The notes under the pieces are model-generated. The model ran no database searches and was not told the DNA's origin. It worked only from the letters and a program-made list of their open reading frames with translations. From NCBI GenBank assembly GCA_003024785.1, contig PUQB01000361.1, positions 97,673-161,672 of the forward strand: a stretch of DNA of 64,000 nt, in the 5' to 3' direction. The DNA is from Selaginella tamariscina (lineage: Eukaryota > Streptophyta > Lycopodiopsida > Selaginellales > Selaginellaceae). A program made the translations under genes and the position numbers. Shown here in pieces: positions 1 to 64,000 of this stretch; the stretch's first letter is position 1; each line of letters begins with the position of its first letter.

Positions 1-367
1 ATACATGATGCAGGATAACGAATACAGGATACAGGATACAGGATATGTCTATAGGATATACCTACAGGATATGCCTATAGGATATGTTACATGATATACC
101 TACAAGATAAGGTTCACCATTTTTAGCTCATGACTAGATTAGACTCATGACCAGATTAGCTCTTGGAGTTGTGAGCATAAAAGCTCCGACCTAATTGTTG
201 TACAATCAGTTACTATTAACACCAATCTTTCTACGATTAATCTTGTCTTGTTCTTGTCTCTCCTTGCTTCATATTCTCTCTTTGTCTTGTTCCTAATTCT
301 TGTCCTGCTCCTAATCCTTGTCTTGCTCTTGAGTCAAGCTTCTTTGTTCTTGGATCGTGGCCTGACA
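1..367 (+). mobile_element. Chromovirus LTR, 5' end cut by the window edge
   Basis: This matches the LTR of the chromovirus described at 9129-15295. It has the CAGGATA-rich left part, the TATA-like GCATAAAAGC segment near 177, the CAGTTACTAT site and the TCTTGTCC-rich right part, and it ends in CTGACA at 367. The sequence after 367 is not chromovirus internal sequence and lacks its primer site, so this is probably a solo LTR or the 3' LTR of an element lying to the left. The left end is outside the window, so a target duplication cannot be tested. Confidence 0.85.
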
Positions 368-419
368 TACACATATATCACTCAAGCAAGTCGTCTTAAT
401 GGTATGTATGGGAAGGATT

Positions 420-1560
420 TATAAATGATGGCAGTAAGTAAGCAAGATCTAATTGTTTTGAGACTATGGCATCATCAATTGGACATGCTAGTGAGGATCA
501 TATTCTTCAATTGGTTAAATTTGCTGAAAGATTTGAGGTACCTTATGGAGGTAGCCCTGGTGTGTGTGATGGTTGTGTGTTGGGTAAGATGATGCATTTT
601 CCTCTGCTAAGTAATCCATGAGAACGAACTAATGAGATTCTCAATTTAATGTACAACCATCTAGTACGTTGTCAACATCTTGAGCTAAGTATTTTTTGTT
701 GATGATTTTAATCATTGACTTATGTTAGCTTTTTCAAAGAGAAAAGCCAAGCATTTGACATGTTTCAAGTTTGATATAAGGAGGTTGAAAATGTATTTGT
801 ACATGGAGGTGAGTTCATTAATAATGAGCTTATTGCATATCTTGAATAGCATGTGTGTAATGTCAATATGTTGTTCCACATGAACATGGACAAAATGGGA
901 TTATTGAGAGAAAAGTTTGAGCTATTTTTGAAGTCGCAAGGAGCATGCTTAAAGACAAGAGGCTATATCCAAAATTTTGGGCAGAGGCTATGAACATTGT
1001 TACATGTCTTTAGAATGTTTTGCCTAGCAAAGCTATTCCAGGTATCACATTCATAGTAAATTGGCATATTGTGCTTGGTCATTCAACACTCAAAAAATTC
1101 TAGTATATAGAAAGAAAGTGTTATCCCCACATATTGCGAGGAGTTTTCTGCTACTCACCTAGAATGGATTATTCATAATCATAACTATGCTACAATGACA
1201 CAAGGTACTTTTAATTTGCAAACATTAACATTTCAAGCTCTTGGTTTGGTGTATTTAGCACCAAGACATGAACATATTTTAAGGGTGTTATACATAAATC
1301 TCAAGTTATGGACATTCCTAATTCTTTGAATGTGCCACCTGATCCTATCCTATTGCACATATTCCAGCTCTTACATCTCTCAAGCTTATGCATGAACCAT
1401 TGGAGAAAGATCATGAGCTTCAAATGGAACTAGAGCCTGCTCTTAACAATAATGATACTCTTCCTATTCCTTTATGTAAGTCTTGCCACCCATAAACACC
1501 ATCATTAAAGGCTTTGGAAAACATTATTGCACATTTAGTTGTATTTGAAGGGGAGTGACA
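420..1560 (+). pseudogene. Ty1/copia pol relic (GAG-pre-integrase and integrase)
   Basis: An old, much broken Ty1/copia fragment on the plus strand. Translation in changing frames gives the GAG-pre-integrase signature (LWHHQLGHAS near 465-495, then a C-D-G-C-V-L-G-K cysteine pair near 570-590). Integrase-core similarity follows (GGEFINNELIAYLE near 805-845, then the segment ending in FWAEAMN near 975-995). No LTR can be assigned to it. The many interruptions make it a fossil, clearly older than the chromovirus next to it. Confidence 0.7.
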
Positions 1561-3410
1561 CTTGTTAATTCATCATGGCTGGCACCAAACTATTAGGTCA
1601 AAACAACTGGAACAATCAAGGAATTATAATGCCAGTATTGCGCTGTGGAGCCGCTATTTGTGAATCCTTGCCTTGCCGTAATGTACATTGTGATTCTAGA
1701 CGATGTCAATTTCACAACAAGACTCTTTATTCATCGTGGATGACATAATCATTCCACCAAGAGTAATATCTCCTATATAAACAACTAGAAATGTAGTCTA
1801 GAAAATAATGGAGATTCCCCAACCGGTGGTTGTTTGTTAGCGGTAGCAGGCCAAACAATAATTTCTCATATGACACATTGTAGAATCTTTGAGTAGCTTG
1901 TCTAAAATAATCTCCTATGCAGCTTGAACTCTACAACTCTTTTATTTGACCTACATAGAACTCAATTCTTTTGCATATAACACAACTTCTACAAGACACA
2001 AGAATGGATTGCCATGCTAGGAATGAAAGTTCACATTTTTATATGGGTGTTGATGGACTATTGCAATTATATAAGCTTCTTTACTAACAACATATGCAAA
2101 GCATATTCGTTAATGTAGCACCCTAATTAAGGCATTTGCCCTAAAAACCCATTATTTGTTGAAAATCTAGCACTAATGGGCATGCCGTAGTGTTATGCTT
2201 ATAATGAGAATATATATGTATTATATTCCACTGTTATTGTAGCTTTCGAAAATGCCTATGTGCATAGTCTAATACTCTCTATGCAGTTTGTAAATACGCA
2301 TATGCACATACATAAGCATTTCTTATATGATTGTATAAATGAAATCTCTCTCTATATATGGAGAGATTACATTTGCTAATAATTTTTAATAACATTTTTA
2401 AGAAAATAATATATTTAATCATTCAAATATATATAACATTGTTATTATGAATTTAAAAATTATCTTAATTTGTAAATAGTTGAGTTGTTTAAATATATAA
2501 TTAGCGTTTTAAGAATGAAAATTTTTAACATTTTTACTAATGTACATACCCACCTTTGGTGGGCTTGACCAATCTACCCAAGTAAACTTTATTATATATA
2601 AAGTGTTTTAATTTAAAATTTCATTGTAAGTAAATTTTAGATAATCCTTTCATATATCTTTTTGAATTGAGGTCTCTTGAATCATAATTTTAATTATATG
2701 TTTTTATGTGCATATTGAGAGTGCAACATAGCATTTGATGTGAGTGAAGATTGATCTGGCAAATAGATACTAACTATCTCTACAAATTGTTCTTAAGACT
2801 TAGAAATAGTTATTGAAAGTGCTAATTAAATTATGCAGGTAACTCAATCTCACCTTCTTGTATCTTCAATTTGCTAGTCTTCTTGGCTTGTGCATGGCTT
2901 TACAATCTCTCTTGTTGGTTCTTCTTAATTATAGTGCAATTAACTTATCATTTTCTTTAATATTTCTTTTACTTTTTCTAATTTGACTTGTTGTTGCTTT
3001 AGTCTTTGTCTATTGCCATTGGTAATACTTTGTTATTTAAACCACAAGTCTTTCTCTACTCACTCTCGTTCATAGTATCTTCCTTCTTTCTTCATGACAT
3101 GTTTACCTATGTAATATATTAGTATACATATTTTTCACCCAACACACACTTTTTCGTTAATATATAGTGTACAACCATGTACAAAAGTAATTTTTAAACT
3201 AACATAAAAATAGACAAACATTTATAAATTTGTGATTATATTTATTTTTTTATGTATTTTTAATTTTCACCTTTATTACCTAAATAAATATATTTACCTT
3301 ATATTTGTATTCCTAACTCCTATGTTTAGTCTAATATATATAGAATATTAACCATAAAATGTAGCCATGATTTAGGGTGGCCATAGGATGAGACCACGCG
3401 ACATCTAATT
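1561..3410. other. AT-rich intergenic stretch without a recognisable gene
   Basis: No coding region is supported. Bases 1575-1750 can be read as a short stretch starting MAGTKLLGQNNWN, which might be decayed copia gag, but this is weak. From about 2200 the sequence is AT-rich with runs such as repeated ATATAT and no obvious repeat structure. Confidence 0.5.
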
Positions 3411-3414
3411 GATT

Positions 3415-3424
3415 CTATATATAG
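3415..3424 (+). promoter_or_regulatory. TATA box of the F-box gene
   Basis: The sequence CTATATATAG lies 98 bases before the ATG at 3522, a normal distance for a plant promoter with a 5' leader of roughly 70 bases. The adjoining leader (3430-3515) has a decayed match at 27240-27320. Confidence 0.55.
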
Positions 3425-3521
3425 CAAGTTAAAAAACAGAAACTCACTTATTTTTTAGGGTAATCTATCAAAACCAAATCCTAGCTAAATTGAGATTATC
3501 CTACATTTTTTATTTGGTGTT

Positions 3522-4748
3522 ATGGATTCGCACGAAGGATCGGGATTAGGCTATGGACATGACTATGATCCACTTCTTAATTTGAGTATCTCTATATTCG
3601 TAGTAATACTTGCACTTATGGATGTCAAGACCCTAGCTCGAGCAAGGTGTGTATCAAGGGGTTGGCATGATGTGATCTCTGGCAAGGAGTTGTGCAGAGA
3701 GTGGCAGTTGAGAGGACTGAAGGAGATCGACGACATATGTGTTGTTTTAAGGGAAAAGCCCCATAGTGCTACCTGGTTATGGTGTACTAAGCCAACGTCA
3801 TGTTGCAAGTGCTTAAAATCACCAAATGGGTTCTTTATAGAATCTCAAAGTGCATTCGCTGTCGGATCATCTGGTGGGCTTGTTTTTTTGGTGGATGGCG
3901 AGTATGCACAGAGTAAAAGAAAATATGGTACAGGCACTGTTGAAACTTCGTTACTCGTAAAGTCCAAATTGTGGGTTGGAAATCCAATATTAAACCAATG
4001 GAAAGTAGTTGATATACCTATCCAGTTGCGAGATTTGGAGATAGCAAGGTATATAATAGAAGTTGAACAATCCGGTTATAAGGTTTGTATTCAAGATTTA
4101 TACAACACAATTGTGCAGTATGATTCTAGGAGAAACGAATGGATTACTATTCCAAGTTTCACTCAAGCAACTAGCACAAGATACAAGCAAGGTATGGATA
4201 TAAGAAATTGTCTAGTTTTTTACTCTGAGGAAGAAGTTGAAGCATATGATCCAAAGACTAAAAATTGGTCACACATGCCAATAAACACTACATGGAACTC
4301 TCATGGCGTGCTCCAAGTCTTCAAGTATAGGGGAAATAGATTCATTATGACAAAACACATGGCTGAGGATTGGATTGAAGACCATGCATTTTTGCAAGTG
4401 TGGGAGATGGATTGGAAGAATGCACAATGGAGGCACTTGAGCTCTTTTCGATATGAAAAGAAAACAAGTTCAAATGACCTGGATTTCACTACTGATTTCC
4501 ACATACCTATTAATAGATATGGCAAGGATCTGAAGGTTATAGGTTGGTATACTACACATCCCCTCTGCAGATGTATGAATTGGAGGAGTCAATTTGTAGG
4601 GGATCTCATCCTCTTTAAACCTCGACTAAAATATCATGCAGCAAAGATATATGATCTTGCTCAAGACAAATGGATAGAGTGTGACATGCATATGATGGTG
4701 GATATAGCTGAGAGTTATGCTTTTATACCGAGCTTCATTCTTCCTTAG
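3522..4748 (+). CDS. F-box protein, FBA/kelch-like C-terminus
   Basis: Intact 408-residue single-exon protein. A divergent F-box is visible at about residues 19-65 (leucine-rich start, then the V-K-T-L-A-R-A-R-C-V-S-R-G-W helix typical of F-box domains). The remainder has the alternating aromatic/charged pattern of F-box-associated beta-propeller-like regions, with W-V-G-N-P near residue 150. F-box proteins are substrate adaptors of SCF ubiquitin ligases: the F-box binds Skp1 and the C-terminal part selects the target, which cannot be predicted here. The start is chosen because a TATA box lies 98 bases upstream and the F-box begins soon after it. An AATAAA signal lies at 4805-4810, about 60 bases past the stop. 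It is distantly related to the F-box gene at 23237-24406. Exact substrate and subfamily are unknown. Confidence 0.85.
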   Translation: MDSHEGSGLGYGHDYDPLLNLSISIFVVILALMDVKTLARARCVSRGWHDVISGKELCREWQLRGLKEIDDICVVLREKPHSATWLWCTKPTSCCKCLKSPNGFFIESQSAFAVGSSGGLVFLVDGEYAQSKRKYGTGTVETSLLVKSKLWVGNPILNQWKVVDIPIQLRDLEIARYIIEVEQSGYKVCIQDLYNTIVQYDSRRNEWITIPSFTQATSTRYKQGMDIRNCLVFYSEEEVEAYDPKTKNWSHMPINTTWNSHGVLQVFKYRGNRFIMTKHMAEDWIEDHAFLQVWEMDWKNAQWRHLSSFRYEKKTSSNDLDFTTDFHIPINRYGKDLKVIGWYTTHPLCRCMNWRSQFVGDLILFKPRLKYHAAKIYDLAQDKWIECDMHMMVDIAESYAFIPSFILP

Positions 4749-5102
4749 TCTTGGGGATTAAGTAGTTGTACTCTTTACTTGATTTTCATTCTTTCTTGTG
4801 TGCAAATAAAGTGATAGTGGTTTGAACAAGCAATGGTACTATTATAGACCATATTAGTTGGTTAGATTAACTAGTATTGTGTGAGTTACTGAGTTTATAT
4901 AAATACTGTGTTTACATATAGATATCTTCATGTGTGAATAGGTCTTGTGATTTTACATCTCTCTAGTTCACACACAATAGTTAAAGCCAAATGAATCACT
5001 CGAAGGGCTTCACTTGTTTAGTTTCTCATAAACAATATCCTAACATATATATCAATATTAGACAAAGAAGTATTATATTTTATACTTCTATGTTTTAAAC
5101 TT

Positions 5103-5143
5103 GGTTTAGGGTTTAGGGTTTATGTAAACCCTAAACCTAACCC
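5103..5143. repeat. Interstitial telomere motif in inverted arrangement
   Basis: GGTTTAGGGTTTAGGG is followed after a short spacer by AAACCCTAAACCTAACCC, so two plant telomere units (TTTAGGG) face their own reverse complement. This makes a small hairpin-capable palindrome. It stands alone and is not a chromosome end. Confidence 0.75.
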
Positions 5144-5189
5144 ATGCTTAATTATTTAATAATAATTTATTAATTAATGGACTTTTTAA

Positions 5190-5970
5190 CCCTATGAATC
5201 CTTAGCCTCATTGTTATATTTAACCTGGTGAATTTATTCTTTAATTCATAGGTTTACCCAATCACTTTTTAACTTAATTGTTATTCTTAACATGATTAAT
5301 TTATTCTTAATTTAGACTCTTAACTCAATTATTATCTTTAATCTTGTGAGTTTATTATTAAGTTGGACCCTTAACCTAATTATTATTCTTAATTTGACGA
5401 GTTTATTCTTAAGTTGGTTTTAATTATTAACGATTTTAACCTAATTATTACCCAATCTAGTGACTTTATTTTTAACTATTTAATGATTCTTAACTTGATT
5501 GTTATTCTTAACTTAGTGAGTTTATCCCTAAATTGAACTCTTATTTTTAAGTTTTTATGCATGGGTGTAATTATTTAACGACCCTTAACATAATTGTTAT
5601 ACTTAACTTGATGAGTTTTTTCTTATGTTTTTAGGTTTACCTAATTAGTAAGCTAAACCATTTCTTACTCTTAACATAGTGGGTTTATCCTTAAGCTCCT
5701 ATGTTTAGGCTTAACTATTTAACAACTCTTAACCTAGTTATTATTTTTAACCTAGTGAGTTTGTTCCTAAGCTGAACCTTTAACCTCATAGGTTCACACA
5801 TGAATAGACTTAATTATTTAATAACCCTTAACCCTGTTGTTATCCTTAACTTGGTGAATGTATGAACCCTTAACCCAGTTGTTATTCTTAACCTAATGAG
5901 TTTATTTTTAAATTGAATCCTTAATCACAGTTATTATCCTTAACCTGGTGAGTTTATCTCTAATCACCCA
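5190..5970. repeat. Degenerate minisatellite, units of roughly 55-70 bases
   Basis: About a dozen imperfect copies of a unit reading approximately TTAACCTAATTGTTATTCTTAA followed by a GTGAGTTTATTCTTAAGTT-like half. The copies differ in length and sequence, so the array is old. No coding content is seen. The TTAACC phase resembles the telomere-like motif just upstream, but this may be chance. Confidence 0.65.
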
Positions 5971-6539
5971 TGCCATGTATGCCATCCATAATTAAGATAG
6001 TGTCATGTGGATTTAGGATTTAAAGTGACAGTCCGATAGTTTGGTATTTAGGATGATAATTTGATAACTTAAATTACTTTATGTAATAACTTAACTCTCT
6101 TTCTCAAATTATTGTATGTAATAAGTTTAAGTATATGATAATTTAACTCTTTCCCTCTCTCTTTAATAGTCCAATATGTTTAAAAAGTTCTACAACTTAA
6201 ATTAGTGTGTATGTGATAACACATGGAATATTTATTTTTAAGTTATTATGTGTATGTGATAACTTATGGAAGTCTTTATATTTCTTTCATTGTGTCATGT
6301 TAATGTCTGTATGTAATAAATTTTCTCTTAATTCTCTTAAAGTACTATATGTATATGATAACTTAACTCTCTTTCCACTTTCTTTTTCTTTCTTTCCCAA
6401 GTTATTACTGTGTTATTCTGGCTCACTTCATCAATATTGCCACATATCATAGGTGGAAAGCTATGCATTGTCTTCACAAGTTTCCAATGTGTCTTTTACA
6501 TGTTGCTCTTCAATAGTATAATAGTCAACCAATAGGTTA
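5971..6539. other. AT-rich stretch with loose repeats
   Basis: A phrase like TATGTGATAACTTA followed by CTCTTTC runs recurs loosely from about 6050 to 6400. No gene is supported. The short open frame at 6207-6452 has no recognisable features and biased composition. Confidence 0.45.
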
Positions 6540-7830
6540 ACTCACAAATGAGCAATGTTGGTTTAACCTTCAAGTGGAGTTTAAATTAGCTTTTGGAAAA
6601 GCGAAAGATTTTAAGAATGCATTTCAACATCTCCATAGTTTGAAGCAAGCACCAAACGAATTTGTAATGCAATTTGCTATCAAATTTTGACTTTTGATGC
6701 AAGTGATCTTACCATGTCTGAGCATAACAAACTATGGATGTTATGGCCTATGCTTTGATTGAATCTTGTTGGTTATGTTTGGGTGCTGGATCATGTCACT
6801 CTAGAAGAGGCTTTCACTCATGCATAACATTTTGCGGCTCCTAGAGTATAATTACCTATTCTAGAGGCCATCACTCATCCAATCATGTTGGTCTTGTGCC
6901 CATGGAGGTGGAAGCTACTTGTGTTAATGGTGTTGGTCATGGTCAAGGACAAGGATGGTGATAATTATTTTATTGGGCTTGTGGTGTACTTGGTCACACT
7001 TATCAACATTGTTAGTGGTTTCCCAATTGACAGCCATCATACCCAAATTGGTGTTCAGTTCAAAATTGATAGGTGTTGTTGTGGATGTTGCTCCCATGGA
7101 GGCAGGAAACGAGTAGGTGTGTTGGATGCAAAAGCACCCAACACCTTTTACTCATCTCATGGTCCTTCATCTCTTCTTTCTTTTTCACCTCATGCTTTGC
7201 AAACTCCTCGCAAAGGGTTGTCTTCATTTACATTACAAGGTTTCGTACATAGTACCCATATAACTATTCTTACTGATATAGGTTCTAGTATTTCTTTGAT
7301 TTCTACTAATGTGGTTACCTGTTATGCTTTGACGATGATGCAAAGCAAGGAAGCTTTACATGTTTTATATGGCGATGAATGTACTTGAGCTGCTTCATCT
7401 ACACTTGCTCAAGTACCTTTGCAATTTGGGACTTATCCATATGAGTTTTAGCTCTATGTATTCTCACATTAAATTTTTGACATTATCCTTGAGTGTACTT
7501 GGTTGGTTGCAAGTTTCCAATTTGGGCCTTGGCAGTTGATACTTCTAGGTCATTCACCTTTTCCTTTAGATAAAGTCCCTCTCAAGCCGTACAGTTTTGT
7601 CAAGTGCAATCATGCATGAGCCAAATGTTTCAACAATTGTGTCCTTGATGTCGAGGAAATCTGAAGATGTGCATATAGTAACTAAACCAACTTCTTCACA
7701 ACGAGAATTCCAACTACAACAATTATTAAAGAAATATTCAAATCTTTTCTTTACATATATCACCCCTACTTCTAAGGTTTAAACACAACAATGCATTCGA
7801 GCAAGGGATGCTTTACCTTCTAAAGCCGTT
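6540..7830 (+). mobile_element. Ty3-type LTR element relic (gag end, protease)
   Basis: A degraded plus-strand fragment. Bases 6580-6700 read like the Ty3 gag segment preceding the nucleocapsid. Around 7255-7310 a retropepsin-like site appears, with an aspartate-x-glycine-serine-serine core followed by I-S-L-I-S. Bases 7600-7780 read like the linker between protease and reverse transcriptase (R-E-F-Q-L-Q-Q-L-L-K-K-Y-S-N-L-F-F). The relic is broken many times, belongs to a different Ty3 lineage from the chromovirus, and stops where the chromovirus LTR begins at about 7831, probably because that element inserted here. Confidence 0.6.
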
Positions 7831-8130
7831 GTTATCACGACCCAATACAGAATACAGGATATGCCTACAGGATAAGGGACATTATTTTTAGCTCATAACT
7901 AAATTAGCTCGTAGAGTATATTTTTAGCTCATGCCTAGATTAGCTCTTGGAGTTGTGAGCATAAAAGCTCCGACCTAATTGTTCTACAATCAATTACTAT
8001 CAACACCAGTCATTCTATGATCATTCTTGTATTGTTCTTGTCTTACTCTTTGCCTCATGGTCTCGTCTTGTTCCTAATTATTGTCCTGCTCTTGAGTCAA
8101 ACCTTCTTGCTTTTGGATCGTGACTTGACA
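7831..8130 (+). repeat. 5' LTR of the older chromovirus
   Basis: About 300 bases, shorter than the 545-base LTR of the young copy because parts of the CAGGATA and TCCTG arrays are missing. The GCATAAAAGC TATA-like motif is at about 7968-7977, the CAATTACTATCAA site at 7991-8003, and the terminal GACTTGACA at 8122-8130. Confidence 0.8.
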
Positions 8131-8132
8131 AT

Positions 8133-8145
8133 TTGATAATAATTG
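8133..8145 (+). other. Self-complementary primer site of the older chromovirus
   Basis: TTGATAATAATTG begins two bases after the LTR end at 8130. Its reverse complement differs at one base from CAATTACTATCAA at 7991-8003 in the LTR. The same arrangement is exact in the young copy (14736-14748 with 15013-15025). Confidence 0.65.
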
Positions 8146-9123
8146 CTTTCATAGCTCCCCGATTTTTAGTAATTTTTTTTTTCTCCTTAGCTTTTCCCCC
8201 TTGTTTTCCTCCTTCTTTCTTTCACGGATCATGACAGATTTTAAGCAATTTCAACGCGAGCACCAAATGTTGCTTAATGAGCTGGCCACTTTACGCCAAG
8301 TGGTCATAAATCTGCAAGGTTCCACCAATGCGACGCATGCAGCTGTTGATGCATTCTCCAAGGCTGCTGTGCAGGCTCTCTCTCAAGCATCCATGGTTTC
8401 CTCTCCATTGAACTCTTCTTTAGAGCCAAAGATCAGCATGTCAGAGAAGTTTAGTGGCGATCACACCTATTTTCAAGGTTTCCTGAATCAGATCAGGCTT
8501 TTGATTTGCATGTAACCACACTGCTACTCGTCTGATGCACAAAAGGTTAGCCTTTTAGCATCCTTACTAGTTAAATCTCCACGGGCTTGGGTTGCCCCTT
8601 TGCTGGAGCGTGACAACCCATTAATGAAAGACTTTTGAAGGATTCGTGGCTGTCTTTGAAGCATGCTTTAGAGATCCCGATAAGTACCATTTTGCATGCA
8701 CAAAGTTACAAAAGCTCACACAAAGATTCGCTTCCATTTATGTATCCGAATTTCAACAACTTTGCACGAACATTCCATGGGTTTAGACTACATTGATCGA
8801 ACACTTCCATTTTGGGTTGAGGGATGACGTGAAGGACCTTCTCCTTACTTTACCGGATGCCCAAACCTTAGCAGAGATCATGCAACAAGATGTTCGCTAC
8901 AACAACCGTTTGTTCAAGCGTCATCAGAAAAAATCCCGTCAATAGTTCCTGCAAGCCAATCCTATAGCTGTAGCACATGTTCTTATGACACCTTCTGGAG
9001 CAGTTCCTATGAGGTTGACAAATACAAGTGTGGCCCACTTTTAGCTGTTGAGAAGCAACGTCATCGCGGTGAGAACTTATGCTTGTATTGTGGTGAAGCA
9101 GGACACAAGGTGGCAAATGTCCT

Positions 9124-9128
9124 ATTAA
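9124..9128. repeat. Target site duplication ATTAA, left
   Basis: ATTAA immediately flanks the young chromovirus and is repeated at 15296-15300. Five bases is the usual length for Ty3-type integrases. Confidence 0.9.
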
Positions 9129-9670
9129 TGTCAAGCCACGATCCAGGAACCAGGAAGCGAGTAGGATTCCGGGAACAGGAAGGCTTGACTCAGGAACAGG
9201 ACCGAGAGCAGGACAGGAACCAGGAACAGGAACAGGACGGATCCAGGAGCAGGACAGGATCAGGATAGGATCCGGGAACAAGACAGGAACTAGACAGGAT
9301 CCAAGAGCAAGACAGGAGCAGGAGGCAAAGAGTAAGACAAGAACAAGACAAGAGCAAGGAACAAGAATAATCGTAGAATGACTGGTGTTGATAGTAACTG
9401 ATTGTACAACAATTAGGTCGGAGCTTTTATGCTCACAACTCCAAGCTAATCTAGTCATGAGTCTAATCTAGTCATGAGCTAAGAATAGTGTCCCTTATCC
9501 TCTAGGCATATCCTGTAGCATATCCTCTAGGCATATCCTATAGGAATATCCTATAGGTATATCCTGTAGGAATATCCTGCAGGCATATCCTGTAACCCGT
9601 ATCCTGTATCCAAAATCCTGCATCCTGTATCCTGTATCCGGAAACCTGTAACCTGCATCGGGTTGTGACA
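9129..9670 (-). repeat. 3' LTR of the young chromovirus (542 bases)
   Basis: On the minus strand it begins TGTCACAACCCGATGCAGG at 9670 and ends GTGGCTTGACA at 9129, so the TG...CA termini are present. The first half (about 9480-9660) is built of CAGGATA/CAGGATATGCCTA units and the last half (about 9140-9360) of TCCTG-rich units. Confidence 0.92.
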
Positions 9671-9681
9671 GCACCTCCTCC

Positions 9682-11240
9682 CTAAGGACGAGTTCCACGA
9701 GTCTTAGGACCTGGTTTAGCAGGATAATGCCGATGGAAGGCAGCAACTTTGGAAGAAGCATGGAGTAAGTTGCATGCAGGTTCCCAAGTGCGATCGGTAG
9801 GCAAATAACCTTTCCAATCCACCAAGTATTGAAGTTGGCGGCGATGAAGACGAGAATCAAGGATGGCTGCAACTTCGTACTCAGGTTCACCAGCAATGAC
9901 CACAGGAGGGGGAGGAGAAGAAGCACGACCAGGAAGAGAAGAAGGATGATACGGCTCCAGCAAGGAGGTGTGAAACACAGGATGAAGTTTCACCGTGGAT
10001 GGTAACTCGAGTCGGAAAGCTACAGGATTTACCTCCGCCACGATCCTGTAAGGGCCCAATCGTTGAAAATCCAACTTAGAAGAAGGCCTGTTGGTGCGAA
10101 TGTGTCGACGAAGAAGCCACACAAGATCACCAATCTTGTATGCAGGTGCCGGCTGACGGTGAGCATCAGCATGATGCTTGTACCGTTCCTGTGCCTGCTG
10201 AAGATGAACCTGGAGATCATCCTGTACCTGACGAAGATGCTGGAGACGATCCTGTACTGCAGGAGCGGAAGAAGGAGAAGCAAGAGAAGCAAAGTCAAAA
10301 CGTGGATGGTGGCCTGTAAGAGCAAAGAAAGGTGTCTGGCCTGTAGATGCGTGAATGGAGTTGTTGTAGGCAAACTCCGCCATAGGAAGAAGGTCCAACC
10401 AATTATCCTGTTGGTAACTGATGAAGCAACGAAGATATTGCTCCAAGGTCTGGATTGTGCGTTCTGACTGTCCATCAGTTTGCGGGTGATATCTTGAAGA
10501 AAGATCCGCTTTAACTGTAGACTCCGAAGAAGCTCTTGCCAAAACTTGGACATGAATTGTGGACCTCGATCGGAAACAATGCTCTCAGGAAGACCATGAT
10601 GTCGGAACACCTCACGGATCACCAATTCGGCAGTTGTCTGACCTATAGCTGTCTTGTTGCAGGGTAGGAAATGAGCCTGCTTGGTGAAACGGTCAACCAC
10701 CACAAGAACTGCATCGAATCCACGAGAAGGAGGAAGATCTATGAGGAAATCCATAGAAATGGATCTCCAAGGAGTAGAAGGAATAGGAAGAGGACGAAGA
10801 AGACCAGAAGGTGCATGACGAGGCATCTTCGACCTGTTGCAGGTGTCACAACTCCGTACAAACCTTTCCACAAAACCTCGCAACCCAGGCCACCAATAGT
10901 TGCGAGTCACCAACTCAACTGTCTTGGCCACACCAAAATGTCCTGTAGCCGGGGTATCATGACAATCCTGTACCACACGAGTCCTGCAAACACCAACAGG
11001 AACGTACAGGAGACCTTCCCGGTACAGGAGTCCATCCTGTATGGTGAACAGGTTGTAGTCTGGACGGGAACTGGAGGAAGAGGAACTTGCAACGTCAGGA
11101 TGAATGTGTGAGAACACATTCTTTGCCAAGTCGTCTGTACCAACTGCGAACGGACGTCTTGTAGGAGAGTTGAATTTGCTGGAGCCTGATGAACCTGCAG
11201 TGCCGCAAGCCGGAATCGATCAGGACCCAACAACACTTGC
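9682..11240 (-). pseudogene. Chromovirus integrase with C-terminal chromodomain
   Basis: The minus-strand integrase end of pol. The zinc-binding part (H-x-G and C-D-T-C) is at about 10840-10960, and the catalytic core has aspartate in S-M-D-F-L-I-D near 10755 and in S-D-R-G-P-Q-F near 10560. The GPY/F-like segment is at about 10010-10070, followed by a chromodomain at about 9720-9870 (Y-L-V-D-W-K-G-Y, then R-T-W-E-P). In chromoviruses the chromodomain is thought to guide integration to heterochromatin marks such as methylated histone H3K9. The region is not one open frame, so it is scored as broken. Confidence 0.85.
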
Positions 11241-11249
11241 CTTTGACAG

Positions 11250-12563
11250 TCAAATGCAGGATCGCCCGGGCTTGGTGCAAGGTAGAGCGCCTAGACAATG
11301 CGTCCGCCTTGCCATTCCGAAAACCGGGCCTGTAGACGATGACGAAGTCAAAACGTGATAGGAACTCCGCCCACCTAGCCTGTCGCCGACTGAGAACTCG
11401 AGCCGTTTGAAAGTACTCCAGGTTCTTGTGATCCGTAAGAACTTGTACAGGATGTGCAGCACCTTCCAGGAAATGCCGCCACTCCTCAAACGAATCCACA
11501 ATGGCCTTGAGTTCCTTGTCATGAATCTCGTAATTGATCTCCGCCGACAGGAATTTACGAGAGTGAAAAGCTACAGGATGAAGCAATGTGTCCTCTCCAA
11601 CTTGCGATAGGACGGATCCTATTGCAAAATCCGAGGCATCTGCTTCAACGAAGAAAGGACGAGAAGGATCAGGATGTGCTAAAATCGGAGCTGTCGTGAA
11701 GGTGTCCTTGAGTGTTGTGAATGCTGTTCCGCCTTGTCGGACCAAGAGAAAACCTCTGTGCGCTTGGTGAGTTCCGTGAGTGGAAGTACACGCTTGGAGA
11801 AGTCCTGTATGAATCGCCTGTAGAAGTTTGCAAAGCCAAGGAAACATTGTACATCTCGTACAGACTTGGGCCTCTCCCACTCCACGATGGTCTTCACCTT
11901 GTGCATGTCCATGGAAACGCCAGCAGGAGAGACGATGTAGCCCAAGAACTCCACAGAATCCCTATCGAAAAAACACTTCTCCAACTTCGCATACAAGCCA
12001 TGCTCACGAAGCCGCTGTAGAACCAACCGTACATGCTTGTCATGTGCCGCCTGGTCCTTGGAGAAAATCAAAATGTCGTCGAGGTAGATCACCACAAACT
12101 GGTCCAAGAAGTCACGAAAGATGTCGTTCACCATGTGTTGGAACACGGCTGGGGCATTGGTAAGGCCGAAAGGCATCACCGTGTACTCGAAGTGTCCATA
12201 CCTTGTACGAAAGGCAGTCTTCCACTCATCACCGGGACGAATCCGTACAAGGTTGTAGCCCCTCGTAAGTCGATCTTCGTGAACACCTTTGCTCCTCGCA
12301 GCCGATCGAGAAGTTCTAGGATCAATGGCAACGGGTACCGATTCCGAATGGTAGCTTGATTCAAACCCCTGTAGTCCACAACCAAACGTAAGCTCCCATC
12401 CTTCTTCTTGACAAAGAAGATTGGCGCTCCTGCAGGGGACTTTGAGTGACGAATGAAGCCAGATGCCAAGTTGTCCTCGATGTACTGGCGAAGAACCTCC
12501 AACTCTGTGGGTGACAATGCGTAAATCGGTCCGAACAGTGGGTCTTTCCTTCTGCAAGATCAA
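11250..12563 (-). pseudogene. Chromovirus reverse transcriptase and RNase H
   Basis: The minus-strand RT palm is clearly readable: [17 protein letters not shown] near 12430, the V-V-D-Y-R-G-L-N-Q block near 12370, and the catalytic Y-L-D-D-I-L-I-F block near 12080. RNase H follows with V-E-A-D-A-S-D near 11640 and the L-T-D-H-K-N-L-E block near 11420. The family match is strong, but the region lies in more than one frame. Confidence 0.85.
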
Positions 12564-12569
12564 TGGACA

Positions 12570-13663
12570 GTCGTAGGACCTGTGAACAGGAAGAACTGTA
12601 GCCTTGTGCTTGTCAAAAACGTCCTTAAAGTCGTGGTACTTGGATGGTAGAGAAGAAGGAGGAGAAGGAGAAGAGTAGGCGAAGGAGATTGAAAAACAGG
12701 AGAGTCAGACACAGGAAAGGTAGAAGAGGACGTAGGAGTTACTTGAAAGGCAAAAAGGTGGAAAGGAGCAGGATCAGTGGTAAGTTCATGCATGGTAGTG
12801 GTAAGAACTCGGAGAGGAGCAGGAGGGAGCTGTGATTGAAAAAGAGGAAGGATCTTGGGGGGTGGAACAGAGGCAGAGTAACAAAAGGAGGCAGGATTGG
12901 GAGAAACCTGTGTGGATGTTGACGAGTGTACAGGATTGAAGGAATCTTGTACAAAAGTCCGTGGTTGCACAGGAGTGAGGGAAGCCTGTGAGTGTGCTGA
13001 CGAACCAACAGGAGGTGGATCCTGTTGAGGAACCTTCGACACTGATACAGGATTGGAAGAACCCTGTACAGGAATCCGCAAACTTACAGGAGTGGAGAGA
13101 ACCTGCGGATGTGCTGAGGAACTGACATGAGGTGAATCCTGTCGAGGAAGAGTCTTCAACACTGGTACAGGAACAGGCACGGTCAATCCTGTAGCTTGTA
13201 CTGCCTCAGACACCAAGGATGTATCCTGCACGCAGGAAGGTACAGGATTGATCCTGGCTGCTGGAGAGGTAAACGTGAGCGTCCTAGACCTCCAGTCGAT
13301 CTGCGGATTTGCAACAACGAACCATGGCATGCCAAAAATGATGAGAGTCGACCGAGTCTTGATCAAGTTGAAGGAAATCGAACAGTTGAATGCACCATGA
13401 CTGCAAGAAGAGGTGTGGTAGCGTGGGTAACTGCGCCAGAAGTAACAACGACCATCGGCCACCTCTACAGGAACTGCACACTTCAACTTCACCACCGGAA
13501 TGCCATGCTGAGCTGCAAAAGTGTCATCCATGAAACATGCATTTGCACCAGTGTCTAACAGGGCAAACTCCTTGAGCTCTCGATTATTGAGGCGAATGTG
13601 TACAGGAAACTTGAGTGATGGAATGGTATGAGCAGCACCAATGGAGCCTGCACCTACGTCCAA
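12570..13663 (-). pseudogene. Chromovirus protease and proline/serine-rich linker
   Basis: The retropepsin motif L-L-D-T-G-A-N-A-C-F-M-D-D lies near 13550, with V-P-V-E-V-A-D-G near 13460. A long Pro/Ser/Val-rich low-complexity linker then leads toward RT. The linker carries many CAGGA/TCCTG words, as elsewhere in this element. Confidence 0.8.
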
Positions 13664-13674
13664 CTTCGCGGCTC

Positions 13675-14652
13675 CTAGGCGAAGTGGACATTGAAGTTTT
13701 CCGACTGAACTTCAGCTTCGGCTTCACGCGCTTTGAACTTCCTGGCTTTATTAGGACATTCCGCCACCTTGTGTCCTGCTGCACCACAATACAAGCATAG
13801 GTTCTCACCCCGTCGACGTTGCTTCTCAGCAGTTGAAAGTGGGCCACGCTTGGAATTGCTAACCTCCATAGGAACTGCTCCAGAAGGTGTCGTAGGAACA
13901 TGTGCTACGGCTACAGGATTGGCTGGCAGGAACTGCTGACGGAATTTTTCCTGACGGCTCTCGAACAAACGGTTGTCGCAGCGAACGGCCTGTTGCATGA
14001 TCTCCGCTAACGTTTGAGCATCCGGTAACGTAAGGAGAAGGTCCTTCACGTCGTCCCTCAGCCCAAAACGGAAATGTTCGATCAATGCAGTCTCGTCCCA
14101 TGGAATGTTCGTGCACAATTGCTGGAATTCGGATGCATAAACGGAAGCTGGTCTGGATCCTTGTGTGAGCCTCCGTAACTTTGTGCATGCAGAACGGTAC
14201 TTATCAGGATCTCCAAAGCAGGCTTCAAAGGCAGCCACGAAACCTTCAAAGTCTTCCATCAATGGGTCGTCACGCTCCAGCAAGGGAGCAACCCAAGCTC
14301 GTGGAGATCCACTTAGTAAGGATGCCAAAAGGCCAACCTTTTGTGCATCCGTCAAGTAGCGGCGTGGTTGCATGCGGATCAAGAGCCGGATCTGATTCAG
14401 GAAACCTTGGAAATCGGCACAGTTGCCACTGAACTTCTCTGGCATGCTGATCTTCGGCTCCGGAGAAAAGTTCGATGAAGAAGGAACCACCGATGCCTGA
14501 GAGAGAGCCTGCGCAGCAGCCTTGGAGGATGCATCAGCAGCTGCATGTGCCGCATGGGTGGAGCCTTGCAAATCGGTGACCACTTGGCGCAAAGTGGCCA
14601 GCTCATGGAGCAACATTTGGTGCTCGCGTTGGAAGTGCTCAAAATCAGCCAT
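13675..14652 (-). CDS. Chromovirus gag with CCHC zinc knuckle
   Basis: About 326 residues from the ATG at 14652. The frame is open further upstream into the LTR, but the ATG after the primer site fits gag better. The N-terminus (M-A-D-F-E-H-F-Q-R-E-H-Q) is matched in the older copy at 8232. The capsid-like region runs to about residue 230 (F-S-G-N-C-A-D-F-Q-G-F-L-N-Q-I and later Y-A-S-E-F-Q-Q-L-C). A CCHC knuckle is near residue 295 (C-L-Y-C-G-A-A-G-H-K-V-A-E-C). Gag forms the virus-like particle and the knuckle binds the element RNA. A separate scrap of the same gag lies at 43605-43975. Confidence 0.88.
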   Translation of the reverse strand: MADFEHFQREHQMLLHELATLRQVVTDLQGSTHAAHAAADASSKAAAQALSQASVVPSSSNFSPEPKISMPEKFSGNCADFQGFLNQIRLLIRMQPRRYLTDAQKVGLLASLLSGSPRAWVAPLLERDDPLMEDFEGFVAAFEACFGDPDKYRSACTKLRRLTQGSRPASVYASEFQQLCTNIPWDETALIEHFRFGLRDDVKDLLLTLPDAQTLAEIMQQAVRCDNRLFESRQEKFRQQFLPANPVAVAHVPTTPSGAVPMEVSNSKRGPLSTAEKQRRRGENLCLYCGAAGHKVAECPNKARKFKAREAEAEVQSENFNVHFA

Positions 14653-14735
14653 GATCTTATGAAAGAAAGAAAAGAAAAACGAAGGAAAAGAATCAAGGAA
14701 AAAAAAAGTAGCTAGGAAACGAAGAGCTATGAAAG

Positions 14736-14748
14736 CAGTTACTATCAA
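14736..14748 (-). other. Self-priming primer site of the young chromovirus
   Basis: On the minus strand, TTGATAGTAACTG starts two bases after the 5' LTR. It does not begin with TGG and does not resemble an initiator-Met tRNA site. It is the exact reverse complement of CAGTTACTATCAA in the LTR (15013-15025 in the 5' LTR), which is where the element's RNA is predicted to begin. This is the arrangement of Tf1-like elements, which prime minus-strand synthesis with their own RNA 5' end. Confidence 0.75.
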
Positions 14749-14750
14749 AC

Positions 14751-15295
14751 TGTCAAGCCACGATCCAGAACCAGGAAGCGAGTAGGATTCCGGGAACAGG
14801 AAGGCTTGACTCAGGAACAGGACCAGAGCAGGACAGGAACCAGGAACAGGAACAGGAACAGGACGGATCCAGGAGCAGGACAGGATCAGGATAGGATCCG
14901 GGAACAAGACAGAACTAGACAGGATCCAAGAGCAAGACAGGAGCAGGAGGCAAAGAGTAAGACAAGAACAAGACAAGAGCAAGGAACAAGAATAATCGTA
15001 GAATGACTGGTGTTGATAGTAACTGATTGTACAACAATTAGGTCGGAGCTTTTATGCTCACAACTCCAAGCTAATCTAGTCATGAGTCTAATCTAGTCAT
15101 GAGCTAAGAATAGTGTCCCTTATCCTCTAGGCATATCCTGTAGCATATCCTCTAGGCATATCCTATAGGAATATCCTATAGGTATATCCTGTAGGAATAT
15201 CCTGCAGGCATATCCTGTAACCCGTATCCTGTATCCGAAATCCTGCATCCTGTATCCTGTATCCGGAAACCTGTAACCTGCATCGGGTTGTGACA
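14751..15295 (-). repeat. 5' LTR of the young chromovirus (545 bases)
   Basis: TG...CA termini. The TATA-like ATAAAA is at 15050-15055 on the minus strand, and the predicted RNA start is near 15025-15027. That gives U3 of about 270 bases and R-U5 of about 275. It differs from the 3' LTR at only a few positions. Confidence 0.92.
15013..15025 (-). promoter_or_regulatory. Predicted RNA start and self-primer sequence in the LTR
   Basis: CAGTTACTATCAA on the minus strand begins about 30 bases after the start of the ATAAAA motif (15050-15055), the normal TATA-to-start distance. It is the exact complement of the site just inside the 5' LTR (14736-14748). The start position is inferred, not measured. 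Confidence 0.6.
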
Positions 15296-15300
15296 ATTAA
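15296..15300. repeat. Target site duplication ATTAA, right
   Basis: The second copy of the five-base duplication that flanks the young chromovirus. The gag of the older copy continues directly after it. Confidence 0.9.
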
Positions 15301-17759
15301 AGCCAGGAAGTTTAAGACGTATGAAGTTGAAGTTCAGTCGGAAAACTTCAATGTCCACTTTGTCTAAGAGTCACGAAGTTGGACATAGGTGCAGGCTCCA
15401 TTGGTGCTGCTCATACCATTCCATCACTCAAGTTTCCTATACACATTCGCTTCAATAATTAGGAGCTCAAGGAGTTTCCCCTGTTAGACATTGATGCGAA
15501 TGCATGCTTCATGGATGACATTTTTGCAACTCAACATGACATTTCGATGGTGAAGTTGAAGCATGCAATTCCTATAGAGGTTGCAGATGGTCGTTTGATT
15601 ACTTTTGGCGCAATTACCCATGCTACCACATCTCTCTCTTGCACTCATGGCGCATTCAACTGTTCGTTTTCCTTTAACTTGATTAAGACTCGGATGAATC
15701 CCATCGTTTTGGGCATGCCTTAGTTTGTGGTTGCAAATCCTCAGATCAATTGAAGGTCTAGGACACTCACGTTTTCCTCTTCGGCAACCAGGATTAATCA
15801 TGTACCTTCCTGCGTTTTGGATATGACCTTAGTGTTTAAGGCAGTACAAGCTACAGGATTGACCATGCCTGTTCCTGTATCAGTGTTGAAGATTCCTTAT
15901 TGACAGGATTCACCTCATGTTAGTTCATCAACACATCCACATGCTCTCTCCACTCTTGTAAGTTCACGGATTCCTATATAGGGTTCTTCCAATCTTGTAT
16001 CAGTATCAAAGGTTCCTCCTCAATAGGATCCACCTCATGTCAGTTCATCAGCACATTCGTAGGCTCTCCTCACTCCTGTACATTCACAGACTTCTGTATA
16101 GAATTCTTTCAATTCTGTACACTTGTCAACATTCGCACAAGTTTTCCCCAATCCTACTTCTTTTCATTACTATGCTTATGTTCCATCCCCCAAAATCCTT
16201 CCTCTTTTTCATTCACAGCTCCCTCCTTCTCCTCTCCGAGTTATTACCACTACTATGCATGAACTTGCCATTGATCCTGTTCCTTTTCATCTCTTTGCTT
16301 TTCAAGTAACACATACGTCCTCTCCTACCTCTCCTATATTTGACTCTCATGTTTTTCAATCCCCTTCTCCTCCTTTTACTTCTTCCTTGCCATCCAAGTA
16401 TCACTCTTTCCAAGACGTTTTGATAAGCACAAGGCTGTAGTTCTTCCTATTTACAGGACCTACAACTGTCCTATCGATTTTACGGAGGGGAAGACTCCAC
16501 CATTTGGACCAATTTATGCCATGTGACTTACAGAATTGGAGGTTCTTCACCAGTACATCAAGGACAATTTAGCATCTGGCTTCATTCGTCACTCAAAGTC
16601 CCTTGCAAGAGCACCTATCTTCTTTGTCAAAAAGAAAGATGAGAGTTTGCGTTTGGTTGTGGACTACAGGGGTTTGAATCAAGTCACCATCTGGAACCAG
16701 TATCTATTACCATTGATCCCGTAATTTCTCAATTGGCTACGAGGAGCAAAGGTGTTCACGAAGATTGACTTACGAGGGGTCTACAATCTTGTACGGATTT
16801 GTCCAGGCGATGAGTGAAAGATTGCCTTTCGTACAAGGTATAAACATTTTGAATACATGATGATGCCTTTCGGACTTACAAATGCCCCAGCCATGTTCCA
16901 ACACATGGTGAATGACATCTTTTGAACCAGTTTGTGGTGATTTACCTCGATGACATTTTTTTTCTCCAAGGACTAGGCGGCACATAATAAGCATGTACAA
17001 CTAGTTCTATAGAAGCTTCGCAAGCATGGCTTGTATGCAAAGTTGAAGAAGTGTTTTTTTGATAAAGATACTGTGGAGTTCTTGGGCTACATTGTCTCTC
17101 TTACTGGCATTTCCATGGACATGCACAAGGTGAAGATTATCGTGGAGTGGGAGAGGCCCAAGTCTGTATGAGACATACAATGTTTCCTTGTCTTTGCAAA
17201 CTTCTACATGCATTTCATACATGACTTCTCCAAGCGTGTATTTCCACTCACGAAACTCACCAAGCACACAGGGGATTTCTCTTGGTCCGACAAGGCGGAA
17301 CATACATTCACAGCACTCAAGAACACCTTCACAACAGCTCCAATTTTAGCACATCCTAATCCTTCTCGTCCCTTCTTCGTTGAAGCAAATGCTTTGGATT
17401 TTACAGTAAATTCTACACTATCACAAGTTGGAGAAAACAGGTTACTCCATCCTGTAGCCTTTCACTCTCGTAAGTTCCTTTTGACGGAAATCAATTATGA
17501 GATTCATAACAAGGAACTCAAGGCCATTGTGAATTTGTTCGAAGAGTGGCGGCACTTCATGGAAAGTGCTGCGCATCTTATATAAGTTCTTACAAATCAT
17601 AAGAACCTGGAGTTTTTTTAAACGGCTCGAGTTCTCAGTCGGCAACATGCTAGGTGGGTTATTTGTTACATACATATATATCTCTGTCAAAAATAAACAT
17701 GCAAGTGTATATTGTATAAGAATTTCTTATGTCCATGACTCACATGAGAGTTACTTTGG

Positions 17760-18085
17760 CCTTCTCACAGATGGACCTCTCCTTGTGTAGTAGCTTGTTC
17801 TGGGAGAATGTTACTTGTTAAGATGGTTTTGAAACTATTTTGTGAGTTAAACAAGCAAACCAACACATGGGAGATTACCTTCATACGGGGACGTTGTTCC
17901 TCTTTCTTTGGCTTGATACCTTCATATTGAGGACCAAACTTGTCTAATAGCTTGTGGCTATGGAAAAGTGATTATTATCTATCCAAAAATTTGGATCAAT
18001 TATGTATGTGCTTATAACTTGGAAACAAGAGTTGCAATGTTGCCTTGTTACCTAAGTTGATAGGCAAAGCAATATGATTTCTATG
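17760..18085 (+). pseudogene. F-box gene 3' fragment (paralogue of 23237-24406)
   Basis: The plus-strand translation follows the C-terminal third of the F-box protein at 23237-24406. Visible matches are the A-C-S-G-R-M-L-L-V-K-M-V block, the L-N-K-Q-T-N-T-W-E-I block, the I-I-I-Y-P block, and N-Y-V-C-A-Y-N-L-E-T-R-V. Reading frames change and stops occur (an early stop near 17789 and TGA TAG near 18059), and there is no F-box end upstream, because the older chromovirus ends at about 17664. It is a truncated gene copy. The flank after it (to about 18480) is shared with the fragment at 25380-25740, so the two were copied together. Confidence 0.8.
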
Positions 18086-18480
18086 ACATTTTTTGTGTAC
18101 TCTCGGAAGCTCTGTAGCAATCTCTTTTGTGTAGCCATGTGTGTGTGAGTGAGTAAGGGAGAAGAGCATATTCCCTTGGTACAAAGTTGTATACGTATTG
18201 TAAATTTTATTTTTTTTTAAACTCAATAAATAACATATGTTTCTATTGCTCAGGCTCACAAGAAACAAGATAGGCTTATATATAAGCTTACAAAGGTTCT
18301 AACGAGTCCCACTTCACACAGATGTGCTCACTAGGTAAATATAGTAATTGGGAGGAGGGGAAAGAGAATGAGAGAGCCCGATAACCAATGGTGGTGCAAA
18401 GGCACAAACTCTTTGTGCATAGAGACATCCTTGGATTATTGGATGCCTTCGATTCAAACAATGTGCAGGCGGAATGAAGG
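18086..18480 (+). repeat. Duplicated 3' flank of the F-box copies
   Basis: Shared with the region after the second F-box fragment. The clearest match is 18270-18470 against 26520-26715: GGCTTATATATAAGCTTACA, a GAGTCCCACTTCACACA phrase, and CCTTGGATTATTG. The second copy carries several hundred extra bases before this block. Confidence 0.7.
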
Positions 18481-18719
18481 ACTTAGGTTATTGTTAATAT
18501 ATAATTAAGAACAATATTTCCGTTCAAGAAACAATTTCCAAGAGTGAATTCTTTAACCTATAAATTAAAACTTCAAGTGTTTACGAATGTGAATAATTCA
18601 TAAATTAAATGTCCTTATACTTCATTTAGTCTATTGAAATAGACAAATATGAATAAATTTATGAAAGTACAATAATGTATTTGACTTGTGGTCCCATTAA
18701 ATGTAATCTTACAATTAAT
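18481..18719. other. AT-rich spacer
   Basis: No gene or repeat is recognised. The sequence is rich in AATT and TAAT words. Confidence 0.4.
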
Positions 18720-19390
18720 CTAATTAAGTTTAATAACACAAGACTTCAAAACTGTGGAGTGGTCGTTATTTTCATAAATCATAATATGTGCATTCAAGTT
18801 ATGGTACGTAATTAAGTCTTGGAGTGTGCTCTTACTTGTGGTGTAGCGTACCATGTTGAAGTATGAATGCTCAAGTGCTTCCCGAATTGTAATCATGTCC
18901 TCAGGACCGAATGCTAGCATCATCTCTATGAGGTTCAATGTCATGCAGGTAGAGGCTATTGAGAGGGACACACAGTGTCAAGGGAATTAATATTAAGTGG
19001 CTTTGTGCTTTGTGGTTGCTTATAAACCCATGCTAGCTCTCCTTGAATTTGCCGACCGATGTGATAGCTTCAATTGGAAATATCAGTTTCATTATGTACA
19101 TTATACATCCCACTAGCTAGACATCAATGCATCACACATGACAATAAAAACTCTTAGGCTCGGTACCAGTTGGTGACCATGTACTCGTGATCTAATATCC
19201 TTCCCATCTAGTTTAGTTTAAATCAAAATCAACTATCTTGAGATTGCAATTTGCAATAAGGAACAAGTTTTCTAGTTTTAAGTCTTTTTAAGTGGATAAT
19301 GTTTGCAAAGCAAATGTACTTAAGACCACACAACAATTGCAATTGCAATTGCATGTAATGTTGTATGGATGTCAAATACAGGAGTTGTGT
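18720..19390 (-). pseudogene. MAP kinase relic (catalytic loop to C-lobe)
   Basis: On the minus strand, pieces in different frames follow the plant MAP kinase order: L-L-C-G-L-K-Y-I then an altered N-I-I-H catalytic-loop region (about 19270-19350), the post-activation-loop block Y-M-V-T-N-W-Y-R-A (about 19160-19190), a V-G-C-I-M segment (about 19090), and the C-lobe block L-N-L-I-E-M-M-L-A-F-G-P-E-D-M-I-T-I-R-E-A-L-E-H (about 18860-18935; compare the usual A-I-D-L-L-E-K-M-L-V-F-D-P-S-K-R-I-T-V-E-E-A-L). The catalytic H-R-D is not preserved, several frame changes and stops separate the pieces, and the N-lobe is absent. It could be a decayed tandem or retro copy; no introns are evident. Confidence 0.75.
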
Positions 19391-19414
19391 GTGTGTGAGA
19401 GAGAGCAAAAGACT

Positions 19415-19590
19415 TCTTGGGAAAGGAAAAAGTACATAAAATATATCCATGACATGCCTTCATTGCATAGTTGCTTCTACGTGGGAGGCAGGAATAAGTG
19501 AAAGTTACATGGCATAACCATTCATTTTTATCACATTAATTTTCTTTTCATTCTTACCACATTAATATTCTTTTTGTTTTTACCACATTA
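19415..19590 (+). repeat. Inverted repeat arm 1
   Basis: About 175 bases that reappear in reverse complement at 24788-24960, with scattered differences. The block includes GACATGCCTTCATTGCATAG, the ACGTGGGAGGCAGGAATAAG phrase and triplicated TTACCACATTAAT-like words. The arms enclose the LARD relic, the unknown two-exon gene and the F-box gene. Confidence 0.8.
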
Positions 19591-19619
19591 TATTAAGTAG
19601 TACATGTAATGAGAGTTTC

Positions 19620-21235
19620 TGAGTTCATGATTAAACTCATTATTCTTTTACTAGTGCAAGTTCTAACTTGTGTCGTAAAGGCATAACTCTCTGTTGTGCC
19701 GCCATAACTTTCAGACATGTATTAAACACTTCCACAAGACATGGAAAGTTAGTTTATTTTGATTTACAAATTAAGTCTTATGAAGTGGATTATGTAATAT
19801 GCTAAGTTTGTACATTTTTGAAAAAAAAATAAAAATTTCTTTAAAGGGTATGAAATTGGGATAACACATGATTAAAAACAGATAGTGTGGATTAAGTTTT
19901 GACTTATGTCAAAATTCAATATCAAGTTTTAACAATGGTGTTTAAATGGGGAAAAACTTATATTCAAATGTGTGTTTTTGACTTCTGAAGAGAAGGGCAT
20001 ATTCAAACATAAGAATGAACATCATATTCTAACAGAGTGTGAAATGAGTTCTCACTATAGCACATTCGAAAGTGTAACTTAAAAAGCAAGCTATAGTGTT
20101 AAACTTATTGTACAACAAAAAGTTAAATATTAACATATTATTAATATGTTAAGCGGTTAGTTAAAAAAATGCAATGTGGTCAAAGTATTGTTTGATGTTT
20201 GCAGTATTTTGATGACACTAGCTATAAGTGACTTTAAGTTGATTGTATTATTGAATTTAAATTCCTTGATTTAAACAAAGTATAACATAAAACCTTAGTT
20301 AATTGTAAGCATGCACTTTGTGTTTAAATTAGTTAACTTAACTAACTTGGTTACAGTTGTATTTTATATGGAATAATGAGAGAGACTTGGGATAATTCTG
20401 CATTCTTATAATTACAATTTTGGAGTAGATGGCAATGATCTATCAAAAACAGAAGTGTTAGGAACATGCGTTTACATTTTCAATTTATTAAGTAATAAAA
20501 GAATTTGCATAAGTGAAGATGTTAAGCACACAATTGTGCATTTCATTATTAACTCTTTAAACTTGAAATTTGTAATATTATTTGCACTATGGATAAGCTC
20601 TTGAACAAGGATGATTCCTTAGTTAACAAGAGCATTAATTAAGGTTCTTCACTCTATTTATCAATTAAGTAAAGAAACTTGTTAAGTTTGATACATTATT
20701 TTTGAAGGTGTTGATGAGTTAGAAATAATTAGATATTTATTTTGGAAGTTTAAGTGTATGTACCTCTTTAAAGAGTCGATATTCGATAAGATTTAGAAGT
20801 TAGTGTTGATTTGGATATCACTTCATCTTGAAGTCGAATATAATTATTTAAAAAATTGGTTTCTTGACTTTGCATCATGGTTGCAAACAAACAAAGTATG
20901 TATTTTTAGTCCTCTAGAATATTAAAAAGTAAGACTTTTTTTTACTCAAGGTTTGATGGTGGTTCTTAAGTTTGGTTCAATATCCGTGAAAATGCAAAAA
21001 TGAATTATTGAATTAACTTAAGAAGATGGCCTTCCTTTTTGACGATAATGATTAAGGTTCTTAACGTATGGTTGAAGTGTCCTATCACCTTATACATTAA
21101 AATAATTATACTTTATACTTTAAAAGTATTTATGAATTTTTTTTTTAAGATTGGTTATAATGACTTGGCAAAGTAGGTATAATATTTATGAAATATTAAA
21201 CTAAAGCAAATTGAGTCGGACACTTTGGTTAAGCA
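19620..21235 (+). mobile_element. LARD relic, plus orientation
   Basis: A decayed fragment of the non-coding LTR element found whole at 31443-38697. It starts with about 95 bases of LTR (GTTCATGATTAAACTCATTA onward), skips the rest of the LTR and the primer site, and follows the internal region from about 19720 (ACACTTCCACAAGACATGG) to about 21230 (GGACACTTTGGTTAAG, which pairs with the reverse complement near 35005-35035). No protein is encoded. Many substitutions show that it is old. Confidence 0.75.
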
Positions 21236-21538
21236 AAATCTAATTTTATGGAGTTTAAAATAAGACAACCACAAAATCTAAGCAAGCCAGTTTCACCCAA
21301 TGGTAACAGTGGCTCAAAGAATCATACAATACATTTTGTTTAACAGACATAAACAAGCATACACATAGGGTAATCAGAGCGTACCTGCAACCAAGAATGA
21401 GACGAGACACAGTTAGTAAAACGAATGTCACTTCTAAGCTATTAAACAATCAAGCCAACAAGTATTAAGGGTGATATAGGCATTTGGTACATGTCCGGGC
21501 CTATATATCTACTTGAACCACATAGATTCTATTTCTGC

Positions 21539-22109
21539 TTAAAGAGAATCTAAAGAAATATATATATATATTATATATATATATATGTGGATATTATATA
21601 TCCATGACACAAAACTAAATAAAACTTGGTTATCATCAGGCATTTCCTGAGATTCAATGATGTTAAGCTCCTCTGTAGGTGCCTCGTAGACGTCCTGTAT
21701 TTGGTGCAAAGTGGCTGTACTGTTTGTTATATTCCACAGTATCATGGTAGTCTCTCCTTTCACTTTGGAGACATGAACAAGAAATGTGAACAGATGAGAT
21801 ACCATTGTGTAGCTTACCCTAGAGGAAACTACATCATATGTATTACTCAGATAGTTCTCAGATATACACTGGAAAACAGCCATGTACAGTTTTTAAAACT
21901 TATTTAACCGAATATTGAAGTGTTCATATGTATGATCCACATGTCTACAGCTTTGTATACACCACCAGCTTTTTTTCTGCATTTAACTGCCTCATAAGCA
22001 CACAGGATAAAGAAGAGCACAAGTCTACATTTATCATGCACATTATATACATGCATTTACGGAAAACTTACCAGATCATTGAGAGAGACAATTTACTAGT
22101 AGCCGCCAT
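21539..22109 (-). CDS. Possible two-exon gene of unknown function
   Basis: Exon 1 is 22072-22109 (ATG start, M-A-A-T-S-K-L-S-L-S-M-I), ending in a GTAAGT donor. An acceptor with a TTTCCTCTAG tract gives exon 2 from 21818, which joins in frame. The product would be about 105 residues: a hydrophobic N-terminal third that could act as a signal or membrane segment, then a polar part (E-T-T-M-I-L-W-N-I-T-N-S and V-Y-E-A-P-T-E-E-L-N-I-I-E-S). A clear TATA box lies at 22167-22175. The last residues run into an AT repeat, so the true end may differ (another intron near 21600 is possible). I do not recognise the family. The splice model is my inference, and the locus could be a non-coding or decayed gene. 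Confidence 0.35.
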
Positions 22110-22166
22110 TGATTTATAATTTTGGGACAGCTTATATCTCTGCAGGATTAAGCCAGTCCTAAATCC

Positions 22167-22175
22167 TATTTATAG
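22167..22175 (-). promoter_or_regulatory. TATA box upstream of the unknown two-exon gene
   Basis: CTATAAATA on the minus strand stands about 60 bases before the ATG at 22109. The match is a consensus plant TATA box. Confidence 0.5.
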
Positions 22176-22212
22176 GATACTCTGTTTTTATTAGAGTCGA
22201 CTAGAATATTCC

Positions 22213-22938
22213 GTTTTTATCATAATATTACTCCTAGCTTAAGCTGATATCCACATGTAATTTTCATGACATATCAAATATTTAAAAATATTCATATATT
22301 TTAATATGAATATTCATATACGTATTAGGAAATAATTAATTTCCCCCAACGAGATTTTGTATATATTCCTATGTTGCATACCATTGGTCATGTTTTTCAA
22401 AAAAAATATATATGTATATATATACATATGTGTATTTTTTTAAAAAAAGCTTTTTAAAATCATAAATTTTAAACCATGTATACCTATATTACTGTTAAAC
22501 ATTGCACAAGTTAAGTCTATAGTTTAATTCTTATATAATTAATAACATACTATTGTGAGTATGTTATAAATTAAGTATTACACATAGTTTTTATCATAAT
22601 ATTGCTCCTAGCTTAAGCTGATATCCACATGTAATTTTCATGACATATCAAATATTTAAAAATATTCATATATTTAATATGAATATTCATATACGTATTA
22701 GGAAATAATTAATTTCCCCCAACGAGATTTTGTATATATTCCTATGTTGCATACCATTGGTCATGTTTTTCGAAAAAAATATATATGTATATATATACAT
22801 ATGTGTATTTTTTAAAAAAAAGCTTTTTAAAATCATAAATTTTAAACCATGTATTGCACAAGTTAAGTCTATAGTTTAATTCTTATATAATTAATAACAT
22901 ACTATTGTGAGTATGTTATAAATTAAGTATTACACATA
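22213..22938. repeat. Recent tandem duplication of about 374 bases
   Basis: Unit 1 (22213-22586) and unit 2 (22587-22938) start GTTTTTATCATAATATT and end in TACACATA. They are nearly identical apart from a few substitutions and a gap of about 22 bases in unit 2 after AAACCATGTA. It lies just upstream of the TATA box of the unknown gene and is AT-rich and non-coding. Confidence 0.92.
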
Positions 22939-23236
22939 GCTATAACTACTACGTGCAATCTATGTTTCCCAGCATATTTTTCTATTTAGGAAGACATTTA
23001 ATAATAAGTATATTCACATTTTAAAATTTAAAATTTTATTTATACATATATTATCATATGTATATTTAATTTACTGTGTTTTAAACAAGTTTAATAAATG
23101 AGCAGTAGAGTTAATGGTTAAACTCAATTTTACAATATGCTCTCTCTTTCTTACACACACACCTATACAAAAAGATATTTATTTACAACCACACATGACA
23201 TAGTTTCCAATAATATCGTAGAAAATGTTAAAGAGA
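22939..23236. other. 3' flank of the F-box gene
   Basis: AT-rich. The part at 23140-23236 is related to the 3' flanks of the two F-box fragments (AGAGATTG/ACACACAC-type words and the AAGGCAACA block just inside the stop). Confidence 0.4.
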
Positions 23237-24406
23237 TCATACTGCCTTGCCTATCAAGGAGAGGCAACAAGGCAACATTGGGCCCCCAATGGGAAGAAAG
23301 CACCATACTCTTGCTTCCAAGTTATAAGCACACACATAATTCAATTGAAATTCTGGATAAATAATAACTTCCTTTCCACATGCACAAGCTATTGCATAAG
23401 GTTGGTCCTCAATTTGAAAGTCGTGTGCCAAAGATAGAGGAACAACTTCCCCTTGTGAAGGCATGATGCTCAAAATCTCCCATGTGCTGGTTTCCTTGTT
23501 CAACTCCAGCAACGAAATAGTTATAGTACCGGATGGTAACACAACCATCTTAACAAGTAACATTCTTCCAGAGCAAGCTACTACACAAGAGCGGCTCGCC
23601 CGTGACAAGGCCAAAGTAACACTTGGTGGAGAAACCAAATATGGAAGCAATTGCCACTCGGCCAACTTGGATTTCTTCATCTCGAGTATGTCAAAGGATG
23701 TCAACCAAAATTTAGATTGATCCACATTGGCAATAGTAAAGAATAGTTTTGATCCGTCAATTCCTGGATAAATGCACTGGAAGCGTCCAATCACTAGTAG
23801 CTCGTTTTTGTCAAGAAGGTCAGTAACAACCCATTGAGTGCTCCCTCTCTGAAATGTGTATAACTTTGCATCTTGGCGTTTCGCACTGTAGTAAATAGCT
23901 ACCACAACATATGAATCATCATGCACTGCTGATATACAAAAGAAAACCCGATCCATATTGGGTTCAGCATTTTGAAGCAATGGTGGTAGTTTAAAGCACG
24001 AGCTAGTCAGAGGATTCACAACAATAATATTCTTAGACTTGCCCAATTCTTCCATGAGAAATAGGCCATTCGATGTAGCAGATGATAATGTATGATACAA
24101 TCGTGAAGGCCGTCGCATCTGCATCTTATTTTTGCATTCAGGAGGCCGTCCTAGCAACATTATCTCTTGTGGATTCTTGCAAGTGCAACCTATGATCCAT
24201 ATCCTAGTTTGCGTTGTACATGCAAACATGCAAGTGTACCTCATAGTCATTTGTTTCAGAATTTCCTCTTTCCATGACTTGGACACACTCTTCATCCGGC
24301 ATGCATCCTCGTAATCCAGATGAACTAAAACTTTTAGCAAGACATCTTCTGGCAAGTTCTTCCAACATGGATCCTCGTTTTCTCTCTTCCGCTTATTGTT
24401 TGCCAT
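23237..24406 (-). CDS. F-box protein with FBA/kelch-like C-terminus
   Basis: Intact 389-residue single-exon gene on the minus strand. A clear F-box lies at about residues 13-55 (W-K-N-L-P-E-D-V-L-L-K-V-L-V-H-L, then the S-V-S-K-S-W-K-E helix). The N-terminus is lysine/arginine-rich (M-A-N-N-K-R-K-R), possibly nuclear. The rest has beta-propeller-like repeats ending in C-L-S-L-I-G-K-A-V. As an SCF ubiquitin ligase adaptor it would bind Skp1 through the F-box and a target through the C-terminal region; the target is unknown. A TATA motif stands at 24460-24467, about 55 bases before the ATG. It is the only intact member locally, since two 3' fragments of paralogues lie at 17760-18085 and 25380-25740. 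Confidence 0.88.
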   Translation of the reverse strand: MANNKRKRENEDPCWKNLPEDVLLKVLVHLDYEDACRMKSVSKSWKEEILKQMTMRYTCMFACTTQTRIWIIGCTCKNPQEIMLLGRPPECKNKMQMRRPSRLYHTLSSATSNGLFLMEELGKSKNIIVVNPLTSSCFKLPPLLQNAEPNMDRVFFCISAVHDDSYVVVAIYYSAKRQDAKLYTFQRGSTQWVVTDLLDKNELLVIGRFQCIYPGIDGSKLFFTIANVDQSKFWLTSFDILEMKKSKLAEWQLLPYLVSPPSVTLALSRASRSCVVACSGRMLLVKMVVLPSGTITISLLELNKETSTWEILSIMPSQGEVVPLSLAHDFQIEDQPYAIACACGKEVIIYPEFQLNYVCAYNLEARVWCFLPIGGPMLPCCLSLIGKAV

Positions 24407-24459
24407 GACTATGAATCTGTAACCTAATTTCTACCTTCTAACCTAGAGCCATGATTGCC

Positions 24460-24467
24460 TTATATAC
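24460..24467 (-). promoter_or_regulatory. TATA box of the second F-box gene
   Basis: TATATAAG on the minus strand, about 55 bases upstream of the ATG at 24406. The 5' leader would be short. Confidence 0.45.
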
Positions 24468-24787
24468 ACAATGACCTATACACACGTGAATGAATATACG
24501 CATCTTTACCCAAGTATATTCTTTCACGCAAACCCACGCCAATAACATAAGTCACACGTGCCAATAGAGTATAGGTCAACAATGGTCAATCATGAATCAA
24601 TGTCTCTTAATTGCCAATTAATAATAGCCAATAATAGTCTACTAGGTAACGTTAATAAAAATCAAAGGATGTTTAATATATGTTCGACAGGCTTCACCAT
24701 GAATCATAAGAGGTTTGTGTACCATTCATAAACCCATGAACATTCAAATCCAGCTATTGGTGGAATTAGACACAATGAAAAGAAAAT

Positions 24788-24960
24788 TAATGTGGTAAAC
24801 AAAAAGAGTATTAATGTGATAAGAATGAAAAGAAAATTAATGTGATAAAAACGAATGGTTATGCCATGTAACTTTCACTTATTCCTACCTCCCACGTAGA
24901 AGTAGCTATGCAATGAAGGCATGTCATGGAAATATTTGATGTACTCTTTTCCCAACAAAG
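24788..24960 (-). repeat. Inverted repeat arm 2
   Basis: Reverse complement of 19415-19590. It sits directly beside the PPR relic, whereas arm 1 sits beside the MAP kinase relic. Confidence 0.8.
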
Positions 24961-25340
24961 TTGTCTAAAGGACAGTCCATGCTAGCGAACATGTTCAAAG
25001 CCATCAAACTCTCACGTTTTCCACATAATCGAGCATCAAGGGCATCCACAAAACAACTCTCGGGTGGATCATGCTGTCGAAAGCGCACCAGGCATCAAAG
25101 ATGCTCTCACATTTACAATACATATCTATAAGCGTGTTTTCCACACATACATCTCTACCAAAGCCACGTTTTTTGGCTTCCCTATGAATGGCCATCCTTT
25201 TCTCTAGACAAAGTCTCTTGTTTAGTTGGCTTTCAGTTGCCAAGCTTGCACATGCTTTGAGTGCAGCAGCAAATGTAAAACTATCCGATGCACAGTCCAT
25301 GCTAGCAAACATGTCTACAGCCAACAAGTTCTCCACATTT
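24961..25340 (-). pseudogene. PPR gene fragment (PLS type)
   Basis: The minus-strand translation shows PLS-type pentatricopeptide repeats: F-T-F-A-A-A-L-K-A-C-A-S-L-A, then A-I-H-R-E-A-K-K-R-G-F-G-R-D-V-C-V-E-N-T-L-I-D-M-Y-C-K-C, then a W-x-P-L-M-L-D-Y-V-E-N segment. A frame change near 25010-25020 separates it from a further repeat end (L-M-A-L-N-M-F-A-S-M-D-C). PPR proteins act in organelle RNA editing and processing. This is a short piece without start or C-terminal domains, hence a relic. Confidence 0.8.
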
Positions 25341-25379
25341 CCGAAATATCCGATATGTCATGCTCATCACTTTGGCATT

Positions 25380-25740
25380 GTCCCCAATGGACTGCTTGTG
25401 TAGTAGCGTGCTTTGGGAAAGTATTACTTGTTAAGATGGTTTTATTACTGCCCAATATTGGAGTTGAACAAACAAACTAATACATGAAAGATTACGAGCA
25501 TTGTGCCTTCACAAGGCAAAGTTGTTCCTCTTTCTTTTACATGTTACTTTTGAATTGAAGGCCAACCTTGTGCAATAGTTTGTGCTTGTGTAAAATAGGT
25601 CATTATTTATTTAAAATTTTAATTTAATTATAAGTGTGCTTATAACTTAAAAACAAAAGTACATCACTTTCTTCCCACTAAGGGTGCAATGTTGCCTTGT
25701 TGCCTCTCTTTGCTAGGCAAGGCAATACATCTTATTAATA
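25380..25740 (+). pseudogene. Second F-box gene 3' fragment
   Basis: The plus-strand translation begins with C-V-V-A-C-F-G-K-V-L-L-V-K-M-V-L-L, matching the C-terminal third of the gene at 23237-24406. It then decays through stops and frame changes, with recognisable words to about 25730 (ATGTTGCCTTGTTGCCTCT and GGCAAGGCAAT near the original C-terminus). No F-box end is present. It is head to head with the PPR fragment. Confidence 0.75.
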
Positions 25741-25865
25741 GTTTTTATGGTACTTGGAAGCTATGTCATATATGCTTATAAATAAATCTCTTTTGTGTAG
25801 ATGTGTGTGAAAGAAAGAGAAAGAGCATGTAGTATTGCTAAATGTTATTTAAGTTTTCTTCTCTA

Positions 25866-26060
25866 ACTTGTCCTTATGGTGCATATGCCTTGAAAACAAA
25901 GACACCATGTAGTGCACAATTGGTGTTATTGAATGCTTTTAATGCTTCCCTAAATTCTTTGTATTTTCCATGTATACAAAGATGAAAGCAGCCTATTACA
26001 CTTTGAAGTATGTTTACCAAAACATCTTGACCAACTTCACTCTCCACATGTGCTAAGGAA
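25866..26060 (-). other. Unrecognised open stretch of about 60 codons, no ATG
   Basis: On the minus strand one frame stays open from about 26060 to 25866 with protein-like composition (V-N-I-L-Q-S-V-I-G-C-F-H and E-F-R-E-A-L-K-A-F-N-N-T-N-C). It stands in the extra segment that splits the duplicated F-box 3' flank. It may be an exon fragment of a captured gene. I do not recognise it. Confidence 0.25.
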
Positions 26061-26514
26061 ACATCTTTATATCACTTTAATTTAGTGAAGCATTAATAAG
26101 GAATAGTTCTAATCAAAGATTTGGTAAGAGTTGAATTCACTTGGGCAACACAAGATTTTGATTACAAAATTGAAAAAAGGACTTATAATAATGGTTGTCA
26201 CAATAACACATAATTTCTTTTTTCATCCTGATTACAATCAATGACTTAGTGAGAAGCCCCAAGGTTCTATATTACAAGGACATAATTGCATTCTTAAATT
26301 AAGGGTCCCTATTGTGTTGAAAATGCATTAACTTGAGAAATGTCAATGAGTATATATATCCATGCTTTTATTGTTTAGAGTGTTTTTCAATATATGAGTG
26401 TATGTGGATGTGTTTGCCATGTATTTATGCATGTTTATTATCATTATTAAATTTCCTCTCTTGTGTGTGTGAATAATTATGGTAAGTGTATGCCAACTTT
26501 AAGGTTAGACCTCT

Positions 26515-26760
26515 TAAAGAACAAGAGGCTTATATATAAGCTTACAAAGGTTCTAATGAGTCCCACTTCACACACACACCACACACACATGTCGAGTATA
26601 TACATATTTGTGGGAGGGGGCAAGAGAAAGAGAGAAGCCCCACACAACCTGATAAAGCACACATGGTGGTTAAGAGGCACAAACTTTCATATGCATATGG
26701 ACAACCTTGGATTATTGAATGCCTTTGAATGTGCATGCCTTCTTGAAAAAACAGGAATTA
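26515..26760 (+). repeat. Second copy of the duplicated 3' flank
   Basis: Matches 18260-18470: the GGCTTATATATAAGCTTACA core, CCCACTTCACACA, GAGAGAAGCCC, and ACCTTGGATTATTGAATGCC. The 155-codon open frame spanning 26463-26930 is mostly this repeat and is not supported as a gene. Confidence 0.65.
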
Positions 26761-27239
26761 CTATTATCGATCAAGTGTGGGATTGCATTATTGTTCATGA
26801 GCTAGCCATTACCAAGCATGCCTCTCTCTCTCCCTCGTGCATTCGTGTTTTGGTCTTGGAGTGTGACATGTATCTTATGTATACATGTATGTATATAAAG
26901 CTCATGTTGGGAGCAAGAATGACTTTTTAGCTACACTTAAAGTGCAATAAAGGGAAACACTTACAAGGGTATCACCACGTGTTCCTCTCCATCACCTTTA
27001 CCCATGGCACTAAACCTCATAGAGAAAATGCTAACATAAGCAAGAGTGATATTAATTTAAATGAGTAAATCACTTATTATATACACACAATATGGTTATT
27101 AAATCAATGTGTATAGAGAGAGGATTGAGAAGTTTCAATATTAATATTATTATATATATATAAAGTCTTAAGAAAAAAATTTCTTAACATTTATATAATA
27201 TGATTTTTATTTAGTAAGTGTAATCAATTTTATGTCATA

Positions 27240-27320
27240 TGTAAGTTAACGAATAAAAACTCACTTGATTTTTAAAGGGTAAACCAAACCCTAGTTGAGA
27301 TACATATTATGATTACCAAA
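27240..27320 (+). pseudogene. Decayed copy of the first F-box gene's 5' leader
   Basis: AAAAACTCACTTGATTTTTA, AGGGTAA, CCAAACCCTAG, and TTGAGAT follow the same order as in 3430-3500 before the F-box ATG at 3522. No F-box coding sequence follows, so this looks like the start of a lost paralogue. Confidence 0.4.
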
Positions 27321-28436
27321 TTAAAGGAGAGCGAGTTTGGATTTATAAGTAACCACAAAACATGAAGCTATATAAGATCAATGCCTTAACATATTTTAAT
27401 ATAGGAAGTGTTAATGCACATAAGCTTAGAAGATTATAAAGGTTTTAAATCATTTTCAAATTAAGTAATATGTTTATTATATTGAGATACCTTGTTCAAG
27501 TTAATGTAATTTATAGGTAGTAGGTTATGTTTTTTAAATATTTCATTTTGCAAATGCATAAGTAGTTGAGAAAAATAAGAAATTTTGTTATTAACTTAAG
27601 ATTAAATATTATTTTGATTGCAAATCATATGTGTAATAACAACATAAAACTTACATATAAGCATTTAATTTAAACATAGGAAAGGTTATTTTGTGTGCTA
27701 TGCATTGCAATTTTTTGTACAATTTTGTCCAATTGTTTTATATAGCTTTATAAATTGAATTGAAAACTATAACTTTCATACATAGATTGTTTTTGGTATT
27801 ATGTTCATGACAAAAAAATCCTTTACCAAGTTACATTATAATGCTATTTGTATTTGGTAAATGTCCTTAATGTCAAATACAACTGATTAAAAAACATGTA
27901 AAGAAATAAACTTGCATAACAATGGCGAATGATTCTTAATAGCAGTTCAATAACTATAATATGCATTATTTATTACTTTTGTATAATTTTTTTTATATAA
28001 CAAAAGAAATATGTTAATTTAAAACTGTTTTATGACTTACATTTTTAAATATCCTTCAACCAATTAAGAATTAACTAGATTAAAACTATGTTGTAATCTA
28101 TATCCTTATAGATCTGTATATTTATATACACACTTGTGTTTACACTTGAACATATATTGAAAACTTGTTGAGGTATACAATCTTATATATATATACACGT
28201 GTGTGTGTTCTCTTGTAAGTTGACCAATTAATTAAACAAATTATATGAATTTCATTGTTGGGATTATGCATTAGGGCCATTGAGGATGGTGCATGCCCTT
28301 CAAAAATTGTGTTCTACTTCATAATGTGCTGGTGTTGAGGATGGAGATAAGCTATGAAATGGAAACCTAATTAGGGTTATGCAACATCCTTGGTTATATC
28401 CCATCTCGTGCATGACCTCAAAAAGACTATTAGTTA

Positions 28437-28690
28437 TATTTTGTCTTGTGCCTTTGCCCCATACTCATCATTAAGGACACTGCATGGCCCTATCAATTGT
28501 CGTGGCCCTCAAATAAAGGATCTTAATAATAAGAAAATATTATCTTAAGAACTTCAAAAAGCCATATATATCATTTTGTTTCGTACTCAACATCAAGGAC
28601 ATTGCATAGCCCAGTCCTCATGGCCCTCAAATAAGACCATCTTAATAATAAGAAAATATTATTTTAAAAACTTTTAAAAGCCAGTATATT
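28437..28690. repeat. Tandem duplication of about 120 bases
   Basis: Two units (about 28437-28565 and 28566-28690) share CTCATCATTAAGGACACTGC against CTCAACATCAAGGACATTGC. Both then have GGCCCTCAAATAA, TCTTAATAATAAGAAAATAT and AAAAGCCA. They are diverged and non-coding. Confidence 0.7.
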
Positions 28691-31384
28691 TCAGTAAATT
28701 TTAATATTATAACTAATTAATTAATTAATTTTAATGATATTAATATTTACGATGATATCCAACATACACATATAACATGTGTGCATGTATATATGTTGAC
28801 TTGTAAAGGGATTAAAAAACTAGTTCACAACACACTAATATATACAAGACTGGTGTCAAAAGTTAAATATTTAAAAGTTCATCACTCAATATATATTTAT
28901 ATATTGATTTTTTGTAATAATTCTTTTAATTTTAATATAGGAAGAAAAAGCTATTTCCTATGTTATGTACTTAAAAAAGACATATTAGTGTGTTATTTAT
29001 GACACACTGGACTATTTTGTAAGGGGGCTCTTTTAAACATCACCTATACACATGGATGAATGAACATGTGTATATATGTATATCTCATGTAAATAATTGA
29101 AATTCCTATTTTTATATGATTAAATGATAACAATATTGAATTTTTAATATAAACTCTTATAATATATTAGATATATCGATCTCAACAGTGACATTAGGTT
29201 GATGAAATCACTTTTTTATTAATTAACAATGAATTTCCAAACTGTGGAGCCTTTGATTGATATTAACAATTTAAGCTAATATATACAAATAATATTAATA
29301 ATATATATAAGTTTAAGTTTTATATAAATTAAAATTCATATTATTTAAAAGGCTTGAAGGTTGTAACTTGAAATATTATAACTTATGTTATTACTCAACT
29401 TGTTTGTAAAGTGGTATAATATTGTATATAAGTAAGGTTTACATCAATAAAAATTTTTCTTCATTTTATTGTTGTTTGTATATTTATTTTCAGCATACAT
29501 TTAGGATGTATTTATTACATTACTATACTTTTATATTCATGTGTATATATATGTTAAGTTTCTATATATATCTACACACATGCACACTGTATATCTGTAA
29601 CATTAATCACGCATGGATATGTGAATGAAGTTTCACATTGTACAAACCTTACGAATTTATTTTAGATAATCAAACTCCCTTGACTAAATATAATGTGTAA
29701 ATGTATACATATACACATATATATATACTTTAAACCTTGATTAGCTTGTTTTAAGGAGCTCATGTGTAACTTAGGCATAACATGCATGCATATATATACA
29801 TACACACATTTATATAATAGATTCCGTATAATTATATAACGCTACTTAAAATATTAATTACAATTAATAAAACCAAGTTTCACGAGCAAAAATGAGACAT
29901 GAATAATCACTTTGTTTGAATCTATAACTATTATAAATCTAATCAACATTTAAAAGGATAAGTTTACACATGTTATATTAAAACAATAATTAAGTTTAAA
30001 ACCCTTGATTAATAAGTAATTAGCCGTCTTAAGAATCATGCTACACCTCATTATACCTTCGTACCTTACATCTTTATAGTTATAAATATAATCTATAATA
30101 TAAAATAATTAAAAATTAAGATATAGCTAAATGGTTTGTGTTTCCTTGTGTGTGATAAAGTAAATGCAAAATGTTGTTAAGTTTAGTAAGTAGAATGCAA
30201 ACACAATCCAACGTTTTAATAAAAGGAATTAGTTGTTAATATTTATTTATATATAAAAAGGATATATACATTATTTGAATAAACATATTTAATTGAAAAT
30301 AAAAGTTATTACTTAAATTTTTTGAAATTTAGGTATCATTAAATATCAATGTCAATTTGATATCATAATATAAGAATTGAATATTTCTCCCAGTCATATA
30401 TTGTGTTGTAGACCAAGTTTTGATTCCCTCCACATGTTATATGTGTGGTTGGATACCAATCGTATCATCGTAGGTAATAATATTTTTATTATTATATAAC
30501 TAATTAATTATGATATATTTTTTTATAGTATAAATGTTAAAATTTATTCTAAATTTATTAATTTAATAGTAATAAAAAGAATGAAATATAAATAATATAC
30601 CTAGCTATTTAACTTTAATGATTTTAATAACATAACTTTTTAAAGTTTTTAAAGAATACTTTTTTAAAAATTAAGATCATAACATTTTATAATTAATAAT
30701 ATGTTAAAAAGGGAATTGAACTCTGGTCATGCACCATCCTCAAGCGTTGGAGATGGTGCATAACACTACAAATTTTACCCCATGTTGTGTTTATTCCACA
30801 ATTGATGTTGAGAATGATGAATGACCTCGTAAGATTATGAGTTTTATTAAAATAAAAATATATGAATAATATCGCATAAACTTTATTATTGTAGAAATTA
30901 ATGACACTTATATTAATTTTAAAATAAAATACAAAACTAATACATGATATTGAGTAAGAATTGTTAATCTTAAATGGTGACAACACTAATAATGTGACAT
31001 TTTTAAGAGGTAAATTTATAATCACTATTGATTAACTCTTACGTTAACATAACTAGATATTTTTATCTTTTTAAATAACAAATAAATAAAAAAATAATTC
31101 ATTAAAGATTAACAGTTAATTTGATATAAATTTAAGTTTTAAAAGTTACAATTTCGTGACCACTTCAACATATTAAATGGCTTAAAGTTAATAGTTTTTT
31201 AATCTACACCTAGAAGATGAAAACCTAGAAAAGAAGAGGTTCATTCACTTGTGACTCCAAAATATTATGTTTATTTTCATTTTACCAATAATAATTTTCA
31301 CAATTTTTTTAACAATATTCTCATTTATTTATTAAAAATTATCAATGACCATTTAAGGTCTGATACAAATATACAACGTAAACT

Positions 31385-31442
31385 TAATATATAAGGAAAA
31401 TTACATTTAAACTCCTAAAACTTATCATATTTATATATATAT
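31385..31442. repeat. Left arm of a palindromic AT-rich repeat
   Basis: AAGGAAAATTACATTTAAAC and the following bases are the reverse complement of 39085-39158. The LARD is inserted between the arms, and the rest of the repeat is 38698-39160. Confidence 0.65.
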
Positions 31443-33184
31443 TGTCAGAGTTTTAACCCAAAGGGCCAACACGTGGCTGCCAGGTGGCCATTTGGCGTCA
31501 TCACCCTGTGTGAGCAACGCTAAGTTTCCCAGAACAACCCCAACGACCCCTAGGTTAGACTCTAATGCCCAAGTGGACAGGAGACTTAGGGTTTAGCCTA
31601 AGTCTCCCTAGAATGTCTACCCCAAACCCTTGAGGGATAACCCTAGTTGACTTAGGGTTTAGCCTAAGTCTCCCTAGAGTGTCTGCCCCCAAAACCCTTG
31701 AGGGATAACCCTAGTTGACTTAGGGTCTTGCCCTAGAAGACCTAGACAGGCTCATGCCCTAACCCCCATCAAGGAGACGTGTGTTCCACACATACCCCTG
31801 ACAGAGCTAAGGCATCGTCACTTACCCCTTGAGGAATCACCCTCATCCGGGAGTACAACCCCTTTAGGGCGACAAGGGGTACCCTGAACCACGACTAACC
31901 CCTAAGGGTTTGAGTGGCCAAGTTATACCCTAGACCTAGGGCTAGTACTTAGTGAGGACACGAGTGTGCGCCGTAGGCGGACACGAGTGTTCTGCTAAGC
32001 AAACTCCCTAAGGCTAGGTTTGGGATAACCCTAAGCACATGACCTTGCGAGTGCCTCACGAAAGGGCTCTGCTAATGAGCTTAGGTTGTTCAACCCTTGA
32101 ATTCCAAGGAGAACACTCCCCTAGCCAAGTGTGCCAAAGCACACCTAGTTATGAGACCTAACCTCCCTTGAGCGGATGCCCAAGGCTTAGCACCCTAGTG
32201 CAAGCACAAGCATGCTGTTTGCTAAGTATCCAACCCCTTGGACAAGCCCATGACATAACCCCAAAGGGCGTGCCTCGGCGTTGTACCATGTGACGTTTAG
32301 CCCAGTGTCACATCTCCATGTGACACTGCCTTCCCGATGTGGGCTATCATGCCATAGCCCTTAGATTCAAGAGTTGCACCAAGTGCCACAAACGTGGCTC
32401 CTAAATGCCAACTCTAGAACCCCTCAATGAACCCTCAGGAACTGGTAATGTGAACCTGTCAAACAAGATCCCACGCCACAGTTGGACAAGGACACGGATG
32501 TGCCTTGCTTGGCCGTGAGTGCTACACCTAGCTTGACGTGGAGGAGGAGGCTGGAGACAAGCCTCAACCTCTGCCTCTTGGAACGTGCATTCCGACAAGA
32601 CCTCCCAGGCATGGATTCGCCAACGTTAAGGGTAAGCTACCCCGAAGGTGGGACGTACCCCTGGCATCTGGAAGTTAGGGCGCACAACAGAGGGTTGTGC
32701 CTTGACGACACAAGCTAGAGCTTGCACCGGGAGAAGAGTAACGAGCTCAGTCATGAACCCAGGAACCCTCACTCCTATATACTACCTTATTTATGTGACA
32801 GAGGCCCCCCCCCCTGTTTTCCTGTTTACATAAGTGGGCTAGCACTGAAATCTCATTCCCAGAGGGAACATACTTGGTGAGTTATCCATCGACCCCTAAA
32901 CCCTAACCTGTCAAACCTGGGGGTATTTCTAAGCATATCCGACATGCCGAACTCACCGGAACTAGCCATTAATCCAACCGGGACACGGAAAACCAGGTAA
33001 GAGTTTTCTAGAAGGTAAGTGCTACTTCGCTAGAGTTTCTCATACTAAGACACCGGCCGGACTACCTAAACCAAGTGCACTAAGCGGGCTGTTTCTCACT
33101 ACATCTAGGGCTTGTCAACATAGTACAGTAGGTAACAACAGTCAACGTCCAAAGTAAAGAGGAGTCATAGTAAAAACTATGACA
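31443..33184 (-). repeat. 3' LTR of the LARD (1742 bases)
   Basis: The LTR is relatively GC-rich in an AT-rich setting and contains a direct duplication of about 66 bases (units starting GACTTAGGG at 31583 and 31649, with a partial third at 31717). Open frames in the LTR, on both strands, recur in both LTRs but show no protein features. Confidence 0.9.
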
Positions 33185-33197
33185 CACTCCCGCCTTT
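33185..33197 (-). other. Polypurine tract of the LARD
   Basis: On the minus strand, AAAGGCGGGAGTG directly precedes the TGTCATAG start of the 3' LTR, as expected for the plus-strand primer. Confidence 0.7.
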
Positions 33198-36100
33198 GAA
33201 AATGTCAACGTCCTCGTTGACGTCCAACTCCAAGACTAGATAATGTTAGAGAAAACTAACCAAAACTAACATATCACTCTATGCGGAGTCAGCCAAAAGT
33301 TCACATAATTTTATTACCCCCCTTGCATTACGCGAAACCAAGTACTTCAGAACCGTCGTTCACTGAGTTGTAAACCCAGCTGCCGGAGGCACCACCTGCG
33401 ACATGAAGTCACTTGGAGACCTTTTGCACGTCTGCAAAGTCTGTCACCCGACGCACACAACACAATTAATTTCTTTACTTAACTAGAATTTATATTGGAG
33501 GCCTCTAGTTAGTGTTGTTGCCGGCCCCTTGGTTAACAAGAAATAAAGACTTGCTTTATTCCTTAATATTAAATGCTGTTGACGACCCTGTCGTCTAACA
33601 CAAAAGCACTTCTCAAATGCTTGACCAAACACCTTCGCATTTCTTTTGATTTTCCAATGGTCCACATCTCACATGTTACGATATTATAGCTTACATCTCT
33701 GCATCCCTCGGTGTTCTCATTACCCCTTTTCATAAGGGTCTGCTACTATACCTATCTCTCATTAGTATATAGCTACGCCAGACTAAGTATGAGACTTTTA
33801 TCGGAATCAAGCTCTTTTCCGATATAAGAGTACAAGTCGTAAAACCCTGTTCTTTGTAAACATGTCAATCTGGCCAGAGGCGATCACAGAGGCGCATGGC
33901 TGTACACATGTATACAACAAGGTCTTGCCAATCTACCCAACTGCCATTCACTTGGTGTGTTATTAACATAAATTTATTCCCGATAGGAATCAAATTCAGT
34001 CAAATCGCACCAAGTGTGATAGCCTTACCATTTGTCCTTCGCAACCATTTGTACTCTTTCATAACACCGACCAGTTCAGGGACCAGATAAGCTAACATAC
34101 CTTTCTTACAAACCAATGTGGAAACCAGGAAATTCAACCCATCTCTAGTGCCTCAATCGAAATCTTTAGATAACACGTCTCTTAATTGTCACTCTCATTG
34201 TACTCATTCCCCAAAGAGCACATCATACTAGATGCCGTTCAATACTTCCTAACTCTTATCTACTAAGTTCAAAATACCAAATTTTAAGACTTAGTTTCCA
34301 CGATAAGAGTCTCTGAATTAAATACTGCACGCCTCCATAACATTATATTTATTTCCAACTCTTAAACTGATTTCGTAAATGTTTCTCAACACTATACCGA
34401 AGTATAGCATTTTCACTAATTGAAGCAATAGTGTTTTTGATAAACATCTTTTAAACTAATCCTTATTCCATAAACAGTTGTAATTTCGATATTGATACTC
34501 TTGAATGGATAATGATCGTTTTAACGTTCAAATCCTAAGTTATCAACTAGTTGTTATACTAGCGATATAAACTTACAATCATATCAATTTTCGAAATGCT
34601 ACAACTATAATATAGATATGGTCTTAGTTTACATGAACCGAACTTCAATTTTGAGACGGAAAATAATGTTATGACAGTATTTCGAGGAACTTGTTCAGAG
34701 ACTAAGAGGAATCATGAACTAGTGTCTGGTTCATCTAATTGATTTAGTAAGATATCAACCTCCACATAAATGTTATCATAACACTGAAGTGTTATATCAA
34801 CTTCATGTTTTAGTCATACCTTATAATTCAATAGATCTCCCCAAACATGAATAAATATCTAGTTCAGTACATTGAACTAAGATACATTATTCACTCTAGA
34901 CACCTAGCAATCCAGAAAGTATCATTGCCCCTCAAGCAATGTATTGAGAAATGTCTCATTTCTCAACTAACTTGAAAACACGTTTCAAGTTATAACACTA
35001 AGGTAGTGCCTTACCAAAGTGTCAGACTCAAATCCACTTGAGTCTTTATATTATATGATTACGGCCACCTCATGTGATCATAACCAAGTTTGATATTGAG
35101 CGCTCCAAACTCAATATTGAAGAGATATCATACCATACTTTGACAAGTCATTTATAACCAATCTTGAAAAGATTGTCACAAATTCTGCCAAAGTTTAGAA
35201 TATAAATATCTCAACAGATGAGGTGATAGGAAACCTCATATTCTCGAACCGGATATTGGACAACCTTGAACTACAATCATCAAGAAGGGACACCATCTTC
35301 TTGAGCTAATCCCACTACACAATATCATACTTACAAGAATATTGAACCAACTCAAGGAACACCATCAAACCTTGAGATAGAACTAACAACTAACCCAAGG
35401 AATACAATCAAACCTTGAGTCAAGAATAGTTCTATTTTTCAATATTCCGAAAGATTGAAGATACATACTTTATTTGTTCTTTAAGTGCCCACATTTGCGA
35501 CCATGATGCAGAGTCAAGAAACCGTCTTTTGAATAATCGTATTCGACTCTAAAATGAAATATTATTGAAAATCAATACAACTTCTAATTCTCATCGAACA
35601 CCGACTCTCTGAGGAGGTACATGCACTTAAACCTCCAATGGAAATCCGACTATTACTAGCTCATTGGTAATTCTCAACATAAGTTATCAAACTTAGCAAG
35701 TTTCCTTACTTAGTCGATAAACAAAGTGAAGAATCCCAAATCATGCTCTTCTTAACCAAGGAATCACCCTTGTTCAAGAACTTCCCCACATTGCAAACAA
35801 CGTTACAGTTTCAAGATTAAAGAGTTAACAATGAAAATGCACAAGTGTGCGCCGAACGCCTTCACTATGCAAGTCTTCATTACTCAGTAAACTAAAATGT
35901 AAACGTATGTTTCCAACATTACTCTTTCTGATAGATCATGCCATCTATCCCAAAACTGTATCATAAGAAACCGAAACCTCAAGCTATTATCCAAGTCTCT
36001 CATGATCCCATATGAGACAATTCATAATCAAGTTAGCGAGCTAGCTAACTTGAATACAGAGTGCGCGCTTACAACTAACTAAGGTTTCAAGTTATACTTG

Positions 36101-36910
36101 TTCAAATTAGGACTTGAACTTAGTAAACTATTCCACCTAATGTTACTTGCAGCTAGCGTCATCAAAATATTGCGAACATCAGACAATACTTTGACTACAT
36201 TGGATCTTCAAACCCATTGCTTAACATATTTATCATATGTTAATATTTGACATTCGTTGTATTATAAGTTCATCACCATAGTCTGCTTCTAGAGTTACAC
36301 TCTGGAAAACATGCACTATAATGAGCTTATTTTACACTTGTCAAAATGTAGTGTTCACTCTTATGTTTGAATATGCCCCTTCTCCCGAAGTCAAAGACGC
36401 ACTTTGAACATAAGTCTTTCCCCGTTTGAACACTATTGGAACGATATTGAATCTTGACATAAGCCAAAACTCAAAGGACACTGTCTGTTTCAAATCATGT
36501 GTTATCCCAAATTCAAACACCTTAAAGAAAAAGAAAAATTTTCAATAATGGTAAGCTTAGGATATCACATGATCCACTTCACAAGACTTAGTTTGTAAGC
36601 CAGAACAAACTAACACGCCAGTCTTGTGGAAACATATGGTAAAGTAACCTGACAACCTTAAGGTAAGTAACCTAGAGAAAACGTAACCTGGCATGCAACT
36701 TGGAAGTTGCCTTCCGAGTGCTACCTTCGACATTGGAGTCCATAACCCACACCCACTTATTAAGTAGATGTTCTTTGAAGAGTTATAGATCTCAGGACCA
36801 ACTCTCCGCAGAATTCAGACGTTAGCCGAAAGTGATAGAGTACTTCAAAAATTTAGAACTAACTAAACCCTAAAACACTACAACTTTAGGCAGTCCTACT
36901 GACCGCAGAG
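33198..36910 (-). other. Non-coding internal region of the LARD
   Basis: About 3.7 kb without coding capacity on either strand. The conserved parts shared with the relics include the block at 34540-35560 and the block at 35810-36928. Such internal regions may hold packaging or structural RNA signals, which cannot be read by eye. Confidence 0.75.
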
Positions 36911-36926
36911 AATGGCTCCGATACCA
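36911..36926 (-). other. Primer binding site of the LARD (initiator-Met tRNA type)
   Basis: On the minus strand, TGGTATCGGAGCCATT lies two bases after the 5' LTR. It closely resembles the common plant TGGTATCAGAGC site complementary to the 3' end of initiator methionine tRNA. It fixes the element's orientation. Confidence 0.85.
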
Positions 36927-36928
36927 AT

Positions 36929-38697
36929 TGTCAGAGTTTTAACCCAAAGGGCCAACACGTGGCAACACGTGGCTGCCAGGTGGCCATTCGGCGTCATCAC
37001 CCTGTGTGAGCAACGCTAAGTTTCCCAGAACAACCCCAACGACCCCTAGGGTTAGACTCTAATGCCCAAGTGGACAGGAGACTTAGGGTTTAGCCTAAGT
37101 CTCCCTAGAATGTCTGCCCCCAGAACCCTTGAGGGATAACCCTAGTTGACTTAGGGTTTAGCCTAAGTCTCCCTAGAGTGTCTACCCCCAAAACCCTTGA
37201 GGGATAACCCTAGTTGACTTAGGGTCTTGCCCTAGAAGACCTAGACAGGCTCATGCCCTAACCCCCATCAAGGAGACGTGTGTTCCACACATACCCCTGA
37301 CAGAGCTAAGGCATCGTCACTTACCCCTTGAGGAATCACCCTCATCCGGGAGTACAACCCCTTTAGGGCGACAAGGGGTACCCTGAACCACGACTAACCC
37401 CTAAGGGTTTGAGTGGCCAAGTTATACCCTAGACCTAGGGCTAGTACTTAGTGAGGACACGAGTGTGCGCCGTAGGCGGACACGAGTGTTCTGCTAAGCA
37501 AACTCCCTAAGGCTAGGTTTGGGATAACCCTAAGCACATGACCTTGCGAGTGCCTCACGAAAGGGCTCTGCTAATGAGCTTAGGTTGTTCAACCCTGAAT
37601 TCCAAGGAGAACACTCCCCTAGCCAAGTGTGCCAAAGCACACCTAGTTATGAGACCTAACCTCCCTTGAGCGGATGCCCAAGGCTTAGCACCCTAGTGCA
37701 AGCACAAGCATGCTGTTTGCTAAGTATCCAACCCCTTGGCGACAAGCCCATGACATAACCCCAAAGGGCGTGCCTCGGCGTTGTACCATGTGACGTTTAG
37801 CCCAGTGTCACATCTCCATGTGACACTGCCTTCCATGATGGGCTATCATGCCATAGCCCTTAGATTCAAGAGTTGCACCAAGTACCACAAACGTGGCTCC
37901 TAAATGCCAACTCTAGAACCCCTCAATGAACCCTCAGGAACCAGGTAACGTGAACCTGTCAAACAAGATCCCACGCCCAAGTTGGACAAGGACACGGATG
38001 TGCCTTGCTTGGCCGTGAGTGCTACACCTAGCTTGACGTGGAGGAGGAGGCTGGAGACAAGCCTCAACCTCTGCCTCTTGGAACGTGCATTCCGACAAGA
38101 CCTCCCAGGCATGGATTCGCCAACGTTAAGGGTAAGCTACCCCGAAGGTGGGACGTACCCCTGGCATCTGGAAGTTAGGGCGGCACAACAGAGGGTTGTG
38201 CCTTGACGACACAAGCTAGAGCTTGCACCGGGAGAAGAGTAACGAGCTCAGTCATGAACCCAGGAACCCTCACTCCTATATACTACCTTATTTATGTGAC
38301 AGAGGCCCCCCCCTGTTTTCCTGTTTACATAAGTGGGCTAGCACTGAAATCTCATTCCCAGAGGGAACATACTTGGTGAGTTATCCATCGACCCCTAAAC
38401 CCTAACCTGTCAAACCTGGGGGTATTTCTAAGCATATCCGACATGCCGAACTCACCGGAACTAGCCATTAATCCAACCGGGACACGGAAAACGAGGGTAA
38501 GAGTTTTCTAGAAGGTAAGTGCTACCTTCGCTTAGAGTTTCTCGGATATCTAAGGACAGCCGGCCGGACTACCCCTAAACACCTAAGTGCACTAAGCGGG
38601 GCTGTTTCTCACTACATCTAGGGCTTGTCAACATAGTACAGTAGGTAACAACAGTCAACGTCCAAAGTAAAGAGGAGTTATAGTAAAAACTATGACA
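36929..38697 (-). repeat. 5' LTR of the LARD (1769 bases)
   Basis: Nearly identical to 31443-33184. One difference is a 12-base direct duplication (AACACGTGGC repeated near 36954-36975), and a few short indels make up the rest. Confidence 0.9.
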
Positions 38698-39160
38698 TAT
38701 ATACCCTTAGAAGTTTTATATTTACATATATACTCCTTTAAAAGTTTTAAATTTACATATATATCTTTAAAAAACTTTAATTATAATATTTTAACTTTTA
38801 AAATAATAATATTAACTAAAATATATTTTCAATTCATAATATATTGCAATGAAATAATTGAAGTTTATTAAATGTTAAATGCCAAAAATTTGTCATAGTA
38901 AAAATGGAATATTTTAAAAATAATTATACTATATTGTATATATGTTTAGGTTGTATTTTGGACCTAAATATAATAAAAATAAATTAATTATAAATTTTTA
39001 TTGATTTTTTTAAAAATGTTTTTTAATTTTTAATTTTAAAATTTATAAAACTTTAAATTAAAATTTCAGGGTATATATGTAAATATAAAACTTCAAAAGA
39101 TATATATATATAAATATAATAAATTTCAAAGGTATAAATGTAATTTTCCTTGATATATAC
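38698..39160. repeat. Palindromic AT-rich repeat interrupted by the LARD
   Basis: Contains tandem units of about 31 bases (CTTAGAAGTTTTATATTTAC and variants) at 38700-38790 and the same unit inverted at 39060-39155. Its outer right end mirrors 31385-31442. The whole resembles a foldback or MITE-like repeat. Confidence 0.6.
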
Positions 39161-39239
39161 GACTTCCCCTTTACCTTTGTGATCATGAACCACCCAAGGA
39201 AAGCTCAGCAACTGTTCCTTGCAATTAATTGGTCCCCTT

Positions 39240-40858
39240 AGGATTACACGTCACATGATACAAACTTGCCCATCCTCTTGCTTCCTTCACCAAAGCCTTT
39301 GCAGCAAGCACAATCCAATCCATGACATCTCCTTGCCTCCTCTTGTAATACCTCGATAAGCTCTGAATGCTCCCTCCCACTCATGATCTTGGCTTCGGTA
39401 ACTCTATAATGGTTTGAAATTCCCAGTAGCTTCATCATACGACTCCTTGTAATAAACAGCTCCATCCAGGTGTCATTCATAGCCCTCAATGATGAGATCG
39501 TGATCGAACTCAGAAATCAAACTTGATGTGATCTTTGACTGAACTATAGAGCTTTCCAATCACTCTCTTGGAAACATTTTTCCATGAAGTCTGGATAGCT
39601 TCTTACTTTGAAACGACAAGGAATGATTGCCGGAACTCCAGTCCTGGGATGTTTATTGCAATTGAGAAAAGCTCAGCAAGCTCCATGCAAGATGGATCCA
39701 TGGCTTGCAAGTCAGAGGAGTCCACTAGTGCTAAGTAGTCACTCCGAGGTTGTCCTGTTAATTTAGCTATTTAGCTTAAGATAATCTAAGAAATATATCT
39801 TAATTGGAGAGTGACATAATGGTTGACTTCGATCGATTTAGCTGCTTGATAATTCATGGGATCGACTTTGTAGGGAGGAATGAGGTTGTGATCCCAACTA
39901 ACAACGTACAAATCCCCATCTAAATCACCTCCTGAGCATTCATTTGGATGAGGCATGCAACAACACATTTCAATGATGATTAATTTAATTTGATCATCCT
40001 TGGACCTTGCTGAGGATACACCACACAGTCAACCATGTGGTGCAGTTCTGGAACATGGATAGCTTGAAGCACCAAACCATCTCCAGGATGCAGGCATGGA
40101 TTCCTTGTCCCTTCGACCACAAATGCCTTATCACTACCAATAACTCCTCTATCGGAATAAACTTGCTCGTCCACTATGCAATAGTCATTTCCTCCTGTAA
40201 CAAAAAAGTGGGTTAAACAATTGTTTTCGAACAACCTGGAGGTAGTGAAAGTTGCACAAAGCATTGTCCGTACTGAAGAACTCTCTCCTCATCAAAACAC
40301 CCCCTGAGACACCTTCCCTTCAGAACCAAAATCTGAGACTTGGTGACAAATGTGAAGCGCTAAAAGCCTGCAAAAAGCTGCTCAAGTAGGGCTCCATGTT
40401 AGGATTGTACCCAACCTCCAGCATCGATACATTAAAACTGTGGCTTTCACTAGCATATAGAACCCCAAAAAACCTGCATAGTACAAGATCAAAACATAAT
40501 AAGATATGTTAAGTAAAACGACCTCCAATGCAGTTGTTGCATCACACAACATGCCGTCAGAACCAATTGCTCTTGCATCTGTTCAAACGCTTCATCCCGG
40601 ACTCCTAGAGTTGAAAGTAGTGTGATAATCTCGCGTTTCAAGTAACAAGGGATGTACTGCGTTTAAGATAACACATCCAATCCAGCTTGCAGAGATGGAA
40701 AACTTGAACATGCTTGGTCTCAGTGATAACTTCATATGTGAACAAGGATTCATTGCTACAACTACCTTGTATCCTCCCTTGCATCCACCATACCGTATTT
40801 GAAAACTTGAAGGCTTGGCACCTCTGTGAAACTTTGTTGGAGGTAGACTAGATTAGTA
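39240..40858 (-). pseudogene. RNA-dependent RNA polymerase relic (RDR, DLDGD type)
   Basis: On the minus strand the C-terminal half of a plant RDR can be followed in order. The parts are F-Q-I-R-Y-G-G-C-K-G (about 40780-40810), L-S-L-R-P-S-M-F-K-F (about 40700-40730), E-P-Y-L-S-S-F-L-Q-A-F (about 40365-40400), Y-G-Q-C-F-V-Q (about 40260-40285), N-P-C-L-H-P-G-D (about 40080-40105) and V-P-E-L-H-H-M-V-D-C-V-V (about 40010-40050). The catalytic block H-P-N-E-C-S-G-G-D-L-D-G-D-L-Y follows (about 39905-39950), then the tail to about 39244. RDRs make double-stranded RNA for silencing. Introns are plausible between 39970-39980 and near 40200, but there are also frame changes (near 40600 and in 39560-39640), and the N-terminal half is absent, cut by a copia element at about 40859. 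It is therefore a relic. The D-L-D-G-D motif places it with the RDR1/2/6 type; the phrases look most like RDR6. Confidence 0.82.
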
Positions 40859-42000
40859 GGTGTTGCAGGTTGATTGATTAATAAGTATTAGTATAGTAAA
40901 GTATAAGAGGTACCATAAATTAAGGAACAAATTGGGTATGCCTTTAAATAGACTCTAGCCCTTATTGGGAAATCGCCTTAGTATTATTTTGTTTTCTTTA
41001 TAATTCAATCTTATATGGTATAAGAGGTTGGTTTATAGATTCTTCTTTTATTTTATTTTGCATTTTATTATTTTATTTTGATTTTATTTTAAAATTACTA
41101 TGTTGCATTATAAATGATAAAGATAAAATTAAGGATATGATAGTGAGAACTCTCATTATTGGTTTATTCACGTGCATGGTATCATCTTGTAGAAAAAAGT
41201 TGATAGTGGTATCTAGGGAGGTCTCTTGTCATGAGTTTCAAGTTGATCAACATTGGATACCTAATGAACAGAATGATTTGCTGAAGAAGATTAACAAGTT
41301 TAATGAGGCTAATAAGAGGCAAAGAACATCGTGATGCAATATGTTACGACGGATGATATTCAACAAATAGAAACAAATGATTTGGCTAAAGATGCTTGGG
41401 ACAATCTTCAAGTTACCACAGTAACAAAACATATGTAAGTGAATTGTTATTATTAAATCAACTTTTCAACTATAAGTTACAAATTAGTGAGTTTGAAAAT
41501 CTCACTTGTTGCTGTGATGCTTTAAGGTCTTCCACTAAATTTAGATAATGTTAGAGTTAGCCTTGGGAAGCAAGAAGGTCATTCCAAATCTTGATGCAGT
41601 AATATCGAGGGGAATGGAATTTAACAAGTACAAACAATGGTACGAAGATGACTTTAGTTATTATATTTAAGAAATGAAGGATACAAGATGGTTCATCAAT
41701 TGGTGGTTCCATGTGAACAGTTAAATTTGTTGAACATGTGGATTTCCTAATCATATCAATAGGAATTGCCCAAATAAGATTGTTAAGCAACATGAACAAG
41801 AAGAAAAACATAAGAAGTCTTGGCAAGTCGCAGCACATATTGTAAGTGTTCTTAACGACGAGGATGCACGTATTGAGACTCTTGAAGGTATGATTAAAAT
41901 TGCATATGCCAACTTGGTGAACATGGAAGTAATATTTAGTGGCATGACAGTGGAGCCACACACCATATGACAATTAAGAAAGATTGGTTTTTTAATATGC
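40859..42000 (+). mobile_element. Ty1/copia relic: LTR end, primer site, gag
   Basis: Bases 40859 to about 41014 look like an LTR start and end (TGTTGCAGG onward). They are followed by TGGTATAAGAGG at 41016-41027, a variant of the initiator-Met tRNA site. Gag-like sequence follows, with A-W-D-N-L near 41395 and a CCHC zinc knuckle at 41724-41765 whose first part is preceded by an interruption (G-F-P-N-H-I-N-R-N-C readable). Pol is missing after about 42000. It is broken and old, and its insertion appears to have removed the 5' half of the RDR gene. Confidence 0.7.
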
Positions 42001-42224
42001 ACCTTTTATTCTATATGAGAACAAGCGTGGAGACCCCTTCTCCCTTGCTCTAACTACGAACAACTTTTGCAAGAACATGGGCACTAGACTCCCCTCTGAT
42101 TGCTTAACTTGGTCTAATTACTTACATGAGCATAATCTTTGTGTGTGGTACAAACATCAAATAATGGTGATTAAATTCCAATTGATGATATAAGAGCTAT
42201 ATTTGTAAGTAAACTTACTTTCAG
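42001..42224. other. Unassigned stretch
   Basis: No gene or repeat is recognised between the copia relic and the transposase-like relic. Confidence 0.3.
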
Positions 42225-43500
42225 TTGCTAAGTTGTTTAATGCTAGTTTTTTGTGCAGGCTGTTGACAATGTCTCTCATATTCCCAAGTAGCCTCAAGTG
42301 GAGACGTGTTCATGAGAGCATTATGTAAAGGTTGAAGGTGTTGTTTCTTCACTTTGAGATCACTGATAGGACTTGTCTGTGAGTGGGCTTTAAGGTTTCT
42401 GAAACACATGGCCAACGACCCAATAGTGAAATTGGAGTCGCTAAACCAATGTGGAAGTGAAAAGTGTCCATATGACTCACAACCGTGTCCATGTGTTAGC
42501 ACACATGTCAATGAAATTAGAAGTTTCATGACATTTCCAAGGCACTTTGATGTTGTAATGAGCTTTGGAATGTTAGTCTTTGAATGATCCATCTTATCAT
42601 GGATCAAGCACAGGTACTCTGATGGGCGTGACACAGAAAGTATGCGATGTGCATAGTACTGAGACCGACAAATTTGTTGTGCAATCATGTGGGCCTCCAT
42701 CTTCTTTTGAATGGCAGTGATCTCCACCAAGGTTTTGCACAAGCCTCTGCAGCCTTCAATGATATACAAGTGTCACACTTGGAAAAGTTAGAGTGTTTTG
42801 CAATCTCCACATCTTTAAAATGAGTATTCCATATGTTGTTGAACATACCAGTGCAGATTGCTTGCAGCCCCATTAAGCTGAGGCACTTGTTCACATGTTC
42901 ACACAGCTTCAATTGAGTGTAAATTGAAGGCAAAACCTTGAGATTTTTCCTGACCCCTGCATTTGTGGTTCGGCATTTGTGAGGCATTCTATCTGCATTT
43001 GTTTCCACAAAAGTATCTCTATGGTTGCCATAACGTGAGAGCAGGTTTTGACCAAGCGAGTGTTTCCATGTATTGAGGTTCGCGCTCCATCTAGCCACTC
43101 ATCCCTCCGATAGTAGAACGTGGTCTTTGGGATCCCATATATACTGTACCAAGCTTTGAAGTAGATGGCCACCTTATTAAATACCATGGATGTACTCTAA
43201 TAACCTGTGTTTGAGGATGTAAAACTCGTGTATGTGTATTATATCCATTCCATTAATACACCCAGTTAGTGAAGCATATACAAACTCATGCCTTTGCTTT
43301 TGGGTGAGCTACGAAAGACATGTCTACAGTAATTTCATTTCGGTTTGCCATTTGACAACACTTCTTCTTGCAGTAGTCAATCGTGGAAATGCTCGTAACA
43401 CTTTCGGAAGATGTAGGATCCATCTTGACCCTCTTGCTGAAACTTACAGGGAAGATGTTATTATTGAAATCCAACCGAATATGTTGAACCATCTTACCGT
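42225..43500 (-). pseudogene. Transposase-like (DUF7869-like) gene relic
   Basis: Three overlapping minus-strand frames (about 42909-43187, 42685-43098 and 42221-42769) read as one protein in order. They give W-Y-S-I-Y-G-I-P-K-T-T-F-Y-Y-R-R-D-E-W-L, then a cysteine pair K-C-D-T-C-I-S-L, then Y-Y-A-H-R-I-L-S-V-S-R-P, and the acidic L-I-H-D-K-M-D-H-S-K-T block. I associate this order (cysteine pair, H/Y helix, then an aspartate motif) with large multicopy plant and animal families of DDE-like proteins (DUF7869 type), from memory. At least two frame changes and a missing C-terminus make it a relic. Upstream parts may extend to about 43500. The DDE identity is uncertain, but the multicopy coding origin is likelier. 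Confidence 0.4.
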
Positions 43501-43604
43501 CTTAATTCAGATGTTCGCCACCTTAAGAGGGATCCAGGATGCAATGTGCCAATAGGTGAAACCTCTGTCACAACTACACCCACAAAGTTGGACCCTAGTT
43601 TCTC

Positions 43605-43975
43605 TTCAAAACCAGCCACAAAACCTTCAAAGTCTTCCATCAATGGGTCGTCACTCCAGCAAGGGGGCAACCCAAGCCCGTGGAGATCCACTTAGTAAGG
43701 ATGCCAAAAGGCCAACCTTTTGTGCATTAGTTGAGTAGCGGCGTGGTTGCATGCGGATCAAGAGCCAAATCTGATTCAGGAAACCTTGGAAATCAGCATG
43801 ATTGCCACTGAAACTTTTCTGGCATGCTGACCTTTGGCTCCAAGAAAAGTTCGATGAAAAGGAAACCACCGATGCCTAGAGAGAGCCTGTGCAGCAGCCT
43901 TGGAGGATGCATCAACAGTTGCATGCGCTGCGTTGGTGAAACCTTACAGGTCGGTGACCACTTGGCGCAAAGTCA
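43605..43975 (-). mobile_element. Chromovirus gag scrap
   Basis: About 370 bases matching the gag at 14236-14600 on the same strand (D-F-Q-G-F-L-N-Q-I, L-L-A-S-L-L-S-G-S-P-R-A-W-V-A-P-L-L-E and D-P-L-M-E-D-F-E-G-F-V-A). No LTR is attached. It ends in CTTGGCGCAAAGT, where Tat-like gag begins at once. Confidence 0.85.
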
Positions 43976-46900
43976 CAAGCAAAGGGAGACCTACAGAGCG
44001 GTCACAAGGTAGGAGAATCTAGCAATGACTCTTGCTCAGTTAGGATACACCACGCGTAGGGATAAAATTGTAAAGTATGTAATGTCCATGGATCCCACAA
44101 CACAAATGATTGTTACCAGCTAACCAAGCTCCTAAGCAGCACGCCACCCTAGATTGGCCCCTGGGTCGTTGAGCGACAGGAGGTGGATCACCTAGGAGAC
44201 CAACGATATGGGGGCCGCGGTGGTGGCCAACCCCACCGTAGATCGTGATCAGGAGACCGAAACCAGAGGTCGCGCTCCTGGGAGCGCCAACAAAACCGAC
44301 CAAGGTACAACAACAGAAACAGATGGTCGGAATGCTGGGAGTTGATCTGCACGCTATGCAGTGGATGCCATCCACTATACCGATGCTCTTGGATCGTGAT
44401 GCTCAAACCCATGCTGGAAGCGCATGTACCAAAGGCCACATGGGTGGTCGAGGGACCAGCCCCGGCCACAACAACACTAGGTCCCACACCACAGGCCCAC
44501 CAAGTAAAGATGTCACCCCGAGCTGCAATGTGGGGAAATCACGAGGTCACAAGCCCAACAGACAGATGACCAGTTGACTTGGAGGAGGAAGACAATGAAG
44601 AGTCCAGTGAGGAGGAAGTGGTAGCCAAACTCGAAAAACCAGGTCTGTAAGAGTGAAGACACGCTAAGGTGGAAGTGGCTGCAGAACATGTGAGATTGGC
44701 ATAGGGTGCAGAGGCCAAGGGCATGATGGGGATGCACGAGACCCTCGTGGGAAGATGTGAGAAACCCAGGTGTCGGTAACCTTAGGAGAGTTGCTATGGT
44801 TATCCCCAAGGCTTTATGAAGTCCTCACCAGGGAACTACATGGCCCACAGTCGTGGCCCCAAGGGTCGCAACAATAGTGGTAGACTTTGTGGACGACGTA
44901 CCGGCCATACCCGTCCAAGTGGCAGGCCGCACGTCCACAACTTGATCATAGATGGGGGATCAAGCATAAATATCATGTCCACAAAACTCCATCAGGAGCT
45001 GGGGATGCCGCCCCCGAAGCCCTCACCCTTCCTCATACGTATGGCAAACCAAGCCAAGGTGGCCCCTAAGGGCATCATGAGGAAGGTAAGCATCAGGATC
45101 CAGAGCATTAAGTTCCTGATAAACATGATCATCCTCGACATGCACACAAAAGGAGGGTTTGACTTACTCATGGGCCAGCCGTGCTCCGGGGCGCAAGGGT
45201 ACAACACGATTGGGAGAAGTAGGAGATTCGGTTCCCCGTCAAGGAGGGGGTCATATCCATTACTGCAAAACAAGTCTCGGTGCCACCATCGAAATCCTGA
45301 CCCCAGGAATACCACCTCCCAGACTGGGGAGAGGGACTGGATGATGAGGAAGAAGCAACCATCTTAGCATGCTTGCCAGAGCTATTCATCATAGGAGAGG
45401 TGGATCCTCGACAGGAAGTACAAGAGTTGGCTGCCACGTACCTAATGACTTAGCTAGAAATCAGAGTAGACACCTCAGAAGCTCAAATCCTGAGGTGGCC
45501 CATTCTGTGTAAAGAAATGCGAAGTGTAGCTCCACCGGCCCAGGAAGAGTACTGTAGCAGAAGCAGTGGTCAAGCAGGTCAACATAGGCACCGATGAAGA
45601 CCCCGACTAGTAAATATTAATGCTCACATCGGAGTAGAGCTAAGAGAGTAGATTGCCAACTACCTCTGTAGATTATAGGGAAGTATTTTCCTGGACCTAC
45701 CACGACCTAAGGGGAGTACTGCTGGAGTTGTGCTAGCACCGAATTAAACTAAAACCCGACACCTTACCCAACCAGCAACAACGTTACCGTATCAACCCAA
45801 ACTACGCCCGAAAAGCTAAATAGGAGATTGACAAGTGGCTCAAAGCGGACTTTGTCTACCCCATCGAGAACCCAGAATGGCTGTCACCAATGTTATTGTA
45901 CCAAAGAAGGACGGCCGGCTAAGAATCTGCATAGATTATCGACGACTGAATGCCACCGCGGAGAAGGACCCGTTCCCCATCCCATTCACAGAGGCCATCC
46001 TAGAAGATGTAGTGGGCCATGAGATGTACTTGTTCATGAATGGCTTCAGTGGATACAACCAGGTGACGATTGCAACGGAAGACTAAGCCAAAACTGCATT
46101 CATCATGGACTGGGGAGCCTACGCCTTCAGAGTTTTGTCGTTGGACTTTGCAATACTCCAACCACGTTTCAGAGGTTGGTCCAGCGGGTATTCTCGGACA
46201 ACCTCACAGGTTTTGTCTGAGCATTCCTGGATGATTTCACAGCTTATGGACCAGTAGAGGACCATGTGACAAATCTGGAATGGGTGTTCTGGCGCTGCCA
46301 GGAATATGGGATATCTCTTAACCCCTCAAAGTGCGTATTTGGCATGACCGCGGGAAGTTGCTAGGGCACATCGTTTCCAAGGAAGGCATCACTGTGGACC
46401 TAGGTTCATTACAAGCATTGGTTGAAATGCCACCTCCACAGAATGTCACGAAACTCCGAAGATTCCTGGGAAAGCAGGGTTTTACCGCAAGTTTATTCAG
46501 AAGTACCAACCGATGACCGAATTACTACCAGGGAGGCACCATATGAATGGACTGCCCACCAACAGGTGGCTTTCGAGGACATAAAGCGCCAGCTGGTGGA
46601 AGTGCCTATCCTCATCCCACCGGATTGGAATCGACAGTTCCACTTACAAACGGATGGCTCAAGCGTAGCGGCGGGTGCGGTCATGTCCCAGGAGGACGAC
46701 AAAAGGATGCTCCGACCCATAGCATATGGAAGTCGACTCATGATGCCGGTTGAACGCAACTACTCGGCGACCGACAAAGAATGCCTGGTGGTCATCTACG
46801 GGGTATCTAAGTTTTGCCATTGCCTTCTGGGCAACCACTTCATACTGATCATAGATCACCACGCTCTGCTGTACCTCATGAACAAACCGCAGCTCACTGG

Positions 46901-48703
46901 GCGGCCAGCTCAATGGATACTCTTGCAGGAGTTTGAGTTTACCATAGTCCATAAAGCAGGTAAGCTGCACGTATCATCGGACCTCTTCTCCCGAATAACG
47001 AGCGGTGAACTAGCAGAAGCCGCCAACTTGGTCGACATACCATACACTGACCTCTTCGGGACAACTGTTGAACAAGGCACCTTACCATGAACCACCAAGT
47101 TGACGACCGGCCTGGACATCCCAGCGTGGCAATAGCCAATACGGTGCTACCTCACCAACGAGTTAAACAGCCTTTCCGGCACATCGGTGACACATAGACA
47201 AAGCCTTGTCCAAAGGTGCTTACCGTTCTAGCTGATCAGGGATCAGCTATACAAGCGAGGGAGGGATGACATACTCTGGAGATGCCCACTAACTTGGGAA
47301 ATTCCCGAGATTGTTGAGGCAGCTCACGTAGGACCGGGGCAAGACACTTTGGGGGAGACAAAACGGCCAGAAAAATCCTACAAATTGGACTCTGGTGGCC
47401 AACAATCTTTCGGGATGCCACCAAGGTAGCAAGGAGTTGTACTGATTGTCAACGAATAGGCAAACCCATGGTAGGCCAAGGCATGGAGTACCACCTTTCA
47501 GCAAAAATGGCGGCATTTGAGAAGTGGGGCCTAGATTTTGTGGGGCCTATCAACCCAAGGGCCCACACGACACACTCCAGGTACATCGTAGTGGCAACGA
47601 ACTACATCACAAAATGGGTAGAAGCAAAGGCACTCAAGGAGGCAACAACAAGATAGACATTAAGGTTCATCTATACAAACATTCTAACACGGTTCAGTTG
47701 CCCACTAGAGATGGTGTCAAACCAAGGGAGCCACTTCATCAATAAGACTATCCGAGAATTGGTCAATGCGTTTGTCATCAAGCATTGCATGTCAACAACC
47801 TACTATTGCAGGGGAATGGACAGGCCGAGTCCACAAACAAGGTACTAGTCACCATCTTGAGGAAGCTTTGCCATAGGGAACCCAGGCGATGGGAAGAAAT
47901 GCTACCATCGGTGTTATGGGCATACCGGACAACATTCAAAACATCAACATGAACGACACCTTTCCAGCTGGCCTATGGTCTGAAGGCCATCATGCCATGG
48001 GAGTTCACCATACCCAACTTACGGATGAGCCTGGACCACATGATCATGGACGAACCAACGGTTACACGGAAAAGACTGGAGCAGCTGGAACAACTAGACG
48101 AAGTACGATTCCTAGCACAGTTGACGAGAGAAAACCATCAACAGCAGACCAAACAAGCTAGGGATAGGAAAAAGAAACTCTGAGAATATAAGCCAGGACA
48201 GTGCCTATGGTGATTCAAGAAACCACAAACATTTCGGAAAGGCAAGTTCTGGCAAGGATGGAAAGGACCATATGTGGTGCTAAAAACCTTCGACAATGGT
48301 ACGGTTCTACTGAGGGCCAACGGGTAGCCGTTACAACAGAAAGTTAACACCTCGAACCATACATTCACCTGATAAGAACCCCGTTCGAGGGAAACGGAAG
48401 AAAGAGGTAAACCTCACGGACCTTCAGGGTGAAGGCATGGCCAGAGTAGTGGTGTTAAGAACCAAGGAAAGGGACACTCAACGAGAGAGCGGGGACCCTA
48501 GTCCCACACGAATGGCCAGCTCACAGGGTCACATGGTTCACGAGAGTGGACCACACGCGTGAGCATGTAGAACGGGGCAATAATGGCAGGCGGCACCATT
48601 AATGCCCTGATTATGGCATGTGGGAGGACGCGCCATCATATCTAGCGAGGTAGCCCACCACATAGGCACCATCTTTAGAAGGATAACAGGGGTGAGCTAG
48701 GGC

Positions 48704-49126
48704 ATGCTCACTTTTCGTAGAAAAGATCGACCACTCCCCAACATCAGAATGATGGAGTGGACCACGCAGAACAAGCCGGTGACCATCCAGCACGTCCGAG
48801 TGCGGTACAAGGGCCAGGATAGGATCACGGAGCTCGTGGCTCCCAAGTTCTCTAGATTTAAGGAGTTGATCAGCCGACCCAACGTTTGGAGGGTGCGAAA
48901 ACAGATGCGACTACTCGGGCTTTTCGAGGCCCTGGGGAGAAGTGGAGAAGCCGGATTCGCAGTGCGGGCTAGCCATTTCATTCAGATAGTACAGCTGGAG
49001 ACGGAGAAAACCAAGCGAGAGGAGTTACGATTCAGATTGGGCGGCTCTATAGGCTTCTACATCGATCTCAATCACTGGCTGCCATGTTCTACCTACCAGA
49101 CAATGGCACACCCTTGGAAGAGCTAG
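48704..49126 (+). pseudogene. Extra open frame after integrase in the Tat-like element
   Basis: 140 basic residues (M-L-T-F-R-R-K-D-R-P-L-P-N-I, later F-K-E-L-I-S-R-P-N-V-W-R-V-R-K-Q). Not recognised. It sits where some Tat-lineage elements carry a third gene, in the same direction. Its GC-rich composition matches the element, not the host flanks. Confidence 0.45.
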
Positions 49127-49480
49127 AGAAACCCAAACGCCAGTGGTTCCCCACCAATCGGGATGAAATAGCGATGTCCATACTCTCCATAGGAAGGGGA
49201 TGACGTGGACAAGTTCCTGGCACTTACAGTGTTCATGTTCACCGAAAGAATAGTGAGGCAGGTCGTCACTCTGCTGGCTAACGCCCTCTACAGCACCTGG
49301 GAAGGAGTCGCTACAGACTGGGCGGACTGCCTCAGGCATTATATGATTCCGGCCCTGACTTGCAGCATCAACGGGATCCGGACGGGAACCGGACAAAGGC
49401 TCACGACAGCGGGCCACCTTAGCGTGATGATTGCCTGAATCATCAGTCGGAGCCCGACTCCCTTACCGTAGCAATTCTAT

Positions 49481-50650
49481 TTGGACACCATCAGAGGGTC
49501 GGGGGCAGAAGAACAGGAAGGCCCCAGCCAAGCTGATAAAGAGAAACAGCCAGACACACTAGAGTCTTCACGAAAACGAGCAAGAGAAGATTCTCCTACA
49601 GAGCAAGCCAGGGAAGAGGACCGCAAGGAAAGGGAGGAGGACCTCCACCACGGTGTCCCCGTTGGCAGTTCCCGGATCAAAGGCCCCACCAACCCAAGGG
49701 CCGCAAAACACGGGGGAGTGTTCTGCCAACCCTTCGCAAGCCAACGACGGGGCATCGGGGAAGACACATGTAACGTGCTGAAGGGGGCGTACAAACACTA
49801 CAACGCAAAGGGGCAATGGACCACTACGGCGCATATGGAACTGTCCAAGGCCTTCGATTGAATCCGGAAGGTTGTAGCGGTGAACAACGATTTGGACTTC
49901 CCAAGAGTAACCACAAAACATGACGCAATAATACAGGAGCTCACGGACAGCTACTAAACTGCTCAAAAGGAGGCCCGGGAGTACTCGAACCAGCTCCTCA
50001 AGGGGATCCAACTATGGGAGATCACGAAAGCCGGGACGAACCAAGCAGAGGAGACGTGTCAGCAGGTGACTGACAACTTGGATCAACTTCAGATCAAGTA
50101 CGACCACATCCCGAAGCTCCATGACCAACTAGGATGGGACTTTGAGTAAGTCACTACGGAGAAGGAGTGACAGGTTTTCAAGCTTGGCTCCACACTTGAG
50201 TAGTGCAAGGCAAAGCTCATCCAGGTTCACCAGGAACTGGCCACGGCCAAAGAAAAACTGCACCGGGTCAAAGTCACCCCCGCATCCTCCTCAGAGAGAC
50301 CCACATTCAAGTCATATGGAGCTCTGGTACCTGTCTCCCCACTCGCGGAACTGAAGACTCGCCACGGACCACCAGGGAGTTAGAGGTACACACCCAGCTA
50401 CATGCTCAACTCCTCGTGGCAAGGGAACAGAAGCTGCAATACTCACGAGAACGGACTCAGGAATTGGAGTGTCAGCTCAAGCAGGTTTAGGAGCAACAAG
50501 CAGGGTCCGAGGCAAAGCTCTGGAGAGTGATCGCACTATGGGAGGCGACCATCACCACACTAAAGACCACGCTAGCCTCAATGGAGAACAAAATTGCCAC
50601 ATACCGAGAGCTCCATGGGGTGGACGTCTAGAACACATGGCCCGAGGACA
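49481..50650 (+). pseudogene. Charged, coiled-coil-like 3' region of the Tat-like element
   Basis: Open pieces of glutamate/lysine/glutamine-rich sequence. One (49481-49861) is hydrophilic with E-Q-A-R-E-E-D-R-K-E-R-E-E-D. Another near 50380-50490 (Q-L-L-V-A-R-E-Q-K-L-Q-Y and T-Q-E-L-E-C-Q-L-K-Q-V) has a heptad-like pattern. These resemble the coiled-coil tail often found in the extra ORF of Tat elements. It is not one open frame. Confidence 0.45.
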
Positions 50651-50689
50651 TGCTAACGAATAAGTCTAGGCATCTAGTTGACGGTGGGT

Positions 50690-51385
50690 TGACACCATCA
50701 AATTACCAGTCGGCACGGACAAGCAACGAAACGAAGCACCGGATAAGGAAGGTATCGCAGGTACGGACTGATGATGACTGATGTCAGGCGGTGGCATAAC
50801 CAGGCATAAATCCGATCATCTGGACCAACTACCCAGGGTACGTAGGACAACACGCGTGAGAGAGGCGCATAAATGAGATAGATAGGACTCTATCATAGGG
50901 CAGCAGACTAGTAGGAAAGCACCACTTGTACCTAGGGTCTAGCGCTAGGTGACCCACTATATAAGTAGGAAGGCTGGTAGTGGGTTGGGGTCATTTTGGA
51001 GTCAAGTATGCGTCTTGTATCTTGCTCCCCTATCGAAGATAGTTTGTACTTAGGCAGGCATTATAAATATATCCATAATCCTTCTATTCACCTTACAAGC
51101 GGGGATTCCCCGCTTGTCCCACTCCTAGGCCGAGCAACGCTCTCTGCCAAACCACCCTAGCGAGGCCCTAGTAAAACTCCCTCCACCCTGTACATGGACC
51201 CTCGCGGCATCCGGTAGAGGCCATTCAGCACTTCCCTTACTTCCGAGGTAAGGCCGGCTTGCCGGTTTGGACCACTGGAATTGGACGTTATCCATAGTGT
51301 CCTGGCAACCACTGAGGCTTCCTAAGAAGCACCACATTTGGCCTACGGAGTCCCCGATGACCAAGTACATGTAGTCAAAATTCTT
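50690..51385 (+). repeat. Probable 3' LTR of the Tat-like element
   Basis: Non-coding and GC-rich, with a TATA box TATATAAGT at 50958-50966 and a terminal-like end where LARD LTR sequence begins at about 51386. Without a 5' LTR the boundaries are approximate. Confidence 0.5.
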
Positions 51386-52776
51386 GGGTTCATGACTAAG
51401 CTCATTACTCTTTTATCTGTGCAAGTTTTAGCTTGTGTCGTCAAGGCACAACCCTTTATTGTGCCGCCTCAACTTCCATACAATAGGGGTACGTCCCACC
51501 TTTGGGGTAACGTTCACGAATCCATGCCTGGGAGGTCCTATCAAATAGCACATTCTAAAGATTATAGGTTGAGACATGTCTCCAACCTCCTCCTCCACAT
51601 GAAGCTAGGAGTAGCACTCATAGCTAAGCAAAGCATATATGTGTCCTTGTTCAATTATAGGCATGAGATCTTGGCTAGCAGGTTTTCTTTACCAAGTTCT
51701 TGAGGGTTCGCAAAGGGGTTCTAGAGTTGGCATTTGTAAAACACGTTTGTAGCACCTAGTGTAACTCTTGAAATTAAAGGGCTATGTCATGATAGCCCAC
51801 ATCTTAGGAAACAATGTCACATGAAGATGTGACACTAAGCTGGATGGCACACAATACAATGCTTAAGGCATGCCCTTTGAGGTTGTTTTATGGGTTCAAC
51901 ACCAAGGGATTGGATACTCTAGCAAGTAGGCATGTTAGTGCTCACATTAAGGTGCTAAGCCTTGAGCATTCGCTTAAGAGAGGTTATGTCTCCTAACTGG
52001 ATGTGCTATTGGCACACTCGGCTAAGGGAGGGTTGAACAACCTAAGCTTGTTGGCAAGAGCCCATTCGTGAGGCACTTCAAAGGTCATGTACTTAAGATT
52101 ATCCAAACCTAATGCCACATGAGATTACAAATGTAGATGTATATATATAGTATGTGGACTGGGCAGGCGTTTCTATGGCCGTCGCCTAGTTGGCACGCGG
52201 CAACCCGCTCTCATCGCAAAGAGCAGCTCGGGCACCACCCGCTATACCGATGCTCCTGGATTGTGATGCTTAAACCCATGCTAGAAGCACACATGCCAAA
52301 GGCCACAAGTCCTAGGAGTAATACTTAATGAGGACACAAGTGTGCGCCGTAGGCGAACACGAGTGTTTTACTAAGTAAATATGGGTTGATCACTCAAACC
52401 CTTAGGAGTTAGTCATGAGTCATGGTACTCCTTGTCGCCCTAAAAGGGGTTGTACTCCCGAACGAGGGTGATTCCTTAAGGGATAAGTGACAATGCCTTA
52501 ACTTTGTCATGGGGGTATATGTGAGACACATCTCCTTGTGGGGTTAGGGCATAAGCCCGTTTAGGTCTCTTGGGGTAGGTTTATTTAGGTTATCCTCTAG
52601 GGTTCAAATGATAGTCATTATAGGGGACTTAGGGTAGGACCCTCTCATGTCTATTTAAACATCTGAGTTAGACTCTTAGGGTTGTCTTAGAAGACTTAGT
52701 GTTGATTATACAGGGTGTTAACGCTTGATGGCCACTTGGCAAACATGTGTTAGTCTGTTGGGTTAAAACTTCAACA
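51386..52776 (+). mobile_element. Degraded LARD 5' LTR, with internal rearrangement
   Basis: Follows the LARD LTR in reverse-complement orientation (GGTTCATGACTAAGCTCATT at the left, GGGTTAAAACTTCAACA at the right end 52776). The first few hundred bases of the LTR are missing where the Tat-like element abuts. Bases 52140-52308 are foreign and 52309-52382 are inverted relative to the intact LTR. Confidence 0.8.
52236..52306 (+). mobile_element. Captured scrap of Tat-like gag inside the LARD LTR
   Basis: CTATACCGATGCTCCTGGAT, then GATGCTTAAACCCATGCTAG, and CCAAAGGCCACA match 44375-44447 in the same direction. The preceding bases 52140-52235 are not LARD sequence either and may belong to the same capture. 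Confidence 0.75.
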
Positions 52777-53454
52777 TTTGGTATTGAAGCTATTTTCTGC
52801 ATTCAGTAGGACTACTTAAAGTGTATTGTGTTTTAGGGCTTAGTTACCTCTAAGTACTCTATCACTTTTGACTAACATGTTTGTATTCTACACGTAGAGT
52901 TGATCCTAAGATGTATAAGTCTTTAGAGAACATTTGCTTGTTAAGCTGGTGTGGGTTATGGCTCTAATGTTAAGGTAACAACTCAGAAAGCAACTTCTGA
53001 GTTGCATGCTAGGTTACTTTGGCCTACGTTTGTCTGGTTAATTTACCTTATGTTTGCCCAAGTTATTTTACTTTACGGTTTGTCCATGTTACTTTACCTT
53101 TTGTTTGCAGTGGTTAATTTTAATAAACACTTCCACAAGACATGGCAAGTTAGTTTGTTTTGGCTTACAAACTAAGTCTTGTGAAGTGGATCATGTGATA
53201 TGCCAAGTCTGCACATTATTAAAAAAAATATTTTTCTTTAAGGTGCATAAAATTGAGATAAACATGATTGAGAACATGATAGTATTTATTAAGTTTTAGC
53301 TTAGGTCAAGATTTAATATTGGATTCGGAATAGTGTTTAAATGGGGAAAGGCTTATGTTCAAATGTGCATCTTTGACTTCGGAAAAAAAGAGCATATTCA
53401 AAGATAAGAGTGAACACTACATTTTAAACGTGAGAATGAGTTCTCACTATAATG

Positions 53455-53975
53455 TGTCAACCATGATCCAGGAACCAGGAAGCGAGTAGGATTCCGGGAA
53501 CAGGAAGGCTTGACTCAGGAACAGGACCGAGAGCAGGACATGAACCAGGAACAGGAACAGGAACAGGACGGATCCAGGAGCAGGACAGGATCAGGATAGG
53601 ATCCGGGAACAAGACAGGAACTAGACAGGATCCAAGAGCAAGACAGGAGCAGGAGGCAAAGAGTAAGACAAGAGCAAGGAACAAGAATAATCGTAGAATG
53701 ACTGGTGTTGATAGTAACTAATTGTACAACAATTAGGTCGGAGCTTTTATGCTCACAACTCCAAGCTAATCTAGTCATGAGTCTAATCTAGCATGAGCTA
53801 AGAATAGTGTCCCTTATCCTCTAGGCATATCCTGTAGCATATCCTCTAGGCATATCCTATAGGTATATATGTAGGAATATCCTGCAGGCATATCCTGTAA
53901 CCGGTATCCTATATCCGAAATCCTGCATCCTGTATCCTGTATCCGGAAACCTGTAACCTGCATCGGGTTGTGACA
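53455..53975 (-). mobile_element. Solo chromovirus LTR, TSD TAATG
   Basis: 521 bases, TG...CA, very similar to the young element's LTR. TAATG flanks it on both sides (53450-53454 and 53976-53980), and LARD sequence continues on each side. It is the product of insertion followed by LTR-LTR recombination. Confidence 0.92.
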
Positions 53976-54997
53976 TAATGCATGTTCTAGAGAGTGTAAC
54001 TTAAAAAACAAGTTATGATGCTGGACTTATGATATGATGGAAATTTGGGTATTAACATATGATCAATATGTTAAGCGGTTAGTTCGAAAACGCAATATAA
54101 TCAAATACTATTTGATGTTTGTAGTGTTTCGATGACGCTAAGTACAAATGACATTAGGTTGATTGTATTGCTGAATTCAAATCCCTCAATTTAAATAAAG
54201 TATAATATGAAACCTCAATAAGAGTGCATTATGTGTCCAAGTTAACTAACTTGGTTAACTCAATTACAGTTGTATCTTATATGAAATCATGAGGGAAACT
54301 TGGGATAATATCTTGTGGATTTTACATTCTTATCAATATTATTTTGGGGTAGATGGCATGATCTACCAGAAACAAAAAAATTAAAGAAAAAATAAAATAA
54401 ATAAATATATATGTATATTGGAAAGATACGTTTACATTTTTGTGTTTATTAAGTATAGGCTTTGCATAGTGAAGGGTGAGGCGCACACTTGTGCATTTCA
54501 TTCTTAATTCTTTAAGCTTGAAATTTGTTGATACTTCAAATTTTTCATACTTTATTACTAAATTGATACTTCATTAGCGGATATAACTTTACAATCGTAT
54601 TAATTTATTAAAATGCAAGAACTGTAATATGGACATTTGGACTTAGTTAATACAAACCGAACTTCAACTTGAGATGGAACATAATGCTACTTTTAGTATT
54701 TCAAGATGTCGTTCAGGGAATATAAGAAACATGAATCAACATTTGGTTTATCTAATTGATTTAAAAAATACACATTAGTTACCATGACACTGAAATGTCG
54801 TACTAATTTCACGTTTCAGTTTATTTCATAATTCAATTAAACTTATCAAACACATTTAATTTAGTACAACAAATTAAGATACATCACTTATTTTAACATT
54901 TAATAATCCCACAAAGTACTACATCACTTCCCAAGCAATGTATTAAGAAACTCTTTCTCAATTCTCAAGTAACTTAAAAAAATCGCGGTTCAAACTA

Positions 54998-55592
54998 CAA
55001 TTACGACCCGATACAGAATACAGGATTTCGGATACAATATGGGTTGCAGGACTTTCCTATAGGATTCCGGATACAAGATATGGGTTGCAGAACTTTCCTA
55101 CAGGATATTCCTACCAGGATTCCGGACATAGGATACGGTTGTAGGATATTCCTATATGCCTAGAGGACATGTGGATCATCTTGCCTCTGCATGCAGTCCA
55201 CTTTTGCACTCATGCCTAGATTAGCTCTTGGAGTTGTGAGCATAAAAGCTCCGACCTAATTGTTGTACAATCAGTTACTATCAACACCAGTCTTATTACG
55301 ATCAATCTCGTCTTGTCTTGTTCTTGTTTTGTTTCCTGTCCTGTTCCTGTCTCGCTCCTGTTTCCTGTCCTACTCCTAGATCCTGTCCTGCTCCTGTCTT
55401 GTTCCCGGATCCTACCCTGTTTCTGTCTTGTTCCTGAATCTTGTCCTGCGCCTTTTTGTCTTGCTCCTGGATCCTATCTTGATCCTGTCTTGCTCCAGGA
55501 TCCATCATGTTCCTGTTCATGTCCTGCTCTCGATCCTGCTCCTGAGTCAAGCCTTCCTGTTCTCTTCCTGTTTCCTGAATCGTGGCTTGACA
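54998..55592 (+). mobile_element. Solo chromovirus LTR, TSD AACTA
   Basis: About 595 bases in plus orientation and more diverged than the other solo copy. The first bases have changed, but CGACCCGATACAG and the terminal CGTGGCTTGACA are clear. AACTA flanks it (54993-54997 and 55593-55597). The U3 half lacks some CAGGATA units and has different ones (TTCCTATAGGATTCCGGATA-type). Confidence 0.88.
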
Positions 55593-56065
55593 ACTAAAAT
55601 ACTATCTTATTAAAGTGTTAAAGTCAAATCCCTTCTTTTGAATCTTTTTATCTTATAATTATGGACACCTCATGTGATCATAATTAAGTCTCAATATTAA
55701 GCACTCAAATCTCAATACTTAACAGATATTATCATACTTTGATAAGTTATTTGTAACCAATTTTAAAAAGACTATCATAAATACTCAAAGTTTAAAGTAT
55801 AAATATCTTAACATATGAGGTGGTAGAAAATTTCATATTCTTAAATCAGATATCAGATTATACACTAGGGATCTTGAATCACAATCATAAAGAAGAGAAA
55901 TTATCTTTTTGAGTTATCTTAGCAACTCAACATTGTACTTTTATAATACAAAATTGAACTCAGGGAACACCATAAATCCTTGAAATAGAATCGACAAGGA
56001 AATCCAAAGAACACCATCAAACTTGAAACTGACTTTTGAATAACCGTATTCAACTTTAAGATACT

Positions 56066-59000
56066 GTAATACTTCATTAGTTTATTTGAGATGTTTAAAA
56101 ATAAGATGAAATTATATAAAAAACTATGCACGTTAATATAATTAAACTTATAAAATATATTATTTTCACAAAGGATGTTTTTCTCACCCTAGTATGAAGT
56201 ATGAATCTTTTTATATAATAATAAACAATTTGATTCATAATAGTAAACAATAAATATTTATCATATTTATATTAAATATTATCTAAAAACATTAGTCAAC
56301 TAATTATAAAGTAATGAGGATAGTCAATTAATTGTTTTAACATATTTTAATAGGCTGGTTTTCTATTTATTGAACACCTAGTGCCTTTGTTTAGTAAATT
56401 ATAAAACACATTAATTATCATACTCTTGTAGCAACTGGTATGGATTGCTTCATCATTGATATAGGTAGCTTATTAACCATTGTATTATTACAATACATTG
56501 TGTGTATATGAACTAGTTGATTTGTTTAATACTAGAGAGATATGTATTTAAATTTAAACATGTCTTACATGTAACTCACTTCTTAATTTCATGCATGTCT
56601 GAGTATGTATCTTTCTATGTGTAGATATAATATATGTATGTGTGTAGACATGTAATATATTTATTTCATAATGTGGATACAATTTTAAACATAGAGATTC
56701 TAACATTCAATACATATTGAAATAATATATGAATAGATGTGATATTGAAAGTGGATTGAAATTATATTTTTGTGAATATTGATGTAGATGTAAATTAGCA
56801 GCTTATTTAAATACATTCCTACTAACAAAACAAAAAGAAATGCATTTGCCTTTTAAAGCATACAAGTGTTAATAAATTTGCTGTTTATATATTATGAATG
56901 TGACATATTGTACAGCTAAGTACATATATTATGATGTATGCGTGAGTTTAGGCTAGAAATGTAATCTTTATATAGTATAAATTATATATTACATGTACAT
57001 AGAGTATTATAGTCATATTTATAACATAGTGTGGTTATGTAATATATTAAAGTATTTTTTGTTTGGCTTTGTAATTCTTAAATTCACTTGAGAGTCACTT
57101 CTTTTTCGGTACACATATAAATAATATATTGATCTTACTATATAATAATGAAATGAGATCTTTTATAAATCAATAAAGTCTTCGGTCACCCATATTTACC
57201 TATTTAATTAATAATTAAATAGTTATAAATACTTCTCTAATTTTTTTTAAATTAATAATAAAGATAAACTCAAGCTTAAAGCCTTGTTTACTTAGTAACT
57301 TCAACATAATTATTACAAAAAAGAATTTATATTTCACAATGGGATTAAAAAAACCTTTTGTAAAAGAAAAACCTATATGTAATAATATACAAAAGCTGAA
57401 TTACTTTGAGTTTTGATTAGAACTTATATAATTTCCTCATGTTCTTTCAAAATTTTAAATCAAATTGATTCAATATTTATAAATTTTCCATATAAGAAAC
57501 TTTTTGAATAACAATGTGCATATATAATTATAAATTTCCTAAAGATCTATTTATATAAGTGTGAGAGAGAGAAATGCAAATCTTATACATAATGGTTTCT
57601 TGTTATAGATATATTGAAAATTTAACTTTTAAATAAAGTTATAAGTATATATCAATTTTAATCATATGTAGTTGTTTTAAAAGGGTTTAGACTCTAATGG
57701 CAATAATATATCTTAACAATGTTAAATTTTTAAATTTTATTTAAGATATTTTAATATAAAAGAATTAAAATATCTTAATAATAACTTCTATTTAAGATAA
57801 GTGATTTATACAATAGGACGACTATAATATAATATAAAGATATATTTTAAATGAATGAGTTAAATTTTATTTGATCTTAAATTTTGCTTAAGACATTTTA
57901 ATCAAACAAATTATATTCTTTTTTTTTTTTTTTAAGTTATTATTATAGATGGTCTAGATTTTTTTAGTCTTAAACTTTGGTTCAAATATAATAGTAATAA
58001 TAATTTATATAAAAATGTGGATAGTACAAATATAATTGCATGGCTTCTAATTAATTTCAATCTTAAATTAATAAAATATTAATTATGAAAAGAATTATAA
58101 TATTTAATAATGTTATGTTAAAACAAAGTCATTTGGGTACATAATGTTAATTAACAAGATATAAAGTTTATTTTATAAAGTACATAAAATATGTTAAAAA
58201 TATATTTTAATTAGAAAACTTAGATTTTATTTCCCTGTTATTTGAAAAAATGATAATATTATTAACATATACTTCATCATTTTAAATCCCCTTAAACATA
58301 AGATATTACTATATTTAATTACTTATATTTCATTTAACTATAAACTAATATTTTAATCGTATGAAAACTAGAACATTCTAATATTATTATGTTTAAGTTT
58401 TTAATATGAATATATATGTGTAGTTAATTACATATATGCATATTATATTTTAAATTTTATAAAATAGGTTTAAACACAGAAAGAAAGTTTAAGTTTCACA
58501 TGTACTTTTATATATAATATATTTATAAGTTTATAGAAGAAGTTCTAAATTAAAATGTTAAAATATTCTAGTATATATCGAAAATATATTTTAATTGATA
58601 GGCTAGATTTTAGTTTAATCTTAATTTTATTAAGAAATTCTAATAATAAAAAAGTTAAAAATTTTAGTAATACGTGTGAGGACATGAATATTATAAGAAT
58701 ATTAATATTATTTATATATCCACAGTCTATTTATAAAATTTATAATGTAAATTTGAATTTGAAATTAACTTAAATTTAAAAGAATTTAAATTTATATTTA
58801 TCAAATATTTACAGATTAGGCTCACTCACACTTATAACTGTTTTTATGTTTACATCCATGGCTTAGATTTTATTTAAAAAATTTAATAAAAAAATTTAGG
58901 ATCATCGAATAATAATGTGTTTAACATTGTCTTAAAATTTAGATTATTAATAGTTTAAGACATAAAATATCTTATACACACTTACACACACTCGTACATA

Positions 59001-59258
59001 CTAATGTGAAACATGTGTTTTTTTTGAGCTTGTTTTTATTTGTTTAATATAACATTACTTGTAGTTTTATTAGTGATTATATTAAAATTTATTTTATTTA
59101 ATCTTATCAATTTTATAAATCATTAAAAATCTTTTAATATTTTAAATATAATATATTTACATTTTTTATGAGAATTATTTTTCAAATCGCATTATTTAAA
59201 TTCAAACTATTAGCATACGTAAAATATTTCAAAAGCCCTGATATATTTTTAAAATTAA
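56066..59258. other. AT-rich intergenic stretch
   Basis: About 3.2 kb with no supported gene. It contains T-runs (57919-57936), many ATATAT words and only short frames of AT-driven composition. The LUL-type gene ends at its right edge. Confidence 0.5.
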
Positions 59259-60558
59259 TTATAGTACATGTTCAGTTGAGTCTGCAGGCACCTTGATTTG
59301 AATAAGCTCTTCAATGGGACATCTGCATATCGGACAGAGATTCGTTTGATACCTCAGAACATTTGCACAACCGCTGCACATACACTACAAAACAACAAAA
59401 ATTGATTAATAAATTTAAAAAACTAATAAGTGCGTGTGTGTGCGTGCGTGCGTGCGTGAGAGAACCAAGAAAGGCACATGGTGTGTATGTGTGGTGCTTA
59501 CCATATGTCTGCAAGGTAAAACTGTCGTATCCTTAGGCTCCGACAAGCATATAACACAATCTTTACCAGACTCGTCACCGGTACCACTGCTCTCTTCTTC
59601 ATTCCCATTGGCAATTCCATATATCTCTTGGAGCTCGTAACGAACACCATCCACCATATTATTTGTTTTACAACCTTAACTTCGAATCCACCATCCTCCT
59701 TCTTAATTATCACTGCGTATGTCTGTTGACAGTTTATCCACTTTCTTAACGGCCCTCCCGCTGCTTCCTGTACATTATAAACTATCTTATACATATACTA
59801 TATATTTACATATTATATACATAATACAGTAAATTAAGAAGTCATAATATGAGTGCTTAAATATACTTATTGGAAATCAAAAAACTCAAGATTATAATAT
59901 GCATAAAAAGGTATCTATTCTCTTTTACAGTCCACAGTAATATGTTTTAAGGATATATCATTTACAATTGGAGTAAAATACGGAAAAAAAACTTAATGTA
60001 CACACGAGAGAGAGAGAGAGAGAGATCTGAGCGCCTGCTGTGTGTGTAAAGTTTATTTCAACTCTAGATGTCTGCAATATTATGGTTATTCTATGTATTA
60101 TCATTATTTTTTAGTATCTATGCGTATATGTACACAATTTCGTTACAATCTTCTCTACAACGCATTCTAACGCTGTATAATTATAATACGTATATGCATA
60201 TATATACAATTACAATACATATGTATACAGCTTTATTATTAGGATACACACAATATTACATACCTCGTAATCATACTCAGGTGGCGGATTATTTGGAGCG
60301 GTTTCGATCCGAATGATCAATGGATATGACTTGTCTGGACCAACTCGGGATAAATCCTCATCGTCAATCAAAGAAAAATCCAGCCCTGTTACCTCTCTGA
60401 ACTTTTGCCCAAGGCCATTCTTGAAGTAAGACCTCTTTGGTTTAGGAAATATATTGCTTATACACGATAAACTCCCATCTGCTGCTTCTCTTGCTAAGAG
60501 ATGCACGCTTATACTGCAAAAACATGCAAAACATCATATAAAGACCTGTGCGTGTGTA

Positions 60559-60590
<32 letters not shown>

Positions 60591-61681
60591 GAGAGAGAGA
60601 GAGAGAGTTGACTTAATAAAGCTATAGCTATACGAATGTTTATGACGTAACTATAGATATCCAGATGACCTATGAAACACGTAAACACGCTCACAATATA
60701 TGCATGCATATGTCGGTAGTTCTTGGTTGGTATATATATAAATAAACAAGTGAAGTGTCTACATCTTAAGAAAATGACAAATAAATATCAGGATTGTCAA
60801 AGAGAATATCCTTAAATAGCAAAAGTAAAACAAAACAAAACGTGTTAATCTCTAAGCAGTGTCATATATACATATATTATCTATGTGCCATATAGTAGAT
60901 AAATAAAAGCTAGAGAAACATCAAAAGCATATATATAGTTCCAATAACAATTTGTATGTATAGATTTACTTCCCAAGTTCGAACATACAAACACATATAT
61001 ATAAAGTTTAAATCCGAATGTGTGTGTCGGCGTGTGTGTGACATGTATTCATAGATAGAATACCATGCACTATTACATATGCAAACCGAAAGCAAGTAAA
61101 ATAAAACTATGCACAATAGTTCTGTATGTGTATGTTAAACTAGAGAAAAAACAAACACCCATATACGCATACATATGTTTTTCGTGTATATATTATGTAT
61201 ACATATATATACATACCTTCCAGAAGCAGTGGCATCGAAAGAGAATGTAACAACATGTAGACTCTCAGCAGCCTCATCACTCTCAAGCCGGAGGGTGGCC
61301 TTGTTAAGATTCACATCGTTCTTCACAGTGCTCGCCTGTTGGTATTCCGGAATAGGGGCAGGAGGAGGAGGAGGAGGAGAGCTCGAAACAACAACGAGTT
61401 CTCTGTGCCTGTTATTGTAGTATGAAGGAGGAGCAGGAGGTGGTGGTAGTGGTGGAGGCGGGGGAGGAACAAACTGCCCAGGCATATAATAACTCTGTTG
61501 GTAATATGTGGAGCAATGTGGTGTGGATGGTGATGCTGGTGGTAGTAATACGGACATGGGGATGCATCTGCTGCTGTGTAACCTGGAGGTGGGGGAGGAC
61601 CTGGATGTACCTGGTACCCTGCTTGCTGATGATGATGATGACTATTCTGCCTTCGTCTCTGCTGCTCTGCCCGCTTCCCAT
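59259..61681 (-). CDS. RING E3 ubiquitin ligase of the LOG2/LUL (MGRN1-like) family
   Basis: Four exons on the minus strand: 61217-61681, 60264-60513, 59502-59767 and 59259-59384, with GT-AG introns of 703, 496 and 117 bases whose phases agree. The product starts M-G-S-G-Q-S-S, with a glycine at position 2 for N-myristoylation as in LOG2. A His/Pro-rich N-terminus follows, then the conserved [15 protein letters not shown] and F-S-F-D-A-T-A-S-G segment, the DAR2-like domain ([15 protein letters not shown]) and a C-terminal C3HC4 RING (C-V-I-C-L then P-C-R-H-M-C-M-C-S-G-C and C-P-I-C-R). The family ubiquitinates membrane-associated targets; LOG2 acts in amino-acid export. Three apparent one-base losses disturb the frame: two in exon 1 (about 61650 and about 61510) and one near 59655. 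Everything else is conserved, so assembly error is as likely as true decay. A (TG)n/(GA)n microsatellite lies in intron 1. Confidence 0.85.
60548..60617. repeat. (TG)n then (GA)n microsatellite in intron 1
   Basis: A TGTGTG run followed by a GAGAGA run, lying inside the first intron of the LUL-type gene. A second GA run is at 60006-60025 in intron 2 and a TGCG run at 59431-59459 in intron 3. Confidence 0.9.
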
Positions 61682-62488
61682 GCTGCTAGTTGATCGGGCT
61701 GCTAAAAATTCTATCTTTCCTTCGATCCGCGTAGAAAAAACTAAATTGGGATTAGGGCTGTTCTTGTGAGTACCGATTCCTGCGTGGATTTAGTGAGAAT
61801 CTGGAAAATTCCCTTCTTTTCCCGGATGCTATCTTCGATCTGCGGATGAAACTTCGTTTTTGCCGCAGAAATCGACCTATTCATATCTACAGAACATAGT
61901 AGATTTCCCTAAACCTAACGCGTGCCACTTCCAGCTGCTCCCGACCAGGAAATTGCCTGTTTCTTTCAGGGGAGAGAAGTGAGAAGAAACCCTAATTAAC
62001 GTTGACGGAATCTTTCGCGAATCCTATGCCGCGGAAGAGGATATTCTTTCATGTTAGCATACTTAAACTATATCTTATTATATATTTGTATTATATTCAT
62101 TAATGACTCAGTAACTTTTTTAAGTAAACTTATTGATTTATTAATTGATATATCATAATTTAAACTAGTATTAAAGTAACAAATTGTATATGCTTATATA
62201 CAGTGTGTATTTAAATTTATTTAAGATTTAAATTCCTAATAAATTTAGAAATATGTATATAAAAATAACATTTTATTTATTATGATTAATGATTACTTTT
62301 ATACATTTTATTAGGTATATATAATGTAGTTTATACTTGAAAATACTATGTATTATTAATAGCAGCATCATTTACAATATGTTTTAATTAATTCACCTAA
62401 CTCGTTAAACTAAATTTGCTATTAGATTAATCAATAGACATTTTATTATTTAGGACATAACTAACTTGATGTCCAGACTTCCCTGAAC
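61682..62488. other. Intergenic region and promoter of the LUL-type gene
   Basis: Between the LUL-type gene and the SERP1 gene, both on the minus strand. The part 61682-62040 is less AT-rich, as expected for the leader and promoter. It includes AAACCCTAA (telo box) at 61988-61996, about 310 bases upstream of the LUL ATG, a motif common in promoters of housekeeping plant genes. The rest is AT-rich. Confidence 0.5.
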
Positions 62489-63124
62489 TTAGGGCCCTCC
62501 AGACGCCGTCCTGATGATCTGCAACAGAGCTGCACACAAACAGAAAACAGATAAGATAGTGTATATACGTGGTGTTGGTGTATGTACGCGTACGCGTGCG
62601 CGTGTGGTAATAGCAAGCTGTGTGTTTCATTCATACAAGACTAGTTTAAAATCGTTTATATGTGTATATATCTGTGTGCTCGTACTAAGCATTTGCAAAC
62701 AATTATGAAATGAAAACCAACCATTTTGATTATGTTCTTAGTATGTGTGTGGGTAAAACATCGCTTCTCAAAGAATCATAGACATGCAAACTAAGTAGTG
62801 TAATTCTAATTCACAAATTTTCATTAAGGCCACACCATGTACAGAAACGTTGAATTTGCAATACATGTTTTATATAGACATATGTATATTAAAGGGAATT
62901 AAAGATATACCTGAGCCGATGACAACAAAGATGAAGAATCCCAGAACCATGGGGCCGACTGGGTAGGAATTGGCCTTCTTAGTAGATGGCTGCACAGATC
63001 CCCTCTTGAATATGTTCTTCTGGAACTTCTGGATCTTCTTGTCCGCCACTCTCCTGGATGTCGGCTACACATCAATACACATCCAAATCAGAGAGAGAAA
63101 GTGATAGAGAGATGAACATACCAT
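62489..63124 (-). CDS. SERP1: Stress-associated ER protein SERP1/RAMP4
   Basis: Three exons on the minus strand: the ATG alone at 63122-63124, then 62911-63064, then 62489-62529, with GT-AG introns of 57 and 381 bases. Joined, they encode 65 residues: M-P-T-S-R-R-V-A-D-K-K-I-Q-K-F, later Y-P-V-G-P-M-V-L-G-F-F-I-F-V-V-I-G-S and the tail L-L-Q-I-I-R-T-A-S-G-G-P. This matches plant RAMP4/SERP1 in full length (about 65-68), with the S-R-R-x-A-D-x-K-I motif and the single tail-anchoring membrane helix. The protein sits at the ER translocon, binds Sec61 and stabilises new membrane proteins under stress. The start choice rests on the in-frame splice, because no ATG lies in the second exon before the conserved region. 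The reading frame is intact. Confidence 0.9.
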
Positions 63125-63548
63125 ATTGATTCAGGCTGTGCACAGACGATCGCTGATCTGATTCGAGCAGATCCAACCGAGATCGTCGACCTACTCCGCG
63201 TGAAGACTTAGGGCAGGTAAGTCTTATTCTAAAATATTCTAAAAGGCGAATATACCTTTTTACAAACATGCAGGTTTAATTAAGTTAATTATTTTAATGA
63301 TTTTTATATGCATTTAGTTATTTTTTCTTGGTTTGCCTATTAATTAAATTTTAATTAATTACCACTAATGCTGCGTTCATATATACATTTATGAAAACGT
63401 ATGTGGGTAATAAGTTTGATTAAAATTAAAGTACAGATTTTTATAAATTTAAATTTAAAATTAATATTAAAAATAAATATTTACTTATAGAAAAATAAAA
63501 TTTATAGAAAAAATAAACTTAATAAAAAAGATGTATACAAATCAGAGA
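63125..63548. other. 5' flank between SERP1 and the PPR gene
   Basis: The SERP1 leader probably occupies about 63125-63215, where the sequence is less AT-rich. The rest is AT-rich with ATTAA/TAATT runs. No other gene is seen. The two genes diverge from here, so it likely holds both promoters. Confidence 0.45.
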
Positions 63549-64000
63549 ATGCCTCCTCATGTGGAACATGTGGAGATCCTAGCTGATGCAATACGAAGAT
63601 GCGGATCATCCATGAATCTAGCAGAAGCAAGGTCCATCGACGACCGTTTGTCGAGGACCGTACACAGAGAAAGCAGGTACCTCTCGAACCTGCTGATAGA
63701 GACGTACGGAAAATGTGGGAGCGTGGTCGATGCGAGGTCGGTCTTCAACAAGATCGACGAGCCAAACATCTTCTCCTGGAGTATCATGCTGAATGCATAT
63801 GCCCAGAACGGGCATATACAGGAAGCCAGAGACGTCTTCAATAGCATGCCTTGGAGGAACGATGTCAGCTGGAACTCAATGATTGCTGCATATACCCAGA
63901 ACGGGCATTTGCATGAAGCGAAGAAGCTCTTTGATATGTCCCCGAAGAACGATATCTCCTGGAACATCTTGATTAAGTGTTACATTCATAGCGACTGTAT
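63549..64000 (+). CDS. PPR protein (PLS type), N-terminal part; runs off the window
   Basis: Open from the ATG at 63549 to the window end, about 150 codons, with no stop. Pentatricopeptide helices are plain: L-L-I-E-T-Y-G-K-C-G-S-V-V-D-A-R-S-V-F-N, I-F-S-W-S-I-M-L-N-A-Y-A-Q-N-G-H, and V-S-W-N-S-M-I-A-A-Y-T-Q-N-G-H, about 31-35 residues apart. These PLS-class proteins usually end in E/DYW domains and act in organelle C-to-U RNA editing, but the C-terminus is outside the window. The coding part is distinctly richer in G+C than its flanks. The chosen ATG is the first in frame after an AT-rich leader. Confidence 0.88.
   Translation, partial: MPPHVEHVEILADAIRRCGSSMNLAEARSIDDRLSRTVHRESRYLSNLLIETYGKCGSVVDARSVFNKIDEPNIFSWSIMLNAYAQNGHIQEARDVFNSMPWRNDVSWNSMIAAYTQNGHLHEAKKLFDMSPKNDISWNILIKCYIHSDC

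What the first reader, a model, noticed from the sequence alone, without database searches (positions are those of the whole stretch)
14736..15055. Chromovirus with a self-priming (Tf1-like) layout in a plant genome
In the young chromovirus the 13 bases TTGATAGTAACTG stand two bases after the 5' LTR, where a tRNA-complementary site is expected. They are the exact complement of CAGTTACTATCAA in the LTR, about 30 bases below the ATAAAA motif, i.e. at the predicted RNA start. Tf1 of fission yeast and sushi-type elements of fish and fungi are known to prime reverse transcription with the 5' end of their own RNA. Plant Ty3 elements are usually described as tRNA-primed, and the LARD and copia elements in this same window have ordinary initiator-Met sites. 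The match is direct observation; the mechanism is inference.
Basis: partly seen in the sequence, partly recalled or inferred. Interest (0 to 1): 0.88.

Follow-up and report, generated by a model that had tools for sequence, protein, structure and literature searches.

The report
Self-priming plant Tcn1-like retrotransposon
A jumping gene in a plant genome carries a 13-letter site that matches the start of its own RNA instead of a host tRNA, so it probably starts copying itself with its own RNA; this is known for relatives in yeast and predicted for some in mosses and clubmosses, and here related fern elements show the two matching pieces changing together.

Summary
On the minus strand a 6.2-kb chromovirus (9129-15295, duplication TTAAT) has TTGATAGTAACTG two bases after its 5' LTR, the exact complement of CAGTTACTATCAA in the LTR, 30 bases below ATAAAA. 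No LTR shuffle of 20,000 gave 13 matches; no other internal place reaches 11. No TGG lies between LTR and gag ATG, so no tRNA 3' end fits. Of 29 scorable genomic pairs (the window's own included), 24 are exact, 4 are damaged in the LTR word only, and 1 has changed on both sides. Relatives in a bin with fern DNA have the same layout with other words (ACTCTTGATCAA, AAGGCGAACAA, AAGGTGAACAA), each exactly matched by its own post-LTR site. Best reading: Tf1-type self-priming. But the element looks Tcn1-like, and a 2019 survey already predicts self-priming for most plant Tcn1 elements (mosses, clubmosses). It is a new member of a known kind. Added: covariation between families, CAC(C/A)AGT conserved behind the primer, and fern carriers, which the papers I found do not report. 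RNA starts, primer cleavage and host species were not shown; no named Tcn1 sequence was compared.

The parts
14751..15295 (-). 5' LTR (TGTCACAACCCG...GTGGCTTGACA), 545 bp
   Evidence: differs from the 3' LTR by 1 substitution and 4 short indels
15050..15055 (-). ATAAAA, TATA-like box
   Evidence: starts 30 bases before the self-primer word
15009..15067 (-). LTR block from GGAGTTGTGAGC through the TATA box and primer to CACC, 4 substitutions in all among 6 LTR copies that otherwise are 69-99.8% alike; 3 of the 4 lie in the primer word of old or solo LTRs
15013..15025 (-). self-primer word CAGTTACTATCAA in the 5' LTR, predicted RNA 5' end
14749..14750 (-). two-base spacer GT between LTR and PBS
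14736..14748 (-). primer binding site TTGATAGTAACTG, exact complement of the self-primer
13675..14652 (-). gag ORF, 325 aa (Retrotrans_gag, Ty3_capsid)
   Evidence: ATG read
12560..13663 (-). pol piece with aspartyl protease (other frame than gag)
11679..12563 (-). pol piece with reverse transcriptase (RVT_1)
11095..11880 (-). pol piece with RNase H (RT_RNaseH, RT_RNaseH_2)
10029..11129 (-). pol piece with integrase zinc finger and core
9682..10542 (-). pol piece: integrase core end, SH3_Tf2-1, chromodomain (about 9727-9879) with aromatic residues Y, W, Y at the cage positions
9671..9683 (-). polypurine tract AGGGAGGAGGTGC
   Evidence: read directly
9129..9670 (-). 3' LTR
9388..9400 (-). self-primer word in the 3' LTR
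9124..9128 (-). target site duplication TTAAT, 3' side
15296..15300 (-). target site duplication TTAAT, 5' side
7831..8145 (+). older related copy: 5' LTR (to 8130), primer word CAATTACTATCAA 7991-8003, PBS TTGATAATAATTG 8133-8145 (12 of 13), then gag start
   Evidence: 83% identity to the young element
53455..53975 (-). solo LTR of the family with TSD TAATG; primer word TAGTTACTATCAA
55004..55592 (+). older LTR of the family (start approximate); primer word intact
1..367 (+). older LTR of the family cut by the window edge; primer word CAGTTACTATTAA

Best explanation
A Tcn1-like (Tf1/sushi-group) chromovirus that most likely primes its own reverse transcription. Its RNA is expected to begin at or within a few bases of CAGTTACTATCAA. 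This 5' end folds back on the complementary site two bases inside the LTR border and is cut behind ...CAA, before the conserved CACCAGT. The freed 3' end would then be extended into the LTR end. Shown: the anatomy, its exactness, its presence in genomic copies and its covariation in relatives. Inferred: the RNA start, the cut (by the element's RNase H, as in Tf1) and the priming step. If the next copy's PBS is copied from the RNA primer, the two words would be kept alike automatically.
For: 13/13 complementarity, never reached in 20,000 shuffles and unique in the internal region; no TGG within the first 99 bases after the LTR. TATA box 30 bases upstream; the TATA-to-primer block has 4 substitutions in 6 LTR copies. 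24 of 29 scorable genomic 5' LTR/PBS pairs exact, the window's own copy included; one pair (L066 plus) shows a T-A to A-T double change. Fern-bin relatives: 6 distinct contigs with the same layout, 3 different word pairs, all exact, 2-base spacer, LTR end ...ACA (TGACA in 5 of 6), CAC(C/A)AGT behind the primer. Matrix: 11 of 11 within families, 4-6 between unrelated families, 10 between near ones. Folds pair primer with PBS at mean probability 0.92-0.97 in 7 of 8 leaders. A more distant element of the same bin (L017) holds TGGTATCAGAGC upstream of its pol.
Against: No transcript or cDNA end is known. In 4 of the 5 variant pairs only the LTR word changed. Across those 30 rows the primer (0.941) and PBS (0.962) are only a little more alike than the whole LTR (0.913), and 3 of the 4 substitutions in the LTR block fall in the primer word. 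The old window copy (12 of 13) no longer pairs in the fold; with the PBS shuffled, the lowest of 50 energies equals or beats the real one in L003, L007 and the old copy. L005 keeps only about 7 pairs (by eye). In the window element the helix of the LTR end is not better than shuffles (29 of 200 as low) and the third 'pretzel' helix was not found (198 of 200). The pol frame is broken, so this copy is probably not autonomous. TGGTATCAGAGC also occurs in L019, L037 and L047; L037 holds a relative inside the clade, but the site lies 1.4 kb past its integrase and was not assigned. SM-Tcn1 of Selaginella was reported to lack both kinds of site (PMC2864245, passages).
Confidence: 0.88

Rival explanations
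1. The post-LTR site binds a host tRNA 3' end or a half tRNA, and the match to the LTR is a by-product.
For: tRNA-Met is found in most plant chromoviruses (PMC6317226, passages). CTATCAA has the general form of an anticodon loop (my own remark, not tested).
Against: No TGG, hence no complement of CCA, between the LTR end and the gag ATG. The site changes its sequence freely between relatives while following the LTR, which a fixed tRNA does not explain. Host tRNA genes were not searched.
Confidence: 0.04
2. The pairing serves the RNA leader (packaging, dimerisation or translation control) and reverse transcription is primed otherwise.
For: The pairing encloses the whole U5 and ends 83 bases before the gag ATG; no priming was observed.
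Against: The position (2 bases inside the LTR border) is that of a primer binding site; no tRNA-type site was found there (TGG test only); the related Tf1 is described as self-primed (PMC10085805, passages).
Confidence: 0.07
3. Chance or a repeat artefact of a low-complexity LTR.
For: The LTR is rich in CCTG-like repeats; 92 internal 22-base windows have 10-base matches; the bare layout scan of the whole window gives many hits.
Against: 0 of 20,000 shuffles; unique at 11 or more in the internal region; recurs in relatives with different words.
Confidence: 0.01

Closest known systems
Tf1 (fission yeast) and the Tf1/sushi group
   Same: Self-primer at the (here predicted) RNA 5' end, PBS just inside the LTR, LTR ending in CA, chromodomain, Tf2-1-type SH3 domain.
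   Different: Other primer words; a 2-base spacer, while Tf1 is recalled to have its PBS next to the LTR; gag and pol in different frames, while Tf1 is recalled as one frame; the three-helix leader is not established here.
Plant Tcn1 clade of REXdb (Neumann et al. 2019, PMC6317226, passages read)
   Same: Chromodomain with aromatic cage; predicted self-priming; no tRNA site.
   Different: That survey reports the clade only from mosses and clubmosses; here the tree clade includes a bin with fern DNA and a Ceratopteris protein. The cage also occurs in part of Chlamyvir and Galadriel. No REXdb sequence could be compared, and its supplementary PBS tables could not be read.
SM-Tcn1 of Selaginella moellendorffii (PMC2864245, passages read)
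   Same: gag 323 aa versus 325 aa here, gag and pol apart, chromodomain, T-rich leader after the LTR.
   Different: Its authors found neither a tRNA nor a self-priming site; here the self-priming site is exact.

Membership tests
Chromovirus (Ty3/Gypsy) | gag-PR-RT-RH-IN order with C-terminal chromodomain | tested here: met
   Pfam on six pieces
Plant Tcn1 clade (Tf1/sushi group) | Chromodomain with aromatic cage Y/W/Y | tested here: met
   Sequence: EYEV...DWKGY, read by eye; cage residues as described in PMC3350952. Not unique to Tcn1
Plant Tcn1 clade (Tf1/sushi group) | Groups with named Tcn1 references in a pol tree | not tested
   No named Tcn1 sequence was at hand; the tree joins it with the fern bin and Ceratopteris (95/89, midpoint root)
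Plant Tcn1 clade (Tf1/sushi group) | No tRNA-complementary PBS | tested here: met
   No TGG before the gag ATG; host tRNAs themselves not searched
Tf1-type self-priming | PBS complementary to the RNA 5' end | tested here: inconclusive
   Complementarity 13/13 and TATA 30 bases upstream are met; that the RNA starts there is predicted, not measured
Tf1-type self-priming | Covariation of primer and PBS | tested here: met
   within the host family only one double change was seen against 4 one-sided ones
Tf1-type self-priming | Three-helix 'pretzel' leader | tested here: inconclusive
   LTR-end helix at most 6 of 200 shuffles in 5 of 6 fern-bin elements (L006 74), 29 of 200 in the window element; third helix only in L042 (12 of 200) of 7 tested, the others 104-198
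Tf1-type self-priming | RNA cut behind the primer by RNase H | not testable with these tools
   needs RNA and cDNA ends

The most novel reading that the evidence does not exclude
Self-primed Tcn1-like chromoviruses are an old, diverse lineage of non-seed plants that includes ferns. Their primer word turns over freely (at least four word pairs seen), because each round of reverse transcription copies the PBS from the RNA primer. The constant parts are the TATA distance, the CAA end, the CAC(C/A)AGT behind the cut and the 2-base spacer, which would be the recognition code of the primer-making cut.
Probability: 0.55. Interest if true: 0.6.

Novelty: new member of a known kind. Interest (0 to 1): 0.42.

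Why it matters
It gives sequence-level support for self-priming in plants that goes beyond one complementary pair: unrelated primer words, each matched in its own element. It extends the predicted mechanism to ferns, and it points to a short conserved context (CAC(C/A)AGT, 2-base spacer) that could be the signal for the primer-making cut and can be tested in RNA and cDNA data.

Tried and rejected
Viral contigs: the RT piece, a 20-base PBS word and the IN-chromodomain alignment gave no relative. One F-box protein of the window found no homologue at E 0.001. A Rfam scan and a tRNA scan of the window were empty. Flanks of the window (L055-L060, 60 kb fetched, one stretch nearly all N) hold no further copy. 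Host species: not established; 300.7 Mb in 1,391 contigs reminds me of published lycophyte or moss assemblies (recall), but the paper searches did not settle it. Two requests on the host genome did not complete: matK, and further copies by the old element. The third pretzel helix was looked for and mostly not found.

One search (53 loci, both strands) gave 16 rows. Eight are the layout, from 6 distinct contigs (L025 and L031 repeat L003 and L006). Eight were set aside: L005 minus (again as L027), L012 twice, L017, L021 twice have no CAC(C/A)AG behind the first word; the second L007 row is the inverted repeat in front of the primer. Many of the other loci do not hold the 5' end of an element, so the misses are not evidence of absence.

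Limits of the counts: one search scored the best 40 of 2,025 candidates and gave 30 loci, so the copies are young ones, and the window's own copy is among them (L061). One search asked for a nearly intact PBS; one of its 30 rows was an empty artefact, L069 (changed LTR end) was not among them, and some loci give two rows. LTR copies B5, C, D and E were cut a few bases off their true ends.

Full report
What is there. On the minus strand lies an LTR retrotransposon of 6,167 bases (9129-15295) with LTRs of 545 and 542 bases, TTAAT on both sides and a polypurine tract before the 3' LTR. The LTRs differ by one substitution and four short indels, so it is young. Pfam finds gag, protease, reverse transcriptase, RNase H, integrase, the Tf2-1-type SH3 domain and a chromodomain. 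gag is an open frame of 325 codons; pol is split into five consecutive open pieces in changing frames, so this copy is probably not autonomous, or the assembly has indel errors.

The observation. TTGATAGTAACTG stands at 14736-14748 (minus), two bases after ...GCTTGACA, and is the exact complement of 15013-15025 in the LTR; ATAAAA begins 30 bases upstream of the LTR word. With the LTR shuffled 20,000 times, the 22 bases after the LTR never found 13 matches (12 twice). No other place in the 5,080-base internal region reaches 11. The first TGG after the LTR belongs to the gag start (ATGG), so no tRNA 3' end can pair there. A control that tells against the bare layout: scanning the whole window for a TATA-like word, a complementary pair and a CA end gives many other, mostly AT-rich hits, one of 13 bases.

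Upkeep. Six LTR copies in the window are 69-99.8% alike where letters align. The block from GGAGTTGTGAGC through the TATA box and the primer word to CACC shows only 4 substitutions in all; 3 of these lie in the primer word of old or solo LTRs. In the host genome a first look with the PBS stretch gave 2,025 candidates, of which the best 40 were scored and 30 fetched. Of 30 aligned 5' LTR/PBS rows one was an empty artefact. Of 29, 24 have both words intact (the window's own among them), 4 have a changed or damaged LTR word with an intact PBS, and 1 (L066, plus strand) has CAGTTACAATCAA with TTGATTGTAACTC. There the T-A pair became A-T on both sides, and one end pair was lost. Mean identity was 0.941 for the primer, 0.962 for the PBS, 0.913 for the whole LTR, so in these young copies the words are not strikingly better kept. 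The old window copy shows one G-C to A-T double change and one mismatch, which could also be ordinary decay.

Relatives. A scan of prokaryote genome contigs found 23 loci. The closest lie in a 'Trichormus' bin: seven at 51-59% over IN-chromodomain, one short end piece at 78%, one at 37%. The bin holds a matK whose best named hits are leptosporangiate ferns (52-54%), among them the water ferns Marsilea and Pilularia. Trichormus azollae is a species of that genus; that it lives in Azolla is general knowledge. So the bin carries fern DNA, probably Azolla; the run itself could not be traced (one search shows only the study number of an Azolla paper). That every retroelement contig of the bin is fern DNA is inferred. 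In six distinct contigs of this bin the same layout appears (53 loci scanned, duplicates included). L001 has ACTCTTGATCAA with TTGATCAAGAGT. L002, L003, L006 and L007 have AAGGCGAACAA with TTGTTCGCCTT. L042 has AAGGTGAACAA with TTGTTCACCTT. Each has a TATA box 32-33 bases upstream, a 2-base spacer, and CAC(C/A)AGT behind the primer word; five of six LTRs end TGACA and L006 ends TTAACA. L005 is degenerate. Primer and PBS agree in 11 of 11 positions within a family, 4-6 between unrelated families, 10 between near ones. A more distant element of the bin (L017, 37%) has TGGTATCAGAGC about 4.6 kb upstream of its integrase match; that it follows an LTR there was not verified. The same word in L019, L037 and L047 was not assigned to an element.

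Placement. In a tree of 28 integrase pieces the window element joins fern-bin elements and a Ceratopteris protein in a set of 12 rows with support 95/89; a Xenopus protein and L017 lie outside. The root is a midpoint and no named Tcn1 reference was at hand. The chromodomain has the Y/W/Y cage. [quoted passage not shown] the clade was seen only in moss and clubmoss. PMC2864245 (passages) found Tcn1-like elements by PCR only in Selaginella among 26 ferns and horsetails and 10 lycophytes, and no priming site in SM-Tcn1. PMC10085805 (passages) describes the Tf1 three-helix leader and notes Tf1/sushi elements in non-seed plants.

Leader structure. From the primer word to 60 bases past the PBS the predicted fold pairs primer and PBS with mean probability 0.92-0.97 in 7 of 8 leaders; the old window copy does not pair. 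With PBS letters shuffled the mean energy is weaker in all 8, but the lowest of 50 shuffles equals or beats the real one in L003, L007 and the old copy. In 5 of 6 fern-bin elements the LTR end also pairs with the sequence starting about four bases after the primer (at most 6 of 200 shuffles as low; L006 74 of 200), which resembles a second helix of the Tf1 leader. In the window element the best partner of the LTR end is GTCAAGCC some 200 bases after the primer, and it is not better than shuffles (29 of 200). The third helix was not found except perhaps in L042 (12 of 200).

Verdict. The claim of an unexpected plant case is weakened, since a Tcn1-like plant element is where self-priming is expected from the 2019 survey. 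New here, as far as the ten paper searches show: primer/PBS covariation between families of non-seed plants, the conserved context behind the primer, and fern carriers. None of these searches asked for covariation by that word, and the survey's supplementary PBS tables could not be read, so part of this may be visible there. Not shown: RNA start, cut, priming, host species.

Noticed in passing
L002 1-260, L003 2700-2865, L006 1550-1720, L007 1-175, L042 (minus) near 702-712: In the AAGGCGAACAA-type fern-bin elements a PBS-like copy (GTTCGCCTT) stands between the TATA box and the primer word, forming an inverted repeat with it; in L042 a similar repeat (GTTCACCT) has changed along with the primer.
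   Followed up: no
window 9682-13663: The pol frame of the young element is broken in several places while its LTRs are nearly identical; non-autonomous copying or assembly indels could explain it.
   Followed up: no
L001-L007, L017, L020, L054 (bin of a Trichormus MAG): A cyanobacterial MAG in a public species set carries many retrotransposon contigs and a fern plastid contig with matK (one internal TGA) followed by an ndhB-like frame.
   Followed up: partly
window 43604-43973: A gag remnant 90% like that of the element, without LTR or PBS, next to pol-like pieces of another gypsy element (44816-47090).
   Followed up: no
window about 36926 (minus): TGGTATCGGAGCC, a near initiator-Met type site, the best such candidate seen in the window.
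   Followed up: partly
L075 and L083: Two loci of the host genome hold two LTR-PBS junctions of the family within 3 kb.
   Followed up: no
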